Shown here in pieces: positions 1 through 64,000 of a stretch of 64,000 nt of DNA. This DNA comes from Paeniglutamicibacter sulfureus (GTDB taxonomy: Bacteria > Actinomycetota > Actinomycetes > Actinomycetales > Micrococcaceae): positions 1,052,149 through 1,116,148 of the forward strand of contig NZ_JAULBL010000002.1 in the NCBI RefSeq assembly GCF_030512175.1, written 5' to 3'. The translations under genes were made by a program, and so were the position numbers. Numbering within the stretch: the stretch's first letter is position 1; every line of letters starts with the position of its first letter. The notes beneath the pieces were generated by a model. It was not told the DNA's origin. It ran no database searches and saw nothing but the letters and a program-made list of their open reading frames with translations.

Positions 1-840
1 GCCCGCGCCGGATCCGGCGCCGTCTACCGCGGTCACGAGCAGAAGCTGGAATTCGGGCCAACCTTCCTTGCGCTCTTCCCCTACTTGTTGGTCATCGTGA
101 TTTTCGGCATTGCCAAGCTCTGGAAGTTGGGCGTGAACGTACCCGGCGCCCTGGCCTCCACCGACGTGAAAATCAAGTGGCCCATGCTCTACGGCCACGT
201 GCTTGACGGCGAGGGCAACCCCGTTTCATCGACGATCTATAACTTCCAGTGGCTTTCCAATCCCGGAACCCTGCTGCTCTTCACCGGCCTGATTGTCGCG
301 ATCGTTTATTCGCTGAACGACGCAGGCGGCAAGTACAAGATCAAGGTGTCGGATGCCGTCCTGGAAATCGGGCGCACCATCTACAACATGCGCTGGGCGG
401 CCACCACGATCCTTTCGGTCCTGGCACTGGCCTACGTGATGAACCTGTCCGGGCAGACCATCACCATCGGCACCTGGCTCGCGGGGACCGGCGCCTTCTT
501 CGCCTTCCTGTCCCCGATCCTGGGCTGGATCGGCACGGCCGTCACCGGTTCCGACACCTCGGCCAACGCCCTGTTCGCGAAGCTGCAGCAGACCGCCGGC
601 ATCAACGCCGGAATCGATCCGAACCTGCTGGTCGCCGCCAACACTTCGGGCGGTGTCGTCGGCAAGCTGATTTCCCCGCAGAACCTGGCCATTGCCGCCA
701 CCGCGGTGGGCATGGAAGGCAAGGAATCGGTCATCCTGAAGAAGGTTGCCGGCTGGTCCGTGGGCATGCTTCTGGTGCTGTGCGTGCTGGTGTACCTGCA
801 GTCCACGCCGATCCTGGGCTGGATGCTGCCGACCCCGTAA
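1..840 (+). CDS. lldP: L-lactate permease, C-terminal part (5' end outside window)
   Basis: The reading frame is open from the first base, so this is the 3' part of a longer gene. About 279 residues are visible, roughly the C-terminal half of a family that is usually near 550 residues. The protein is an integral membrane lactate/proton symporter. The visible part has several hydrophobic segments and the family's conserved stretch around GSDTSANALFAKLQ (about residues 183-196) and SPQNLAIAA (about 226-234). It ends in a last membrane span and GWMLPTP. The next gene on the same strand is a GntR/FCD regulator of the type that controls lactate genes, which supports the assignment. The annotated internal start near 85 (TTG) is not the real start. 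Confidence 0.93.
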   Translation, partial: ARAGSGAVYRGHEQKLEFGPTFLALFPYLLVIVIFGIAKLWKLGVNVPGALASTDVKIKWPMLYGHVLDGEGNPVSSTIYNFQWLSNPGTLLLFTGLIVAIVYSLNDAGGKYKIKVSDAVLEIGRTIYNMRWAATTILSVLALAYVMNLSGQTITIGTWLAGTGAFFAFLSPILGWIGTAVTGSDTSANALFAKLQQTAGINAGIDPNLLVAANTSGGVVGKLISPQNLAIAATAVGMEGKESVILKKVAGWSVGMLLVLCVLVYLQSTPILGWMLPTP

Positions 841-878
841 GGCGTTCCCGGCAACACCGGCCGCAACGGCCGGCAAGC

Positions 879-919
879 GGCCCCGTGGATGGCGAGGACT
901 ATCGCCGATCCACGGGGCC
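879..919 (+). terminator. Strong hairpin after the lactate permease
   Basis: GGCCCCGTGGAT (879-890) pairs perfectly with ATCCACGGGGCC (908-919). An inner GGCGA/TCGCC stem (891-895 with 902-906) extends it. A smaller CCGGCCG-caa-CGGCCGG hairpin lies just upstream at 857-873. There is no run of T after the stem, so it may end transcription inefficiently or protect the 3' end. Confidence 0.6.
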
Positions 920-961
920 ATGGCCGGCTTCGAAACCCATTAAGCTTGAATGATTCGTTGA

Positions 962-977
962 TTGGCCAAGGGGCCAA
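962..977. promoter_or_regulatory. Inverted repeat, possible GntR operator
   Basis: TTGGCC-AAGG-GGCCAA is a perfect inverted repeat 31 bases before the GTG start of the GntR gene. FadR/LldR-type regulators usually bind short palindromes of the form T-GT-N3-AC-A. This one differs in detail, so autoregulation is only an inference from position and symmetry. Confidence 0.4.
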
Positions 978-1008
978 ACATGAGCAATGACCATGGGGAC
1001 AAGAAGCA

Positions 1009-1743
1009 GTGAAAAACACAGCCAGGAATTCGCCGCAGCCGGCCCGGGCCTACGAGACGGTCCTGACCACCATCGAAGCCGACCTTCGCGCGGGAAAGCT
1101 CAAGATCGGGGACCATTTGCCCGGCGAGCGATCCTTGGCCGAGACCCACGGGATCTCCCGGGCATCGGTCAGGGACGCCATCCGCATCCTCGATGCCATG
1201 GGCATGGTGCGCACCTCCACCGGGTCCGGGCCCAACTCCGGCGCCGTCGTCATTTCCGATCCCGCGGTGGGCCTGTCGGCGACGCTGCGGCTTCATGTTG
1301 CCTCGCGTCAGCTTTCCGTTGCAGACATCGTCGAATCCCGTATCCTGCTGGAAACCTGGGCGGCCGAGTCCGCCGACCTGGACAGCGACCCCGAGCGCAG
1401 CGGCGAGGTGTTGCGGCGAACCGCCGAGCTGCTTGAGGCCATGGACGTGCCGGGCCTTGACCGCGAGGAATTCCACGACCTCGACTCCCAATTCCATGTG
1501 CTGCTCTCATCGCTGGCCGGCAACGCCGTCATCGAGGCCATGATGGAATCGCTGCGCCTGTCCATCAGCGACTACGTCAGTGAGTCGGTGGCCAGCGACG
1601 CTGCCTGGCAGAAGATCGCCAAGGTCCTTCGGGCCCAGCACCACGGCATCCACCAGGCGGTCGCGGCAGGCAACGGGCCGGCCGCGGCCAGGCTCCTGCG
1701 CGAGCACATCGAGTGGTTCTACACGGAATCCAGGCAGCTCTAA
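1009..1743 (+). CDS. lldR: GntR family regulator, FadR/LldR subfamily (FCD domain)
   Basis: A 244-residue DNA-binding regulator with an N-terminal winged helix (about residues 15-80, with LPGERSLAETHGISRASVRDA typical of GntR proteins, shown here in part) and a C-terminal all-helical FCD effector domain (about 100-235; conserved pattern E-x-R-xx-LE, then FH-xx-L and H-x-x-I). The FCD domain binds small organic acids. It follows the lactate permease on the same strand, so control of lactate uptake and use is the natural inference. The start is GTG at 1009. The symbol is given by context and family; other FadR-type regulators are possible. Confidence 0.8.
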   Translation: MKNTARNSPQPARAYETVLTTIEADLRAGKLKIGDHLPGERSLAETHGISRASVRDAIRILDAMGMVRTSTGSGPNSGAVVISDPAVGLSATLRLHVASRQLSVADIVESRILLETWAAESADLDSDPERSGEVLRRTAELLEAMDVPGLDREEFHDLDSQFHVLLSSLAGNAVIEAMMESLRLSISDYVSESVASDAAWQKIAKVLRAQHHGIHQAVAAGNGPAAARLLREHIEWFYTESRQL

Positions 1744-1759
1744 GCGGCGCCGGGGCCGT

Positions 1760-2770
1760 TTAGAGCTTGATGACCATCTTGCCGGTGTTGGCGCCGCGCA
1801 TGAGGTCCAAGAACCCCTGCACCGCGTTGTCCAGGCCCTCGACGACAGTCTCGTCGAAGACGACCTTCCCCTGCGCAATCCATTCGGACATGTCGGCCAT
1901 GAACGCCGGGTAGTGTTCGGCGTAGTTCCCCACGGTGAACCCCTTGAGGGTTAGCCCCCGCGTGACCATGTTGCTCATGTTCCGCGGCCCCACGGGAGCC
2001 TCCGTCGAGTTGTAGACGGAGATGGCCCCGCACAAGGCGCCCCGGCCGCCGGGGTTGAATGCATCCAGTGCAGCCTCCAGGTGTTCACCGCCCACGTTGT
2101 CGAAATACACGTTGATGCCTTCGGGGGCGGCGTCGTGCAACTGCCCGCGGACCGGTCCGTCCTTGTAGTTGAAGGCTGCGTCGTAGCCGTACTTTTCGGT
2201 CAGCAGGTCGACCTTGGCCGCGCTGCCGGCGGAACCGATGACACGCTTGGCGCCCTTGAGGCGAGCGATCTGGCCTGCCGCGCTGCCGACGGCCCCGGCC
2301 GCACCGGAAATGAAGACGGTGTCGCCGTCCTTGAGGCCGGCAATTTCGGTCAACCCGACGTAGGCGGTGAAAGCCGTCATGCCCAGAATGCCGAGGTAGG
2401 CCGACAATGGCAGGCCGGGAAGGTTCTTGACCACGCGGAAATTGCCTGCCGCGGACTGGGAGAGGTCCCTCCATCCCAGTTGGTGAAGCACCGGATCGCC
2501 GACGTTGAATCCCTCGGCGCGCGATTCGACCACGCGGCCAACCGCTCCACCCGTCATGACTTCGTCGAGGGCATACGGCGCAGCGTAGGACTTGGTGTCG
2601 TTCATGCGCCCGCGCATGTAGGGGTCAACGGAAATGAACTCGTTGGCCACCCGGATCTCGCCCTCGGCGAGGTCGGGCAGTTCCACCGCGACAGTGGAGA
2701 AGTTCGAGTCCGTTGGCCACCCGGTGGGGCGGCTGGCGAGGTGGATCTGGGTGCTGGTGGAAGTGGACAT
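1760..2770 (-). CDS. NADP-dependent medium-chain oxidoreductase (double-bond/quinone reductase type)
   Basis: A 336-residue zinc-independent member of the MDR superfamily, in the branch of NADPH-dependent leukotriene B4 dehydrogenase/curcumin reductase proteins. Visible features are DPYMRGRM near residue 51, the Rossmann motif ISGAAGAVGSAAGQIA (about 153-168), VIGSAGSAAK (NADP 2'-phosphate region) and FDNVGGEHLEAAL. Such enzymes reduce alpha,beta-unsaturated ketones or quinones in the cytosol. A good ribosome site (AAGGAGC) precedes the ATG at 2770. The gene lies downstream of the DUF1304 gene on the same strand, with 43 bases between, so both are probably read from the promoter shared with the TetR gene. 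Confidence 0.85.
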   Translation of the reverse strand: MSTSTSTQIHLASRPTGWPTDSNFSTVAVELPDLAEGEIRVANEFISVDPYMRGRMNDTKSYAAPYALDEVMTGGAVGRVVESRAEGFNVGDPVLHQLGWRDLSQSAAGNFRVVKNLPGLPLSAYLGILGMTAFTAYVGLTEIAGLKDGDTVFISGAAGAVGSAAGQIARLKGAKRVIGSAGSAAKVDLLTEKYGYDAAFNYKDGPVRGQLHDAAPEGINVYFDNVGGEHLEAALDAFNPGGRGALCGAISVYNSTEAPVGPRNMSNMVTRGLTLKGFTVGNYAEHYPAFMADMSEWIAQGKVVFDETVVEGLDNAVQGFLDLMRGANTGKMVIKL

Positions 2771-2813
2771 GTAATCGAGGCTCCTTGTCAGAGGGAAATT
2801 TTTTGGGGGGACT

Positions 2814-3203
2814 TTAGCGGGTGAAGGCTAACAGGCCAAAAATGATGGCCAGGGCGGGAGCCGTGAGCTGCAGGATCGCCGCGCGGGCAAGTTTGGGCGA
2901 GGAAAAGAGCAAGACCATCCCCGCTGCCGCCATCGAGCCGGTGCCTGCAAAGATCAACGTTGCTCCGGCAGTGGTGGATGAGGCCAGCACCAGGACCATG
3001 CCCAGAACCGTGAGAACGGCCAGGAACAAGTTGTAGAACCCCTGGTTGAAGGCCAGCGGCTTGGTAGCGCTTGCCTCGGCGTCCGTTTTGATGCCGAACG
3101 CCTTGCGGGTGGAGGGCAGATCCCAGCGCAGGGACTCCAAGACAAAAATGTACACATGGATTGCCGCGGCCAGTCCGGAGAAAATCATCGTTGTCAGCAG
3201 CAT
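2814..3203 (-). CDS. DUF1304 family membrane protein
   Basis: A 129-residue protein with four hydrophobic segments, matching the small DUF1304 family by length and by the N-terminal pattern of HVYIFVLES followed by RKAFG. Function is unknown in the family. The ATG at 3203 is preferred over an in-frame upstream ATG at 3251, because it puts the first membrane segment at the N terminus and leaves the operator at 3232-3277 outside the gene. It is divergent from a TetR gene; a DUF1304 gene with TetR and MDR neighbours suggests an electrophile- or drug-induced unit. Confidence 0.82.
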   Translation of the reverse strand: MLLTTMIFSGLAAAIHVYIFVLESLRWDLPSTRKAFGIKTDAEASATKPLAFNQGFYNLFLAVLTVLGMVLVLASSTTAGATLIFAGTGSMAAAGMVLLFSSPKLARAAILQLTAPALAIIFGLLAFTR

Positions 3204-3231
3204 CTGGTGCGCCCCTAGATTGAATGAGTGA

Positions 3232-3277
3232 TTGTGTAACGCTCGTTCCAATATATACTGGAATGACCGTTACACAA
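3232..3277. promoter_or_regulatory. TetR-type operator between divergent genes
   Basis: Two 19-base arms, TTGTGTAACGCTCGTTCCA (3232-3250) and its inverted copy at 3259-3277, match at 17 of 19 positions around an AT-rich 8-base spacer (ATATATAC). The element sits between the DUF1304 and TetR starts, where a TetR repressor would block both promoters. Confidence 0.75.
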
Positions 3278-3298
3278 AACAGGGGGGATCCGGGTCTC

Positions 3299-3904
3299 AT
3301 GGCAAGAACGCAGGAATTCGACACCGGCAAGGCGCTTGGCGATGCCCGGCGCGTTTTTTGGGACAAGGGATTCGATGCCACATCGATCGCGGATCTTGAG
3401 GCCGCCACGGGACTTGGCCGTTCAAGCATCTATCACGGATTTGGCTCCAAGCGGGGACTCTTTGATGCGGTGATCCAGGACTACATGGATACGGTCCTGC
3501 GGCCTCGCCTGACCCTGTTGCACAACCAGGCACACCCTGCCGAGGGCATCTCGACCTACCTGACCTCGTTGTCCGACGCCTTGGTGAAAACAGCGGACCA
3601 GACCACAAACCGAGGATGCCTGTTGCTGAACACTGCGGCGGGCATCGCGGGCAACGACGAGGCGCTGAGGCTGTTGATCGATGGGTACCAGGTCGAATTG
3701 CGGGACGGCGTTGCCGGCGCCCTGCGCGCAGCCGACCCGACGCAAACCGACGCGGTGGTTCTTGCCCGGGCCCGTATCGTCGCGGGGCTGACCATGGGCG
3801 CACTGCTCATGGCGCGCGTGAATCTGGGCGAGGCACTGTCAACCCTGGAAGCAGCCGGGGAACAGGCACGGCTGTGGCTTCCGGCGGGATCGCAAGCCCG
3901 ATAG
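3299..3904 (+). CDS. TetR/AcrR family transcriptional repressor
   Basis: A 201-residue regulator. The N-terminal helix-turn-helix (about residues 10-55) contains the TetR pattern FDATSIADLEAATGLGRSS followed by IYHGFGSKRGLF. The C-terminal part is a helical ligand-binding domain with RGCLLLN, typical of the branch resembling AcuR/NemR-like regulators. The ATG at 3299 is chosen since GGGGGGAT precedes it and since an upstream in-frame ATG at 3224 would place the operator inside the coding region. It is divergent from the DUF1304-MDR pair and probably represses both. Confidence 0.88.
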   Translation: MARTQEFDTGKALGDARRVFWDKGFDATSIADLEAATGLGRSSIYHGFGSKRGLFDAVIQDYMDTVLRPRLTLLHNQAHPAEGISTYLTSLSDALVKTADQTTNRGCLLLNTAAGIAGNDEALRLLIDGYQVELRDGVAGALRAADPTQTDAVVLARARIVAGLTMGALLMARVNLGEALSTLEAAGEQARLWLPAGSQAR

Positions 3905-4032
3905 GCAAGGTCCGCCGGCCCGCTTTCGCGCGATTTCCCTTCGGGCCGAAACCCACGGGACGTAGCGCCGCGCCGATGTGAGCAACCTTGCCCCCGGGTC
4001 GCCGTCTCCCGCAAGGACTTGCCCAGTAACCT

Positions 4033-5277
4033 GTGAGCATGTCCAAGATGGAAAATCCGGCAGCCGACAATCCGCCCACGGTTCCGCGGCCGGCGTCCCG
4101 TGGATTCATGGTGCTGTCGCTGCTCGCCGTGATTCTGGTCGGGCTGAACCTGCGGGCGGGAATCACCAGCGCTTCGCCGCTTTTCCTGGACCTGCAGGAA
4201 TTCCTGGGCTATGGCCCGTTCGTCACGGCGCTGCTGCCCTCGATCCCCACCCTGGTCTTTGCCGTGGCCGGCATGGCGACGGCATGGCTGGCCAGGCGCC
4301 TTGGCCTCTCCGGAACGATACTGCTCGCGCTGGGCGTGCTTGCCGCCGGGCTGGCATTCAGGGCCTTGCCGACCACGTGGGCATTGCTGGCAGGAACGGT
4401 GGCGGCCATGTGCGGCATCGCGCTGTGCAATGTTGCCATGCCGTCGTTTATCCGCGAGAACTTTGCCGACAAGACCCCGATGATGACCGGTCTGTACACG
4501 ATCACCATGTCGGTGGGTGCCACCGCAGCCTCGGCCCTGAGCGTTCCCCTGGCGCTGGCCGCCGGCTCCCCGACCCTGGGGCTTGCCACCTGGAGCTTCC
4601 TGGCGGTCGCGGCCGTACTGGCGTTCCTGCCGTTTATGGTCATGGCCCGCTCGGACCGCGCCGCCACGACGTCGCCATCGGGCGTCAGCCCGCTCTCGCT
4701 GATCCGCACCCGGCGCGGGATGGTCATCACCGGACTCTTCACCGTCCAGGCACTCATGGCCTACGCCATGATGAGCTGGTTGCCCAGCATCCTGATCTCG
4801 CGGTCCATGTCGCCCGCCGATGCCGGGATCCTCTTGGGGGCGCTGCAGGCCATGACGATCCCCGCCACCATGCTTTCCCTCTGGCTCGTCAACAAGCACG
4901 GCAAGCTGCGCGGCGCCTTCATCATGTGTTCGGTCATGGTCGCCGCAGGGCTGGCAGGCCTCGTGTGGCTGCCGCTGTCGTTGGCGTGGCTATGCGCGGT
5001 CGCCATGGGCATCGGGTTCTCCGTCTTCCCGCTGGTGCTGCTGGTGATCTCCCATAGCGGGGACACTTCCGAGGAAACCACAGCGATGAGCACCCTGGCC
5101 CAGTCGGTCGGGTACCTGGTGGCCACCAGCGGACCGTTCGGCATGGGCCTGTTGTATGCTCTCAGCGGCGATTGGACCCTGCCGCTGCTGCTGCTGATTC
5201 TCGTTGCCGGAATCCAGCTCTGGCTCGGTGTCGTGGCCAGCGGCTATCGCCGGGGAACCCCGCAGCGCGTGCAGTAG
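4033..5277 (+). CDS. MFS transporter, CynX/NimT (cyanate permease-like) family
   Basis: A 414-residue major facilitator protein with about twelve hydrophobic segments. The N-terminal pattern LVGLNLRAGITSASPLF and the DxxxxLGYGPFVTALLPS region are those of the CynX/NimT family (cyanate, 2-nitroimidazole, other small anions). No cyanase or nitroimidazole gene is nearby, so the substrate is unknown. The start is GTG at 4033 or ATG at 4039. It converges on the amino acid permease gene with a short GC hairpin between them. Confidence 0.82.
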   Translation: MSMSKMENPAADNPPTVPRPASRGFMVLSLLAVILVGLNLRAGITSASPLFLDLQEFLGYGPFVTALLPSIPTLVFAVAGMATAWLARRLGLSGTILLALGVLAAGLAFRALPTTWALLAGTVAAMCGIALCNVAMPSFIRENFADKTPMMTGLYTITMSVGATAASALSVPLALAAGSPTLGLATWSFLAVAAVLAFLPFMVMARSDRAATTSPSGVSPLSLIRTRRGMVITGLFTVQALMAYAMMSWLPSILISRSMSPADAGILLGALQAMTIPATMLSLWLVNKHGKLRGAFIMCSVMVAAGLAGLVWLPLSLAWLCAVAMGIGFSVFPLVLLVISHSGDTSEETTAMSTLAQSVGYLVATSGPFGMGLLYALSGDWTLPLLLLILVAGIQLWLGVVASGYRRGTPQRVQ

Positions 5278-5281
5278 GTTC

Positions 5282-5300
5282 CCCGGCCGACGGGGCCGGG
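5282..5300. terminator. GC-rich hairpin between convergent genes
   Basis: CCCGGCC (5282-5288) pairs with GGCCGGG (5294-5300). It fills the 23-base gap between the two converging stop codons and could serve either direction; it has no T run. Confidence 0.4.
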
Positions 5301-6854
5301 CTACGCCTTGGAGGCGAGCTCGTCTTCGACATCCTGCGGCGCGGCCAGGTCCATCTCGAGCAACGGCACGACCTTGGACTTGGTGACCAAGCGGTGGACG
5401 AGCCACAGTCCCAGGAAGATGGGCAGGCCGATGTAGGAGGAGAGCACCTCCATGCCGCGCCCTGCCACCACCGCCTCGTAGTTCTGCCCGGCGATCACCA
5501 GGATCAACACGGCGAAGGCCAGCAGTGGCCCGATGGGGAAGAGCGACGCCCGGTAGGGCAGGTCGCTGACCTTGTTGCCCTGGGCCAGGAAGCCGCGCCT
5601 GAACCGGTAATGCGAGATGGCGATGCCCGCCCACACGATGAATCCGCACAAGCCCGAGACGTTCAGTAGCCAGGCGTAGGCGGCACCTTGGCCGACGATC
5701 GCGGACAGGAACCCAAAGAGTCCCACCGCGGCGGTGGCGAGCAGCGCCGGAATCGGGACGCCGCGCGAGTTGGTGCGGCCAAAGATCTTGGGGGCCTTGC
5801 CGTCATGGGCCATGGAGTAGAGCATGCGGGTCGAGGCATACAGCCCTGAGTTGCCCGCCGACAGGATCGCGGTGAGGATGACAGCGTTCATCAGCGACGC
5901 CGCAAAGGCGATGCCCGCACGCTCGAAGACCATGGTGAACGGGGAGGCTGCCACGTCGGCCTCGCCGGATGCCAACAGGCTCGGATCGGCGAAGGGGATC
6001 AGGCAACCGATGATGAAAATGGCGCCGATGTAGAAGATCATGATGCGCCAGAAGACGTTGCGGATGGCCTTGGGGACCTCGCGCCGGGGATTCTTCGCCT
6101 CGCCGGCGGCCACGCCGACCAGCTCGGTGCCCTGGAAGGAGAAGCCGGCGATCATGAAGACGGAAATGATCGAAACCCACCCGCCATGGAAGACGTCCTC
6201 GCGGTTTTGCCAGTTGGACAGCCCGGGGGAGCTGTCTCCGAGGATGCCCACGATCATGAGCACCCCGGCGATCAGGAACAGCACGACGGCGGACACCTTG
6301 ATCAGCGAGAGCCAGAATTCGCTTTCGCCAAAGGACCTGGCCGAGAGTGCATTGAGCCCCGTCAGCACAACGAGGAAAATTCCGGCCCAGATCCAGCCGG
6401 GAACGCCCGGCAGCCAGAAGTCCATGATGATTCCGGCGGCGACTAGCTCGGCGGCCACGGTAATGGCCCAGTTGAACCAGTAGTTCCAGCCGATCGCGAA
6501 CCCGAAGGAGGGGGAGACGAAGCGCGTCGCGAAAGTCTGGAAGGACCCGGCGACGGGGATCTTGGCCGCCATCTCGCCCAGGGACTGCATCAGCAGGAAC
6601 ACCATCAGGCCAACCAGGGCATAGGCGACCAGTGCGCCGCCGGGTCCGGCCTGGGAAATCGTGCCACCCGAGGCGACGAAGAGTCCCGTGCCGATCGCGC
6701 CGCCGATGGCGATCATTTGCAGGTGCCGGCTGCTCAGACCGCGCTTGAGTTCGTTGTGGTGCTTGCCGCCGACGGGACCGACAGGGTTCGAGGGTTCGCG
6801 CCGGGGTGCCGCTTCGGGCTCGAGTGCTACGGAAATTCTGCTCATGGGTGTCAT
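5301..6854 (-). CDS. Amino acid permease (APC superfamily, AAT family)
   Basis: A 517-residue transporter with about twelve membrane spans. The start of the membrane domain reads KRGLSSRHLQMIAIGGAIGT, followed by GLFVASGG, the classical first-span signature of the amino acid transporter (AAT) branch, with GEMAAKIPVAGSF near residue 113. It imports an amino acid by cation symport; the substrate cannot be told from sequence alone (GABA, aromatic amino acid, asparagine and lysine permeases all share these motifs). The start at 6854 has only a weak ribosome site; an in-frame ATG at 6845 is equally possible. Confidence 0.88.
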   Translation of the reverse strand: MTPMSRISVALEPEAAPRREPSNPVGPVGGKHHNELKRGLSSRHLQMIAIGGAIGTGLFVASGGTISQAGPGGALVAYALVGLMVFLLMQSLGEMAAKIPVAGSFQTFATRFVSPSFGFAIGWNYWFNWAITVAAELVAAGIIMDFWLPGVPGWIWAGIFLVVLTGLNALSARSFGESEFWLSLIKVSAVVLFLIAGVLMIVGILGDSSPGLSNWQNREDVFHGGWVSIISVFMIAGFSFQGTELVGVAAGEAKNPRREVPKAIRNVFWRIMIFYIGAIFIIGCLIPFADPSLLASGEADVAASPFTMVFERAGIAFAASLMNAVILTAILSAGNSGLYASTRMLYSMAHDGKAPKIFGRTNSRGVPIPALLATAAVGLFGFLSAIVGQGAAYAWLLNVSGLCGFIVWAGIAISHYRFRRGFLAQGNKVSDLPYRASLFPIGPLLAFAVLILVIAGQNYEAVVAGRGMEVLSSYIGLPIFLGLWLVHRLVTKSKVVPLLEMDLAAPQDVEDELASKA

Positions 6855-7361
6855 GCAACACCACCAAGGGGCCCTGATGCGAGCTGGCTCACAGTCACCC
6901 GGCCGGCTTCGGGTTGCACCAGGCGCCGCGCCGGCACCAACGTGGCGCCCGGTTGCCGAACCGGGACGATTGGGCGCGATCCCTCGTGGAGCGCCCGACC
7001 ATACCGCAGGGCGTTCGATGCTCCGAATCCGTCGCCGCGAGCCGTAGGGAATGGAACGAGTGACCTTATTCTTGCGTGTCCCAAGACACAGTGTTTCTGA
7101 TGCACGGATGGCTTCCCGGTTGATGAACTGGCGGGATCAAGACCCCGCCGAGATCGTTGACCCGGGGTCCGCTGGACCCCTGATGTGCCGGTTCGACCGC
7201 CGGATGGAAGACTCCGGTCCCAAAAGGGCACAGCCTATTATGACGTGATAATGTCACAAAAAATGAATCCGTTCGATCGGGGAAGCCGCCCGGGGCACCC
7301 CGGCCCGCAGGGCGAAGGCGACCATCCGCACGGGAGGCGGAAGGTCGCCCTCACTCGGCGG
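6855..7361. other. 507-base intergenic region, no gene seen
   Basis: No convincing coding pattern on either strand. It should hold the permease promoter and the 3' end of the nucleotidase transcript. GGCGACC/GGTCGCC near 7319-7347 could form a weak hairpin after the nucleotidase gene. A small AT-rich patch lies at 7236-7266. Confidence 0.5.
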
Positions 7362-9107
7362 CTACTGGGCCGCCTGGGCCCTGCCCAAGGGTGCCGGGTC
7401 CACCAACGGGTGGGCCTGGAAATAGCCGATGCAGGCCACCAGGTCGATTTGCCCGGAATCCGCCACGTTGCTTCCCTGGGCAAAAGTGGAGAAGTTGTCT
7501 CCGCCCGCGGCCAGGAACGAGTTGGTGACAATGCGGAAAACCTGGTCGTTGGCCACCGGTTCTCCCTGATAGGTCATCGACAGGATGTGCTGGCCCCGGG
7601 CCGCGTTGGGGTCATAGGTGTAGCCGAAGCCCTCGGAAATCCCCAGGTGCAGCTTGGGCCGGCTGGAGCCTTCGGGCTGCCATTGTTCCTCGAGAACCGC
7701 CTTGATCTGGGCGCCGGTGAGGTCCATCGTGAACAGCGTGTTGCCGAAGGGTTGGACCGACGCGGCGTCTTTGTAGGTGACCGTTCCGTCTGCCCCGGAG
7801 ATGAGGTCGGCGCGCAGTCCGCCGGGATTCATGAAGGCGATCTGAGCGGGAATGCCGCCGAACGCGTCGTTGGAAGTGGCCCACAGGTGCATGTCGGCCA
7901 CCAGGTTGCCCAACGAGGATTCGACGCCGCGGTCCGAGCCCGCGGTTCCGCCGCGGGTGACGCTCGCGCTGATCGCCCCGATCTTCCGGGCGCCGATGAC
8001 CTCCGCCTGGGCGGTCGCGGCCGCGACGATCTCGGCGACCTTTGGCACCGCCTCGAAGCGCGGGACGACCTGTCCGTTTTCGGCGATAGTGGTCAGCGAA
8101 ACCAGCCCCGCCTCGAGTCCCACGACCTGTTTTTGCTGCTTCGACACCGTGATCTCAAGACTGTCCAGGGTGGTGCCGTATTGGTGTGCCTGCAGCACGG
8201 GGCGCTGCAGCCCCTTGGCCCAGCCGTCCACCGGGTAGGAACAGGAGTAGCCCCCGTGGGTGTGGCCGGAGAGGATGGCGTCGATTTCCGGTGACGCGCC
8301 GCGAACCAGCTCCCCGTAGGAGGTTTCTTCGGATCCGATGGCTGCGCAATCGGTGCTCGCCGACCCCTCGTGGGTCAACAGCACCAGCACATCGGCCTCG
8401 CCGTTGGAGCGCTTTCCGTCGCTCAATTGCGCGGCCACCCGGTTGGCGGCCTCCAGCTGGTTGCCGAAGTCGAGTCCGGCGACGCCCGCGGGGGTCACGA
8501 GGGTGCCCGTCTGGTCGGTGACGGTGCCGATGATGCCCACAGTGACACCGTTGAGGGTCCGCAGCGCGTATTCCTTCAGGGTCGGCTTCCTGGTCCCCTT
8601 TTCATAGACGTTGGCGCCCAGCGCGTAGTCGGCACCCGCCGCGGAATCCCCGGCGCCATAGCGCGGGATAACGCGCTCAACCAGGTCGGTGAAGCCCTGG
8701 TCGAATTCGTGGTTTCCCACCGCGGAGACATCCAGCCCGGCGGCGAGAAGCGCTTCGATGGTGGGGTTGTCCTGCTGCGAGAACGAGGTAAACGTGGAGG
8801 CACCAATGTTGTCCCCGGCCGAGACGAAGAGGGTATTGCGGTTTTTGTCCTTGTAGTCCTTCACGGCGCCTGCCAGCACCGCTGCCCCGGCCTCGGCGCT
8901 GTTGGACTCGATGCGGCCGTGGAAGTCGTTGATGCCCACCAGCTGGATGCTCGTGGTGGGCGCGTTGTGGTTCTTGTTGTCCTGGCCCGGTGAAGCGGGG
9001 GCCGCCGGCGCGGCCTGTGCCGGGGAGGACATGGCCGCGGAGGCCAGGAGGGTAAATGCTGCGGTGGCGACCAAGGCCTGGCGCCGCAACGGATGTATCT
9101 CGGACAC
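7362..9107 (-). CDS. Secreted 5'-nucleotidase / 2',3'-cyclic phosphodiesterase family enzyme
   Basis: A 581-residue exported metallophosphoesterase. Order: signal peptide (residues 1 to about 32, RRQALVATAAFTLLASAA then an AQA-type cleavage site); calcineurin-like phosphoesterase domain with the metal motifs GINDFHGR, SAGDNIGAS, GNHEFDQG and GHTHGGYS; then a C-terminal 5'-nucleotidase domain with NPGGLRADL and AAGGDNFSTF that binds the nucleoside. It would release nucleosides and phosphate from extracellular nucleotides. The GTG at 9107 is preferred because AAGGGAG lies 8 bases before it; the longer frame up to 9173 would hide the signal peptide. Confidence 0.9.
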   Translation of the reverse strand: MSEIHPLRRQALVATAAFTLLASAAMSSPAQAAPAAPASPGQDNKNHNAPTTSIQLVGINDFHGRIESNSAEAGAAVLAGAVKDYKDKNRNTLFVSAGDNIGASTFTSFSQQDNPTIEALLAAGLDVSAVGNHEFDQGFTDLVERVIPRYGAGDSAAGADYALGANVYEKGTRKPTLKEYALRTLNGVTVGIIGTVTDQTGTLVTPAGVAGLDFGNQLEAANRVAAQLSDGKRSNGEADVLVLLTHEGSASTDCAAIGSEETSYGELVRGASPEIDAILSGHTHGGYSCSYPVDGWAKGLQRPVLQAHQYGTTLDSLEITVSKQQKQVVGLEAGLVSLTTIAENGQVVPRFEAVPKVAEIVAAATAQAEVIGARKIGAISASVTRGGTAGSDRGVESSLGNLVADMHLWATSNDAFGGIPAQIAFMNPGGLRADLISGADGTVTYKDAASVQPFGNTLFTMDLTGAQIKAVLEEQWQPEGSSRPKLHLGISEGFGYTYDPNAARGQHILSMTYQGEPVANDQVFRIVTNSFLAAGGDNFSTFAQGSNVADSGQIDLVACIGYFQAHPLVDPAPLGRAQAAQ

Positions 9108-9290
9108 GGTGGTTACTCCCTTGGGAAAAGTGACGAGTTGGCACGGCCCGCAGCGTGTGAACCGGCGGGGCACGTTCGGCTGATCCTACCCAGCGGTAGG
9201 GAGAAGTGAAAGGGTTGTTGCATACGGCTTTTGTCCGTGATGGGGCCCATGCCCGTGCGGCGGGCTGCGGGCCTGTGGGACCATGGGGGC

Positions 9291-9533
9291 ATGGCCACTC
9301 GCGATGCGGAGACGTCCCCCCAGCTGAAACCGTTTGAGAAAGTCCACAAGGACGGTAGCCTGTGGGCGCGCGGATTCACCCTGGACGGGGAAATCCACGG
9401 GGACTGGGAATGGTTCAGGATCGATGGCACCATGATGCGTTCCGGCCGCTTGGATCTCGGGCGCCAGGTGGGCATCTGGACGACCTATGACAAATCAGGG
9501 GTGCCCTACAAGGAAACGGATTTCGGCGAGTAG
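9291..9533 (+). CDS. Small MORN-like (YwqK-type) protein
   Basis: An 80-residue protein made of short W/G-rich repeats: DGSLWARGFTLDGEIHGDWE, then WFRIDGTMMRSGRLDLGRQVG and WTTYDKSGVPYKETDF. This resembles MORN or YwqK-type antitoxin repeats found in many small bacterial proteins. The ATG at 9291 is taken as start because the repeats begin soon after; the upstream in-frame extension to 9231 is low-complexity. Function unknown; no toxin partner is visible beside it. Confidence 0.65.
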   Translation: MATRDAETSPQLKPFEKVHKDGSLWARGFTLDGEIHGDWEWFRIDGTMMRSGRLDLGRQVGIWTTYDKSGVPYKETDFGE

Positions 9534-9626
9534 CCGAGGGGTAGGCGTGGACGCTTGGTCGGCCCGTCTGCGGGGGAGGAGCACTTGCCCCGGCCGGGCG
9601 CCGGAACGGGACCCCGTTAAACGAAA

Positions 9627-9673
9627 ATCGTGGGGTCGGTGCCGTTCCCCTCGAACGGCACCGACCCCACGAT
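9627..9673 (-). terminator. Rho-independent terminator of the osmC gene
   Basis: A perfect 21-base stem (9627-9647 with 9653-9673) around a 5-base loop. On the minus strand it is followed by TTTTCGTTT. It lies 16 bases past the stop codon of the OsmC gene. Confidence 0.9.
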
Positions 9674-9688
9674 CGGTTCATATGGACC

Positions 9689-10234
9689 TTAGCCGGCCGT
9701 GACCAGCTCTACACGGACCGGGGTCGGGTTGCTGAAGATGTCCAGCACGGGGCAGCGTGCATCGACGGTTGCCTGCAGCTCCTCGTAGCGCTCGCGGGTC
9801 TCGGGGCCATCGATCTTGACCGTCAGGCGCACCTCGCCGAAGCCCGGGCGGATGGTTTCCTCGATGCCGAAGAGGCCGCGGACATCCAGGTCGGCATCCG
9901 CATTGATTTCCAGTGAGTCGATCTTGAGGCCCAGTTGGTGTGCGTACAGGCGGTAGACGACGACCTGGCAGGAGATGAGGGCTCCGAGGGCGAATTCAAC
10001 GGGGCTGGCGGCCACGTCGTCCCCGGCCAGTGCCTCTGGCTCGTCGACGATAAAGCGGTGCTTGCCCGCGGTGATTTCGCTGGAGACGGACCCGGTGGAC
10101 ACTCCGCTGGCCTTGAAGGTCAGCGCCGCGCTGGCGGTGTTGGCGGCAATGCGCTCGCCCCAGGCGGCGCCTGCCGCGGTGAGCTTTTCGGCGCGAATCT
10201 CATCAAGGGTGCTGTCGATCAGGGTTTCGGACAT
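9689..10234 (-). CDS. OsmC family protein
   Basis: A 181-residue OsmC/Ohr-fold protein, a family of thiol-dependent (hydro)peroxidases. The pattern SPVEFALGALISCQVVVYRLYA contains the conserved second-domain cysteine; the other catalytic cysteine is probably in VDARCPVLDIFSNPTPV. The fragment DEPEALAGDDVAASP is typical of the YhfA-like OsmC branch rather than Ohr. The ATG at 10234 has AAAGGA upstream; an in-frame ATG at 10273 is less likely. It is single-gene, with its own terminator. Confidence 0.88.
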   Translation of the reverse strand: MSETLIDSTLDEIRAEKLTAAGAAWGERIAANTASAALTFKASGVSTGSVSSEITAGKHRFIVDEPEALAGDDVAASPVEFALGALISCQVVVYRLYAHQLGLKIDSLEINADADLDVRGLFGIEETIRPGFGEVRLTVKIDGPETRERYEELQATVDARCPVLDIFSNPTPVRVELVTAG

Positions 10235-10623
10235 GGAAGTTCGATCCTTTCGTGGTTGGCGCAGGCCTTGCACAACGCCATACTTACGCCGATCCGGTTG
10301 GGTGGCGTCGAATCTTCACCTGGCGCACCCCGCTATGACGAAGAGGGTTGCGGTCCAATCGACCAGGGCCGTGAATGATTGGAGCTCGTGATTCTGTCTA
10401 CGAGTGTTGCCGATTCCGTGGTGCCCGCGCAAAGCGCGTCCTTAACAAATCTTCACGATGAAACGGTCTTTCGTCGAAGAAGTGCCCGCTCGCTTGCCGA
10501 TTGGGGCCAAAATGGCGAATGAATCAAGGTGTTGGAGGCAGCCTGGCGAAGAAACCGTGCAGACTTCATCGGCCCCGTCCCCTCCAGATGGAGGGCCGGG
10601 GCCGAAAAATGGTTTCGCGCCGA
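10235..10623. other. Intergenic region with a hairpin, no gene seen
   Basis: About 390 bases between the OsmC and MarR genes. No coding pattern was recognised. At 10571-10603, GGCCCCGTCCCCTCC and GGAGGGCCGGGGCC form a GC-rich hairpin near the end of the MarR gene. The rest probably holds the osmC promoter. Confidence 0.5.
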
Positions 10624-11136
10624 TCAGCTTTCGCGGGGCGGGGCGTCGTTGGCGTTGAGCTTGGAGAGCAGGTCGGCGAAGCGCTTGATTTCCTCGGGGT
10701 CCCAGGAGACGAGCCGGTTCCTCAACAACTGGCGCGACGCCGCGCTCGAGGCAAGATAGCCTGCACGCGCGGGTTCGGTGATGCTGACCAGCATGGCCCT
10801 GCCGTCGCTCGGATCCGGAACGCGGGTGACCAGTTCCTTGGCCTCGAGCCATTTGATCATCCGGCTCATGGTCGCCTTGTCCACCTGGAGTTCCTCGGCA
10901 AGAATGATCTGCTGCTGGGCGTGCTCGCGCGCCAGGATGGACAGCACCTTGTAGCCCAGCGGCTGAAGTTCGGGATGGATCGCGGCGGCGCGCCTGCGGA
11001 TGGCCTGGCGTGCCTTGACGACCATGATGGAAAACTCTTTTTCCACGTCCTCGATCAATGGATCAAGGGTTGCGTGATCGGTTGCCGATCCCGGGTCGGG
11101 TCGGGATTCGGAGAACGGTGAAGTCATGGGAATCAT
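10624..11136 (-). CDS. MarR family transcriptional regulator
   Basis: A 170-residue winged-helix regulator. The DNA-binding part (about residues 55-120) shows LQPLGYKVLSILAREHAQQ, then LAEELQVDKATMSRMIKWLE and the wing D-P-SDGRAMLV, all standard MarR features. The start is ATG at 11136 or the in-frame ATG at 11127; neither has a strong ribosome site. There is no obvious target gene in the same operon; it stands between osmC and a VOC gene, both possible oxidative-stress targets, but no shared operator was found. Confidence 0.85.
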   Translation of the reverse strand: MIPMTSPFSESRPDPGSATDHATLDPLIEDVEKEFSIMVVKARQAIRRRAAAIHPELQPLGYKVLSILAREHAQQQIILAEELQVDKATMSRMIKWLEAKELVTRVPDPSDGRAMLVSITEPARAGYLASSAASRQLLRNRLVSWDPEEIKRFADLLSKLNANDAPPRES

Positions 11137-11404
11137 TTTAGTGGCGATCCGCCGATTCGAATCCCTCGCGACGTCGCGGTTGCCATTTCCGCGCGCCTGC
11201 GTTTTGCCCGCGTGGCGCGGCACCGTCCCGGGCCTGACCACGGTGTTGGCCGCGGCTGCTGCCCGCGAGTTCGATGCGGCGGCAGCTTGTCGGGTTGGCC
11301 ACCCGGCGAATTCACGGCAAACTATCGGTCCGAAGGCTTCACGGATCCGGATGTGACGGGCACAATTGCTAGTTGTTGAACACCGCCAAACGATGGAGAA
11401 CACC

Positions 11405-11836
11405 ATGGGCACGATTCTGAACCCGTACATCAGCTTCCGCGATACGGCGCGTCCCGCGCTCGAGTTCTACCAGTCGATATTTGGCGGTGAACTGGATTTG
11501 CGCCCCTTCGCGGACTTCGATTTCGCCAAGACCGGCAATCCGGAGGATGACAACAAGATCATGCACGGTCACCTGCGTGCACCGAACGGCCTGAACCTGA
11601 TGGCGGCCGACACTCCTGCCTCCATGGAGTGGAAGGGCGGCACCGCCATCTCCGTTACGCTCAGCGGCGACGACAAGGACGAGATGACCACGTATTGGAA
11701 GAAGCTCAGCGAGGGTGCCACGATCGGCGAGGAACTGGCAGAGGCCCCATGGGGCGACTCGTTCGGCATGCTCACCGACAAGTTCGGGGTTGACTGGATG
11801 GTCAACATTGCCGGGCCCGGCAACACGGGGCAGTAG
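11405..11836 (+). CDS. VOC superfamily protein (PhnB-like)
   Basis: A 143-residue protein of the PhnB/3-demethylubiquinone-methyltransferase-like branch of the VOC (glyoxalase) fold. The opening, TILNPYISFRDTARPALEFY followed by QSIFGGEL, and the late APWGDSFGMLTDKFGVDWMVN are diagnostic. Family members range from enzymes to antibiotic-binding proteins, so no reaction is assigned. The ATG at 11405 follows GGAG by 8 bases. Confidence 0.85.
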   Translation: MGTILNPYISFRDTARPALEFYQSIFGGELDLRPFADFDFAKTGNPEDDNKIMHGHLRAPNGLNLMAADTPASMEWKGGTAISVTLSGDDKDEMTTYWKKLSEGATIGEELAEAPWGDSFGMLTDKFGVDWMVNIAGPGNTGQ

Positions 11837-11889
11837 CCGCCCGTTCCGCCGGTGGGTGGGGGCCGAGGGCTCCAACCGGCATGGGTAAG

Positions 11890-11925
11890 TGCGTGGGTTA
11901 GACCCGGGGCGGTCTAACCCACGCA
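11890..11925 (+). terminator. Rho-independent terminator after the VOC gene
   Basis: TGCGTGGGTTAGACC (11890-11904) pairs perfectly with its complement at 11911-11925, then TTTTC. The rest of the 11837-12172 gap shows no gene and should hold the promoter of the next gene. Confidence 0.92.
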
Positions 11926-12172
11926 TTTTCGCGTCAACCACCCGCGGGAGACAGCCAACGAGCACAGGTGGTCCCGACTGTGGCCACCTCGCTTGGGCCA
12001 TGGCCATGTCGTGATGGCTGCCGAAGGCTGCACGGGTGCTCAATCCAGTCGAATAGGTGCAGCGGATCGACGACGCTGGCCCGTTCGGGCAGGGCTTTCT
12101 TGACCGACTATCCTCAGCAAACCAGACTCAACCGTAGTCAACACGGTATTTCCAGAAATGAAGGACGCCCCG

Positions 12173-13543
12173 ATGGAACACGAACTCGATCTCATAGTCA
12201 TCGGCTGGGGCAAGGGAGGAAAGACGCTTGCCGGAACCATGGCCCGTGCCGGGCACCGGGTGGCAATCATCGAGGCATCGCCGGACATGTATGGCGGCAC
12301 CTGCATCAACATCGGCTGTGTTCCCACCAAGGCGCTGATCCATGACGCGGACATCCGCCCCGGTAACGGATTCGACCCCGGCTACTTCGATGAGGCGGTG
12401 CGGCGCCGGGACAAGCTCAGCGCCGCGATGCGGGCCAAGAACTTTTCCATGCTGGATGGCCTGGATTCGGTCATCACCATCACCGGCAGGGCCAGCTTCG
12501 TCTCTCCGCGCCGCATCAAGGTCGTGGCCGGGGAAGAAATCCTCGAACTCGACGCCAAGCGGATCATCATCAACACCGGTGCCGTGCCCGCGATTCCGGA
12601 CCTTGACGGCGTGCAGATCGGCGGGCGTATCCACGACTCCACCACACTGCAGCACGCGCCGCTGCCCGGAACCCTGGTGGTGGTCGGCGGCGGATACGTC
12701 GGGACCGAATTCGCCTCCATGTTCGCGCACTTCGGTTCAAAGGTCATCGTGCTGGACCGCGGGCCACGGGCACTGAAAAAGGAAGACGAAGACATCGCCG
12801 CCGAGGTCCTGGGAGCGCTGAACGACGTGGGGGTGGAGGTGCGGGTGGGAGCCAGCGTGCAGCGCATCGGCCAGGACGCCGACTCCGCGATGGTGCACTA
12901 CGAACAGGACGGCCACGTGCGGGCAGTCGAGGCCGATGCGGTGCTCATTGCCCTCGGGCGCACCCCGGTCACCGATGGGCTGAACCTGGAAGCCGCCGGC
13001 ATCGAGCTCACCGAATCCGGGGCCATCAAGGTGGAGGAACGCCTTTCCACCAGTGCCGAGGGCGTATACGCGCTGGGGGACGTAAACGGCGGGCCGCAAT
13101 TCACCTACGTCTCCCTGGACGACAACCGCGTCGTCGCCGATGCCATCCTGGGATCCGGCCAGCGTTCGACCGCGGACCGCGTCGCGGTTCCCTACACCAT
13201 CTTCACCACCCCGCCGCTGGCTCGCGTCGGGCTCAGCGAGGACCAGGCACGCTCCCGGGGGCTGGCCATCAAGATCGCAGTCAAAAAGGTCGCCGAGATT
13301 GCCGCGATGCCGCGACCCAAGATCGTCGGGGACCCTCGCGGCATCATCAAGTTCGTGGTCGATGCCGACTCTGACCGCATCCTCGGTGCCGCCCTGATGC
13401 ACGTGGATTCCCAGGAAGTGATCAACCTGGTCGCCCTGGCCATGCGCCAGGGCGTCACCTCGGCCACGCTGCGCGACTCGATCTTCACCCACCCTTCCTC
13501 CACCGAGGCGTTGAATGAGGTGCTCGGGTCTTTCAACCGTTGA
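12173..13543 (+). CDS. rclA: RclA-like pyridine nucleotide-disulfide oxidoreductase
   Basis: A 456-residue FAD flavoprotein of the disulfide reductase family. The N terminus reads IVIGWGKGGKTLAGTMARAG, then MYGGTCINIGCVPTKALIHDA with the redox pair C44/C49. The unusual GWGKGGKTLA opening is that of RclA, the reactive-chlorine-induced copper/NAD(P)H oxidoreductase, not of lipoamide dehydrogenase or mercuric reductase. The second dinucleotide motif is VVVGGGYVGTEFASMF (about 160-175) and the C-terminal dimer domain ends with the HPSSTEALNEV helix. AAGGACG lies 6 bases before the ATG at 12173. There is no rclR or rclBC neighbour, so the physiological role is inferred from family only. Confidence 0.82.
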   Translation: MEHELDLIVIGWGKGGKTLAGTMARAGHRVAIIEASPDMYGGTCINIGCVPTKALIHDADIRPGNGFDPGYFDEAVRRRDKLSAAMRAKNFSMLDGLDSVITITGRASFVSPRRIKVVAGEEILELDAKRIIINTGAVPAIPDLDGVQIGGRIHDSTTLQHAPLPGTLVVVGGGYVGTEFASMFAHFGSKVIVLDRGPRALKKEDEDIAAEVLGALNDVGVEVRVGASVQRIGQDADSAMVHYEQDGHVRAVEADAVLIALGRTPVTDGLNLEAAGIELTESGAIKVEERLSTSAEGVYALGDVNGGPQFTYVSLDDNRVVADAILGSGQRSTADRVAVPYTIFTTPPLARVGLSEDQARSRGLAIKIAVKKVAEIAAMPRPKIVGDPRGIIKFVVDADSDRILGAALMHVDSQEVINLVALAMRQGVTSATLRDSIFTHPSSTEALNEVLGSFNR

Positions 13544-13608
13544 TAACCCTGCGGTCACGCGGGGACCCGGATGGTGTGGGCGACGGTTGCAGACCATAAG
13601 ATGAGAGT

Positions 13609-14001
13609 GTGCAAGACCTGCTGAGGAGCCTGGGACCCGCACTCGACCTCATTGGGTGGGTGGCGCTCATTGCCGCGGCCGGATTCTATGCCTTTGCCCT
13701 GGCCGAACGCCGCCGGGATGCGGGCTGGAAAACCGCCGACTACAGGATCGCCGTGCTCGAGGGGCAGGAATGCCTGGTCTTTCACACCGCCGACGGAACC
13801 ATCCGCAGCGAACTCCTGGTGCTCGAACGTCCACACCCTCCCGAGGGTGAGGCACTGGTCTACTACCGGGAAGACAAGACCGGATCCTGGCAACTGGAAA
13901 AGCCCCACTCACAGGTGCGCTTCCTCTATTGGACGGCCGCGGCCCTGGCAGCCGGATTCGTCCTCAGCAAGGTCCTGAGCATCATTGCCCACTGGAACTA
14001 G
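13609..14001 (+). CDS. Small membrane protein, unknown function
   Basis: A 130-residue protein beginning with GTG. It has one hydrophobic segment near the N terminus (about residues 12-30) and one at the C terminus (about 105-123), with a soluble part of about 70 residues between them, rich in charged residues (ECLVFHTADGTIRSELLVLE). No family was recognised. Its stop codon overlaps by three bases the stop of the sugar dehydrogenase remnant on the other strand. Confidence 0.6.
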   Translation: MQDLLRSLGPALDLIGWVALIAAAGFYAFALAERRRDAGWKTADYRIAVLEGQECLVFHTADGTIRSELLVLERPHPPEGEALVYYREDKTGSWQLEKPHSQVRFLYWTAAALAAGFVLSKVLSIIAHWN

Positions 14002-14440
14002 CCCAAGGATCCCATCGGTAGGGCGATGATCCGGGATTCGGCCCCCTCGTTGGTGGCCACCCACAATTCCTTGCCCACGACCAGCACATCCCGCAGGCGT
14101 CCCTCCTGCCCGGCCAGCATTTGGCGGGCGCCGGTGAGGGTGCCACCGGTCGGAGGTCCATCGCCGGGCAACGTCAATACTCAGAGCCTTTCGCCGCGCA
14201 GACACGCCACATACGCAACGTCCTCCGCAATGGCCAGGGCGCTGGGTGACCGGGAACCACCTGGGGCAGGTGGACCAATTCCGTCAGCTTGCCTTCTGGG
14301 CCAAGCGCCATGATCCTGGCGGTGTCGCGCTCGGAGTCCAGGATGCTGCCGTCCTGGCGGGCAACCATCGACCAGGGTGTATCAAGGCCGGACGCTTTGA
14401 GCTTCAGTCCGGCCTCGGCTTCGGCGCCTTGAAGGTGAGG
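13998..14440 (-). pseudogene. Remnant of a PQQ-dependent (glucose/sorbosone) sugar dehydrogenase
   Basis: Two ends of one enzyme survive. The N-terminal piece (about 14260-14415) encodes GLDTPWSMVARQDGSILDSE then RDTARIMALGPEGKLTEL, the first blade of a soluble beta-propeller sugar dehydrogenase. The C-terminal piece (13998-14225) encodes AYVACLRGERL, a stop, then RLRDVLVVGKELWVATNEG and RIIALPMG. The stop is TGA at 14183-14181 where the family usually has Trp (TGG). The middle of the protein is missing and the two pieces are in different frames, so it is not functional. It is probably the wreck of a periplasmic dehydrogenase of about 350-400 residues. Confidence 0.75.
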
Positions 14441-14657
14441 CTGCTGTAGGCGCTGATGTGCCCGGCGGTGCCCAACGTGCCCTTCGGGTCGTCGAGACAG
14501 TCAATGAGGAGGAATAGTGGACCGAATCGGACCCAGGGGCTTCCGCCCGTTGGGAGCGGGGTAAATGCTAAGAGATGATGGAAGGACACGATTTTCGTAT
14601 TCCCACCCTCCCTCGCGGTTCTTGCGGCGGTGGCGGGAGATCCAAGGAGGCACCTTC

Positions 14658-14996
14658 ATGAGCGAAGCCATCAACATCGGTTCCATCGACAGCATCGACG
14701 AAGGCGAAGCGATCGTCATTCCGTCCGAGGACAACGGGACTAAGGAAGACATTGCCGTGTTCCATGCCGAGGACGGCAACTTCTACGCCATCAATGACGA
14801 ATGCACGCACGAGACCGCCTCGCTGGCCGACGGCTGGATCGAAGGCACCGAGGTGGAGTGCCCGGTTCACGCGGCCAAGTTCTGCCTCAAGTCGGGTGCG
14901 GCGCTTTGCCTTCCAGCTACCGTGGGCGCCCGCACCCACAAGATCGAGGTCAAGGACGGCGAGCTGTTGCTCTACCCTGAAACCCCGGCAGTCTGA
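14658..14996 (+). CDS. Rieske-type ferredoxin of a ring-hydroxylating dioxygenase
   Basis: A 112-residue Rieske [2Fe-2S] ferredoxin. The cluster ligands are C49-T-H51 and C68-P-V-H71. It is very similar to the ferredoxin in the hca operon at 43576 (same start MSEAINIG, same spacing throughout), so it is a diverged duplicate. It would pass electrons from a ferredoxin reductase to a dioxygenase, but no oxygenase gene is next to it here. AAGGAGG lies 8 bases before the ATG. It is a single gene ended by a strong hairpin; it may serve another oxygenase or be a leftover of a larger cluster. Confidence 0.88.
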   Translation: MSEAINIGSIDSIDEGEAIVIPSEDNGTKEDIAVFHAEDGNFYAINDECTHETASLADGWIEGTEVECPVHAAKFCLKSGAALCLPATVGARTHKIEVKDGELLLYPETPAV

Positions 14997-15015
14997 CCCA
15001 CGCCCCGGATGAGAA

Positions 15016-15061
15016 AAGGCGGCGGCCGCTCCAGCCAATAAGCTGGAGCGGCCGCCGCCTT
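15016..15061. terminator. Strong bidirectional hairpin
   Basis: A perfect 20-base stem (15016-15035 with 15042-15061) around CAATAA, flanked by AAAA on the left. It ends the ferredoxin transcript and, on the minus strand, the DUF805 transcript, whose stop codon is 14 bases away. Confidence 0.88.
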
Positions 15062-15075
15062 GTGGTCTCTGGCGA

Positions 15076-15576
15076 CTATGCGGTCGGCTGGGTCGTCGGC
15101 CAGGCCTGCACCTTGTCGAAGCGCGCGCCTGCCGGGTTGGACGGCAGCAGCATCAGAACGATGATGGCCAGCGCGCCGAGGATCGGGATGAGGATGAGCA
15201 GGTACAGCCACCCGCTGAAGTTGCCGTCGTGCAGGCGGCGGACCGAGATGGCGATGCTCGGGACCAGGGTGGCCAAGCCGAAGAGAATCGTAATCACCGT
15301 TCCCGCCATCGCTCCCATGCCGGGATCCCCGGTGGCTGGATCCGCAGTGGAAATGCCGCCGACCGTCGTGATGATTTGTGCAACGATCGAGACAATGACG
15401 CTGAACAGGGCGACCCACCAGTATTCGCTGCGGCTGGCCCGGCCGCTGAAGGTCGCGTACTTCTTGAAGAAGCGCTGGATGGCCTCGCCGAACTTTGCTC
15501 CGTAGCGGGGCAGTTCCAGGCTGTTCTCGGTTGGGGTGGCGTAGGGGTTCTCGGTGGGGTAACCAGGGTATGACAT
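15076..15576 (-). CDS. DUF805 family membrane protein
   Basis: A 166-residue inner membrane protein. The signature is KKYATFSGRASRSEYWWVAL (about residues 38-57), followed by three more hydrophobic segments and the cytoplasmic motif SIAISVRRLHD, both hallmarks of DUF805 (YhaH/YhaI type). The first 25 residues are rich in Pro, Tyr and Asn. The family has no defined biochemical role. GGAGG lies upstream of the ATG at 15576. Confidence 0.88.
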   Translation of the reverse strand: MSYPGYPTENPYATPTENSLELPRYGAKFGEAIQRFFKKYATFSGRASRSEYWWVALFSVIVSIVAQIITTVGGISTADPATGDPGMGAMAGTVITILFGLATLVPSIAISVRRLHDGNFSGWLYLLILIPILGALAIIVLMLLPSNPAGARFDKVQAWPTTQPTA

Positions 15577-15925
15577 GATTCGTTTTCCTCCATTGAAGTG
15601 ATCAGTTCGAGCTTACGTGACACGCGGTACGTTGCCCAGCTGGACGCGCCCCTGTTGCAGGGCCCGCCGCGCCGGCGCCGATGGCCTGCACCGAGCACCA
15701 GCCGTCGTATTCGGTGGCGGCTCGAGCGGCCGAGCCGCTCGCGAAATCGGTGCGCGGCCGGCCGTGCTTGCGCGGCCGGGGTGCAAGTCCCCGGAGGGCT
15801 GGGCTCGGAGAATCCAAGGTCCGCTCGTGGACCTCGCGTGCCGCCCCCGCCTCTCACTCGCAGCCGGGCACATGCCCGGCCGACGAGGGTATGGCAAAAG
15901 TCGATACAAACGAAACGCCGTCGAA
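15577..15925. other. Gene-free stretch in a decayed zone
   Basis: About 350 bases of GC-rich sequence with many overlapping open frames on both strands, none with a recognisable protein. It joins the DUF805 promoter region to an orphan biotin-type promoter and a broken ferredoxin, so it probably contains unrecognisable debris. Confidence 0.5.
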
Positions 15926-15984
15926 TTGAGGGGTGTTCAAGAATTGGGTGTACGGTATTCCGGAAATCACTGAACAGTGTTCAG
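15926..15984 (+). promoter_or_regulatory. Orphan copy of the bioB promoter/operator region
   Basis: CTGAAC-AGT-GTTCAG at 15970-15984 is a perfect palindrome, and a degenerate partner TTGAG-GGGTG-TTCAA lies at 15926-15940. The two are 44 bases apart start to start, exactly as the two operator boxes upstream of bioB (23571 and 23615). The text between them, including GGGTGTACGGTAT-TCC, also resembles the bioB promoter. This is therefore a second, decayed biotin-type control region, now facing only a ferredoxin fragment. Confidence 0.65.
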
Positions 15985-16003
15985 GGCTCGTCTCGGGGCG
16001 CCG

Positions 16004-16155
16004 TGCACCGAGTTCGAGTGCCCGGTGCACGCCGCCAAGTTCTGCCTCATGTCCGGCGCGGCGCTGTGCCTGCCGGCGACCGTGGGCGCCCACACCCACA
16101 AGATGAGGTCAAGGACGGGGAGCTGCTGCTGTACCCAGGAACCCGAGCCGTCTGA
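16004..16155 (+). pseudogene. Truncated, frameshifted Rieske ferredoxin
   Basis: The sequence matches the second half of the ferredoxin at 14658. It starts at TEFECPVHAAKF (ligand pair C and H of the second half-site) and runs through ALCLPATVGAHTHK. A one-base loss near 16105 shifts the frame; the original end, EVKDGELLLYPGTRAV, follows in the other frame up to a stop at 16155. Similarity continues for about 30 bases past the stop. The first half, with the C-x-H ligands, is absent, so no cluster can form. Confidence 0.82.
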
Positions 16156-16231
16156 CCCACGCCCGGACGAGAAAAGACGGCGGCCGCGGCGGTGGCGCAG
16201 GGGATGTTCGCCGATGGACGATCGGGTGGTC

Positions 16232-18559
16232 CTAGCCAGGTGGTTGGCCCAATGCTGTCGCCCATGCGGCGATCTGGGAGCGGGTGCTGAAGCCGAGCTT
16301 GGCCAGGATGCGTTCGACGTGGCCGTCAACGGTGCGCGGGGAAATGACCAGCTGCTGTGCAATAAGGCGGTTGGTCAGCCCCTGGGCGACAAAACCCGCG
16401 ACCTGCATTTCCTTCTTGGTCAGGGGGTTTTGCATGGTTCCATTCTTCGCCGGCCCGGCGGTCACGCCGAGCGCACAATCGATGGCCTGGGTCTTCGACA
16501 TCCGGGGAGCTTCGCTGGCCGGGGAAGCGCCGCGCCGGCCAAGGGCCCGGCGCATGCGCGCGTTGCTTGACTCGGAAGCTTCGTGCATGTGCGGACCGAA
16601 CGATGCGACGGTGATTCCAAGCTCGGACCAAACCGATGCAACGGCATGGGCCAGTTCGGCGGCCCGCACATGGTTGCCCGTGGACACGGTGATCCAGTGC
16701 AGCGCCTCGAGGCTCAGCGCCACGCACACCCCGTCCTGGAAGGTGTCGCGCTGGATGCGCAGTGCTTCGGTGACAGCATCGGTGGCCGAGGCAAACTCGC
16801 CCAGCCTCCAGTAACTGATCCCGCGGATCCAGTAGGCGTAGGCCCGGTTCCAGAGTTCACCGTGGGAGGAGGCGATTTCGATGACCTGTTGGCAGGTTTC
16901 CAGCGCCGCTTCGAGGCGATTGTCCAGGGCCTGGGCCATGCCCAGTTGAAAGAGCGCCGTCAACCTGGCCGCGGTGTCGCCACGGGCTGAATGTGCTGCA
17001 CTGACCTTTTGGTACAGTTCGATGGCACCGGCCAGGTCCCCGCTGAACAGGCGGTGCAGTGCGAGCCAGTGTTCGGCGTGCGCCTCGAGCGACGGATCGT
17101 CCAGCTCCCGGGCCATCCGAAGGCATTGGCGCGCGTAGCCTGCCCCCGTGTCGTGGTCGCCCTGGATCAGGCTGACCCAGGCGGCAACCCACATGGCCGA
17201 CGCGTAGTCGAGGTGGTTCGCATCCGGGCGCTCGGCCAGGACCCGATCCAGCAGCGCACGACCTTCCGGGATGAAATTCCCCGAGACCCACTGGTAGCGC
17301 AGCAGGGATGCCATCCGGGCGGCGGTTGCGTGTTCGCCCGGAGCCTCCAGCGCCCATTCCATGGCGGCGGTCAGGTTGGCCCGGTCGACCCGCGCGTCTT
17401 GCAGAAAGCGGCTCTGGTGCGGACCGCACCAGTTTCGGACCATCGTGTCGCAGCGTTCCTCGTAATGCCGGAGGTGTCGCGTGCGCAGGACCTTCACCTC
17501 CTCCGGGTTGGACAGCAGCTCCTGCCCGTACTCGCGGATGGTGACCAGCTGGTGGTACCGCAGCACCTCTCCGTCGCGGCGGACCGAGAGGATTGACTTG
17601 GCGACCAGCGCGTCCAGCAGGTCGAGCACGTCGCCGGCGGGAAGTTCACCGAATCCGCACACCGCTTCGGCCGCCTCCATGTCGAAGCTGCCGGGGAACA
17701 CCGAGAGCCTGCGCCAAAAAAGCTGCTCGGATTCGGAGCACAACTCGTAGCTCCAGTCGACGAGCGCCCGCAGCGTCTGCTGCCGCGGTAGGGCGGCACG
17801 GTCGCCGCGGTTGAGCAGCTGGAAACGCCGGTCAACGCGCTCCAGCAGTTGGGTCGCCGACAGGGAACGCAGGCGGGTGGTGGCCAGCTCGATGGCCAGC
17901 GGCATGCCATCGAGCTGGGTGCACAGCTGGGCCACGACGGACGCGTTGTCCGCATCCAGGGCAAAGCCCGGCACAACGTTGCGTGCCCGGGCCACGAACA
18001 ATGCGACGGCCTCGAAGCTTTCCAGCTGCTCGACCCTCACCGGTTCATCGGCTGCCGGGGTCGACATGGGGGGAATGGCGTACAGGGTTTCTCCCGTGAT
18101 GCCCACCGGTTCGCGGCTGGTGGCAAGGATGCGCACGCCGGGCGCCTGTCCCAGGATCCTGTTGACCAGCACGCTGACTTCATCGAGCAGGTGTTCGCAG
18201 TTGTCCAGCACCAGCAGCATTTCCTTGTCCCGCAGATGATCGGCCAGCCGGTCCAGGGCGGGACGCTGCGACTGGTCCGAAACGTCCAGTGCGGCCGCCA
18301 CCACGGGGGCGATGGATGCCGTCTTGGTCAGCGAGGCCAGCTCGACGACCCCGACCCCGTCCCGGTAGGCCCGGCGGGCTTGCTGGGTAATTTCCCCCGC
18401 CATCCGCGACTTGCCCACGCCTCCCGCGCCCGTCAGGGTGACCAGGCGGGACGTGGACATCAATGCCTTGACCTGCGCCATTTCGTGCCGACGGCCGATG
18501 AAGGAAGTCACCGAAAGTCTGCCCGTGGTGAATCGGGAATCGATTGGTTGCCTAGTCAT
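16232..18559 (-). CDS. Large ATP-binding LuxR family regulator
   Basis: A 775-residue regulator. Near the N terminus is FIGRRHEMAQVKALM, then an NTPase domain with Walker A GAGGVGKS (about residue 45) and Walker B LLVLDNCEHLL. The middle is a helical TPR-like region. The last 65 residues are a LuxR helix-turn-helix (LTKKEMQVAGFVAQGLTNRL, then SPRTVDGHVERILAKLGF). Such proteins sense a ligand, use ATP and activate neighbouring operons. The start at 18559 is the first ATG after GGAG; upstream in-frame extension is not supported. It is divergent from the flavin reductase-monooxygenase operon, with 243 bases between, and is the natural candidate activator of it. Confidence 0.9.
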   Translation of the reverse strand: MTRQPIDSRFTTGRLSVTSFIGRRHEMAQVKALMSTSRLVTLTGAGGVGKSRMAGEITQQARRAYRDGVGVVELASLTKTASIAPVVAAALDVSDQSQRPALDRLADHLRDKEMLLVLDNCEHLLDEVSVLVNRILGQAPGVRILATSREPVGITGETLYAIPPMSTPAADEPVRVEQLESFEAVALFVARARNVVPGFALDADNASVVAQLCTQLDGMPLAIELATTRLRSLSATQLLERVDRRFQLLNRGDRAALPRQQTLRALVDWSYELCSESEQLFWRRLSVFPGSFDMEAAEAVCGFGELPAGDVLDLLDALVAKSILSVRRDGEVLRYHQLVTIREYGQELLSNPEEVKVLRTRHLRHYEERCDTMVRNWCGPHQSRFLQDARVDRANLTAAMEWALEAPGEHATAARMASLLRYQWVSGNFIPEGRALLDRVLAERPDANHLDYASAMWVAAWVSLIQGDHDTGAGYARQCLRMARELDDPSLEAHAEHWLALHRLFSGDLAGAIELYQKVSAAHSARGDTAARLTALFQLGMAQALDNRLEAALETCQQVIEIASSHGELWNRAYAYWIRGISYWRLGEFASATDAVTEALRIQRDTFQDGVCVALSLEALHWITVSTGNHVRAAELAHAVASVWSELGITVASFGPHMHEASESSNARMRRALGRRGASPASEAPRMSKTQAIDCALGVTAGPAKNGTMQNPLTKKEMQVAGFVAQGLTNRLIAQQLVISPRTVDGHVERILAKLGFSTRSQIAAWATALGQPPG

Positions 18560-18802
18560 CGGCTGTTTTTCTCCAGTCTGCTGCCACGGGTTTCCACCGT
18601 GCGCGGTGGGCTTCGGGAAGGTTCCAAGCATGCCGAAGCCGTTTCGTTCGGCTCCAAGTCTCTCACCACGGGCCTGATGTTCTATGACGCAGGACACAAT
18701 ACGGGTATCGGAGGGGGTGGTTCTACCCATGTGCCGGTCAACGATCCGGTCCAAGCTGGTGTGCATCGATCAAACCGAAACCACGGAACCAAGGAGCGAG
18801 CC

Positions 18803-19390
18803 ATGAGCCAGCAACCAGCCCCGACCGGCCAGCTGCCGGACATCGATCCGCGCCAGCTGCGCAATGCCTTCGGCAAGTTCGCCACCGGCGTCACCGTGGT
18901 CACCTGCCGCACCCCGGACGGCGTCCCGCACGGGGCAACGGTCAACGCGTTCACCGCCGTGTCACTGGATCCGCCGCTGGCCCAGGTCACCTTGATTCGC
19001 GGGAACAAGATCTCCGGGCTCCTCGAGGACTCCCCGTTCGCCATCAACATCATGTCCTCGGGCCAATTGGACACCTGCTTGAACTTCGCCGGCAAACCGA
19101 TGAAGGGAGAGGTGGCCTGGCGGCCGGATGCCGAGGGCATCCCGGTGCTCGAGGGCAACAGCGCGACCCTGGAATGCGAGCCCTGGGCCATCTACGACGG
19201 CGGGGACCACCTGATCGTCATCGGCAGGGTCATCGCTCTGCGCAGCGACGACGAACTGGAACCGTTGTGTTTCTTCTCGGGCAAGTTCCGGGAGATCGGC
19301 GAGCACGTGGGCGGTGCTCCCTGGGCCCTGTGCGGAGACAGCATGGCCTCCGGATGGTTCGAGGGCAGCACCGACTTCAACGCCTTCTGA
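18803..19390 (+). CDS. Flavin reductase, small component of a two-component monooxygenase
   Basis: A 195-residue flavin reductase-like protein. [18 protein letters not shown], then [19 protein letters not shown] and the [10 protein letters not shown] tail match the HpaC/FRP-type NAD(P)H:flavin oxidoreductases. It supplies reduced FAD or FMN to the oxygenase encoded 44 bases downstream. AAGGAGCGAGCC precedes the ATG at 18803. The monooxygenase substrate is not fixed by this component. Confidence 0.9.
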
Positions 19391-19434
19391 GAATTCCTTC
19401 CTCCTACCCACACCCAGCAAAGGAGCTGAGCAGC

Positions 19435-21030
19435 ATGACCCAGGCACCAGACACCGAAAAGGCCGTTGCGGACATGTCCGAGCGGACCACCCCCGCCAAC
19501 CCCAAGTTGCCGATGACCGGCGACGAATACATCGAGTCGTTGCGCGACGGCCGCGAGGTCTACATTCACGGCGAGCGCGTCGATGACGTGACCACCCATC
19601 CGGCCTTCCGCAACTCGGTCCGCATGGCTGCCCGCCTGTACGACGGGTTCCACGACCCGGCCACCTCCGGCAAGCTCCTTTCCCCGACCGACACCGGTTC
19701 CGGCGGCATGACCCACCCGTTCTTCAAGGTGCCGAAGTCCGTGGAGGACCTTAAGGAATCGCGTACCGCCATCGAAACCTGGGCCCGGATGAGCTACGGC
19801 TGGCTCGGGCGCTCGCCGGACTACAAGGCTGCCTTCCTGGGGACCCTGGGTTCCATGCCGGAGTTCTACTCGCCGTACCAGGAGAATGCGCTGCGCTGGT
19901 ACAAGGAATCGCAGGAGAAGGTCCTGTACTGGAACCACGCGATCATCAACCCGCCGGTGGACCGACACCTGCCGCCGGACGAAGTGGCCGACGTCTTCAT
20001 GAAGGTGGAGAAGGAGACCGACAACGGCGTGATCGTTTCCGGCGCAAAGGTCGTGGCCACCGGTTCGGCCATCACCAACTTCAACTTCATCTCGCACTAC
20101 GGGCTGCCGATCAAGAAGAAGGAATACGCGCTGATCTGCACCGTGCCAATGGATGCCCCGGGCGTGAAGCTGATCTCGCGCACCTCCTATGCGCAAAACG
20201 CCGCGGTGACCGGCACCCCGTTCGACTACCCGCTGTCCTCGCGAATGGACGAGAACGACGCGGTGTTCGTGTTCGACAAGGTGCTGGTGCCGTGGGAGAA
20301 CATCTTCGCCTACGGGGACCCGGAGCAGATCAACGGCTTCATGCCGCAGACCGGCTTCATCCAGCGCTTCACCTTCCAGGGCTGCATCCGCCTGGCCGTG
20401 AAGCTGGACTTCATTGCCGGACTGCTGCTCAAGGCCCTGGAGATCACCGGCACGCAGGATTTCCGCGGCGTGCAGGCGCGGGCCGGCGAGGTCATCGGCT
20501 GGCGCAACCTGTTCTGGGGACTGGTCGACGGGATGATGCTCAACCCGGACAAGGGCCCGAACGGCTCGGTGCTGCCGAAGATGGAATACGGCCTGGCCTA
20601 CCGCATGTTCATGGCCCAAGGGTATCCGCGCGTCAAGGAGATCATCGAACAGGACGTGGCCTCGGGCTTGATCTACCTGCCCAGCGGTGCGCTGGACTTC
20701 CAGAACCTGGAGATCCGCCCCTACCTGGACAAGTACGTGCGCGGCTCCAACGGGGTGCAGGCGGTGGACCGCGTGAAGCTGATGAAGCTGCTCTGGGACG
20801 CGATCGGCTCCGAGTTCGGCGGCCGCCACGAGCTGTACGAACGCAACTACTCGGGCAACCATGAGAACGTGCGCGTCGAGATGCTCATGCACGCCAAGCA
20901 GACGGGCACCGCAGGCATGATGAACGGCATGGTCGAACAGTGCATGGGCGAATACAACTTGGATGGCTGGACAGTTCCGGACCTGTTCAACAGCGACGAT
21001 GTGAACGCCTACATGAAGCGCGGTCGCTAA
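19435..21030 (+). CDS. FADH2-dependent phenolic monooxygenase (HpaB/TftD family)
   Basis: A 531-residue oxygenase of the 4-hydroxyphenylacetate 3-monooxygenase family, which also includes chlorophenol, nitrophenol and resorcinol hydroxylases. Signatures: [20 protein letters not shown] near residue 25, [28 protein letters not shown] and [20 protein letters not shown]. It hydroxylates a phenol ortho or para to the existing OH with reduced flavin from the partner gene. The next gene is a hydroxyquinol-type dioxygenase, so the likely product is hydroxyquinol (benzene-1,2,4-triol), which would fit resorcinol, hydroquinone, 4-nitrophenol or chlorophenol substrates. The exact substrate cannot be read from sequence. 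Confidence 0.9.
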
Positions 21031-21065
21031 CACGGCAACCGGCCGGGCCCGATGCCCGCAGGCCT

Positions 21066-21099
21066 GGGCGGGTCTGGACCATGTGGTCCGGCCCCGCCC
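21066..21099 (+). terminator. Long hairpin between monooxygenase and dioxygenase genes
   Basis: A 15-base stem (21066-21080 with 21085-21099), including two G-T pairs, around ATGT. It lies 35 bases after the monooxygenase stop and before the dioxygenase gene. It could be a terminator, an attenuator or a 3'-end stabiliser that lowers expression of the downstream genes. Confidence 0.5.
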
Positions 21100-21156
21100 T
21101 GAGGCGCCGCGGCCCTTGGCGGGGCCTCGCCAAACGATTTTCCCCAGGAGACTTCC

Positions 21157-22086
21157 ATGAACCACACCGCGGCCGGAAAGGCCGGCAACGAGTCCGGGGA
21201 GCCGGTCGGAGGGCAGCAGCGACGCGTGGAGGAGGACCTCACCGCGCGGGTGCTGGCCTCCTTCGAAACCTGCACCGACCCCCGGCTCAAGCAGCTGATG
21301 CAATCGCTGACCCGTCACCTGCACGCCTTCATCCGCGACGTGCGGCTCACCGAGGCCGAATGGGAGGCCGCCATCGGGTTCCTCACCGCCGCCGGTCACA
21401 TCACCGACGACAAGCGCCAGGAATTCGTCCTGCTTTCCGACGTGCTCGGCGCCTCCATGCAGACCATCGCGGTGAACAACGAGGCACAGGGGAACGCGAC
21501 AGAGGCCACGGTGTTTGGCCCGTTCTTCGTCGAGGACGGCCCTGGGATCCCGATCGGCGGGGACATCGCCGGCGGGGCCGCCGGCCAGCCCTGTTGGTTC
21601 GAGGGCACCGTCACCGACGCCGCCGGCACCCCCGTCCCCAACGCGCGGATCGAGGTCTGGGAAGCGGACGAGGGCGGCTTCTACGACGTCCAGTACGCCG
21701 ATGCGCGCATCGCGGGGCGCGGCCACCTCCACTCCGACGCGCAGGGGAACTACGCCTTCTGGGGCCTGACCCCGACCCCCTACCCGATCCCGCACGACGG
21801 GCCGGTCGGGAAGATGCTCGAATCCGTCGGACGCTCCCCGGTCCGCGCGGCGCACCTGCACTTCATGGTCACCGCCCCGGGCCTGCGCACCCTGGTCACC
21901 CACATCTTCGTCGAGGGGGACCCGCAGCTGGAGATCGGGGATTCGGTCTTCGGCGTCAAGGACTCGCTCATCAAGGGGTTCATCGAGCAGCCCGCCGGCA
22001 CCCCCGCGCCCGACGGACGCGACCTCGGCACCGCCGCGTGGGCCCGGACCCGCTTCGACATCGTCCTGGCCCCCGGAGAAGCGTAG
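21157..22086 (+). CDS. Intradiol ring-cleavage dioxygenase, hydroxyquinol 1,2-dioxygenase type
   Basis: A 309-residue non-heme Fe(III) dioxygenase. An N-terminal helical dimer domain precedes the catalytic beta-sandwich. [20 protein letters not shown] followed by Y is characteristic of hydroxyquinol dioxygenases, where catechol dioxygenases have a different sequence. Iron ligands are expected in [10 protein letters not shown] (Tyr) and RAAHLHFM (two His). It would open hydroxyquinol to maleylacetate. No maleylacetate reductase gene follows, so the pathway must finish with a gene elsewhere. The ATG at 21157 follows AGGAGA. Confidence 0.87.
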
Positions 22087-22261
22087 GGCCGCAGGCCCCC
22101 GGCGGCCGGGGTGCCCCGTGCCCCGGTCGAACCCGGCCTGCCCGCCACCGGGCACCGGCCAGTCTGCGCCCGGCGAAGCCGGCGACGGGCAGGCATTCCA
22201 GAACCAAGCCGCGAAAAGCCACAGGGCATCACTCGCAGCGACATCGAACGGAAGGATCGCC

Positions 22262-23464
22262 ATGTGCGAAATCATGGGCAAGGCCGCTGCCGCGGGCGTT
22301 GCACGACGAACAATGTTGGCCAGCTTCGGGCTCGGGGCCGCGGCCCTGGGCATCGGCGCAGTGTCGGGCCAGGCACAGGCCGCCGAACCCGGACCCGGCG
22401 GGGCCCGGCAATACGGCCCCGCGCCGGCCGGCAGCCACCGGACCCGGTTGGTATTGCTGGGAACCTCCGGCGGGCCCCCGTACTGGCCCGGTGGAACCCG
22501 CGAGGGCATCTCCTCGGCACTCGTCGTGGGTGATCGGTACTACATCATTGACGCGGGCCACGGTGTCATGGGCCAGCTGCGGAAGGCGAGGCTCGGCCCT
22601 AACTTCGATTCCGACATGGACGGGCCGCTGGACGTGCTGGGCGGGATCTTCCTGACCCACTTGCACTCCGACCACGTGGTGGACCTGAACAACATCCTCA
22701 GCGAAGGAATCTTCAACGGGCTGCAGAATGTGGAAAGCAAGGTGCCGATCTGGGGCCCGGGCAACCGGGGCGAGGTGCCCGAGCTCTTCGGCGAGGGCAA
22801 GGCACCCAAGCCGATCAACCCCAAGAACCCCACCCCGGGCACGAAGGAGATGACTGACCTGCTGGTCCAGGCCTTCGCCACCGACTTCAACGACCGGCTC
22901 TTCGACAACCGCAAGCCGCGCCCGGAGGAACTCTGGGAAGCCTTCGATGTGCCGGTTCCGAAGAAATACCTGAAGAACCCGAACACCGATCCGTGCCCGG
23001 TCATGGAGCCCTTCGTGTTCTTCCAAGACGAGTACGTCACGGTGTCGGCGATCCTGGTCAACCATGCGCCGGTCTTCCCCGCATTGGCCTACCGCTTCGA
23101 CACCGCCGACGGTTCGGTGGTCTTCTCCGGGGACACCGGGCTGACGCCGAACATCATCACTCTGGCCCGGGGTGCCGATGTGCTGGTGCACGAGGTCATC
23201 GACAAGACCTGGCCCGAATCCCTCTTCCCGCAGCCGCGCAGCGACGCGCAGGAAGGCCTATACCAGCATCTGATCCGCTCGCACACGCTGATCGAGGACG
23301 TGGGCGCGGTGGCCCAGGATGCCGGAGTCGGAACTCTGGTGCTCTCGCACTTGGTTCCCGGAAATCGTCCGGACGAGGTCTGGGCGCGGTGCGGGGAAGG
23401 CTTTGACGGGCGCCTGGTCATTGGCCACGACCTTGACGTCATCGGGGTGGGCCAGCCGACATAA
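22262..23464 (+). CDS. Tat-exported metallo-beta-lactamase-fold hydrolase
   Basis: A 400-residue protein with a twin-arginine type signal peptide (RRTMLASFGLGAAALGIGAV, cleavage near AQAAE). The mature part is a metallo-beta-lactamase fold close to the arylsulfatase/RNase Z-like branch: LVLLGTSGGPPYWPGG, the zinc motif THLHSDHVVD, FSGDTG, VHEVID and a late LSHLVPG. It is the last gene of the monooxygenase-dioxygenase operon. An exported hydrolase could release a phenol from a conjugate (sulfate, ester or phosphate) before uptake; this is inference. AAGGAT precedes the ATG at 22262. Confidence 0.82.
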   Translation: MCEIMGKAAAAGVARRTMLASFGLGAAALGIGAVSGQAQAAEPGPGGARQYGPAPAGSHRTRLVLLGTSGGPPYWPGGTREGISSALVVGDRYYIIDAGHGVMGQLRKARLGPNFDSDMDGPLDVLGGIFLTHLHSDHVVDLNNILSEGIFNGLQNVESKVPIWGPGNRGEVPELFGEGKAPKPINPKNPTPGTKEMTDLLVQAFATDFNDRLFDNRKPRPEELWEAFDVPVPKKYLKNPNTDPCPVMEPFVFFQDEYVTVSAILVNHAPVFPALAYRFDTADGSVVFSGDTGLTPNIITLARGADVLVHEVIDKTWPESLFPQPRSDAQEGLYQHLIRSHTLIEDVGAVAQDAGVGTLVLSHLVPGNRPDEVWARCGEGFDGRLVIGHDLDVIGVGQPT

Positions 23465-23487
23465 CCTGCGGCCGGCGCTGCACAGCG

Positions 23488-23520
23488 GCGGGGCGGAACC
23501 GATGACCGGTTCCGCCCCGC
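23488..23520 (+). terminator. Terminator hairpin after the hydrolase gene
   Basis: GCGGGGCGGAACC (23488-23500) pairs with GGTTCCGCCCCGC (23508-23520), 24 bases after the stop codon. No long T run follows, but TCCCGTGTTTCCG is moderately T-rich. Confidence 0.7.
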
Positions 23521-23570
23521 TCCCGTGTTTCCGTATTCATGCTAGAAGCGGTGTGGACGCCTTGCAGGAA

Positions 23571-23629
23571 TTGAACACCGTTCAAGATTTGGGTTACGGT
23601 ATGTTCCGAACCTATTGAACAGTGTTCAG
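23571..23629 (+). promoter_or_regulatory. Two BioQ-type operators and promoter of bioB
   Basis: TTGAAC-ACC-GTTCAA (23571-23585) and TTGAAC-AGT-GTTCAG (23615-23629) are palindromes of the TGAAC-N3-GTTCA type reported for BioQ, the TetR-family biotin repressor of actinobacteria. The first overlaps a plausible -35 (TTGAAC), with TACGGT at 23595-23600 as -10 (18-base spacer). The second lies about 20 bases further on, in the leader. Biotin-linked repression of bioB is expected. Confidence 0.72.
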
Positions 23630-23705
23630 TTGATCGTTGCGGGTTCCTTTCATTCGCGCACCGGCAATGGAACCGCGCACAGCGCCATACCGGAAGGCCC
23701 CCGCC

Positions 23706-24932
23706 ATGACCGTGACCCAAACAATCGGCAACTCCCACCAGCCCGGCAACGAATCCGCAGGGTTCGCAGGCCTCGCGGCACGCGTGGCCGCCGGCCACCG
23801 GATCACCGCAGCCGAGGCCCTGGCTATCCTCGACACCCCGGATGCCCAGACCCTGGAGCTGGTGGCTGCCGCAGGCACCCTGCGCCGGGCGCACTTCGCC
23901 AACACCGTCAAGGTCAACTACCTGGTGAACCTCAAGTCGGGACTCTGCCCCGAGGACTGCACTTACTGCTCCCAGCGTTTGGGTTCCAAGGCCGAAATCC
24001 TCAAGTACACCTGGCTCAAGCCCGATGAAGCGGTGCACCAGGCAGGGCTTGGAATCGCCGGCGGCGCATCCCGCGTCTGCATGGTCGCCTCCGGCAAGGG
24101 CCCCAGCAACAGGGACGTGGACCGGGTGGCAACCATGATCGAACAGATCAAGGAGGAGCATCCGCGGGTGGAGGTCTGTGCCTGCCTGGGCATTCTCAAG
24201 GTGGGCCAAGCCCAAAGGCTGCGCGAGGCCGGCACCGATGCCTACAACCACAACCTGAACACCGCCGAGTCCCTCTACCCGGAGATTTGCTCGACCCACA
24301 CCTACCAGGAGCGCGTGGATACCGTCGGGGCTGCCAAGGACGCCGGACTTTCGTCGTGCTCGGGACTCATCGTGGGGATGGGGGAGAGCCCGGAACAGGT
24401 TGTCGAGGCCGTCTTCGCCCTGCGTGAGCTGGATGCCGACTCGATCCCTGTCAACTTCCTGATGCCCTTCGACGGCACACCGCTGGCAGGCACCTGGCAC
24501 CTGACCCCGATGGCCTGCCTGCGCATCCTGGCGCTGGTCCGCATGGCCTGCCCCGCGACCGAGCTGCGGATGGCCGGCGGGCGCGAAATGCACCTGCGCT
24601 CCCTGCAGTCCACCGCGCTGGCCGTTGCCAACTCGCTCTTCCTCGGCGACTACCTCACCTCCGAGGGCCAGGACGCGCGGCGCGATTTGGAAATGATCTC
24701 CGACGCCGGATACGTGGTGCTGGGCCAGGAGGACATCGATCCGGCCGAACTTGCAGCCCGCTCGCGCCACCGTCCCGATGCCACACCTGCACCCGTTGAG
24801 GCCTCGGCCTGCGGCACGGTGGGCGGCAGCGGTTGCGGCGGCGCCACTCAGGGTTGCGGCCCGATGGGTGGTCCGGGCGAGCCCGTGCTGCGCCGACGCG
24901 GTGCCGGCACGCCGGAAAGCCCCAACGCATGA
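23706..24932 (+). CDS. bioB: Biotin synthase
   Basis: A 408-residue radical SAM enzyme that inserts sulfur into dethiobiotin, the last step of biotin synthesis. The SAM-cluster motif is [10 protein letters not shown] (about residue 81), followed by [25 protein letters not shown] and [15 protein letters not shown]. About 60 residues after the core form a Gly/Cys-rich tail ([20 protein letters not shown]), an unusual extension that adds three cysteines. GGAAGG lies before the ATG at 23706. Its stop overlaps the ATG of the broken bioA (ATGA), so the two were one operon. With bioA destroyed, synthesis of biotin from early precursors would need another copy, whereas dethiobiotin use could persist. 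Confidence 0.95.
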
Positions 24933-25268
24933 GTGCCGCAGCACCCCAGCTGACCCAGCAGGACAGATTGCTCGCACGGGACTCCGGCTGCTCTGGCACC
25001 CCTATGCCTCCCTGGACGCCGGGGCGCACTACGCGGTCACCGGGGCAGCTGGCGTGCGGCTGACACTGGCCGACGAATAAGGCACCCACGAGGTCATCGA
25101 CGGCATGGCCTCCTGGTGGTCGATGGTGCACGGCTACCGGAACCACGCGCAGATCGACCGGTTCAGCCACGTCATGTTCGGCGGGCTCACTCACGCCCCT
25201 GCCGTCGAGCTGGCCGAACGACTGGTGGCCATGGCACCGGGCGAACTGGCCCACGTGTTCCTGGCCGT
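24929..25268 (+). pseudogene. bioA: Wrecked bioA (diaminopelargonic acid aminotransferase)
   Basis: The remnant begins with ATG in a four-base overlap with bioB. LLARDSG is in the starting frame; then a shift near 24985 moves the match to another frame, LWHPYASLDAGAHYAVTGAA and VRLTLADE. A TAA at 25078-25080 follows, then [18 protein letters not shown], a small internal loss, and [20 protein letters not shown] up to HVFLA. All these are classic BioA motifs. Similarity stops near 25268, about a quarter of the way through the enzyme; the PLP-lysine part is gone. The break lies about 40 bases from the end of the mhpA gene, so the aromatic island begins where bioA ends. Confidence 0.85.
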
Positions 25269-25308
25269 CGGCTGGCCCCTGTCGTTGTTGTTTGTTGGGG
25301 CGCCGAAG

Positions 25309-27033
25309 CTACACTGCCAGGGCCGAGTCCTGCGCCTTGGACGGGGAATGATCGGCTGCGCTTCCCATGGAATCAAGGATCGCCTGCAGCGTGGCAGGCC
25401 CGTGCTGGTGCAGGCAGGCACCAGCGACGAAGCGGTCCGGGCGAAGGAAGATCATCGGGGTCGGGCGCTCGTCGAACCACTTCTTCACCGCGCCGGTGTG
25501 GTCTCCCAGCACCAATACGTCCTCGCTCATGTGTTCCTGGGCCCATTCACGCTGGGTTTCGGGAACCAAGGCCACGAGCTTCGCGCCGAGGGCCTCGAGC
25601 GCCTTGACTGAGTGGGCGGGGAGCACGTCCTTGGGGTCGTTGCCCCACACCAGCACGGTCCACCAGTTGCCGATGACGTCATCGAGCAGCAGGTTCTCAC
25701 CGAGCTGCGAGTTCACGCGCGGCTGCGGGAACTGCACGCCGACCGGGGAGATCTTCCTGTTCGCGGTCTTGACCGGGATCAGCTTGCTGGTGAGCTTCGC
25801 GGCGGCCGTGCCGGAGGCCTGGGTGGTGGGATCGGCCAGCACGCCGGAGGTGTAGCGAGGCATCGGCTTGAAGCGCATGTCGGAGAAGTAGCTCTTGGCC
25901 GAGGGGAAGAGGTTGAGCACCGAGGAAGCGGCGTCGCGGGCGGCGACGGCCAACGGGTTGGTGATCTTGATGACCGAGCCCAGGGTCATGGACAAATCGA
26001 CCATGGCCTTGGCGTGGTCCTTGCGCTCGGAGGTGTAGGTGTCCAGGATGTCCTCGCCTGCGGTTCCGGTCAGCACGCTGGTGAGCTTCCAGCCCAGGTT
26101 GGTGGCATCGCGCATACCCGAGTTCCAGCCCTGGCCCATCCACACCGGCATCAGGTGCGCCGCGTCCCCGGCGATCAGCTGGCGGCCCTTGCGGAAGGAA
26201 CCGGCAACGCGGCCGTGGTGGGTGAAGACGCGGCGGCGGATGTAGGACAGGTTGTGCGGGTCCGGGACGTGGTCCTTGAGCATCTCTGCGACCCACTCCT
26301 TGGAGGTGACCACCGATTCGTCCTCGTGGTCGTGGAGCATAAACTCCCAGCGGCGGACGGCGTGGGGCAGGCCGATGGAGACATACGGGCGCTTGGGGTC
26401 CGCCCCGAGAAAGACGTTGGGGGTGCCCAATGGGTCGTTGTCGACATCGACGACCAGCCAGCGGGTGGAGGGGGAGTCGCCCTCGAAGCTCACGCCCATG
26501 CGCTTGCGCGTCGGGGACTTGCCGCCCTCGCAACCCACCAGGTACTGCGCGGAAAAGCGGTGCTCGGTTTCGGTTCCATCGGCATTGGTCACGCGGGCAA
26601 TGGCGGTGACGCCGGCGGCGTCCTCGATGACGTCCTCGACCAGGTGGCCGAAGTGCACATTGATGTTGGGGTACTGGGCCAGGCCCGCGTACAGGGCCTT
26701 GTCGACCTCGGGCTGGATGAAGGCGTGCTTGCGGTCCCAGCCGAATTCCCGGGTCTGCGGGTTGTTGATCATGATGGTCTTGCCGGAGCCGTTGACCAGC
26801 CGCATGATGTGCTGCGGTGCGGTGTGCGGCAGCACGGTGTCCACCAGGCCCACGGTCTGGATGGTGCGCAGCGATTCGTCGTCAAGGCCCACGCCGCGCG
26901 GGTAGTCGATGAGTTCGTCTCGGGCCTCGAGGACCGTGACGCTTCGGCCGTACATCCCCAGGATGTTGGCGAGCATGAGGCCGGCGGGGCCGGCTCCGAT
27001 GATCAGGACTTCGCTGGAGGGGATGCTGTTCAT
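25309..27033 (-). CDS. mhpA: 3-(3-hydroxyphenyl)propionate hydroxylase
   Basis: A 574-residue class A FAD monooxygenase. The FAD motif [19 protein letters not shown] is at residues 8-26, the middle motif around [13 protein letters not shown] (about 190) binds NAD(P)H/FAD, and [28 protein letters not shown] contacts the flavin (given in part). The thioredoxin-like C-terminal domain is present. It would hydroxylate 3-(3-hydroxyphenyl)propionate to the 2,3-dihydroxy compound, the substrate of MhpB (36653). It is monocistronic here, with its own promoter and a copy of the shared operator upstream. The ATG at 27033 is chosen; GTG at 27039 is a close alternative. Confidence 0.9.
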
Positions 27034-27101
27034 GGCCACATCAACTTTCCGTGTGTAAATAGTGCACAAAGTATTCGTTATCTGCACAACTGCTGAGTCC
27101 C

Positions 27102-27154
27102 AGTTCACCAGTCCTTGTGATTCACGTCAAAGCCGGTGTGCCGCCAGTTGGCAC
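27102..27154 (-). promoter_or_regulatory. mhpA promoter with shared operator
   Basis: On the minus strand TTGACG (27125-27130) and TGAACT (27102-27107) form a -35/-10 pair with a 17-base spacer. The inverted repeat GTGCC-N7-GGCAC lies at 27138-27154, just upstream of the -35, centred near -50. That is where activators of the IclR type usually bind. The same repeat occurs at five other promoters of the island. Confidence 0.7.
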
Positions 27155-27187
27155 GAAATTCGTCGGGCGTTCACGCGGAGGCCTGCC

Positions 27188-27907
27188 TCAGACCAGTGCG
27201 GCCTCGAGCGCGCGGGCCGCCTGCTGCAGCACGGTGACGGCAGCCTCCGCTTGTTCCCGGCGCACCGTGATCAGGTTCAGGCAGGCCGGGACGCCGCAGA
27301 TGCCGGCATCCAGCGGCACGGCCAGGCCGTGCATGCCGGGCTCCACCTCGCCGAAGGTCTGCGCGTAGCCGGAGGCGCGGGCGGCGCTGACGCGGGGATC
27401 CTCTCCGGGGCTCGCTGGCTCGCTGGCCAGGATCGCGTGGCCTGCGGCCCCGAGGTCCAGCGGATGCCGCGAGGCCTCGGCGAAGGACACATGGTAGGTG
27501 CCGGAGGTCGGGGCGGTGACCCGCAGGGCGATGGCTTCGTCACCTTCGCGCACGATCAGGGCCAGGGTGGCTCCGAGCTCGTCGGCGTAGCGGCGCAGCA
27601 CCGGTTCGGCTGCAGCAATCAACGAGTGGTAGGACGAGGCGGAGAGGGAGAGTAACCCCGCCGCGCCGCGGAAGCGGCCGTCCGCACCGCGGTGGAGCAG
27701 CTGGGCGTCGCAGAGCGTGTTGAGTAGCCGGTAGGCACCGGTGCGGTGGATGCCGGTATGCTCGGCGACCTCGTTGATGCCCAGCCCTGCCGGGGTGCCC
27801 GCCACCAGGCGCAACACCTCGAGCCCTCTGGCCAGGGTCTGGGATCCCGCGGTTCGGGACGCGGAGGAAGAGGGCGCGGTTGTTGGCTCGTTCACGTTCT
27901 TGATCAT
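27188..27907 (-). CDS. IclR family regulator, candidate regulator of the island
   Basis: A 239-residue regulator. N-terminal winged helix (about residues 22-85): LARGLEVLRLVAGTPAGLGI followed by NEVAEHTGIHRTGAYRLLNTL. C-terminal effector domain with LRRYADELGATLALIVREGD and the GLAVPLDAGICGVPACL pattern. MhpR, the activator of the E. coli mhp operon, belongs to this family. The gene is the third in the SDR-ADH-IclR unit, which itself has the shared operator at 29781, and it lies directly upstream of mhpA. It is therefore the best candidate to bind the GTKCC-N7-GGMAC sites and to control its own level. This link is inference. Confidence 0.88.
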   Translation of the reverse strand: MIKNVNEPTTAPSSSASRTAGSQTLARGLEVLRLVAGTPAGLGINEVAEHTGIHRTGAYRLLNTLCDAQLLHRGADGRFRGAAGLLSLSASSYHSLIAAAEPVLRRYADELGATLALIVREGDEAIALRVTAPTSGTYHVSFAEASRHPLDLGAAGHAILASEPASPGEDPRVSAARASGYAQTFGEVEPGMHGLAVPLDAGICGVPACLNLITVRREQAEAAVTVLQQAARALEAALV

Positions 27908-27924
27908 GGCACAGTGCCCGGGAC

Positions 27925-28896
27925 TCAGGCGACGGTGATGACGATCTTGCCGTTGGTTTCCCCGGCCATCATGGCCGCGAAGCCTTCGTGGATGCGCTCC
28001 AGGGGCAACACCCTGTCGATGCGCGGACGCAGGCCCGTGGTGGCCAGCATGCGGAGCATCGAGACCATTTCGTGGCGGGTGGATCCCGTGGAACCGAGCA
28101 CGCGCAGTTGCTGGTAGAAGATGCGGCCCAAGTCCGCCTCCGGGCTGGTGCCGGAAGTCGTTCCTGCGATCACGATGGCCCCGCCCGGGCGCAGGCAGCG
28201 CAGCGAATGTCCCCAGGTGGCCTCCCCGACCGTCTCGATGACCAGGTCCACGCGCTCGGGCAGCCGGGCGCCCGACTCGAAAGCCGCGTGAGCGCCGAGC
28301 TCCAAGGCCAGCGCGCGCTTCTCGGCAGTGCGGCTGGTGGCATACACCGTGGCACCCGCGGCCGCGGCCAGCGCGATGGCAGCGGAGGCGACGCCGCCGC
28401 CGGCTCCCTGGACCAACACCCGGTCCCCGGCCTTGAGCTGGCCCTGGGTGAAGAGCATCCGGTAGGCGGTCGACCAGGCAACGGGCAGGCAGGCGGCCTC
28501 CTCAAAGGAGAGCTGTTCGGGCATGGGGATCACACAGCGATCGGGCACCACGATGTACTCGGCGAAGCCGCCGTCGTGGCTTTCGGAGAGCAGTGCCCGG
28601 TTCGGGTCCAGGGTCTCGTCCCCGTTCCCGGCATCCGGGTCGGCAATCACCGGGTAGATGACGACCTCGCGCCCGTCGTCGGTGACACCGGCGACGTCGC
28701 AACCAAGGATGATGGGGATGTTCTTGGGATCGTGCCCCACCCCGCGCAAGGTCCACACATCATGCATGTTCAGTGACGAGGCCTTGACCTTCACTCGGGT
28801 CCAGCCTGCCGGGGGAACCGGTGTGGGGACCTCGCGCAGTTCGAGGCAGGAAAGCGGGTCGTTCGGGTTCTGGGCGTGGGCGACGGCTGCAAGCAT
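27925..28896 (-). CDS. Zinc-independent alcohol dehydrogenase/quinone reductase-like MDR protein
   Basis: A 323-residue MDR superfamily protein. ASSLNMHDVWTLRGVG marks the QOR-like N-terminal fold; LGCDVAGV, the FEEAACLPVAWSTAYRML helix and the cofactor motif VLVQGAGGGVASAAIALA (about residues 143-160) follow. Catalytic zinc ligands are not evident. The reaction is unknown; a role in oxidising or reducing an aromatic alcohol, aldehyde or enone side chain would fit the context. It lies 17 bases upstream of the IclR gene and downstream of the SDR gene in one unit. The ATG at 28896 is chosen since the family fold starts right after it. Confidence 0.82.
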   Translation of the reverse strand: MLAAVAHAQNPNDPLSCLELREVPTPVPPAGWTRVKVKASSLNMHDVWTLRGVGHDPKNIPIILGCDVAGVTDDGREVVIYPVIADPDAGNGDETLDPNRALLSESHDGGFAEYIVVPDRCVIPMPEQLSFEEAACLPVAWSTAYRMLFTQGQLKAGDRVLVQGAGGGVASAAIALAAAAGATVYATSRTAEKRALALELGAHAAFESGARLPERVDLVIETVGEATWGHSLRCLRPGGAIVIAGTTSGTSPEADLGRIFYQQLRVLGSTGSTRHEMVSMLRMLATTGLRPRIDRVLPLERIHEGFAAMMAGETNGKIVITVA

Positions 28897-28948
28897 GGCG
28901 GTTGGATCTCCGGGAACGATAGGGGGGTGTTCGGGCTGGTGGGGGGAC

Positions 28949-29737
28949 TTAGCGCATGCCCAGGCGCAGTGCACCGTCGAGGCGGACGACCTCGCCGTTG
29001 AGCATGGGGTTGGATATCAGCGAATGCATCAGTTGGGCGAACTCGCCGGCGTGCCCGAGACGTTGCGGGAAGGGCACGGCGGCGCCGATGCCCGACTTGG
29101 CCTCGTCGCTGAGGACATCCATGAACGGGGTGTCGAAGACGCCCGGGGCCACGCCGAGGACACGGATTCCGTGACGCGCCAAATCGCGGGCGGCGGGAAG
29201 GACCATGGCGTTTACCCCGCCCTTGGAGGCGGCATAGGCCAGCTGGCCCATTTGTCCCTCGTAGGCGGCGACCGAACTGGTCAGCGCAATGACCCCGCGG
29301 GATCCGTCGGATTCGGGTGCGTTGCCGGACATGGCTTCTGCCGCCATGGTCAGCAGGGTGAAGGATCCGACCAGGTTGGTCTCGAGCTGGTCGGTGAAGG
29401 ACGCACGCGAGTGCGCGCCGCTGCGGCCCAGGGTCTTCTCGATGATGGCCGAGCCCGCTGCGGACACGGCGACCCGAAGTCCGCGGGGTGCCCGGGCACC
29501 AAGGTCCATGGCTGCCCGCATCGAGTCTTCGTCGCGCACGTCGACGTGCGCAAACACTCCGCCGATTTCTTCGGCCAGTGCAGTGCCCTTGGCTTCGTTG
29601 CGGCCGCACACCACAACCTGCGCTCCGTGGGAGGTAAAGAGACGTGCAGTCGCGGCACCGAGTCCTGAGGTCGCTCCGGTGACCACGACGCCGGCACCGG
29701 CGAAATCGGTGACTGACAAGGAAGATGGGGAAGCCAT
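28949..29737 (-). CDS. Short-chain dehydrogenase (HSD17B10-like)
   Basis: A 262-residue SDR. The cofactor motif is VVTGATSGLGAATARLF (about residues 18-34), the catalytic set includes TSSVAAYEGQMGQLAYAASK (Ser...Tyr-x3-Lys) and the late VAPGVFDTPF matches the 3-hydroxyacyl-CoA dehydrogenase type 2 branch. It could oxidise a 3-hydroxyacyl side chain, for example in shortening of an aryl-propionyl chain, but the substrate is not proven. It is first in a unit with the MDR and IclR genes. The ATG at 29737 fits the fold start; the longer frame to 29902 would cover the operator at 29781. Confidence 0.85.
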   Translation of the reverse strand: MASPSSLSVTDFAGAGVVVTGATSGLGAATARLFTSHGAQVVVCGRNEAKGTALAEEIGGVFAHVDVRDEDSMRAAMDLGARAPRGLRVAVSAAGSAIIEKTLGRSGAHSRASFTDQLETNLVGSFTLLTMAAEAMSGNAPESDGSRGVIALTSSVAAYEGQMGQLAYAASKGGVNAMVLPAARDLARHGIRVLGVAPGVFDTPFMDVLSDEAKSGIGAAVPFPQRLGHAGEFAQLMHSLISNPMLNGEVVRLDGALRLGMR

Positions 29738-29780
29738 GTATCCATGATTGCCGACGTTCGGTGGCAGGAGACAGGATGTG

Positions 29781-29797
29781 TGCCGGGTGGCGGCACG
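29781..29797. promoter_or_regulatory. Shared island operator upstream of the SDR-MDR-IclR unit
   Basis: GTGCC-GGGTGGC-GGCAC, a perfect 5-7-5 inverted repeat 44 bases before the SDR start. It is one of six such sites in the island. Its presence here would let the IclR protein control its own operon. Confidence 0.6.
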
Positions 29798-29925
29798 GTG
29801 CCCGCGGGGATCGGTCGGTTGATAGGGGAACCGACGAAATTGCTCCAAACAAAACGTCGAAGTAAGCGGTTGGCCCACGTCGTCCACCGTGAATTTGTCC
29901 ATGGATGGCGCTCGCCCCTGCGCGC

Positions 29926-30066
29926 CTAAAACCTGCTGAACTTCTCGCGTCCGAACGCCATCAGTTCGTCGATTTTTCGGGTGGGGCCGAGTCCCGCTGG
30001 GTAGGCCAGGCCGAAGGCGCTCTCCGGCACGGGCTCGAAAATGTCCTTGAGCACTGCCCCGGTCAT
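29926..30066 (-). CDS. 46-residue open frame, possible gene remnant
   Basis: A short frame, MTGAVLKDIFEPVPESAFGL then AYPAGLGPTRKIDELMAFGR and EKFSRF, with protein-like composition, unlike the shadow frames around it. It follows the MerR gene by 22 bases on the same strand and in the same frame, separated by the MerR stop. It could be the C-terminal scrap of an enzyme or a small protein of its own. I do not recognise the family. The rest of the 29738-30088 gap shows only the operator at 29781. Confidence 0.35.
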   Translation of the reverse strand: MTGAVLKDIFEPVPESAFGLAYPAGLGPTRKIDELMAFGREKFSRF

Positions 30067-30088
30067 GCGTGTGGCGGATCGCGCCGGA

Positions 30089-30481
30089 TTATCTGCTGTG
30101 AAGGTCCTGGATGAAGTCTTCGGCCCGGCGAAGGTTCAGCGCCAACTTCGCGCGCTTCTGTTCGGCCTGCCCGATGAACTCCGACAGCCTGGCCCGGGCG
30201 GCGGCATTGTTCTTGTCGAGGCCCAAGGCATCGACGGTGTCCAGCAGTTCGCCCATTTCCTCCAGAGTGAATCCCAGAGGTTTCATCGACCGAATCACCA
30301 GCATGCGCTGGAGGTCGGATTCGGTGTAGATCCGAAAGCCTCCCTCACTGCGCGTGGTTGCCGGGAGCAGGCCCACCTCGTCGTAGTGGCGGATGGTTCG
30401 CTGGGACAGGCCCGTGGCCTCGGCCAGGTCCCCGATGTGCATGGTCCGCGCATCGGCGGCTGGGGTTGGGGTGTCAGTCAT
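30089..30481 (-). CDS. MerR family regulator
   Basis: A 130-residue regulator. The helix-turn-helix reads IGDLAEATGLSQRTIRHYDE followed by VGLLPATTRSEGGFRIYTE, typical MerR. The dimer helix is long and the C-terminal part short with no cysteine cluster, so metal sensing is unlikely. AGGAG precedes the ATG at 30481. It is divergent from the SulP gene with a near-perfect 32-base palindrome between them, which it presumably binds. Confidence 0.88.
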   Translation of the reverse strand: MTDTPTPAADARTMHIGDLAEATGLSQRTIRHYDEVGLLPATTRSEGGFRIYTESDLQRMLVIRSMKPLGFTLEEMGELLDTVDALGLDKNNAAARARLSEFIGQAEQKRAKLALNLRRAEDFIQDLHSR

Positions 30482-30502
30482 GGGTTCTCCTGTTTCCTCG
30501 AC

Positions 30503-30538
30503 TTCCAACTCTACCCTTACGTTAGGGTAGAGTTGGTT
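30503..30538. promoter_or_regulatory. MerR operator with 19-base spacer promoters on both strands
   Basis: The palindrome at 30505-30536 (CCAACTCTACCCT...AGGGTAGAGTTGG) has one mismatched pair. On the plus strand TTCCAA (30503-30508) and TAGAGT (30528-30533) are 19 bases apart, and AACCAA/TAGAGT give the same spacing on the minus strand. A 19-base spacer with the operator inside it is the hallmark of MerR-activated promoters. Confidence 0.8.
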
Positions 30539-30667
30539 TCGTTCGGTGCGTCGCCGTGGCCATTCCTCGCCGTAGCCAACCAGCGCAAAACAAGGACGCG
30601 CCGACCCCACATCATTTCATGTACCCGAGCACACAACGGCGCCAATTTCCCCTGAACGGAGCCATCA

Positions 30668-32191
30668 ATGGCCACGAAAACCACGGCAGGACACCCGATC
30701 CTGACCCCGGAAGAACGGCAATCCGTTCTCCGCACCCTCAAATCCCCGCGCCTGCTCAAGACCGAGGTCCTGGCCGGGTTGGTCGTGGCGCTGGCACTGA
30801 TCCCCGAGGCCATCGCCTTCTCCATCATCGCCGGGGTGGACCCACGCCTGGGGCTCTTCGCCTCCTTCACGATGGCCGTCTCCATCGCCTTCCTGGGCGG
30901 GCGTCCGGCCATGATCTCCGCGGCAACGGGAGCCATCGCCCTGGTCATCGCCCCGCTGGTGAAAAGCCACGGCGTTGACTACTTCATCGCCGCCGTCATC
31001 CTGGCCGGCATTTTCCAGGTCATCCTCGCCCTGCTGGGCGTGGCCAAGTTGATGAGGTTCATTCCCCGCCAAGTCATGGTCGGGTTCGTCAATGCCCTGG
31101 CCATCCTGATCTTCATGTCTCAGGTCCCCGAGCTCCTGGGCGTCCCCTGGATGGTCTACCCACTCACCATCCTGGGCCTGCTGATTGTCTTCGGCCTTCC
31201 CAAACTCACCGCCGTGGTCCCCGCGCCCCTGGTTGCCATCGTCGTTCTGACCCTTATTGCCGTTGTCGCATCCCTGGCGGTCCCCACCGTCGGGGACAAG
31301 GGTGAGATGCCCGAGAGCCTGCCGGCCCTGTTCCTGCCGAACGTTCCACTGAATTTCGAAACCCTGCAGATCCTGTTCCCCTACGCGCTGGCCATGGCCT
31401 TCGTGGGCCTGCTCGAATCCCTGATGACCGCCAAGCTTGTCGATGACGTTACCGACACCCGTTCCAACAAGACCCGAGAATCCTGGGGCCAGGGGGCGGC
31501 GAACATCATCACCGGATTCTTCGGCGGCATGGGCGGTTGCGCGATGATCGGGCAGACCATGATCAACGTCAAGGCCTCCGGCGCCAGGACCCGCATCTCC
31601 ACCTTCCTGGCCGGAGTTTTCCTGCTCATCCTGGTCGTCGCGCTCGGCGGCATCGTGGCGCTGATCCCGATGGCAGCGCTGGTGGCCGTGATGATCTTCG
31701 TGTCCGTGGCCACCTTCGATTGGCACAGCATCAAGCCCTCCACCCTGCGCATGATGCCCAAGAGTGAAACCACCGTCATGCTCGCTACTGTCGTCGTCAC
31801 CGTCTGGACGCACAACCTGGCCATCGGCGTTGGCGTCGGGGTGCTCACCGCCATGGTCCTCTTCGCCAACCGGGTCGCCCACCTGGTCACCGTGGAACGC
31901 CACATCGAGGAGCACTTCGGGGAGCCCATCGCCAAGTACGAGGTGAACGGGGAACTGTTCTTTGCGTCATCCAACGACCTCTACACCCAATTCGACTACG
32001 CCGAGGATCCCGACCGCGTCGTCATCGACATGTACAACTCGCACCTGTGGGATGCCTCCACCATCGCAGCACTGGATGCCATCGCCGCAAAGTACGCGAA
32101 ATACGGCAAGACCGTCGAGATCGAGGGCCTGAACGCGGCCAGCCGCAAAATGCGCGAGCGCATGGGAGGAAAGCTTGGGGCCGGGCACTAG
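30668..32191 (+). CDS. SulP family inorganic anion transporter
   Basis: A 507-residue SLC26/SulP transporter. About eleven to twelve membrane spans come first ([20 protein letters not shown] and [20 protein letters not shown] are family signatures), and a C-terminal STAS domain (about residues 400-500, with [20 protein letters not shown]) lies in the cytosol. The substrate may be sulfate, bicarbonate or another oxyanion; the branch resembles BicA-like proteins, which take up bicarbonate with Na+. The next gene is the Na+/H+ antiporter NhaA, in line with a Na+-driven anion symporter that needs Na+ export. MerR-controlled divergent promoter. Confidence 0.88.
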
Positions 32192-32277
32192 CAATATGCC
32201 GTAGGGTTGTAGTCAGGTGCGCCGGGAAGTCTGGTCGGCAATGTCAATTGTCGAACCCACTTTAAGGACCCAACCCC

Positions 32278-33609
32278 ATGGGCATGAACCCACTGTCCAA
32301 ACGTCCGTTGATCGGATATGGCAGTTATCTGGAGGCCCTGCGGATCGGGGAGATCCTCCGCAAGGAAACCATTGGCGGCGCCCTGCTGGTCGTCGCCGCG
32401 GTCGTTGCGCTGATCTGGGCCAACTCACCGGCCTCCGAAAGCTACTTCGCCCTGCGCGACCTGAAGATCGGCTACGAACCCTGGCACCTGGAACTGAGCC
32501 TGGGCGCCTGGGCCGCGGACGGCCTGCTGGCAGTCTTCTTCTTCCTGGTCGGCCTCGAACTTAAACGGGAAATCGTTGCGGGAGACCTGCGCCAGATCAG
32601 CAAGGCCATCGTCCCGGTCGCCGCGGCGGTGGGCGGTGTCGTCGTCCCTGCACTGATCTACGCGGCCATCAACTGGGGAAACCCCGAGACCATCTCCGGC
32701 TGGGCCATTCCCACGGCCACCGACATCGCCTTCGCCGTTGCGGTGCTTGCGGTCATCGGTTCACACCTACCCACGCCGCTGCGCATCTTCCTGCTGACCC
32801 TGGCCGTCGTCGACGACCTCATGGCGATCACCATCATCGCGATCTTCTACACCAGCGAAATCAACACCGACGCCCTGCTGCTCACCCTCGTCCCGCTGGC
32901 GCTCTACGGTTTTCTTGCCCAGAAGTACCGGCGTTTCTTCGGATTGAACCCGTCGGCGGCCTGGTTCATCTTGTTGCCGATCGGCTTTGCCGCCTGGGCC
33001 CTGCTCCATGCCTCCGGCATCCATGCGACGGTCGCCGGCGTTGCCCTGGCCTTCACGATCCCGGTCCTGCACAGCACCAAACACGGCAAGCACGCCGATG
33101 GACCGGGGTTGGCCGAGGTCTTCGAGCACCGTTTCCGCCCGCTCTCGGCCGGTTTCGCCGTGCCGGTCTTCGCCTTCTTCTCCGCCGGCGTCGCCGTGGG
33201 CGGATTCCAGGGCCTGGCCTCGGCCTTGAGCGACCCCGTCGCCATCGGCATCATCGTGGCACTCGTGGCCGGAAAACCGATCGGGATCCTGGCGGCAACC
33301 TGGCTGACTGCCAGGTTCACCAAGGCGACGTTGGACCCGGCGCTCAAATGGGTGGACCTTGCGGGCGTCAGCCTCCTGGCAGGCATCGGCTTCACCGTCT
33401 CGTTGCTCGTCGGCGAACTCAGCTTCGGGCTGGGCAGCCCCGCCAACGACCATGCGAAGGTCGCCATCCTGGGCGCCTCCATCCTGGCCGCAGTCCTCGC
33501 TTCCATCCTGCTCGGCAGCAGGAACCGGCAATACCGGAAACTGCAGGCCCAAGAGAACATCGACGCGGACGACGACGGAATCCCCGACGTCTACCAGTCT
33601 GAGCAGTAA
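32278..33609 (+). CDS. nhaA: Na+/H+ antiporter NhaA
   Basis: A 443-residue NhaA-type antiporter. [19 protein letters not shown] opens the first span, [14 protein letters not shown] is the assembly motif and [12 protein letters not shown] holds the two adjacent aspartates that carry Na+/H+. The C terminus, after the last span, ends in [11 protein letters not shown], a thrombospondin-type-3-like pattern of alternating Asp that in other proteins binds calcium; this is unusual for NhaA. It lies 86 bases after the SulP gene on the same strand and probably shares its transcript. Confidence 0.92.
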
Positions 33610-33750
33610 CACCATCCCGTTTGAATGGCCCCTGGGGCATTCGGACGGCTCAAAGGGCGATGCCCGATCCGGAAGCGCATTCCCCCCTTTGCCTTGAGCC
33701 GTGGCGTCCGGGGACCAGGCCGAGTCACAGCGACGGCCGGGCAGCAAAAA

Positions 33751-33798
33751 GGTCCGCCCAGCGGAAATCCACCAATGGTGGCATCCCGCGGGCGGACC
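33751..33798 (-). terminator. Rho-independent terminator of the mhpBDFE operon
   Basis: GGTCCGCCC (33751-33759) pairs with GGGCGGACC (33790-33798), with a second stem CCACC/GGTGG inside at 33769-33781. On the minus strand it is followed by TTTTTGC. It lies 19 bases past the mhpE stop. Confidence 0.88.
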
Positions 33799-33816
33799 CG
33801 TGCGTGTCGGTGGTGC

Positions 33817-34845
33817 TTAGCGGGCGTTGGCCAGCTGCACGGCGACGTCTACGATCATGTCTTCCTGGCCGCCGACGTAGCCGGCCTTGCCGATTTCCTC
33901 GAGGATGCGGTAGGCCGGGACGCCGTAGCGTTCGGCCGCGCGTTCGGCGTGGATCAGGAAGGAGGAATAGACCCCGGCGTAGCCCTGCATGATGGAGGCG
34001 CGGTCCATGACCGGCATGCGGGTGATGAAGGGCTTGACGACGTCCTCGGCCGCGGCCATGACGCCCTGGATGTCGACGCCGGTCTTGATGTCCAGGCGGT
34101 CAAAGGCGGCGGCGAGGACCTCGGTGGGGGAGTTGCCCGCACCGGCGCCCAGCGCCATCAGTGTGCCGTCGATCTGCTTGGCGCCGGCACGCACGGCGAA
34201 CACCGAGTTGGCCACGCCGAAGCTCATGTTCTGGTGGCCGTGGAAGCCGACCTGGGCGTCGTCGCCGAGCTCGGCGACCAGGGCCGAGACGCGGTCCGAG
34301 ACATCGTCAAGGATCAGCGCGCCGGCGGAGTCGACGACGTAGACGCACTGGCATCCGGCGTCGGCCATGATGCGGGCCTGCTTGGCCAGCTCCGCCGGAG
34401 AGACACGGTGGGAAAGCATCAGGAAGCCAACGGTTTCCATGCCGAGCTTGCGGGCGTGCTGGAAGTGCTGGATGGAGACATCGGCCTCGGTGCAGTGCGT
34501 GGCGATGCGGGCGACGGAAGCCCCGGCGTCGTAGGCCTGGTTCAGGTCGTGGATGGTGCCCAGGCCCGGGAGCATCAGCACGGCGATCTTCGCGGCCTTG
34601 GCCTCGTCGACCGCGGCCTTGATCAAATCCAGTTCCGGGGTCTTGGAGAAGCCGTAGTTGAAGGAGGATCCGCCCAGGCCGTCGCCGTGGGTGACTTCGA
34701 TGACCTCGACGCGGGAGTCATCCAGCGCGCGGACCACGGAGCGCACATGTTCCTCGGTGAACTGGTGGCTCATTGCGTGGGAGCCGTCGCGCAGCGTGGT
34801 GTCGGTCAGACGGATGTCAAAGGTGGTGTCCATGGGTGCAGTCAT
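33817..34845 (-). CDS. mhpE: 4-hydroxy-2-oxovalerate aldolase
   Basis: A 342-residue DRE-TIM metallolyase. [19 protein letters not shown] holds the catalytic Arg-Asp, and [15 protein letters not shown] the metal-binding His pair. The C-terminal DmpG communication domain is present. It splits 4-hydroxy-2-oxovalerate into pyruvate and acetaldehyde, passing the aldehyde through a channel to MhpF, encoded just upstream. Last gene of the operon mhpB-mhpD-mhpF-mhpE; 20 bases separate it from mhpF. Confidence 0.95.
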
Positions 34846-34865
34846 GATGTGCTTCCCCGTCCTTG

Positions 34866-35801
34866 CTAGTTGGCCAGCGCGGTGGCCCGCGCGGCGTCGA
34901 TTTTGTCGGAGAGCAGGTCCGCGGTGCGGGTTGCAGCAGCGGTGATGATGTCCAGGTTGCCTGCGTACTCGGGCAGGTAGTCGGCTGCGCCGGCGACCTG
35001 TACCCAGATGCCGACGCGGCCGTAGCCGTTCCAGTCCTCGCGGGCCTCATCGAACTGCGGTTCCAGGCGCAGCTCGTAGCCGGGCACGTAGTCGCGGATG
35101 GAGGCTGCTGCCTCATCGATGGCCGTGCGGATCGCATCCTGGGTGGCACCGGGGGCTGCGGCCTCGGCCGGGATCATGCAGTAGATGGTGTTGCGCATCA
35201 TCATCGGCGGTTCCACCGGGTTGATGATGATGATCGCCTTGCCGCGCTTGGCGCCTCCCACGACCTCCAGGGCCTTGGCGGTGGTCTCGGTGAACTCGTC
35301 CACATTGGCGCGGGTGCCCGGGCCGGCGGACTTCGAGGCAATCGAGGCGACGATCTCGGCGTATTCGACCGGGACCACGGAGGAGACCGCTGCGACGATC
35401 GGGGTGGTGGCCTGCCCGGCGCAGGTGATCATGTTGACGTTCATGGTGTCGGTGAGCGAATCAAGGTTCACCACCGGGGCGAGGTACGGACCCACGGCGG
35501 CGGGGGTGAGGTCGATCGCGTGGATGCCGGCGGCCTTGTACTTCGGGGCGTTGGCCTCGTGGGCCTTGGCGGAGGTGCACTCGAAAACGAAGTCGGGGAG
35601 CTCGTCCTGGGCCAGGAGCCAGTCCACGCCCTCGGCGGAGGTGGTGATGCCGAGCCGGGCTGCGCGGGCCAGCCCGTCGGAGTTGGGATCGACGCCGATC
35701 ATGTACTTGACCTCGACGTTGGTGGAACGGCGCATGATCTTGAACATCAGATCCGATCCGATGTTGCCGGAGCCGACGATGGCGGCTGTTTTCTTGGCCA
35801 T
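34866..35801 (-). CDS. mhpF: Acetaldehyde dehydrogenase (acylating)
   Basis: A 311-residue NAD-dependent enzyme that turns acetaldehyde and CoA into acetyl-CoA. The NAD motif [17 protein letters not shown] is at residues 6-22; the catalytic cysteine is in [13 protein letters not shown] (about residue 129); the [19 protein letters not shown] segment is typical of the DmpF/MhpF family. It works in a complex with MhpE. AGGAAG lies before the ATG at 35801. Confidence 0.95.
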
Positions 35802-35849
35802 GGGTTTGCTACTTCCTGAGAAAAGGTAACGAAGAATAAGGAGAGGGGG

Positions 35850-36656
35850 TTAGACGAAGTTGATGCTCAGCGAGCCCAGCGAACCGAAGTCGGCGGTGGC
35901 CGACTGCCCGGCGATGACCGGCAGGGCGCCGGTGAAGGAACCGGGCAGGATGAGCTGGCCGGCCTCCAGGGACACGCCCTGTTCTCCCAGCACGTTGGCC
36001 AGCCAGGCCAGTGGAGCGACGGGATCGCCCATGACGTCGGCGCCGGTGCCCGTGGCCTGCTTTTCGCCGTCGATGAGCAGCGAGCACTGAACCGAGTTGA
36101 GGTCCTCGACCGCAACGTTCAGCGGTGTGGTTCCCACGGCGATGGCGCCGCAGGAGGCGTTGTCGGCCACGGTGTCAACCAGGCGGATGTCCCAGTTGGC
36201 AATGCGGGAGTCGATGATCTCGATGGCCGCGTAGATTTCGCCGATGGCTGCGGCGGCCTGTCCGCGGGTGATGCCGGGGCCGGTGAGGGTTTCCTTCAAG
36301 ACGAAGCCGAATTCGGGTTCGACCTTGGGGGAGATGAAGGAACCGGCGGCGATCTGCGCGTCTTCGTGGTGGACCATGTCGGTGAAGAAGAAGCCGAAGT
36401 CGGGCGAATCCACGCCGAGCTGCTTCTGCATGGCCAGCGAGGTCAGTCCGACCTTGCGCCCGGCCAAGATACGGCCGGCGTCAACGTGGGCGCGCAATTG
36501 CGTGTCCTGGATGCGGTAGGCGTCGTTGACGTCCATGCCTTGAACGCGGTCGCGCAGCGGGGCGATCGGTTCGAGGGTCTCGGTGGCGGCCAGCAGGTCC
36601 GCGGCCAGGGAATCCAGGAGTTGCGTGCGTTCGGTGCTCATGGTGGTTTCGCTCAT
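35850..36656 (-). CDS. mhpD: 2-keto-4-pentenoate (2-hydroxypentadienoate) hydratase
   Basis: A 268-residue member of the fumarylacetoacetase-like fold. KVGLTSLAMQKQLGVDSPDF, then PKVEPEFGFVLKETL (metal-binding acidic residues) and AAIEIIDSRIANWDIRLVDT are family motifs. It adds water to 2-hydroxypenta-2,4-dienoate to give 4-hydroxy-2-oxovalerate. Its ATG overlaps the mhpB stop (ATGA), so the two are translationally coupled. Confidence 0.94.
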   Translation of the reverse strand: MSETTMSTERTQLLDSLAADLLAATETLEPIAPLRDRVQGMDVNDAYRIQDTQLRAHVDAGRILAGRKVGLTSLAMQKQLGVDSPDFGFFFTDMVHHEDAQIAAGSFISPKVEPEFGFVLKETLTGPGITRGQAAAAIGEIYAAIEIIDSRIANWDIRLVDTVADNASCGAIAVGTTPLNVAVEDLNSVQCSLLIDGEKQATGTGADVMGDPVAPLAWLANVLGEQGVSLEAGQLILPGSFTGALPVIAGQSATADFGSLGSLSINFV

Positions 36657-37594
36657 TTCTTCAGTACCGCGGTGGTGACGCCGAAGCCGGCAATGTATTC
36701 CTTGATCGGCTTGTAGAACTCGTAGGTGACCTCGTATTCTCCGCAGGCGCGCAGGGCGGAGTAGGCGGCGACCCAGGTGCGGACCTCGTGCGAGGAGTGC
36801 CCTGCGACCGCGTCCATCTCATCCGCGGTGTAGGCGTCGAAGCCCTCGACGTTCCCTGACCTGCAGACATCCAGGAACGCGCGGTCCCATTCGGGGTTCA
36901 GGTCCATGATGTCGGCCTCGCCCGCGGCGAACTTGATGGCTGTGTTGATGGTGTTGGCCTGTCGTGCCGCGCGGGCCTCCGGGGTGGGGTTGCGGCCGTT
37001 GGTCAGCATGGCGCGCTGTGCTTCGGTGGCGGTGGCGATCTGCGGGACCGGCGGGTCGTGGGACAGGCCGCCGGAACCGATGAACAGGACCTTCTTGTCC
37101 GAGTCCTTGAAGTATTCGCCCACTGCCTGGCCGAACTTGCGCACGCGCGAGACCTTGGTGAAGGGGCGGGCGACGGAGTTGATGAAAATCGGGATCACCG
37201 GGACGGTGTCGAGGCCGCCGAAGATGATTTCCATGGGCTGCACGGCCCCGTGGTCGACCTCCATCTTGCGGGAGATCGCGGTGTCGATGTCTTGGTCGAT
37301 GATGTACTGGGCCAGTTTTTCGGCCTCGGTGGTCGGGACGTTGATCGGTCCGGCCCAGGAATCGTAGTCGCCCGTGCCATGGGCTTCGTAGCCCACGCAG
37401 AACGGGGGCATCAGGTCGTAGAAGAACCCGTTGTAGTGGTCCGGGCCGAAGTTGACGACCAAGTCCGGGTTGAATTCCTTGGCAAACGCACGAACCTGCT
37501 CGAAGGCGGCGTCGACAGCTGCCTTGACGTCCTCCGGCGGGTTGGTGTGCTCCAGCAGGGGAGAGTGCGACATGGCGATGAGTGCTTGTTGCAT
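36653..37594 (-). CDS. mhpB: 2,3-dihydroxyphenylpropionate 1,2-dioxygenase
   Basis: A 313-residue class III extradiol dioxygenase (LigB superfamily). MQQALIAMSHSPLLEHTNPP contains the first conserved His, FGPDHYNGFFYDLMPPFCVG the second, and MEVDHGAVQPMEI the third. It opens the ring of 3-(2,3-dihydroxyphenyl)propionate, the point where the HcaB and MhpA branches meet. It is the first gene of the four-gene mhpBDFE unit, with the shared operator 83 bases upstream. Confidence 0.94.
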   Translation of the reverse strand: MQQALIAMSHSPLLEHTNPPEDVKAAVDAAFEQVRAFAKEFNPDLVVNFGPDHYNGFFYDLMPPFCVGYEAHGTGDYDSWAGPINVPTTEAEKLAQYIIDQDIDTAISRKMEVDHGAVQPMEIIFGGLDTVPVIPIFINSVARPFTKVSRVRKFGQAVGEYFKDSDKKVLFIGSGGLSHDPPVPQIATATEAQRAMLTNGRNPTPEARAARQANTINTAIKFAAGEADIMDLNPEWDRAFLDVCRSGNVEGFDAYTADEMDAVAGHSSHEVRTWVAAYSALRACGEYEVTYEFYKPIKEYIAGFGVTTAVLKK

Positions 37595-37676
37595 TCCTGG
37601 CGCTCCATTCGATTGGCGACTTGAAGATTTTGCTTGCTTTCATTCCATCCCACGCGCCGAACGAAGACACGCTGTT

Positions 37677-37693
37677 GTTCCATACAGCGGCAC
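37677..37693. promoter_or_regulatory. Shared island operator upstream of mhpB
   Basis: GTTCC-ATACAGC-GGCAC, a 5-7-5 inverted repeat with one mismatch, 83 bases before the mhpB start. It matches the consensus GTKCC-N7-GGMAC of the other sites, including the GAA that follows. Confidence 0.6.
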
Positions 37694-37760
37694 GAATCAT
37701 TCAACGTTTTTAGGGGCAGCCCCGTGGTTGCCGGGTAAACAGCGAACCGACTGATGGTAG

Positions 37761-37787
37761 CTAAACGTGCACTAGTGCATAATTTAG
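37761..37787. promoter_or_regulatory. Palindrome at the TetR gene start
   Basis: TGCACTAGTGCA (37768-37779) is a perfect 12-base palindrome, flanked by CTAAA on the left and TTTAG on the right. It ends a few bases before the TetR ATG at 37790, a usual place for autorepression. Confidence 0.6.
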
Positions 37788-37789
37788 GC

Positions 37790-38419
37790 ATGGACGAGAC
37801 AAACGAGGGCGCACGCACGGCCCGTCGGAACCGCCATTGGACGCAAATCCACGAGGCGGCGGTGGCATTGGTGCTTGAAAAGGGCTTGGCGGCGACCACC
37901 GTCGATGCCGTTGCCTCGGCTGCGGGGGTCTCGCGGCGCAGCTTCTTCAACTACTTCCCCACCAAGGAGGACGCGGTGCTGGGCACCCGCGAGCCCTGGT
38001 TGCCGGAGGCCGACTGGGAGGATTTTGTTTCCTCGAGGCTGGAGGTGCTGCCGCGCACCGCCAAGCTCCTTGCCGCGGTGCTGAACACGAGCACCCACGC
38101 CGGAGAGGGATTCCGGAGGCGGCGTGAAATGGTGCGGGCTTTCCCCGAGCTCCGCCGACGCACCCACGTCCACGTGCAGGCGGCCGAGCAGCTGGTGGCC
38201 ACCGCACTGATCGAACGACTCAAGCCGCACCAGGCGGCGCTGCTCGCCCACGAATTGCCGAGGGATCCCGGCGCCCAGCACGCCCTGGTGCTACTGGCCG
38301 GGACCATCACCCGTTACGCGTTCACCGAGGACCCGGAGGAATTCGCGCGCGACTGGCCATCCGCGGTGGCGCGGGCCAGCGCGATATTCGGCTCGCTGCT
38401 GCACCCGGTTTCCCGCTGA
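37790..38419 (+). CDS. TetR family transcriptional regulator
   Basis: A 209-residue regulator. The DNA-binding part reads EKGLAATTVDAVASAAGVSR followed by RSFFNYFPTKEDAVLG, the standard TetR helix-turn-helix. The remainder is a helical ligand pocket of unknown specificity. The ATG at 37790 is preferred over 37754 because the palindrome would otherwise be coding. It is divergent from mhpB and convergent with a thioesterase gene. It may control the mhpB unit or its own gene only. Confidence 0.87.
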   Translation: MDETNEGARTARRNRHWTQIHEAAVALVLEKGLAATTVDAVASAAGVSRRSFFNYFPTKEDAVLGTREPWLPEADWEDFVSSRLEVLPRTAKLLAAVLNTSTHAGEGFRRRREMVRAFPELRRRTHVHVQAAEQLVATALIERLKPHQAALLAHELPRDPGAQHALVLLAGTITRYAFTEDPEEFARDWPSAVARASAIFGSLLHPVSR

Positions 38420-38434
38420 CGGCTTCGGTGGAGG

Positions 38435-38884
38435 CTACTTGCCCAGGCGGCGTTCCTTGAGCACGTACGTGAAGGTGGTGTGCACCAGCACCTTGGCGTC
38501 CGCATCGGCGACCTGCACCTCGGCCACGACCACCGAGGACCCGCCACGCAGGATGCGTGCGGTGGCAACCGCCGGTCCGGACTTGGAGTTGGACATGAAG
38601 TTCACGTTCGACTGCACGGCCAAGGGGAACTGTCCGGCGTTCGCGTAGGCGTTCATGGCCAAGTAGGTCCCGGCGATGTCGGCGGCACCAAAGAGCGATG
38701 CGGCGGCAAACATGCCATTGGCCTGGGCCAGCTCGTCGCACAACGGCATCGAGAAACTCATCGAGTCCTCGGTGACGGCATGCGGGGACAGGCGCAGCGT
38801 GAAGGTGATGTCCTCGAAACCAAGTGATTCGCGGAACTTGTCCCAGCGTGCGGTGAACTCGGACAGGGTTGCAGGTAGTGCCAT
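38435..38884 (-). CDS. Hotdog-fold thioesterase-like protein (DUF4442/PaaI type)
   Basis: A 149-residue hotdog-fold protein. LCDELAQANGMFAAASLFGAADIAG resembles the helix region of the YiiD/DUF4442 thioesterases (cited in part), and SKSGPAVATARILRGGSSVV the central strands. It could release CoA from aryl-CoA intermediates. The ATG at 38884 is chosen as the fold starts there. It is downstream of the MHS transporter gene with a hairpin between. Confidence 0.7.
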   Translation of the reverse strand: MALPATLSEFTARWDKFRESLGFEDITFTLRLSPHAVTEDSMSFSMPLCDELAQANGMFAAASLFGAADIAGTYLAMNAYANAGQFPLAVQSNVNFMSNSKSGPAVATARILRGGSSVVVAEVQVADADAKVLVHTTFTYVLKERRLGK

Positions 38885-38942
38885 GATCTTTGTGTCTCCA
38901 GTAGTCAGGGGGAAATGGGGAGTTGGCTCCCACCTTAACGGC

Positions 38943-38975
38943 GATGGCACCCGATCGGGACAACCGGGTGCCATC
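38943..38975 (-). terminator. Hairpin after the first MHS permease
   Basis: GATGGCACCCG (38943-38953) pairs perfectly with CGGGTGCCATC (38965-38975), 42 bases beyond the permease stop. There is no T run, so it may be only a partial terminator before the thioesterase gene. Confidence 0.55.
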
Positions 38976-39016
38976 TGGCAGCACAACCGCCGGATGGCGG
39001 GATGCCGTGTGGTGGA

Positions 39017-40345
39017 TTACTTGCGCTTCAGGGTTTCCTTGGACATCAGCACACACGCGGCGCCGACGGCAATCAGGAAGATGAAGTACCAGGCGATGTT
39101 GTTCGTTCCACCGCCGTTACCCAGATTGACCAGCCACTGGCTCATCAGTGGGGCCAGGCCGGCGCCAAGCACCGAACCAACCTGGAAGGTCAGCGATACG
39201 CCGGTGTAGCGGGATTCGGTGTCGAACTTCTCGGCCAGGAAGGCTCCGATCGGGCCATACATGGAAGCCTGGATGATCGGGTTGCCGACCATGAAGCCCA
39301 GGGCGATCATCCAGAAGACTCCGGAGTTGAACAGCGCGAACATCGGGAAGACCAAGACGATGGAAATCAGCGCACCGGTTAGCATGACCGGGCGGCGGCC
39401 GTAGCGGTCCGAGAGCCAGGCGAAGAACGGGATCGCGAAGATGTGCACGAGGGACGAAGCGGTGAGCATCATCAACGCGGTCTGCCGGTCCACCGCGCCG
39501 GAGGCAACGACGTAGGGGACCATGAAGATCGCAAGCATGGCCTGCATGAACAGCGGGCCGGCCACGGCCAGGGTGCCCAGGATGGTTTCCTTCGGGTAGT
39601 CACGCAGCACACGGGCCAACGGCATCCCGGTGTGGGTTGCTCCGGTGGCCTTGGCCTTGAGGAAGTCGGGAGACTCGGTCACGCGGTAACGCATGTACAG
39701 GCCGATGATCACCAGCACCGCGGAAAGCAGGAACGGGATGCGCCAGCCCCAGGCCAGGAATGCTTCCTCGGGGAGCCCCGCGAAGAGGCCAAGGATCAGG
39801 GTAGCCAGCACGGATCCGGTCGGACCGCCGGTCACGGCGATGGAGGCAGCGAAGCCGCGGTTCTTTTCCTTCACGTGTTCGGCGGCCATCAGCGTGGCGC
39901 CTGCCCATTCGCCGCCCACCGCCAGGCCCTGGATGACGCGCAGCAGAACCAGGAGCAGCGGGGCCGCGATGCCGATGGTCTGGTACGTCGGCATCAGGCC
40001 GATGACGACCGAGACCAGGCCCATCATCATCAGCGTGATGAACAGGATGTTCTTGCGGCCAAACTTGTCACCGAAGTGACCGAAGAGCACGCCGCCCACG
40101 GGGCGAGCGATGTAGCCGGCCAGCAGGATCACGAACGACAGCGCGGTGCCAAGGCCCTTGTCCATGCTCTCCGGGAAGAACAGGTGGGGGAAGACCAGTC
40201 CGGCGGCAGCGCCGTAGAGCAGGAAGTCATAGTATTCGACCGTCGAGCCCAGGAAGCTGGATATCAGTGCCCGGCGGGTTTCCTTGGGCGTTGCCTCAGG
40301 GTGTTGCTGTACTGCGTCCAGCCCGGTGTGGGAATGGGTTGCCAT
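39017..40345 (-). CDS. MHS family aromatic acid/metabolite:H+ symporter, copy 1
   Basis: A 442-residue MFS protein of the metabolite:H+ symporter (MHS) branch. FLGSTVEYYDFLLYGAAAGLVF is the family's first-span signature (in part), GHFGDKFGRKNIL the loop 2-3 motif and RVIQGLAVGGEWAGATLMAAEH the fourth-span motif. Members import shikimate, alpha-ketoglutarate, proline or aromatic acids; the context points to phenylpropionate or cinnamate. It is a tandem duplicate of the next gene, of identical length. Shared operator 76 bases upstream. Confidence 0.9.
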   Translation of the reverse strand: MATHSHTGLDAVQQHPEATPKETRRALISSFLGSTVEYYDFLLYGAAAGLVFPHLFFPESMDKGLGTALSFVILLAGYIARPVGGVLFGHFGDKFGRKNILFITLMMMGLVSVVIGLMPTYQTIGIAAPLLLVLLRVIQGLAVGGEWAGATLMAAEHVKEKNRGFAASIAVTGGPTGSVLATLILGLFAGLPEEAFLAWGWRIPFLLSAVLVIIGLYMRYRVTESPDFLKAKATGATHTGMPLARVLRDYPKETILGTLAVAGPLFMQAMLAIFMVPYVVASGAVDRQTALMMLTASSLVHIFAIPFFAWLSDRYGRRPVMLTGALISIVLVFPMFALFNSGVFWMIALGFMVGNPIIQASMYGPIGAFLAEKFDTESRYTGVSLTFQVGSVLGAGLAPLMSQWLVNLGNGGGTNNIAWYFIFLIAVGAACVLMSKETLKRK

Positions 40346-40420
40346 GGTGACTCCGTGGTGTGATTGCGAGTTGTGTCACATGGAAGCATGGCTGGAGTCC
40401 TCAGCGAATACCCAGACCGC

Positions 40421-40437
40421 GTGCCGCGGTGCGGAAC
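40421..40437. promoter_or_regulatory. Shared island operator upstream of MHS permease copy 1
   Basis: GTGCC-GCGGTGC-GGAAC, 5-7-5 with one mismatch, 76 bases before the permease ATG. It is the mirror type of the mhpB site (one GTGCC and one GTTCC half). Confidence 0.6.
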
Positions 40438-40550
40438 GCGGAAAGTGACGGGTGTCATTTTCGGTCCGTGCCGGGCCGGAGAAATGCGTAGGCGCCCGGA
40501 AGCCGGCAGAACCGGTCCGCGGGCGCCGCCGCCAGAGGTGCGGTCAGTGG

Positions 40551-41879
40551 CTAATCGCGTCCGGCCCGCCGGGTTTCCTTGGACAGGTACACGCATACCG
40601 CGGCAACAAGGATCAGGAAAATGAAGTACCACGCGATGTTGTCGGTGCCGCCGCCGTTGTCCAGGGCGATCAGCCACTGGGCCATCAGCGGTGCGGTTCC
40701 GGCACCGAGGACCGAACCGACCTGGTAGGTCAGCGAGACGCCGGTGTAGCGGGCATTGGTGTCGAACTTCTCGGCCAGGAAAGCGCCGACCGGCCCGTAC
40801 ATGGAGGCCTGGATGATCGGGTTGCCGACCATGAATCCCAGTGCGATCAGCCAGAAGCTGCCCGAATTGAACAGGGCAAACATCGGGAAGACCAGCGCCA
40901 CCGAGATCGCGGCACCGGCCAGCATCACCGGGCGGCGGCCGAAGCGGTCCGAGAGCCAGGCGAAGAACGGAATGGTGAAGATGTGCAAGAAATTCGAGGC
41001 CGTCAGCATCATCAGCGCCTCTTGCTGGGTCAGGGCCCCCGAAGCCACCACGTGCGGCACCATGAACACTCCCATCAGCGCCTGCATGAACAGCGGCCCG
41101 GCAATGCCCAGGATGCCCAAGACGGTTTCCTTCGGGTACTCGCGCAGCACGCGAAGGATCGGGGCGCCGGTGGGTCCGGTGTTCTCGGCCTGGGCTTTGA
41201 GGAAGTCGGGGGACTCGGTCACCCGGTAACGCATGTACAGGCCGATGATGACCAGCACCGCGGAGAACAGGAAGGGCAGTCGCCAGCCCCAGGCCAGGAA
41301 CTCCTCGCGCGGCAAACCGGCAAAGAGTCCGAGAATCAGTGTGGCCAGCACCGCGCCGGCCGGTCCGCCGGAGACGGCGACGGAAGCGGCGATCCCGCGG
41401 TTCTTTTCCCCGACGTGTTCGGCGGCCATCAAGGTGGCCCCCGCCCATTCCCCGCCCACGGCCAGGCCCTGGATGACGCGCAGCAGGACCAGGAGGATGG
41501 GTGCGGCCATGCCGATGGCCCCGAAGGTGGGCATCAAGCCGATCGCCACGGACACCAGCCCCATCATCATCAGAGTGATGAACAGGATGTTCTTGCGGCC
41601 GAACTTGTCGCCAAAGTGGCCGAAGAGCACGCCGCCGACGGGCCTGGCGATGTAGCCGGCCAGCAGGATCACGAAGGACAATGCAGTGCCCACGGCGGGG
41701 TCCATTGTTTCGGGGAAAAAGAGATAGGGGAAGACCAGCCCGGCGGCGGAGCCGTAGAGCAGGAAATCGTAGTACTCGACCGTGGAACCAAGGAAGCTGG
41801 AGACCAGGGCGCGGCGGGAACCCTTGCCGGAGGTTCCGGCTGCGGCCGGTGCGGGGGCGGGATGTGTGGTCTGGGTCAA
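40551..41879 (-). CDS. MHS family aromatic acid/metabolite:H+ symporter, copy 2
   Basis: A 442-residue paralogue of the preceding permease, closely similar along its length, with the same EYYDFLLYGSAAGLVFPYLF and GEWAGATLMAAEHVGEKNRG motifs. Differences concentrate in the N terminus and in a loop near residue 240. The start is TTG at 41879: CGGAGA lies 5 bases before it, and the frame upstream has no good ATG close by. It is divergent from the hca operon with the palindromic operator between, so uptake and the first dioxygenase step are probably induced together. Confidence 0.88.
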   Translation of the reverse strand: MTQTTHPAPAPAAAGTSGKGSRRALVSSFLGSTVEYYDFLLYGSAAGLVFPYLFFPETMDPAVGTALSFVILLAGYIARPVGGVLFGHFGDKFGRKNILFITLMMMGLVSVAIGLMPTFGAIGMAAPILLVLLRVIQGLAVGGEWAGATLMAAEHVGEKNRGIAASVAVSGGPAGAVLATLILGLFAGLPREEFLAWGWRLPFLFSAVLVIIGLYMRYRVTESPDFLKAQAENTGPTGAPILRVLREYPKETVLGILGIAGPLFMQALMGVFMVPHVVASGALTQQEALMMLTASNFLHIFTIPFFAWLSDRFGRRPVMLAGAAISVALVFPMFALFNSGSFWLIALGFMVGNPIIQASMYGPVGAFLAEKFDTNARYTGVSLTYQVGSVLGAGTAPLMAQWLIALDNGGGTDNIAWYFIFLILVAAVCVYLSKETRRAGRD

Positions 41880-41953
41880 GGTGTCTCCGAAAAAAGAATA
41901 TGGACTGAGGTATTGACATAACCATTGCCGATGTGATCGGGCACACCAAAACG

Positions 41954-41974
41954 GTGTTCCGTTAGACGGAACAC
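41954..41974. promoter_or_regulatory. Perfect palindromic operator between MHS permease 2 and the hca operon
   Basis: GTGTTCCGT-TAG-ACGGAACAC, a perfect 9-3-9 palindrome; its core GTTCC-N7-GGAAC (41956-41972) has the same spacing as the other five sites. It lies 77 bases before the permease start and about 180 before hcaE. It is the most symmetric of the set and could be the strongest. Confidence 0.78.
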
Positions 41975-42153
41975 GGCGGCTGGCTCCCGGCCATTCCCAC
42001 ATCGGACCGATGGCCGCCCGTGTTGACAGGATTGGGTGTGCTGGGGTTCGGCACGGCCGTTGGCACTTTGCCCGCGTCTCCGGTGTGATTGAGGTCAAGA
42101 GAACACACCCCATCATCCGTCGGGCGGCGAGCGCCCAGGAGGAAACGATCCAC

Positions 42154-43524
42154 ATGAGCACCACGGACAGCTGCCCCTCTGAGGCGAATGCCGCCATCGG
42201 CAAGATGCGCGGCTCCGAACACGGCCCGAAGAACATCGACGTCTCCGCGCTGGTGGACGCCGAAGACGGGCTCATCGATCGGTCCATCTACACGGACCCA
42301 GGGATCTACGACCAGGAAATGCGCCGGATCTTCGCCCGCAGTTGGCTCTTCCTGGCCCATGCCAGCCAGTTCAAGAAGCCCGGCGACTTCTTCACCACCT
42401 TCATGGGGCAGGACCCGGTGATCGTCACCATGGACAAGACCAAGACGATCCGCGCCTACCTGAACTCCTGCCGCCACCGCGGGATGAGGTTGTGCCGCGC
42501 CGACGCCGGCGCCACCAAGATGTTCACCTGTACCTACCACGGATGGTCCTTCGACCTGGCCGGCGCCCTGCAGACGGTGCCCAACGAGAAGGCCTACCCC
42601 GAGGACTTCGACAAGAAGCAGTGGGGCCTGATCGAGGTCCCCCGCGTGGCCGAATACAAGGGCCTGATCTTCGGCAACTGGGACAAGGACGCCGCGGACC
42701 TCGAAGAAACCTTGGGCGACATGCGCTACTACCTGGACGCCATGCTCGACCGCGACCCGGAAGGGACCGAGGTCATCGGCGGGGTGATGAAGTGGGAGCT
42801 GGAGGGCAACTGGAAGCTGGCCGCGGAACAGTTCGCCACCGACTGGTACCACGTGAACATGTCACACGCCTCCGCGCTGATGGTCATGTCGCCGACCGGC
42901 AAGGGCCCCAAGGCCGAGATCGTTGCGACGCCCGGGCGCCAGTTCCTCTCGCCGAATGGACACGGCGCGGGTTTCCCCACGCACCCCAAGTCCCGCTTCG
43001 ACGCCCAAGCGGTGCACGAGCACTACGACTACGACGCCCTGCGGGAGCGCCTGGGCGACGCCGCGGTGGAGGGCCCGATGACAACCGGCCACGCCACGGT
43101 CTTCCCGTCGTTTTCCTACTTGCCGGTCAACGGCTCGATCCGCATCTGGCACCCCAAGGGACCGAACAAGATCGAGGTCTGGGCCTGGATTCTGGTGGAC
43201 AAGTCGATGCCGGAGGACGTCAAGGACGCCCAGCGACTCTACAACCTGCGCACCTTCGGGCCCTCGGGCATCTTCGAGGCCGACGACGGGGAAAATTGGT
43301 CGGAGATCCAAGCGGTTTCCGGCGGCTTCGTCACCAACTCGGTGCCGTTGAACTTCCAGATGGGCATCGGCTCGGAGCGCGAGGACGGGGTGTATCCCGG
43401 GCAAACCTCGGAACTCTACTCGGACGCCGCGGGCCGCAGCTTTTACAGGCACTGGGCCGAACTGATGAACACCCCGGCCTGGCACGAACGGCCCGCGCCG
43501 GCACCCGCGGGCGAATCGGCCTGA
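42154..43524 (+). CDS. hcaE: Phenylpropionate/cinnamate-type dioxygenase, large subunit
   Basis: A 456-residue ring-hydroxylating dioxygenase alpha subunit. Rieske ligands are C106-R-H108 and C126-T-Y-H129. The mononuclear iron site has the bridging D230 with H233 and H238 (TDWYHVNMSH). IYTDPGIYDQEMRRIFARSW and EYKGLIFGNWDKDA resemble HcaE of E. coli closely. It adds both atoms of O2 to the ring of phenylpropionate or a related acid. AGGAGG precedes the ATG at 42154. First gene of hcaE-hcaC-hcaD-hcaF-hcaB-ligase-GNAT. Substrate range could be wider; biphenyl-type enzymes are related. Confidence 0.88.
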   Translation: MSTTDSCPSEANAAIGKMRGSEHGPKNIDVSALVDAEDGLIDRSIYTDPGIYDQEMRRIFARSWLFLAHASQFKKPGDFFTTFMGQDPVIVTMDKTKTIRAYLNSCRHRGMRLCRADAGATKMFTCTYHGWSFDLAGALQTVPNEKAYPEDFDKKQWGLIEVPRVAEYKGLIFGNWDKDAADLEETLGDMRYYLDAMLDRDPEGTEVIGGVMKWELEGNWKLAAEQFATDWYHVNMSHASALMVMSPTGKGPKAEIVATPGRQFLSPNGHGAGFPTHPKSRFDAQAVHEHYDYDALRERLGDAAVEGPMTTGHATVFPSFSYLPVNGSIRIWHPKGPNKIEVWAWILVDKSMPEDVKDAQRLYNLRTFGPSGIFEADDGENWSEIQAVSGGFVTNSVPLNFQMGIGSEREDGVYPGQTSELYSDAAGRSFYRHWAELMNTPAWHERPAPAPAGESA

Positions 43525-43575
43525 TCCCCGGCAGCAGCTGCCACCACCCACACGGATTTTTAGCAGGAGGACGCC

Positions 43576-43920
43576 ATGAGCGAAGCAATCAATATCGGAA
43601 CCATCGATGACATCGACGAGGGAGAGGCGAAGGTCATCCCCGCCGAGGAGAACGGCACGGGCGAGGACATCGCGGTGTTCCACGCCGAGGACGGCAACTT
43701 CTATGCGCTGGACGACACCTGCACGCATGAGACCGCGTCCCTTGCCGACGGCTGGATCGAGGGCACCGAGGTCGAATGCCCGGTGCACTCGGCCAAGTTC
43801 TGCCTGAAATCGGGCACCGCCTTGTGCATGCCGGCTACCATCGCAGCGCGCACCCACAAGGTCGAGGTCTCCGGCAACGATGTGCTGCTTTACCCGGCCG
43901 TGAGCGTCGTCGACGCCTAG
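43576..43920 (+). CDS. hcaC: Rieske ferredoxin of the dioxygenase
   Basis: A 114-residue [2Fe-2S] ferredoxin with ligands C49-T-H51 and C68-P-V-H71. It passes electrons from HcaD to HcaE. It is followed by the reductase gene 49 bases on. Closely related copies lie at 14658 (intact) and 16004 (broken), and a more distant one at 54201. GGAGG lies before the ATG. Confidence 0.92.
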   Translation: MSEAINIGTIDDIDEGEAKVIPAEENGTGEDIAVFHAEDGNFYALDDTCTHETASLADGWIEGTEVECPVHSAKFCLKSGTALCMPATIAARTHKVEVSGNDVLLYPAVSVVDA

Positions 43921-43969
43921 CCGCAATCGTCCACTTTCTTCCACCCGTCTGAAACCCAAGGAAAAATCG

Positions 43970-45181
43970 ATGAGCGTCGAATCTGTTGTGATCATTGGTG
44001 GTGGCCTCTCCGGCTTCACCGCCGCCAAGGAACTGCGGGGACGCGGTTTCGCCGGGACGCTGTCCATCATCGACCCGGAGGGCCTGCCCTACGACCGTCC
44101 ACCGTTGAGCAAGGACTACCTGGCCGGTTCCAAGGACGCAGCAGGAATCGCCCTGGCGTCGGCAACCTGGTACGTGGAAAACAACGTCACCGTCATCACC
44201 GGCACCGCCACCGCGCTGGACCCGGACGCCGGCACGGCAACGCTGGATGACGGCAGGGTGCTGGTCGCGGACCGCTTCGTGCTGGCCACCGGCGGGCGGG
44301 CCCGCCGCCTGTCCATCCCCGGCGGGGACCTTCCCGGGGTCCTGGAACTTCGCACCAAGAATGATGCCGACACGCTGCGTGGGCTCCTGGCTCCGGGCGT
44401 CCGCCTCGCGATTGTCGGTGCCGGGCTGATCGGTGCGGAAACAGCTTCCTCCGCCCGCGGCTTTGGGGCCGAGGTCACCCTCATCGATCCCGTGGAAATC
44501 CCGCTGGTCCCGGCTATCGGCGAGGTGCTGGCCACCCGACTGCACAACATGCATGCGCAGCACCAGGTGCGCACCGTCACCGGCATCCCGGAGGAAATCA
44601 CCCAAGGCGCCGAGGGCTACGGCATTCTTCTGTCTACCGGTGAAACCATCGCGGCCGACGTGGTGCTGGTGGGCATCGGCATCATCGCCGCCACCGAACT
44701 GGCCGAGGCCGCCGGCCTGGATACAGACAATGGGGTGCTGGTCGATGAACGCGGCGCCACGTCCCACCCGCGCGTATACGCGGTGGGCGACTCCGCCCGT
44801 ACCCGGCTGGACGACGGCACGCTGCTGCGCCGCGCCGAGCACTGGGAACACGCCATGAACGCCGGAGCCACGGCGGCCGCCGCGATCCTGAACCAGGAAC
44901 CGCCGGTGCACGGCGCATCCTGGTTCTGGTCGGACCGGCACGGGGTGCACGTAGAGGGCGTGGGGTCGATGCACGGGGATGGCGAGCACGTGGTGCGGAT
45001 GCTTGACGGCGTGCCGATCGCGGCCTTCCGCCTCGACGCCGAGGGCCTGATGCTAGGGGCCGCGGCTATCGACGGAGGGCTGACGGTGCGGGCGGCACGC
45101 CGCATCATCGACCGCAACATCAAGGTCGACGCGCTCGCCCTGGCCGACCCGGCCACCGAACTGAAGAAATTGGCGCGCTAG
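43970..45181 (+). CDS. hcaD: Ferredoxin reductase of the dioxygenase
   Basis: A 403-residue FAD/NADH ferredoxin reductase. FAD motif VVIIGGGLSGFTAAKELRGR (residues 6-25), YDRPPLSKDYL (family marker), NAD motif LAIVGAGLIGAETASSARGF (about 145-164) and AVGDSAR near residue 268. It feeds HcaC. A paralogue stands at 52209. Confidence 0.92.
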   Translation: MSVESVVIIGGGLSGFTAAKELRGRGFAGTLSIIDPEGLPYDRPPLSKDYLAGSKDAAGIALASATWYVENNVTVITGTATALDPDAGTATLDDGRVLVADRFVLATGGRARRLSIPGGDLPGVLELRTKNDADTLRGLLAPGVRLAIVGAGLIGAETASSARGFGAEVTLIDPVEIPLVPAIGEVLATRLHNMHAQHQVRTVTGIPEEITQGAEGYGILLSTGETIAADVVLVGIGIIAATELAEAAGLDTDNGVLVDERGATSHPRVYAVGDSARTRLDDGTLLRRAEHWEHAMNAGATAAAAILNQEPPVHGASWFWSDRHGVHVEGVGSMHGDGEHVVRMLDGVPIAAFRLDAEGLMLGAAAIDGGLTVRAARRIIDRNIKVDALALADPATELKKLAR

Positions 45182-45217
45182 CGGCGCCCGGCAACGATCC
45201 AAAGAAACGGAAACACC

Positions 45218-45763
45218 ATGACCCAGGAAACCGGCACGCAGTTCCAGATGCGTCTGGCCGACGCCGAACTGACCCACGCCGTGGCGCAGTTTTATTTCCA
45301 CGAGGCCGAGCTGCTCGACGACGGGCGTTTCGCCGACTGGCTGGACATCTTCGACGAGGACCTTTTCTACTTTGCCCCGCTGCGCACCAACAGGCTGCGC
45401 CGCCAGGCCGCCCTGTCCATTGGGCAACCGGGGGAGGCAGCCTACTTCGACGAGACCAAGGAGTCGTTGGCCTGGCGCATCCGCCGCTACGACTCGGGCA
45501 TGGCCTGGGCCGAAGACCCGCCCTCGCGCACCCGCCACCTGATCTCCAACGTGATGGTGCGGCACACCGGGGACTCCGAGCTCACGGTTCGCTGCGCCTT
45601 CCTGGTCTACCGCAACCGGCTGCACACCGAGACCGACATCTACGCCGGTGGACGCACCGACGTAGTCCGCGTCCAGCCCGACGGAGGCTTCAAAGTCGCC
45701 GAGCGCGAGATCCTTTTCGATGCGAATGTTTTGCAGGCCAAGAACCTGTCGACCTTCTTCTAG
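45218..45763 (+). CDS. hcaF: Dioxygenase, small subunit
   Basis: A 181-residue beta subunit of the ring-hydroxylating dioxygenase (SnoaL/NTF2-like fold). FYFHEAELLDDGRFADWLDI, RHLISNVMV and FLVYRNRLHTETDIYAGGRT are typical. It has a structural role in the alpha3beta3 enzyme. Unusually it is not next to the alpha gene: the ferredoxin and reductase genes stand between them. Confidence 0.92.
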   Translation: MTQETGTQFQMRLADAELTHAVAQFYFHEAELLDDGRFADWLDIFDEDLFYFAPLRTNRLRRQAALSIGQPGEAAYFDETKESLAWRIRRYDSGMAWAEDPPSRTRHLISNVMVRHTGDSELTVRCAFLVYRNRLHTETDIYAGGRTDVVRVQPDGGFKVAEREILFDANVLQAKNLSTFF

Positions 45764-45832
45764 ACCTGCAGGCAGGGGCACCGTCCCTCCAGTCCCCACA
45801 CATCAATGGAATAACATGAGAGTGAGCAGATC

Positions 45833-46681
45833 ATGAGCACCACGGCACCAGGCTGGCTCGAGGGCAGCGTCGCCCTGATCACCGGAGGAGGCTCCGGCAT
45901 CGGACGCGCGGTGGCCGACCGCTACCTCGCCGAGGGGGCGAGCGTGGCGATCTTCGGCCGCGATGCTGCCAAGCTGCAGACCGTCGTCGATGCCTCGGCC
46001 GATCCCTCGCGGATGATGGCCATCGCCGGGGACGTGCGCGATGCCGACTCCCTGTCCTCCGCGGTTACCGACGTCGTCTCCCGCTTCGGCAAGCTCGACA
46101 CGGTGGTGCCCAACGCAGGGATCTGGGACTTCAACCGTTCCCTGACCCGGCTCTCGGCCACGGAACTAGGGGAAAGTTTTGACGAGCTCTTCGAGATCAA
46201 CGTCAAGGGCTACCTGCTCACCGTCCAGGCCGCCTGGAAGGAACTGGTCGCAGCCAACGGTTCGGTCGTCATGACCCTGTCCAACGCCTCCTTCCATCCG
46301 GCCGGCGGCGGCCCGGTCTACACCGCAGCAAAGTTCGCTGCCCGCGGCCTGGTCACCCAGCTCGCCTACGAACTCGCACCCAAGGTGCGGGTCAACGGCG
46401 TGGCGGTGGGCGGGATGGACACAGACTTGAGCGGACCGAGTGCCACCGGCCTGGAAAACCGCACCATCGCCGCGTCGTTCGCGCGCTCGGAGATTACCGG
46501 GAACAACCCGCTGATCCCGCTGCACCACGCCTCGGTCGACCCGGTGGACTTCACCGGGTCCTACGTCCTGCTGGCCTCGAAGGCCAATGCGGGTAACATC
46601 ACCGGTGCCATCATTCCCGCGGACGGCGGCATTGCCGTGCGCGGGTTCGGCGCCCAGGCAGCTGGAGGAGACCACCTGTGA
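45833..46681 (+). CDS. hcaB: Dihydrodiol dehydrogenase (phenylpropionate/cinnamate type)
   Basis: A 282-residue SDR. NAD motif ALITGGGSGIGRAVADRYLA (about residues 14-33), NAGIWDF, and the catalytic PVYTAAKFAARGL (Tyr-x3-Lys). This branch oxidises cis-dihydrodiols from ring dioxygenases back to catechols, here giving 2,3-dihydroxyphenylpropionate for MhpB. Its stop overlaps the GTG start of the ligase gene by four bases (GTGA). Confidence 0.9.
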   Translation: MSTTAPGWLEGSVALITGGGSGIGRAVADRYLAEGASVAIFGRDAAKLQTVVDASADPSRMMAIAGDVRDADSLSSAVTDVVSRFGKLDTVVPNAGIWDFNRSLTRLSATELGESFDELFEINVKGYLLTVQAAWKELVAANGSVVMTLSNASFHPAGGGPVYTAAKFAARGLVTQLAYELAPKVRVNGVAVGGMDTDLSGPSATGLENRTIAASFARSEITGNNPLIPLHHASVDPVDFTGSYVLLASKANAGNITGAIIPADGGIAVRGFGAQAAGGDHL

Positions 46682-48270
46682 ACTTCATCGACCGCAATCC
46701 CGTGGTGGGACTCGAACGCCAAACCATCTACTTCCCCCACCAGCTCCTGTTCACCTACGAGGAGCGCACCTGGGACTACGCCGCGTTCTTCGCCGAGGTC
46801 CGCGAGCAGGCCACGGCGCTCCACGCGGCCGGTGTGGCGCCGGGGGAGCGCGTTGCCTACCTGGGGCTGAACTCGGTCTCCTTCATGCGCACCATGTTTG
46901 CCTGCTGGTGGCTCGGGGCCGTGTTCGTCCCGCTGAACTTCCGCCTGGCGCCGCGCGAGATCGCCGGGCTGCTGGATCAGTGCAACCCGCGGGCGCTCTT
47001 CGTCGAGCCCGGGCACCGGGAGACCCTCGAGACCATGCTCGGCTACGCGGACGTCGAGACCGGCGACATGGCCCTGCTGCTCATCGACGACGACCCCGCC
47101 GTTCCCGCACCCGCGACCATCGCCGCACCCTGGACGCCGGCATCGGCGTGGGTGCGCGAGGGCGTCTCCGGTTCCGCGGAACCGGCCATCCAGGGCGCCG
47201 ACGAGGACGATCTGGCGATCCTCATGTTCACCTCCGGCACCACCGGGCAGCCCAAGGGCGTGGAACTGTCCTACGGCAACATCTGGTGGAACTCGGTCAA
47301 CGTCGACTCGCTGGTGGACACCCGCCGCGGGGACACCAACCTGGCCGTGGCCCCGCTCTTCCACATCGGCGGGCTGAACGCGCTGACCATCCGGGTCATC
47401 GTGCGCGGTGGCCACGTGGTGGTACGGCGCACCTTCGACCCCCGGCAGGCCCTGAAGGACATCCATGAGTACAAGGTCAACCAGGCGTTCCTGGTGCCGG
47501 CCATGCTGTCGGCGATGGCCCAGGCCGACGAATTCGCCGACGCGAAACTTGAATCTCTGCGCGCGCTGATCTGCGCCGGTGCCCCGGTGCCTACGATCCT
47601 GCTGCGCCAGTACCAGGCCAAGGGCGTGGAGGTGCAGCAGGCGTGGGGACTGACCGAGACCGCTCCGTTCGCCACCTACCTTCCGGCGGAACTGACCCAC
47701 CAGCGTCCGGGCTCCTGCGGGGTGCCCATGCCGTTCACCCAGATCAAGGTCGTTGACCCGCTGACCGGGGTCGAGGTGGAGGAAGCCGGGCAAACCGGTG
47801 AGTTGTGGGTCAAGGGACCGAATGTCACCCGGCGCTACTGGAACAATCCGGAGGCGACCGAGTCGGCCTTCTCCGATGGTTGGTTCCGCTCCGGGGACAT
47901 CGGCTACCGGGACGCCGATGGGTTCCTGTACGTGGTCGACCGGCTCAAGGACATGATCATCACCGGCGGGGAGAACGTCTACCCGGCCGAGGTCGAGCGT
48001 GCGCTGATGGAATACCCAGGCGTCCTGGACGTCGCGGTGGTGGGTGTGGCCGATGAGCAGTGGGGAGAGACCGTGGTCGCGGTCATCAGCTGCGCCGACG
48101 GAACCGTCCCGAGCATCGAGGAAGTGCGCGAATTCTCCGCCTCGCTGCTGGCCCGCTACAAGCTTCCCAAGCGGCTCATCATCACGGGGGCGGTCCCGCG
48201 CAACGGATCGGGCAAGCTCGACAAGCCGGCCGTACGCCTGCTGGCCAACAACACCCTGGAGGCCAAGTAA
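46678..48270 (+). CDS. AMP-forming acyl-CoA ligase
   Basis: A 530-residue ANL-superfamily ligase. P-loop LMFTSGTTGQPKG (residues 182-194), QQAWGLTETAPF, RSGDIGYRDADGFLYVVDR and GGENVYPAEVE are present, and the catalytic lysine is in NGSGKLDK near the C terminus. It activates a carboxylic acid as a CoA thioester; phenylpropionate, cinnamate or a derived acid would fit. The hca/mhp route itself needs no CoA ester, so the gene suggests a second, side-chain route or scavenging. GTG start overlaps hcaB; it is coupled to the next gene by TAATG. Confidence 0.88.
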   Translation: MNFIDRNPVVGLERQTIYFPHQLLFTYEERTWDYAAFFAEVREQATALHAAGVAPGERVAYLGLNSVSFMRTMFACWWLGAVFVPLNFRLAPREIAGLLDQCNPRALFVEPGHRETLETMLGYADVETGDMALLLIDDDPAVPAPATIAAPWTPASAWVREGVSGSAEPAIQGADEDDLAILMFTSGTTGQPKGVELSYGNIWWNSVNVDSLVDTRRGDTNLAVAPLFHIGGLNALTIRVIVRGGHVVVRRTFDPRQALKDIHEYKVNQAFLVPAMLSAMAQADEFADAKLESLRALICAGAPVPTILLRQYQAKGVEVQQAWGLTETAPFATYLPAELTHQRPGSCGVPMPFTQIKVVDPLTGVEVEEAGQTGELWVKGPNVTRRYWNNPEATESAFSDGWFRSGDIGYRDADGFLYVVDRLKDMIITGGENVYPAEVERALMEYPGVLDVAVVGVADEQWGETVVAVISCADGTVPSIEEVREFSASLLARYKLPKRLIITGAVPRNGSGKLDKPAVRLLANNTLEAK

Positions 48271-48752
48271 TGTCCGGGCACGACCACGACCACGACCACG
48301 ACGACGTCGACCTGCTCAGGTGGCCCGACGCACTGGGTCCCGAATGGACCTGCGAGGCCGCGGCGGCCGCGCCGGGCCACGAATCCACGCTGATTATCCG
48401 CCGAGCCGGAAGCCAGGTGGCCACGGTGGACGTGATGCGGATCTTGGATTCCGAATTCGCCGCCACCTACCCCTCGGGGCTGCGCGACAGGCTCCTGCTT
48501 CCCGACGCGGGTGCGCCGGCCGAGGCAATCCAGCTGGCCTCGGAATCCGTGATGGACGCCGACCCCGCCTGCCGCCGCCTGGTCATGGCCTGTGCGGAGG
48601 ACGACCTGGAGACCATTGGCATCGCAGAGACGGCCGGGTACCGGTTCGTGGTGGAGGTGGACCTGCATCGCGGGTCGTTCGCGCTGCTGACCGCCGAACC
48701 GGCTTGGGTGCTCGAGGAATCGCGGAACATCGACGAGGTTCCCACCGTCTAG
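48270..48752 (+). CDS. GNAT-like protein with His/Asp-rich N terminus
   Basis: A 160-residue protein. It begins with MSGHDHDHDHDDVD, alternating His and Asp that could bind a metal ion. The later part, CRRLVMACAEDDLETIGIAE followed by TAGYRFVVEVDL, resembles the end of a GNAT acetyltransferase fold, but the acetyl-CoA pyrophosphate loop (Q/R-x2-G-x-G/A) is not clear, so activity is doubtful. Its ATG overlaps the ligase stop (TAATG), with GGAGG just before, so it is part of the hca operon. One idea is a regulator or modifier of the ligase, as acetyltransferases control acyl-CoA ligases in many bacteria. Function unknown. Confidence 0.7.
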   Translation: MSGHDHDHDHDDVDLLRWPDALGPEWTCEAAAAAPGHESTLIIRRAGSQVATVDVMRILDSEFAATYPSGLRDRLLLPDAGAPAEAIQLASESVMDADPACRRLVMACAEDDLETIGIAETAGYRFVVEVDLHRGSFALLTAEPAWVLEESRNIDEVPTV

Positions 48753-48833
48753 CCCGTGCTCCAAGACCGGCGGATGTCGCCGACGCGTTCGTCCGCACCG
48801 GCGACATCCGTCGCTTCCTTCTTGCCCCGATCC

Positions 48834-49643
48834 CTACGCGGTTTGCGCATGGCGTAGCTGCTGCCGCTGGCGTGCGCTGACTGCGGCGACGGCGCGCGAG
48901 GCCGCATAGCAGACCTTGCGCAGGACCTCGGATTGTGAGTCGGGAATGAACTTGCCGGTGGGACCGGAAATCGACAAGGCCGCCACGGGCTTGCCTCCCG
49001 GGCCCATCACGGGAGCGGCGATGCAATTGAGGCCCATCAGGATTTCCTCCCGATCGAAGCCAACATGCTCCTTGCGGATAGTGGCCAGTTCTATCCGGAG
49101 CGCCTCCGGATCGGTGATGGTGTGCGGGGTCCATGCCGACATTTCACTACGCAGCGCCTCGTCGGCACTCGCGGGGTCGAAGGCCAGCAGGACCTTGCCC
49201 ACCGCGGTGCAATAAGCAGGTGCCATGCCGCCGATCCGTGAGGGGCTGCGAACCTGCAGATGCCCGTAGAGCTTATTGAGGTAAATAACGTCGGTGCCCT
49301 GCAGCACTGCCAGGTGCACGGTTTGCTTGGTTAGTTCATAAAGGTCGGCGAGATAGGGCGTCAGCACATCGCGCATCCGCCCGTGCGCTGCCGATTCCTG
49401 GGTATCGCCGAGGCTCAGGATCATCTTGCCCAAGCGGTAGGCGTTGCCCGCCCGCTCCACCGCCCCGTTGCGCTGCAACATCCCCAGCAGGCGGAAAGCG
49501 GTTGACTTGGAAAGATCGGCCCGGCGCGCCAATTCGCTGACACCGACGCCGCCCACTGAATCCTGACCGAAGGCGTTAAGCAGCGACATGGCCTTGTCCA
49601 CTGCGGTGCGGTCATCGCGTTGCTGAACTGGGCTCAGGGACAT
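48834..49643 (-). CDS. IclR family regulator
   Basis: A 269-residue regulator. N-terminal winged helix: AVDKAMSLLNAFGQDSVGGV, then SELARRADLSKSTAFRLLGM. Effector domain: LTKQTVHLAVLQGTDVIYLN and the AYCTAVGKVLLAF motif, then LNCIAAPVMGPGGKPVAALS. It sits convergent to the hca operon. The ATG at 49643 has GGAGG 9 bases upstream. It is the second candidate to bind the shared operator; none of the six sites lies at its own promoter. Confidence 0.9.
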   Translation of the reverse strand: MSLSPVQQRDDRTAVDKAMSLLNAFGQDSVGGVGVSELARRADLSKSTAFRLLGMLQRNGAVERAGNAYRLGKMILSLGDTQESAAHGRMRDVLTPYLADLYELTKQTVHLAVLQGTDVIYLNKLYGHLQVRSPSRIGGMAPAYCTAVGKVLLAFDPASADEALRSEMSAWTPHTITDPEALRIELATIRKEHVGFDREEILMGLNCIAAPVMGPGGKPVAALSISGPTGKFIPDSQSEVLRKVCYAASRAVAAVSARQRQQLRHAQTA

Positions 49644-49726
49644 CTCGGGAAACCTCCAACGTTGCCACCCGAGAGATACTGGGAAGTTTTCGGGCGTGTT
49701 ACAAGTGTCGTGGGGAAAGTGACGCA

Positions 49727-49749
49727 TGTCAAACATGACAAATTGTCAT
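49727..49749. promoter_or_regulatory. Overlapping inverted repeats between IclR and XRE-cupin genes
   Basis: Three half-sites alternate: TGTCA (49727-49731), TGACA (49736-49740) and TGTCA (49744-49748). The second pair forms a 7-1-7 palindrome, ATGACAA-A-TTGTCAT (49735-49749). It ends 20 bases before the XRE-cupin ATG and is a likely autoregulatory site. Confidence 0.6.
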
Positions 49750-49769
49750 CTATAAGTGACGATAGATGC

Positions 49770-50339
49770 ATGGCGATGAACAACGTGGTCTCACGGAACA
49801 TCCAGCGAATCCGCACCGAACGGGAGCTGTCCCTTGGCGAGCTGGCCCGCCGCGCGGGTGTGTCAAAGCAGACCCTGTCCAAGATCGAACAAGGCCTTGG
49901 CAATCCCACCATCGGCACGCTCGAGGAAGTGGCGCGTGCGTTGAGCGTCCGGATCGGCGGCCTGCTGACCGAGTGGGGCTCTCCCGTCCTCATGCGGCGC
50001 AAGGCCGAGGGGGAATGGAGTGCCAGGCCGCAGGGCCCAACCCGGGACCTGGACCAGATCTATGGATCGGGCTATGTGCGCACCCAGTTGCTGGCTGTCG
50101 CGACGCCGCTGGAGGGCGCCAACGGAACCACGTTGAGCACAGGATCGCTCCACCAGGTCTATGTGATCGAGGGCCTGGTCGAAATCCGCTATGGCGCCGA
50201 GCTGGTGCAATTGTCCGAAGGGGACTTCCTGCGTTTCCCGGCCGATGTCGAGCATGTCTTCGGCACGCCCGATGGCAAGGCCCTGCTGCACATCACCACC
50301 ACCGCGCCGCACGTGGCGCAGTTCGCGTCCGAAGGCTAA
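49770..50339 (+). CDS. XRE-family regulator with C-terminal cupin domain
   Basis: A 189-residue regulator. The lambda-repressor-like helix-turn-helix (about residues 8-62) reads IQRIRTERELSLGELARRAG followed by VSKQTLSKIEQGLGNPTIGT. The cupin domain (about 115-180) has YVIEGLVEIRYGAELVQLSE then GDFLRFPADVEHVF. Such proteins bind small ligands such as amino acids or organic acids. The ATG GCG ATG at 49770 is taken as start. It is divergent from the IclR gene. Confidence 0.87.
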   Translation: MAMNNVVSRNIQRIRTERELSLGELARRAGVSKQTLSKIEQGLGNPTIGTLEEVARALSVRIGGLLTEWGSPVLMRRKAEGEWSARPQGPTRDLDQIYGSGYVRTQLLAVATPLEGANGTTLSTGSLHQVYVIEGLVEIRYGAELVQLSEGDFLRFPADVEHVFGTPDGKALLHITTTAPHVAQFASEG

Positions 50340-50363
50340 CCGGGCGCCGGCCTCGGACCCGCG

Positions 50364-50828
50364 TCAGGCCGTTGTCCGCTCCTCGGCCCGCGCGTACTGG
50401 CCCGGTGTTTCCAGCACAGCCAGCGTGCAGCGTGAAATACACACAAGCTTGCCGACTTCGTTGCTGATCCTGATTTCCCAGACCTGGGTCTTGCGGCCCA
50501 CGTGGATGGGGCTTGCTACTCCGTAGACCCATTGCCCGGCAATGCCGGCGCGAAGGTGGTTGGCGTTGATTTCCTGGCCGACCACGTGGAAGCGTGCCGC
50601 GTCCACGGTCAGCGATCCGGCCCAGGATGCCAGCGTCTCGGCCAGCGCCACCGAAGCCCCGCCATGCAGCACCCCTGCCGGCTGGATCGTGTGCTCGTTG
50701 ACCGGCATGCGCCCCGTGAGCGTGGCCTCGGTGAACGAGGTGATTTCAATGCCCAGGATTGCGTTCAACGTGCCCTTGGCCTTGTCGTTGAGTTCTTGGA
50801 TGTCGAATTCTTGTGCCCAAAGCTTCAT
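50364..50828 (-). CDS. PaaI/YdiI-type hotdog thioesterase
   Basis: A 154-residue acyl-CoA thioesterase. QPAGVLHGGASVALAETLAS holds the active-site region (HGG and the Glu of AET) of the PaaI/MenI family. It would hydrolyse aryl-CoA esters such as a phenylpropionyl- or hydroxybenzoyl-CoA, recycling CoA trapped by the ligase. It is on the strand opposite the XRE gene, 200 bases downstream of mhpC on the same strand. Confidence 0.85.
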   Translation of the reverse strand: MKLWAQEFDIQELNDKAKGTLNAILGIEITSFTEATLTGRMPVNEHTIQPAGVLHGGASVALAETLASWAGSLTVDAARFHVVGQEINANHLRAGIAGQWVYGVASPIHVGRKTQVWEIRISNEVGKLVCISRCTLAVLETPGQYARAEERTTA

Positions 50829-51028
50829 GTTCGTTGGCTCCCGGGATGGTTCTCGCAGTGGCGCGGCAACCTTGTTTGGGCCGCAGGTTCTTCACGAGCC
50901 TATTGGGGTGGTGCCCAGATGGGGCAGGGTTCATGCCGCTGGCCGGAACGACGGAAGCCTCGCCGGTCCTGGTGCGGACGGGCGGGGCTTGCGGACGGGC
51001 GGGGCTTGCGGGCGGCTGCCTGGCGAAA

Positions 51029-51889
51029 CTACTTGGCCATGTGCAGTGCGAGGTAGGCCTTGATGACCTGGTTGAATTCGTTGGCGCGTTCGACCTGGGA
51101 CCAGTGGCCGCATTGGTTGAAGATGTGGGAGTCGGCGGTGGGGATGACGGCCTGGAGTTCGTGGGTGCGGCTGACCGGGATGACGACGTCCTGCATGCCG
51201 TGGACCAGCAGCACCGGAATCTCGAGCTTGCCCAGGACCTCGAAGTCCAGCGGCAGGGCGTCGCGGTCGCGGTCGCGGGCGGTGACGACCTCGACGAGGC
51301 GGTCGCTGGCGGTGTCGTTCAGCGCGGAGGCGTAGCGCAGGGCGACGAGTTCGTCGGTGACCAGGGACTTGTCGACGACGAACTGTTCCAGGGTGCGGCG
51401 GATGCCTGCCTCGGAAAGCTCGGGCTTGGCGTGGCCGGAGAGCGCGGCGGTCTTCTTGGCGCCGCCGGTGCCCATGGAGACGATGCCCAGCAGGCGCTCG
51501 GGGAAGTCGATGGCGAACTGCATGGCGACCCAGCCGCCGATGGAGTTGCCGACGATCCAGGTCTTGTCGATGCCCAGGGCGTCCAGGACGCGCACGGCGT
51601 GGCGGACCCATTCCTTGATGCCGTATTCGATGCCCTCGGGCACGACGGTCTGGCCGTAGCCGACGGAGTCGATGGCGATGCAGCGGCCGGAGGCGGCCAA
51701 CTCGGGAAGGTTCAGCCACCAGTTGGCGGCGGCGGTGACGCCGGTGCCGGAGCCATGCAGGAAGAGGATCGGGGTGCCCTCGCCGAGCTCGTGGTAGTGG
51801 GTGATTTCGCCTTCGGCGGTTTGAAGCCACTTGTCTTCGAGGCCGAAGAAGGCGTCGGTCGTGTAATCGGGAATCTGGGTGACGGTCAT
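51029..51889 (-). CDS. mhpC: 2-hydroxy-6-oxonona-2,4-dienedioate hydrolase
   Basis: A 286-residue alpha/beta-hydrolase of the meta-cleavage product hydrolase family. Oxyanion loop HGSGTG (45-50), nucleophile S116 in VGNSIGGW, acid in HGMQDVVIPVSRTHEL and His in NQCGHWSQVERANEF. It splits the ring-cleavage product from MhpB into succinate (or fumarate, from cinnamate) and 2-hydroxypentadienoate. It stands apart from the other mhp genes but carries the same operator 84 bases upstream. Confidence 0.92.
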   Translation of the reverse strand: MTVTQIPDYTTDAFFGLEDKWLQTAEGEITHYHELGEGTPILFLHGSGTGVTAAANWWLNLPELAASGRCIAIDSVGYGQTVVPEGIEYGIKEWVRHAVRVLDALGIDKTWIVGNSIGGWVAMQFAIDFPERLLGIVSMGTGGAKKTAALSGHAKPELSEAGIRRTLEQFVVDKSLVTDELVALRYASALNDTASDRLVEVVTARDRDRDALPLDFEVLGKLEIPVLLVHGMQDVVIPVSRTHELQAVIPTADSHIFNQCGHWSQVERANEFNQVIKAYLALHMAK

Positions 51890-51972
51890 CGTGAAACTCC
51901 TGCGTAATTCGGTGAGCCGGACGGTGGTTTAGCTCCACCCTAGACGCGTGCCCGGGTGCCGGGGGATGAATC

Positions 51973-51989
51973 GTGCCAACCTGCGGCAC
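51973..51989. promoter_or_regulatory. Shared island operator upstream of mhpC
   Basis: GTGCC-AACCTGC-GGCAC, a perfect 5-7-5 inverted repeat followed by GAAAT as at mhpA. It is the only clear element in the 319-base gap 51890-52208 besides a GC-rich repeat, GTGCGC-N6-GCGCAC (52106-52123). No gene was seen in the gap. Confidence 0.65.
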
Positions 51990-52208
51990 GAAATCGGCGG
52001 ACACAGGATTCAAAGTCGCCATCACCCGTGAAGACCGCTTGGCAAGCATTGCACTGGTGCAAGAAATTTATGCGGGCCCCGCGCCCTCCGGGGCGGCGCC
52101 GCTTTGTGCGCCGCGGCGCGCACGCGCGATGATGGGGGAAGGGAAGTGCCGGACCGGGAGTCCCGCCACCCCCCCCGCCTCGACCACATCGACAGATCGG
52201 TAACATCC

Positions 52209-53420
52209 ATGAACATCGAATCCATCCTGATCGTTGGAGGCGGCCTGGCCGGATTCACCGTGGCGCAGAACCTGCGCGTCCGCGGATACGCCGGAACGTT
52301 ACAGATCATCGATCCGGCAGGGATCCCCTATGACCGTCCGCCCCTGAGCAAGGGCTACCTGCTGGGGGACAAGGATGCCGCGGGCATCGAGCTGGCCCCC
52401 GCTTCATGGTTCGCCGAACACCGGGTGGAACTTCTTCCGGGCACGGTGCGCGCCCTGGAACTCGAGCCCCTGGGGGTGGAACTGGAGGACGGTCGCACGC
52501 TGCATGCCGACCGCCTGGTCCTGGCCACCGGCGGCTCCGCACGCCCGCTCCCGATCCCGGGCGGGGACCTGGACTCCGTGTTGGTGCTGCGCGACCGCGC
52601 GGATGCAGACAGGCTGCGGGCCAAGATCGTCCCCGGGACGCGGCTGGTCATCGTCGGGGCCGGGCTCATCGGTGCCGAGGTCGCCTCCTCGGCCCGGCAG
52701 CTGGGCGCTGAGGTCACGCTCGTTGACCCCATGGACCCGCCTCTGGTTCCCGCGGTCGGCCCCGAGTTGGCCAGGCGGCTGCACGCCATGCATGCCGACG
52801 CCGGGATCACCGTCATCCACGGCGCCCCCGTGGGCATCGCGCGCACTGCCGACGGTCACCGGCTGGAGCTGGCTGACGGCCGGGTCGTTGAGTGCGATGA
52901 GGTGCTGGTGGGCATCGGCATCATCCCCAACACCGAGCTGGCGCAGGCCGCGGGACTCGAAACCGACAACGGGGTGCTGGTCGATGAAAACCAGCGCACC
53001 TCGCACCCGAGCGTATTCGCCGTGGGGGACATGGCCCGTACCCGGAGGCCCGACGGAACGTTGCTGCGCCGCGGTGAGCATTGGGAGTACGCCATGAACA
53101 CCGGGGCCACCGCCGCCGCGGCGATCCTGGAGCAGGACCTGCCGGTGCACGGCGCCTCCTGGTTCTGGTCCGACCGGCACGGCACCCACGTGGAGGGAGT
53201 CGGGGACATGAACGCCGAGGGCACCACGATCCTGCGGATCAACGAGGGGGAACCCGTGGCCGCCTTCCGCATCGCGGCCGACGGGCGGATGCTGGGGGCA
53301 GCGGCCATCGATGGGGGACTGACCATCAAGGCTGCGCGGCGCATCATCGACAAGGGCATCATCGTCCAGGCCGCGGCGCTCGCCGATCCTGGAATTCAAC
53401 TGAAGAAGCTGGCACGTTAG
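52209..53420 (+). CDS. Second ferredoxin reductase, HcaD paralogue
   Basis: A 403-residue FAD/NADH reductase of the same length as HcaD and clearly homologous throughout: ILIVGGGLAGFTVAQNLRVR, YDRPPLSKGYLLGDKDAAGI, LVIVGAGLIGAEVASSARQL and VHGASWFWSDRHGTHVEGVG. It ends in the same LKKLAR. It has no ferredoxin gene directly beside it, but one lies about 800 bases downstream at 54201. It may serve that ferredoxin, the one at 14658, or a P450. Confidence 0.9.
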   Translation: MNIESILIVGGGLAGFTVAQNLRVRGYAGTLQIIDPAGIPYDRPPLSKGYLLGDKDAAGIELAPASWFAEHRVELLPGTVRALELEPLGVELEDGRTLHADRLVLATGGSARPLPIPGGDLDSVLVLRDRADADRLRAKIVPGTRLVIVGAGLIGAEVASSARQLGAEVTLVDPMDPPLVPAVGPELARRLHAMHADAGITVIHGAPVGIARTADGHRLELADGRVVECDEVLVGIGIIPNTELAQAAGLETDNGVLVDENQRTSHPSVFAVGDMARTRRPDGTLLRRGEHWEYAMNTGATAAAAILEQDLPVHGASWFWSDRHGTHVEGVGDMNAEGTTILRINEGEPVAAFRIAADGRMLGAAAIDGGLTIKAARRIIDKGIIVQAAALADPGIQLKKLAR

Positions 53421-53477
53421 GCACGGTCACCAGGATCCGGGCGAGGAGGCAGGGCATTCGCCGACCGGACCCGTGGC

Positions 53478-54035
53478 CTAGCCTTTCGGCTCGTACCGCA
53501 TGGCCACCGCCCCCGAGGCGAACTCCAGCCGGCTCACGAGCCTCAAATCGATATGCCTGGACAATCCCTCGAACAACTTTGGCCCGTGGCCCGTCAACCG
53601 GGGATGCACCACGAACTCGTACTCATCGATCAACCCCAACTCCGCCAGCGCCAACGGAAGCTTCATGCCGCCCACGAAAATTCCCTGGCCGGTCTCTGCC
53701 TTGAGCTGTCGGACGGCTTTTTCCAGGTCCCCGCGCACGAGCTCTGCGTTCCAATCGACGCTTTCCAGGGTGCTCGAGACGACGTACTTCCTCGCCGCGT
53801 CGATCGTCCGGGCGAAGGGCTCCATCCAAGCGGGCCTCGCCTCCGCAGCCCCGGCAGCCCCCGGCGACCGCCAGGCTTCCTCCATCATCTGGTAGGTCAC
53901 CCGGCCAAAGAGAAGGGCGTCGGCCCGGACGAGGTTCTCAACAGCATGTCGATGCAGATCCTCGTCGACGACTCCCGCACGATGATCGCAGCACCCATCC
54001 AAGGTGACGTTGATGGAGTACCTAAGGGGTCTCAT
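53478..54035 (-). CDS. RibD C-terminal/dihydrofolate-reductase-like protein
   Basis: A 185-residue protein of the RibD_C/DHFR-like fold. RYSINVTLDGCCDHRAGVVD, then ADALLFGRVTYQMMEEAW and GQGIFVGGMKLPLALAELGL are typical of the YyaP/YwjB-type family. These proteins bind NADPH, but few have a known substrate. It separates the reductase and ferredoxin genes and is on the opposite strand. Confidence 0.85.
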   Translation of the reverse strand: MRPLRYSINVTLDGCCDHRAGVVDEDLHRHAVENLVRADALLFGRVTYQMMEEAWRSPGAAGAAEARPAWMEPFARTIDAARKYVVSSTLESVDWNAELVRGDLEKAVRQLKAETGQGIFVGGMKLPLALAELGLIDEYEFVVHPRLTGHGPKLFEGLSRHIDLRLVSRLEFASGAVAMRYEPKG

Positions 54036-54200
54036 GGCGCAAGAGTACCCACTGGACGGGGGCCATGGAATACGAGATCAGCCGTTCGCCGTCGGCCCGC
54101 TTCGGTTCTTCCTTGCCCCAGTGCCGCGGCGGGGCCAGACTGGAGGCGGGACAACGGCATGATGCTGCTTGCCCCCCGCCAGCAGGAAGGCAGAGCCAGG

Positions 54201-54563
54201 ATGGACACCGAACCCACCGGAGACAGCCCGCGCACCGTGGATCTGGGAGAGGTGGACATGCTGGAACCGGGCACTGCCGTGCTGGTTTCGGGAGAGACCA
54301 GCGGGTATCCGGATGACATCGGCCTCTTTCGCACCGAGGCGGGGGATTACTACGCCCTGGACGATGAGTGCCCGCACGAGGTTGCTTCCCTGTCCGAGGG
54401 GTGGATCGAGGGGGACGAGATCGAATGCCCGCTGCATTCCTCGCGCTTCGACCTGCGGGACGGCAAGGTGCTTTGCCTGCCGGCGCTCAACGATGCCCGC
54501 ACCCACAAGGTCGAGGTCAGGGACGGACGTGTGCTCCTGTTCCCGGGAACCGACGCCCCGTGA
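54201..54563 (+). CDS. Rieske ferredoxin-like protein
   Basis: A 120-residue Rieske [2Fe-2S] protein with ligands C57-P-H59 and C76-P-L-H79. It is more distant from HcaC than the copy at 14658, with a ten-residue longer N terminus. RTHKVEVRDGRVLLFPG keeps the family end. The ATG at 54201 is chosen; an upstream in-frame ATG at 54159 is possible. It could be the partner of the reductase at 52209. Confidence 0.85.
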   Translation: MDTEPTGDSPRTVDLGEVDMLEPGTAVLVSGETSGYPDDIGLFRTEAGDYYALDDECPHEVASLSEGWIEGDEIECPLHSSRFDLRDGKVLCLPALNDARTHKVEVRDGRVLLFPGTDAP

Positions 54564-54571
54564 CCCCCCTG

Positions 54572-55405
54572 CTAGGGAGTCGGACGCAAGGTTGCCACGC
54601 GCACCAGGGCCGCCCCGGTGCCCAGCTCGGCCCGGTCTCCGGGATTGGCCCAGTAATGCTCCAAGGTGCGCAGGAGCTGGTCCGGGTTGGCCGTGAGTTC
54701 ATGGACCAGGATGACCACTTTTCCTGCCCGTGCCTGTTCCCCGGCCTCCTGGCGTACCACGATCCAGGCCGGGCCGCGCTTGCCCAGGGGCTTGTGCCGT
54801 GCGGGATCGGCCGCCTCGATGCCGGCGACATCGTTCCAATAGATTTCCCTGGCGCCGCGCGATCCATGGACCACAATGCGGCTGCGGGTGAGGTAGACAC
54901 CGGGTTCCTGGGACGCTGCCGCAATGCGGGCCAACCGGATTCCGCGGTTCAGCACGTACACGCCGGTGGCCAACAGAAAAATCGCCAGCAAGATGATCAG
55001 GACCAGCGGGTTGTAGTCCTGGAGGATCAGCAGCCGGGCGCTCAGCGCCACGGTGGCCACCAAAATCACCACCGCCAGACCCATCACCACGGCTGCCCAT
55101 TGGGCCGAGGTCCGGAACATCGGGAACCACGTGGCGGCGCGCGGCCCCGTACTGGTCAGAACGGCCTCGGTGCCCGCGGCGTGATCCTCCGTGGGGCGCC
55201 GGTAGGCGGATGCCACGCCGAGCAATACCGCCAGGGCACTGGCGATCAGTGCCGTGGACAACACAGGACTGGCATGCAGTGCGGCATAGATTCCGGTGCC
55301 GGCCAGAAAGGCGAACAACACAAAAGATGGCAGAAGATGGTGCGCCATTTTCCAGCCGCTGTGGCGCGGTGCCCACAGGGGTGCCTCGGAACCGGTTTTG
55401 CTCAT
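54572..55405 (-). CDS. Membrane protein with PH-like cytosolic part, unknown
   Basis: A 277-residue protein with four hydrophobic segments in two pairs (about residues 26-65 and 100-150) and a soluble C-terminal part of about 120 residues. SQEPGVYLTRSRIVVHGSRG followed by AREIYWNDVAGIEA resembles the strand pattern of bacterial PH-like (bPH2/YdbT-type) domains. No function is known. It converges on the ferredoxin gene with only 8 bases between the stops. Confidence 0.65.
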   Translation of the reverse strand: MSKTGSEAPLWAPRHSGWKMAHHLLPSFVLFAFLAGTGIYAALHASPVLSTALIASALAVLLGVASAYRRPTEDHAAGTEAVLTSTGPRAATWFPMFRTSAQWAAVVMGLAVVILVATVALSARLLILQDYNPLVLIILLAIFLLATGVYVLNRGIRLARIAAASQEPGVYLTRSRIVVHGSRGAREIYWNDVAGIEAADPARHKPLGKRGPAWIVVRQEAGEQARAGKVVILVHELTANPDQLLRTLEHYWANPGDRAELGTGAALVRVATLRPTP

Positions 55406-55510
55406 GTCACCAGCCTAAGCCGCCGATTGGATGAAAGACGTTACACACTGCGCCATGGCGTCTTCTCCAACGGGACATTCGCTGTGTATCTCGCCTACGA
55501 TAAACGCACT

Positions 55511-55609
55511 ATGGAATCGATTCGCAAACGCGTAAAAGTAATCACTTGGCTGCTGATTGCCGCCCTGGTCGTCGGCACCGGCGCCGGCCTGCTTTCTGGC
55601 GTGCTCTAA
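55511..55609 (+). CDS. 32-residue single-span membrane peptide, coupled to MFS gene
   Basis: A very short frame: MESIRKRVKVITWLLIAALV followed by VGTGAGLLSGVL. The first eight residues are positively charged, then comes one membrane span. Its stop codon is directly followed by the ATG of the MFS gene (TAAATG), and that ATG has no ribosome site of its own, so translation of the transporter must depend on this peptide's gene. The peptide may be a leader or a small subunit of the transporter. The peptide frame belongs to no family I recognise. Confidence 0.6.
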   Translation: MESIRKRVKVITWLLIAALVVGTGAGLLSGVL

Positions 55610-56896
55610 ATGCCGCATAACCCCAACGATCCCGCGACGCTTCCCGGAGGAGGCGAGGCGGAACTTCCCGAGGCCCTGCGCACACCAACGGTAAACGTCA
55701 AGCGCAGCTGGGTGGCCTCGGTTGTCGCCATCAACATCGGCATCAACATTGTCTTCTTTGCCCCAATTAACGTGTTGCTCGGGTTGCAGGCCACGGCCAT
55801 CGACGCCGGGTCCAAGGAAGCGATCCTGTCGCTCGTCACCGCCTGCGGCGCATCCGTGGCGCTGGTGGCCAACCCGCTGTTCGGGGCGCTCTCGGATCGC
55901 ACCGTCTCCAAGATGGGGCGTCGCTCGCCCTGGATTCTCGCCGGGGCCATCCTGGGTGCCGCCTCGCTGTTGATGCTTTCCGGGGCCACCACCGTCGGGT
56001 TGATGTTGTTGGGTTGGTGCGGCCTGCAGGCAGGTGCCAACTCCGCCTATGCCGCGGTCACCGCCACGATCCCGGACCGCGTGCCGGAACGCCGGCGCGG
56101 CGGAATCGGCGGGCTGGCGGCCATGGGGCAAACCGTGGGCATCCTGCTGGGTGCCGTGGTGGGCTTCATGATCACCGGGAATATCGCCGTTGGCTACATC
56201 ATCTGCGCCGTAGCCCTGGTCGTCTCCGTCATTCCCTACGTGCTGCGTGCCAACGACCCTGCCCTGCCGCGCGAGTTCCGCCCCGCCTTCAAATTGCTGG
56301 ACTTCGCCAAGGGCTTCTGGATCAACCCGATGACCCATCGGGACTTCGGATGGGCCTGGCTGACCCGGTTCATGATGAACACCGGCAACCAGATGACCAT
56401 CGTGTACCTGCTCTTCTTCCTCACCGACGTCGTCAAGTACCCCGACCCCGCCGGAGGAGTGCTGATCCTGACAGGCATCTACGCGATCATGGTCATCATC
56501 AGCGCCGTGCTCCTGGGTCCGATCAGCGACAGGTCGGGCAAGCGCAAGATCTTCGTGATCGTCTCCTCGATCGTCGTGGCCTCCTCCGCCCTGATCATCG
56601 CGGTGTCGCAGAACTTCGCAGGCGCGCTCATCGGTGCCGCCGTTCTCGGGCTTGGTTTTGGCGCCTACCTTGCTGTCGATTTTGCGCTGTTGACCCAGGT
56701 CCTGCCCTCGGCAAAATCCCGTGGCAAGGACATGGGCGTGATCAATGTGGCCAATTCGCTGCCGCAGGTCATCGCCCCGGCGTTGGCTTTCTTCGCCGTG
56801 AAGGTGCTGGGCGGTTACACGGCCTTGTTCATCGTTGCGGCGGTCATTGGCATCTTCGGCGCCCTGCTGGTGCGCAACATCCGCTCGGTACCCTAG
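55610..56896 (+). CDS. MFS transporter (GPH/sucrose-symporter-like)
   Basis: A 428-residue MFS transporter with about twelve spans. FGALSDRTVSKMGRRSPWIL is the loop 2-3 motif and resembles the SUC/GPH branch (glycoside and sucrose cation symporters), as does NSAYAAVTATIPDRVPERRR GG further on. The substrate is probably a sugar or glycoside, but this is not certain. It starts right at the stop of the 32-residue peptide gene. Confidence 0.82.
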   Translation: MPHNPNDPATLPGGGEAELPEALRTPTVNVKRSWVASVVAINIGINIVFFAPINVLLGLQATAIDAGSKEAILSLVTACGASVALVANPLFGALSDRTVSKMGRRSPWILAGAILGAASLLMLSGATTVGLMLLGWCGLQAGANSAYAAVTATIPDRVPERRRGGIGGLAAMGQTVGILLGAVVGFMITGNIAVGYIICAVALVVSVIPYVLRANDPALPREFRPAFKLLDFAKGFWINPMTHRDFGWAWLTRFMMNTGNQMTIVYLLFFLTDVVKYPDPAGGVLILTGIYAIMVIISAVLLGPISDRSGKRKIFVIVSSIVVASSALIIAVSQNFAGALIGAAVLGLGFGAYLAVDFALLTQVLPSAKSRGKDMGVINVANSLPQVIAPALAFFAVKVLGGYTALFIVAAVIGIFGALLVRNIRSVP

Positions 56897-56978
56897 GCGT
56901 CGCACGGCCCGCGCCGGCCGGTGTCTGGTGGCTCACCAAAACCGCACAACGGGCGACAGCACCGATAGGCTGGGACCC

Positions 56979-57431
56979 ATGGCATGGTTACGCGACGCAC
57001 CGTTTGGCTGGGCCTTCGCGTTCCTCTTTTTGCTGTCCATGGCGCGGGCCAACACCACTTACTGGATTGGCCGAGGCATCGCCGCCGGGGTTGAGCACAC
57101 CCGCTTCCAGCATGTGCTGACCGGCCCGATCTACCGGCGAGCCGAACGCTTCATCCAGCGTTGGGGCGTGTTTGCCATTCCGCTGTCCTTCATGACAGTG
57201 GGCATCCAGACCGCCGTCAATGCCAGCGCCGGCGTCGCCCGGATGCCGGTGCTACGCTACCTTCCGGCCGTCATTGTCGGGTGCTTGATCTGGGCCACGA
57301 TCTATTCCACCGTTGGCATGGCGGTGATCTACGCGTGGCTGGCCTTGGGATGGCAGTGGATCGTTGCAGGGGCGCTGGTCCTTCTCATCGCGACCTTGGC
57401 CTGGATCCGCTACCGCCGGCGCAACAGCTGA
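56979..57431 (+). CDS. DedA/VTT-domain membrane protein
   Basis: A 150-residue membrane protein of the SNARE-associated/VTT (DedA-like) family. NTTYWIGRGIAAG, then RRAERFIQRWGVFAIPLSFM and GCLIWATIYSTVGMA correspond to the conserved membrane-dipping region. DedA proteins scramble or transport lipid carriers and support proton balance. It is shorter than the usual 200 residues. The ATG at 56979 fits the first span. Confidence 0.78.
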   Translation: MAWLRDAPFGWAFAFLFLLSMARANTTYWIGRGIAAGVEHTRFQHVLTGPIYRRAERFIQRWGVFAIPLSFMTVGIQTAVNASAGVARMPVLRYLPAVIVGCLIWATIYSTVGMAVIYAWLALGWQWIVAGALVLLIATLAWIRYRRRNS

Positions 57432-57638
57432 GGCGAATATCCGTCGATCAGTGGCGCGAGCAGTACATAACAATTCCGCCATCGTTCCGGGTTCACTCTG
57501 CCTTCCCGTGCCACCCCCTGACTGGTCTGTGGAAAAAGTTGTTCGACGTGTGAGTCTCTTGGGGAGCTTGGGCTTCCTGCAGCGTGTTGAGGTCTTTGGC
57601 AAATATTCGTCGGTAGGATTCAGGAAACCAACGAAACA

Positions 57639-58154
57639 TTGCGAAAGCTGGGTATAGACGTGGCCATCACGACAAGGAACCCCCGCGAGGCCGGCCCCGT
57701 GGAGCTCGATGACATCGACCGCGGGTTGCTGCGCATGCTCACGGAGAACGCCCGCCGCACCAACAACTCGCTCGCCGAGGAACTGGGCATCGCGCCATCG
57801 ACTTGCCTGGCCCGGCTCAACGCCCTGCGCTCTGCCGGGGTCATCCGCCGCTTTACCCTGGAAATCGATCCCGAGGTCCTGGGCCACGCGCTCGAGGCGT
57901 TGATCTTCGTGAAGATCCGTCCGGGCGCCCGCCACCTGATGTCGAGCTTTGCCGAGGAAATGCGCGCCAAGCCCGGGGTCACCCAGCTCTTCTTCCTGGG
58001 CGGTGCCGACGACTTCCTGATCCACGTCGCGGTGCGCGACTCAAAGGATGTGCGCCAGTTCGTGCTCGACAACCTCTCGGCAAACCCAGCGGTGGCCACC
58101 ACCCAGACCTCGCTGGTCTTCGAGCACAGCCAGGGCGCGGTGCCCTGGCTGTAG
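57639..58154 (+). CDS. Lrp/AsnC family regulator
   Basis: A 171-residue regulator. The helix-turn-helix (about residues 23-70) reads LDDIDRGLLRMLTENARRTN, then LAEELGIAPSTCLARLNALR. The C-terminal RAM domain (about 85-165) has FVKIRPGARHLMSSFAEEMR and FFLGGADDFLIHVAVRDSKD. Ligands are usually amino acids. The start is uncertain: TTG at 57639 with AGGAAA 11 bases before, or GTG at 57660. It is convergent with guaB1. Confidence 0.88.
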   Translation: MRKLGIDVAITTRNPREAGPVELDDIDRGLLRMLTENARRTNNSLAEELGIAPSTCLARLNALRSAGVIRRFTLEIDPEVLGHALEALIFVKIRPGARHLMSSFAEEMRAKPGVTQLFFLGGADDFLIHVAVRDSKDVRQFVLDNLSANPAVATTQTSLVFEHSQGAVPWL

Positions 58155-58161
58155 TCCGGCT

Positions 58162-59628
<1,467 letters not shown>

Positions 59629-59701
59629 CTACAGCCGCGGTGACATCGCGCGCGTGGCGCGCGTCACGGCGGGCGTGGTGTGGGATCGGGATTTGGGCAT
59701 G

Positions 59702-59715
59702 TTCCGCGCGCGGAA
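59702..59715. promoter_or_regulatory. 14-base palindrome in the guaB1 upstream region
   Basis: TTCCGCG-CGCGGAA is a perfect palindrome about 83 bases before the guaB1 start and 147 before the DUF1540 gene. No known regulator was matched to it. Confidence 0.35.
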
Positions 59716-59861
59716 TTGCGCGCCCGGAATCCTGTACCCGTGGGTAGCAAGCCGCCGGATTAGGGCCCATAAACATCACTAATTTCCGGGCGCGGTTTGG
59801 GGTTACCGTGGTATCCAGAGCGGTTCGAAATCCGCGAGACCGCCGGTTCGAGGAGTGCATC

Positions 59862-60155
59862 ATGACAGTCACTGTGCCCGTTACCGAATGTTCCGTATCC
59901 AATTGCTCGTTCAACGACCACACCCATTGCGGGGCCTCCGGCATCACCATCGGCGGAAATACTGACCACGCGCAATGCGCGACGTTCATCGACACCGGCG
60001 TGCACGGCGGCCTGCCCAAGATCCTGGCCTCGGTGGGTGCCTGCCAGCGCATGGAATGCACCCACAATGACCACCTGATGTGTGCAGCGGACTCGGTGCG
60101 CGTGGGGCCCGGCGCGGACAATGCGGACTGTCTCACGTACGAACACGGCGCCTGA
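59862..60155 (+). CDS. DUF1540 domain protein, two Cys-rich repeats
   Basis: A 97-residue protein with two copies of a DUF1540 unit: CSVSNCSFNDHTHCGASGIT ... CATF (residues 9-46) and CQRMECTHNDHLMCAADSVR ... CLTY (about 66-92). Each has four cysteines and a His, suggesting metal binding. The family is common in actinobacteria and clostridia and has no known role. GAGGAG precedes the ATG at 59862. Confidence 0.88.
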   Translation: MTVTVPVTECSVSNCSFNDHTHCGASGITIGGNTDHAQCATFIDTGVHGGLPKILASVGACQRMECTHNDHLMCAADSVRVGPGADNADCLTYEHGA

Positions 60156-60281
60156 GCCGCGACTGTTTGGGCCCTTCCCGGCGCTGGTGAACCACGGCGC
60201 CGGGGAGGGCCTTGTCGTGCGCGGGGCGGGGGTCCATTCCGCGGAGTGCCTCCGGCATCGGGGGAGGGGGGGCGAAATAAA

Positions 60282-60326
60282 TTGTTGAACAACCTCTTGT
60301 CAAGATTGTTCAACAACCTGTAGTGT
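60282..60326 (+). promoter_or_regulatory. Promoter with two GntR-type operators before the NRAMP-like gene
   Basis: TTGTT-G-AACAA (60282-60292) and TTGTT-C-AACAA (60306-60316) are palindromes with odd centres and are also inverted copies of each other, 24 bases centre to centre. TTGTCA (60297-60302) and TAGTGT (60321-60326) form -35 and -10 with 18 bases between, so one operator is upstream of the -35 and the other lies inside the spacer. The pattern T-GT-N3-AC-A is usual for FadR-type GntR repressors. No such gene is next to it in this window. Confidence 0.72.
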
Positions 60327-60382
60327 ACTTCTCATCGCTCCCACTTGTGACAGCAGTCACCCGCAACCCGATGGATGGAATC

Positions 60383-61600
60383 ATGGCCACTCCTAGCACG
60401 AAACCGAAGCTCAGCACTTCAGCCAGGCGCACCGCAATGCTGGGCGCCATGTTCCTCATGGCAACCAGCGCCATCGGGCCCGGCTTCATCACCCAGACCA
60501 CGGAATTCACGGTCCAGATCGGCGCTTCCTTCGCCTTCGCGATCGTCGTCTCCATCCTGGTGGACATCGCCGTCCAGCTGAACGTGTGGCGCATCATCGG
60601 CGTTTCGGGCCTGCGTGCCCAGGAACTCGGCAACAAGGTCCTCCCCGGCATCGGCTGGGTCCTGGCGGGTCTGGTCTTTATCGGCGGCATGGTCTTCAAT
60701 ATCGGCAACATTGCCGGAACCGGCCTGGGCTTCAACGCCATGATGGGGCTTGACCCCAAGGTCGGCGGCATCATTTCCGCCGCCGTGGCGATCCTGATCT
60801 TCCTCTCCAAGCGCGCGGGCATGGCCCTGGACAAGATCGTGGTGCTGCTCGGCGCCATCATGATCCTGTTGATGCTGTATGTGGCAATCGTCGCCGCACC
60901 TCCGGTGGGCGAGGCCCTGAAGAACGCCGTGCTTCCGGAGAACATCAGCTTCCTGATCATCACCACCCTGATCGGCGGCACCGTGGGCGGCTACATTACC
61001 TACGCCGGTGCCCACCGCATGCTCGACTCCGGCGCCGCCGGCATCGAGAACGTCAAGGACATCACCAAGACCTCCATCTTGAGCATCATCGTCACCGGCA
61101 TCATGCGCGTTCTCCTCTTCCTGGCTATCCTCGGCGTCGTCGCCGGCGGAGCCGTGCTGACCACGAACAACAAGGCCGCCGAGGCCTTCGGCATTGCCGC
61201 CGGCGACATCGGCATGCGGTCCTTCGGCGTGATCCTCTGGGCCGCAGCCCTGACCTCCGTGATCGGCGCCGCGTACACCTCGGTTTCCTTCATCACCAAG
61301 TCCACCACCCCCGAACGCACCCGCAACCTGCTCACCGTCGCCTTCATCGCCGTGTGTGCAGTCATCTACATGTTCCTGGGCCAGGCGCCGCAGACGCTGC
61401 TGATCTTCGCCGGCGCCTTCAACGGCCTGATCCTGCCCGTCGGCTTCGCGGTCCTGCTCTATGCCGCCTGGCGCCGCCGCGACTTGCTGCAGGGCTACGC
61501 GTACCCCAAGTGGCTGCTGATCGTCGGTGTCGTGACCTGGCTGCTGACGCTCTTCCTCGGCTGGAACTCCCTGGCCGGCCTGTCCAAGCTCTGGGCCTAG
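60383..61600 (+). CDS. NRAMP-like transporter without the canonical metal motif (YcsG-like)
   Basis: A 405-residue protein with about eleven spans and the NRAMP fold. The first span reads SAIGPGFITQTTEFTVQIGA, where true metal transporters have D-P-G-N; the metal-binding Asp and Asn are therefore missing. The sixth-span motif (A-x-x-M-P-H in metal transporters) is replaced by YAGAHRML. It may carry a non-metal substrate. In B. subtilis the NRAMP-like ycsG is next to ycsI in an operon with 5-oxoprolinase genes, and here too a YcsI-type gene follows, 70 bases on. The ATG at 60383 is chosen; ATG at 60371 is possible. Confidence 0.85.
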   Translation: MATPSTKPKLSTSARRTAMLGAMFLMATSAIGPGFITQTTEFTVQIGASFAFAIVVSILVDIAVQLNVWRIIGVSGLRAQELGNKVLPGIGWVLAGLVFIGGMVFNIGNIAGTGLGFNAMMGLDPKVGGIISAAVAILIFLSKRAGMALDKIVVLLGAIMILLMLYVAIVAAPPVGEALKNAVLPENISFLIITTLIGGTVGGYITYAGAHRMLDSGAAGIENVKDITKTSILSIIVTGIMRVLLFLAILGVVAGGAVLTTNNKAAEAFGIAAGDIGMRSFGVILWAAALTSVIGAAYTSVSFITKSTTPERTRNLLTVAFIAVCAVIYMFLGQAPQTLLIFAGAFNGLILPVGFAVLLYAAWRRRDLLQGYAYPKWLLIVGVVTWLLTLFLGWNSLAGLSKLWA

Positions 61601-61670
61601 CCCGCCCACCCCACCGCCCCGGCAACACCTTGCCCCACAGGTCCGCCCCTTCGAAAGGACGCCAGCAGAA

Positions 61671-62486
61671 ATGACACCCGCCAATTCTCCAAAGACCGGA
61701 GCAGGGGAGCGCGCAACGCTGTCCCCGGCCCAGGCACGCGAACTGTTCCGCAACGGATTGACGGTTCCGACCGCCGGCTTCTCCCTCGGCTACGCCCAGG
61801 CCAACCTGATCATCGTGCCCAGGGACCAGGCTTTCGACGTGTTGCTCTTCGCCCAGCGCAACCCCAAGTCCTGCCCGATCCTGGGCGTGCTGGACGCGGG
61901 GGAGACCAGTGGGGACCTGCTGAAGGGCGGGGACATCCGCACCGACGTGCCGAAGTACATGGTCTACGAAAACGGCGTGAAGGTCGCCGAGCCCACGGAC
62001 CTGGCCGAGTACTGGCGTGATGACCTCGTGACGTTCATCGTCGGCTGCTCGTTCACCTTCGAGACAGCCCTGATGGAGGGCGGCATCAAGATCGCCCACA
62101 TCGACCAGGGCGTGAATGTGCCGATGTTCAAGACGAACATCCGCAGCGCCTCGGCCGGCTCCATGTCAGGGCCCATGGTGGTGTCGATGCGCCCCATCCC
62201 CGCTTCACAGGTCGCCGATGCCGTGCGCATCACCTCGCGCTACCCGGCGGTGCACGGGGCCCCGGTGCACATCGGCAACCCGGAGGAGCTGGGCATCACG
62301 GACCTCTCGAAGCCGGACTTCGGCGACGCCGTCGAAATCCCGGCCGGGCACATCCCGGTGTTCTGGGCCTGCGGAGTCACGCCGCAGGCCGCGGTCATGG
62401 AATCCAAGCCCGCGCTGGCCATCGGCCACGCGCCGGGGCACATGCTCATCACCGACGCCCGCGACAGCAACTACCTGGTTCCCTAG
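61671..62486 (+). CDS. YcsI/DUF1445 family putative hydro-lyase
   Basis: A 271-residue protein of the DUF1445 family, close to the D-glutamate cyclase (DGLUCY) domain. GLTVPTAGFSLGYAQANLII and FIVGCSFTFETALMEGGI are signatures, as is PVFWACGVTPQAAVMESKPA. The human DGLUCY enzyme turns D-glutamate into 5-oxoproline. With the NRAMP-like gene it forms the YcsG-YcsI pair. The window lacks the pxpA/pxpB/pxpC genes that complete the B. subtilis set. AAAGGAC lies upstream of the ATG. Confidence 0.87.
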   Translation: MTPANSPKTGAGERATLSPAQARELFRNGLTVPTAGFSLGYAQANLIIVPRDQAFDVLLFAQRNPKSCPILGVLDAGETSGDLLKGGDIRTDVPKYMVYENGVKVAEPTDLAEYWRDDLVTFIVGCSFTFETALMEGGIKIAHIDQGVNVPMFKTNIRSASAGSMSGPMVVSMRPIPASQVADAVRITSRYPAVHGAPVHIGNPEELGITDLSKPDFGDAVEIPAGHIPVFWACGVTPQAAVMESKPALAIGHAPGHMLITDARDSNYLVP

Positions 62487-62504
62487 GAACCCTTTCCCCT
62501 TCCA

Positions 62505-62532
62505 CGAACGGGGTCCTGCGGGACCCCGTTCG
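62505..62532 (+). terminator. Hairpin 1 after the ycsI-type gene
   Basis: CGAACGGGGTCC (62505-62516) and GGACCCCGTTCG (62521-62532) form a perfect 12-base stem, 18 bases beyond the stop. Confidence 0.72.
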
Positions 62533-62546
62533 CGGACCCCGATCCG

Positions 62547-62587
62547 CCAGGGAATTTCCTGCTCCCCCATGCAGGGGACTTCCCTGG
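62547..62587. repeat. Hairpin 2 in the convergent gap
   Basis: CCAGGGAA (62547-62554) pairs with TTCCCTGG (62580-62587), with an inner CCTGC/GCAGG stem. It is the middle of three hairpins in the 254-base gap between converging genes. Confidence 0.5.
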
Positions 62588-62681
62588 TGCCCAAAAAGGG
62601 CCGTCGCCGGGAGCACCATCCCGTTGTCGACGCCCGTGAGAATCGCGTTCTGGTTCCCCCGGAATCCCGGCGCGATCCTCC

Positions 62682-62725
62682 GCCAAGGAAGTGCCCGTTC
62701 CCCCCAAAACGGGCGCTTCCTTGGC
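62682..62725 (-). terminator. Hairpin 3, terminator of the deaminase gene
   Basis: An 18-base stem (62682-62699 with 62708-62725) with a single G-T pair, 15 bases beyond the deaminase stop on the minus strand. It is probably bidirectional. Confidence 0.7.
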
Positions 62726-62740
62726 TCCTTTAACGGCTGC

Positions 62741-63742
62741 CTAGCGGTCCCGGCCGCCGGCCGACAGCCAGAGGTCCACCTCGGCGCACAGGCGGGACTT
62801 CGCCGGCTCCTCGAGGAAGGACGACTCGATCGAGTTCCGTGCCAGTGTCGCCCGCTCGGCGTTCGTCAGGCCCAGATCCCTGTCCACCGCCTCGAAGTTG
62901 GCGTCAAGGTAGCCGCCGAAATAGGCGGGGTCATCCGAATGGATGGAAACATTCAATCCCCGTGCCAGCATCTCCTTCAGCGGATGGTCGGCCAGGGTGT
63001 CGACGGTGCGCAGCCGCACGTTGGAGAGCGGGCACACGGTCAGCGGCATCCGCTCCGCGACCAACCGCCGGACCAGGCCCTCGTCCTCGAGGCAGCGAAT
63101 GCCGTGGTCGATGCGTTCAACCTTGAGCAGGTCAAGGGCCTGGACAATGTATTCCGGCGGCCCCTCCTCCCCGGCGTGCGCCACCACATGCAGCCCATGG
63201 TCGCGTGCATAATCAAAGACCTCCCGGAACAGCGCGGGCGGATAGCCCAACTCCGAGGAATCCAGCCCGATGCCGTCGATCTCATGCCCTTCGGCAAGAA
63301 GCGTGCGCAGGATTTCCAAGGCCGAGGCGGCCGGTGCATGCCGCCAGAAGCAGGCGATGAGCTTGTGCGTGATGCCGAAACGTTCCTCGCCCTCGCGCAG
63401 TGCCTCGCGGATGCCCCCGATGACCTCGCCCAGCCCGATCCCGCGTTCCAGGTGCGCCTGCGGGTCAAAGAACAACTCGACATGCCGCACTCCGGCGGCC
63501 TCGGCCCGAAGCAGGTAGGCCAGGGTGATCTCGTGGAAATCGGCACGGGTCCGCAACACCGCAAGGTTGGTGTAGAACAGGTCAAGGAACGACTGGAGAT
63601 TGCTGAAGTCGTATTGTTCCCTCAGCTGTTCCAGGGACGGCCACGGCAGAGTCACGCCGTTCTGCTTGGCCAGGCGCAGGATGGCCTCGGGCTCGAGCGT
63701 CCCTTCGAGGTGGATGTGCAATTCGGCAACTGGCAACTTCAT
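62741..63742 (-). CDS. Adenine/adenosine deaminase family protein
   Basis: A 333-residue Zn-dependent amidohydrolase. AELHIHLEG holds the metal pair H9/H11; VVAHAGEEGPPEYIVQALDL the catalytic His-Glu region; SIHSDDPAYFGGYLDANFEA the metal Asp. IGLDSSELGYPP, LTVCPLSNVRLR and the SDDPAYFGGY run are typical of the short adenine deaminase (ADE) branch, so adenine to hypoxanthine is more likely than adenosine to inosine. It fits beside guaB1 as purine salvage. The ATG at 63742 fits the fold; the frame to 63838 has no family match. Confidence 0.87.
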   Translation of the reverse strand: MKLPVAELHIHLEGTLEPEAILRLAKQNGVTLPWPSLEQLREQYDFSNLQSFLDLFYTNLAVLRTRADFHEITLAYLLRAEAAGVRHVELFFDPQAHLERGIGLGEVIGGIREALREGEERFGITHKLIACFWRHAPAASALEILRTLLAEGHEIDGIGLDSSELGYPPALFREVFDYARDHGLHVVAHAGEEGPPEYIVQALDLLKVERIDHGIRCLEDEGLVRRLVAERMPLTVCPLSNVRLRTVDTLADHPLKEMLARGLNVSIHSDDPAYFGGYLDANFEAVDRDLGLTNAERATLARNSIESSFLEEPAKSRLCAEVDLWLSAGGRDR

Positions 63743-63948
63743 GGTCTTGGCTCCCGTCGGTGGTCGATCAAGAATAGTCTCCAGGGTCCCTGACTTCCCG
63801 CGTGCACGCGGCGGTTGCCGCTGTGAGTGGCAAGTCACGGATCGGCCACCCCTCCGCTGCCGTGGCAGACTGGTCGGTGAAGCGCTCGCGATCGAGTGCC
63901 GCGGGCCTGCGCGAGACGCAGCCCGTGAGTGATGAGAAGGACAGGAAC

Positions 63949-64000
63949 GTGAGCGTCACAACCGACCGGCGGAAGCATTGGTTCCCCGCTGCCCTGAGCC
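63949..64000 (+). CDS. Start of an unidentified gene, cut by the window end
   Basis: GTG at 63949 with AAGGA 7 to 11 bases upstream opens the frame VTTDRRKHWFPAALS after a start and Ser, running off the window at base 64000. The basic residues before a hydrophobic run suggest a membrane protein. Too short to identify. Confidence 0.4.
   Translation, partial: MSVTTDRRKHWFPAALS

Follow-up and report, generated by a model that had tools for sequence, protein, structure and literature searches.

The stretch of actinobacterial DNA analysed here, 64,000 nucleotides in length and referred to as the window, carries a gene pair encoding an NRAMP-fold transporter and a YcsI-type protein that very probably form the uptake arm of a catabolic module for 5-oxoproline (pyroglutamate). 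The transporter is, as judged by its sequence, an additional member of the known YcsG/PxpT family, in which the pair and the pxp operon are here split from each other, and the strongest new evidence for 5-oxoproline uptake is regulatory, in the form of operator copies upstream of both the transporter and pxpA. In public annotation such proteins go under the name 'NRAMP family divalent metal transporter'. Relatives are described as importers of Mn2+ in two experimental papers, whereas a paper from 2026 (PMC13274462) found one of them to be needed for growth on 5-oxoproline. The locus, as a split arrangement within a known family, thereby joins two disagreeing literatures and makes the contradiction between them testable.

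The genome holding the window (G000) is 4.55 Mb in size, and the named loci closest to its transporter are those of Paeniglutamicibacter quisquiliarum (99% identity) and P. psychrophenolicus (98%). Pfam assigned the transporter to Nramp (PF01566, E=3.8e-22), and the protein scored below the cut-offs of both NCBIfam metal-transporter models (MntH, 30.6 against 430 bits; Nramp_1, 20.8 against 50). Its partner matched D-Glu_cyclase (PF07286, E=1.1e-66; 223.5 bits against a cut-off of 25) and exceeded the cut-off of the NCBIfam model NF003969, 'putative hydro-lyase' (403.6 against 324 bits). Together with a profile alignment to MntH, these Pfam matches confirmed what an earlier note on this DNA had observed, namely an NRAMP-fold protein with lost motifs and a YcsI partner. 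Scans for promoters and terminators yielded no convincing candidate. The positions of the features are collected in Table 1.

Table 1. Positions, within the window, of the transporter pair, its operator copies and the residues discussed in the text.
Feature	Position	Strand	Remarks
YcsG/PxpT-type NRAMP-fold transporter	60383..61600	+	405 aa; ATG at 60383; ORF, Pfam, NCBIfam and AlphaFold2 model
Alternative starts of the transporter	ATG 60371, GTG 60323	+	Stop at 61600; ORF reading
YcsI-type protein (DUF1445/PF07286), putative hydro-lyase	61671..62486	+	271 aa
Operator copy 1, TTGTTGAACAA, PxpR-type core	60282..60292	.	Agrees with the PxpR operator core of C. glutamicum
Operator copy 2, TTGTTCAACAA, inside AGATTGTTCAACAACCT	60306..60316	.	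AGATTGTTCAACAACCT has 16/17 bases of the proven PxpR operator
GPGF codons (residues 32-35, TM1 break)	60476..60487	+	Replacing DPGN; alignment and AlphaFold2 model
NIGN codons (residues 106-109, TM3)	60698..60709	+	Replacing acidic residues of MntH; profile alignment
GGY codons (residues 202-204, TM6 break)	60986..60994	+	Replacing MPH; alignment and AlphaFold2 model
Cys126 codon of YcsI	62046..62048	+	Invariant
Cys234 codon of YcsI	62370..62372	+	Invariant

When a profile of 107 family proteins was aligned with E. coli MntH, DPGN fell exactly on GPGF and MPH exactly on GGY, which bears out the earlier claim that GPGF stands in for DPGN and that the M-P-H of the sixth span is lost. In the same alignment, the TM3 acids of MntH (the D and E of TDLAE) were matched by Asn in the window transporter. 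GPGF and GGY were invariant in all 107 aligned family loci, as were the residues Q, T, F and T just after GPGF and the HR of TM6 (duplicates being counted in each case), so that the motifs reflect neither chance nor sequencing error, and random motif loss was set aside on these grounds. The AlphaFold2 model of the transporter (pLDDT 86.6, pTM 0.86) interrupted its helices at residues 30-32 and 201-203, which coincide with GPGF and GGY or lie next to them. Neither phmmer nor a profile search yielded a sequence relative with a solved structure; it was a fold search that gave the YcsG chain of PDB 9a52 as the top match (Z 46.9, rmsd 3.5, 386 aligned, 46% identity) and DraNramp 6d91 as the next (Z 43.2, rmsd 2.8, 386 aligned, 18% identity), EleNRMT 7qji also being matched (Z 35.0, rmsd 3.3, 374 aligned). 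The NRAMP-type LeuT fold that characterises the YcsG/PxpT family was thus found in the window transporter by model and structure search, and the marks of a canonical NRAMP protein, these being DPGN in TM1, MPH in TM6 and scores above the MntH and Nramp_1 cut-offs, were absent from it. In a tree of 35 rows the 30 family members grouped together (100/100), with five outgroups on very long branches that made the rooting uninformative. The loss of the metal ligands makes it improbable that the protein transports metals by the mechanism known for NRAMP proteins. Among the literature matches listed, none was found that ties this motif loss to 5-oxoproline.

Genes for 5-oxoproline breakdown were found close by. 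On the opposite strand, 4-9 kb downstream of the pair and beyond the end of the window, lies an operon of pxpA (G000:C9:1122944-1123657, about 8-9 kb from the pair), a fused pxpBC (551 aa), a biotin carboxylase-biotinyl fusion (580 aa) and a GntR/FCD regulator, and the gap of about 4 kb between pair and operon holds an adenosine deaminase, an MFS-like and other ORFs. PxpA scored above the cut-off of NF003814 (356.1 against 226 bits). The fused PxpBC had clear CT_C_D and CT_A_B domains, over the Pfam cut-offs, and fell slightly short of some curated cut-offs (TIGR00724, 228.7 against 230.2; TIGR00370, 116.8 against 145.55), the NCBIfam models for PxpB and PxpC being among those it did not reach. 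A lone pair unrelated to oxoprolinase had also been considered, and was dropped once pxpA was found downstream on the opposite strand.

This linkage is conserved. In relatives, for example at L026, L027, L050 and L052, the pxp operon is directly convergent with ycsG-ycsI, and plasmid records of two Rhizobium strains, Roseateles (unverified organism), Paracoccus and Klebsiella carry the transporter, pxpA, ycsI, pxpBC and biotin carboxylase one after another in this order. A Lactiplantibacillus record has the same genes in a different order, ycsI is missing from the locus in a Thioclava plasmid record, and a Fusobacterium stretch contains pxpA and pxpBC with no match to ycsI. Our class sample comprised 296 genomes, with YcsG at E<=1e-40 in 23, PF07286 in 37 and PF03746 in 179. 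YcsI was present in 20 of the 23 YcsG genomes (Fisher p 4e-18) and pxpA in 22 of them (p 2e-4), while 36 of the 37 YcsI genomes had pxpA (p 9e-8), all three p values being made too small by shared ancestry; three of the 23 YcsG genomes had no YcsI and yet had pxpA. At the level of loci, we used 84 YcsG loci (L025, L026, L028, L029, L035-L113 and L131, with L136 not included and L002, L005-L021, L027 and L031-L034 left out as duplicates or short copies), in which tblastn at E<=1e-12 found YcsI in 74, pxpA in 70, pxpBC in 70, GntR in 66 and biotin carboxylase in 51. Several YcsG loci without pxpA merely end at 8 kb, G314 being a true exception.

The operator sequences connect the two halves of this split arrangement. 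In C. glutamicum, the PxpR operator, agattgttcaacaatct, was first predicted in RegPrecise and then proven by reporter mutation, and PxpR was reported to bind 5-oxoproline with a KD of 726 nM and not to bind L-glutamate, the main text making no mention of D-glutamate (PMC13274462). Both copies upstream of the window transporter are near-palindromes of the core pattern TTGTTSAACAA, and a third core copy is found 54 bp upstream of pxpA (L025:15721-15731) as GGATTGTTCAACAATCT, again with a 16/17 match to the PxpR operator. The exact pattern occurs at four places in the 4.55-Mb genome, three of which are at the transporter pair or pxpA, as compared to one place for a reversed-pattern control. The fourth copy (G000:C9:108257) is near ORFs that by eye resemble cytochrome-c-biogenesis genes, with no visible link to 5-oxoproline. 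Within 300 bp upstream of YcsG, the core was present with at most one mismatch in 71 of the 84 loci; among 480 control regions, taken upstream of the remaining ORFs of these loci, it was present in 4. After dereplication at 80% identity it was present in 34 of 45 loci, against 5 of 900 dinucleotide shuffles. It was absent upstream of YcsG in L029, L053, L055, L061, L066, L068, L070, L080, L089, L091, L095, L098 and L131 (13 of 84). Where pxpA is on the opposite strand, it was preceded by the exact core in 26 of 33 loci, one of the 33 being unreadable. An Rfam search at gathering thresholds gave no match in the 19.5-kb stretch L025, and thus no Mn riboswitch there, which weighs little as evidence.

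The genomes that lack one of the components were also informative. G314, the sole one of the 23 YcsG genomes without pxpA, encodes an adjacent 1226-aa protein with HyuA and HyuB domains, whose best solved relative was a 1288-aa N-methylhydantoinase, followed by a chain named 5-oxoprolinase; it passed no NCBIfam cut-off and is putatively an enzyme of the hydantoinase/5-oxoprolinase type. Searching six genomes for Hydantoinase_B gave one match each in G314, in G223 and in the genome of the window, those in the latter two being either distant from the pair or located on a different contig, and because the domain thus occurs elsewhere in the window's own genome, the family alone is no sign of 5-oxoproline use. 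Conversely, all 17 loci from YcsI genomes without YcsG (L114-L130) were fetched. Twelve of them (L114-L122, L124, L125 and L130) had an MFS carrier that was 65-100% identical to the one of L114, nearest to aromatic-acid and sialate symporters and below their cut-offs, and upstream of this carrier the perfect palindrome GGATCGTTSAACGATCC, an operator-like site, was present in ten of these twelve loci, with one base changed in L118 and L130. An MHS-like carrier was found in L126 and L129, the likely start of the former being preceded, at about 180 bp, by an exact core site, and a divergent sodium/solute symporter in L128; no operator-like site was seen upstream of the carriers of L128 and L129, and no carrier was found by eye in the YcsI loci L123 and L127. 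In L132, from a genome having neither YcsG nor YcsI, an exact site accompanies DUF969-DUF979 and another site precedes pxpA.

The operator sites and the gene replacements together indicate a conserved function of the YcsG/PxpT family that is linked to 5-oxoproline. Because its metal ligands are lost and its operator type is common to the genes of 5-oxoproline breakdown, the window transporter is likely a 5-oxoproline importer, an assignment that we hold with considerable confidence. It agrees with the finding that C. glutamicum without pxpT did not grow on 5-oxoproline and was complemented by pxpT (PMC13274462); with growth restored by pxpT alone, polarity is no explanation in that organism. 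The guess at 5-oxoproline in the earlier note has in this manner gained strong support, from the match to a proven operator, the pxp linkage and the published growth phenotypes of PxpT and YcsG. In the mechanism that we infer, as regards substrate, coupling ion, regulator binding in the host organism and YcsI reaction alike, the NRAMP-fold carrier would import 5-oxoproline by alternating access, with its glycine-rich TM1 and TM6 breaks holding the organic anion at the position taken by the ion in metal NRAMPs. Inside the cell, PxpA and the fused PxpBC would open the ring to give L-glutamate, and the GntR protein, sensing 5-oxoproline, would repress the pair as well as pxpA by way of the TTGTTSAACAA operators.

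Such a role has to be weighed against the manganese phenotypes of relatives, and also against the 13 YcsG loci and the carriers of L128 and L129 that have no operator and the PxpBC scores below some cut-offs. In B. subtilis, Pspac-ycsG raised cellular Mn and Pspac-ycsI did not, a triple mutant of mntH, mntA and ycsG was unobtainable without extra ycsG, and MntR bound the ycs operon promoter, ycsG being renamed mntG (PMC10448178). In A. baumannii, deletion of mumT lowered cellular Mn, increased Mn tolerance and sensitised the bacteria to calprotectin, and complementation relieved the growth lag and restored the Mn level (PMC5050338). The earlier statement that metal transport is unlikely therefore stands with regards to the missing metal ligands and TM3 acids, but not with regards to these two relatives, for which Mn2+ phenotypes are published; an A. 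baumannii protein from an operon of matching layout, presumably MumT, has GPGF and GGY. Manganese transport, named in the earlier note as evidence that would speak against its reading, has arguably been seen in the phenotypes of the relatives, though in the cited literature not with purified protein. That literature, further including PMC5339696, PMC5132392, PMC8453981 and PMC12427679, gave us no report of a transport assay with purified YcsG/PxpT protein for either Mn or 5-oxoproline, or of labelled 5-oxoproline uptake by any family member. The authors of PMC13274462 state that metal transport by PxpT cannot be excluded. That the window transporter truly moves some Mn2+, be it alone or alongside 5-oxoproline, seems to us rather unlikely.

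Co-transport of 5-oxoproline and Mn2+, in which the two would travel as one complex or the metal would serve as coupling ion, would reconcile the manganese and 5-oxoproline phenotypes; it is nonetheless improbable, with no metal ligand set visible in TM1 or TM6 and no report of co-dependence found in the cited literature. The protein could alternatively be a manganese importer, an NRAMP of the MntG/MumT type supplying Mn2+ to the enzymes of the pathway, with the 5-oxoproline phenotypes being polar or indirect. This would fit its NRAMP fold and the phenotypes of YcsG (PMC10448178) and MumT (PMC5050338), the 5-oxoproline phenotype described earlier for ycsG left polarity on pxpBC possible, according to PMC10448178, and EleNRMT transports Mn2+ and Mg2+ without a canonical metal-binding motif (PMC12873925). 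However, none of the canonical metal ligands or of the acids in TM3 is retained, the operator is of the type belonging to a 5-oxoproline sensor, most YcsI genomes that lack YcsG have a carrier of organic-solute type in its place, and pxpT alone was sufficient for complementation of the C. glutamicum deletion, altogether making a dedicated manganese importer quite improbable and leaving 5-oxoproline import as the preferred reading.

As for the partner, Cys126 and Cys234 of YcsI were invariant in all 93 distinct sequences aligned. Its solved relatives, 2pif and 3db9, both come from structural genomics, and they were the sole entries in the rows with Z>8 when structures were searched using a YcsI model (pLDDT 76.3), with no racemase or other known enzyme fold among those rows. 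Pfam detected only PF07286 in the 271-aa protein, DUF4392 being absent. An archaeal relative of that other domain of DGLUCY is reportedly, going by a title, a probable Mn-dependent phosphatase. Mouse DGLUCY was assayed as the whole protein, comprising DUF1445 and DUF4392, and its authors saw racemase homology in DUF4392; given this two-domain assay and the archaeal DUF4392 relative, the name D-glutamate cyclase, as attached to PF07286, is not domain-resolved. The earlier assignment of the partner to the family of D-glutamate cyclase hence holds through its PF07286 match as a family label, for a protein that is without the DUF4392 of the assayed mouse enzyme. No report of D-glutamate conversion to 5-oxo-D-proline by a stand-alone YcsI was found in the cited literature. 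Since YcsI follows the 5-oxoprolinase genes whichever carrier is present (36 of 37 genomes), its substrate is most likely 5-oxoproline or glutamate, and it may be a D-glutamate cyclase, a 5-oxoproline racemase or another enzyme. Acting on 5-oxoproline or its open form, it could cyclise D-glutamate or, as a guess from the conservation of its two cysteines, interconvert the 5-oxoproline enantiomers. That the carrier imports D-glutamate, for YcsI to cyclise into 5-oxo-D-proline, is suggested by the PF07286 family name and the mouse DGLUCY assay but is highly improbable, considering that the sensor of the operator is reported to bind 5-oxoproline and not L-glutamate, that three of the 23 YcsG genomes have pxpA and no YcsI, and that the second domain of the mouse protein is missing from the window YcsI.

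A wider reading, possible if somewhat doubtful, would make the whole GPGF/GGY branch 5-oxoproline carriers, with the Mn effects of MntG and MumT being indirect or mediated by a complex of 5-oxoproline and metal, the 'urea' operon of A. baumannii serving 5-oxoproline and YcsI being a two-cysteine enzyme that interconverts 5-oxoproline enantiomers. If 5-oxoproline import holds true, the NRAMP fold includes a branch of organic-acid carriers, which bears on the origin of metal selectivity.

The earlier note had proposed a comparison with B. subtilis YcsG. PDB 9a52, an integrative model with the title YCSG-FABL, holds a YcsG chain that we take to be the B. subtilis protein, and the window transporter is identical to this chain at 46-47% of 386-397 positions. 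YcsG (MntG) has the same ycsG-ycsI neighbours, which from the literature upholds the earlier statement that the pair recurs in the B. subtilis operon, whereas the regulators of that operon, KipR, TnrA, CcpA, MntR and AhrC, differ from the GntR regulator and operator type found here (PMC10448178). No PxpR-type site was found upstream in L080, the one Bacillaceae locus read. C. glutamicum PxpT (cg1142) is likewise of the NRAMP family within the APC superfamily, located by 5-oxoprolinase genes and a GntR regulator and having an operator that is identical at 16 of 17 positions, a likeness judged from description, operator and context. There, pxpT heads a pxpTABC operon, whereas here the transporter is paired with ycsI and the pxp operon is about 4 kb off on the opposite strand. 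An A. baumannii record has the order LysR, GPGF/GGY transporter (52.5% identical to that of the window), PxpA, YcsI, PxpBC and biotin carboxylase, which is the mumR-T-L-U-H-C layout. We infer from this layout, the record being unannotated there, that the locus is probably the mum operon, which has a LysR regulator in contrast to the GntR seen here and was described in the literature as encoding an importer of Mn together with urea enzymes; the link of ycsG to the A. baumannii operon was already noted in PMC10448178. A preprint places MntG in a 'G-motif 3' group of Nramp-related proteins, in a figure legend, as a 'hypothesized' Mn importer (PMC12873925). With EleNRMT and canonical NRAMPs such as DraNramp, the window transporter has the LeuT/NRAMP fold in common, but EleNRMT and DraNramp transport metal ions and canonical NRAMPs keep DPGN and MPH, in place of which the window transporter has GPGF and GGY. 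Mouse and human DGLUCY, finally, have DUF1445/PF07286 in common with YcsI, the extra DUF4392 being found in DGLUCY only.

With regards to the 5-oxoprolinase operon downstream of the transporter–YcsI pair, we found that it encodes a fusion of a biotin carboxylase with a biotinyl domain, and that a biotin carboxylase is likewise present at 51 of the 84 YcsG loci, which suggests a putative biotin-dependent form of 5-oxoprolinase. The complete cassette, consisting of the transporter, pxpA, ycsI, pxpBC and the biotin carboxylase, was seen near an IS1-family transposase in the one Klebsiella record examined, with homologues of the transporter being found on 93 Klebsiella plasmid records (L086 among the YcsG loci). 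Within Paeniglutamicibacter, the genus of the window, the genome G012 retains pxpA and pxpBC at locus L030, with no match to ycsG or ycsI anywhere in that genome and none to biotin carboxylase, gntR or the operator at that locus.

The P. sulfureus genome encodes two more NRAMP-fold proteins (at loci L001 and L003), likewise lacking the DPGN and MPH motifs, and none of its three Nramp-family matches is a canonical Nramp. The operator core TTGTTSAACAA has one further exact match in this genome, its fourth, at G000:C9:108257-108267 (L135:5258), where nearby ORFs resemble cytochrome-c-biogenesis genes.

Location of features discussed here in relation to the transporter–YcsI pair and 5-oxoprolinase genes
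Feature	Position	Strand	Context
Small DUF1540 protein	window 59808-60155	same as pair	immediately upstream of operator region
Biotin carboxylase-biotinyl domain fusion	L025:11518-13260 (about window 67369-69111, beyond window)		5-oxoprolinase operon
HyuA-HyuB fusion, hydantoinase/oxoprolinase family	L108:5307-8987		adjoins YcsG
DUF969-DUF979 pair with PxpR-type operator	L132:2623-4304		adjoins 5-oxoprolinase operon

The operator also occurs as a perfect palindrome, GGATCGTTSAACGATCC, at loci L114-L117, L119-L122, L124 and L125, which encode an MFS carrier, ycsI, pxpA and pxpBC and derive from mostly large actinobacterial genomes of 7-11 Mb. The genome carrying the HyuA-HyuB fusion was the sole one without pxpA among the 23 YcsG genomes. 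At L132, finally, the PxpR-type operator and the neighbouring 5-oxoprolinase operon make the DUF969-DUF979 pair a candidate for a second kind of 5-oxoproline transporter.
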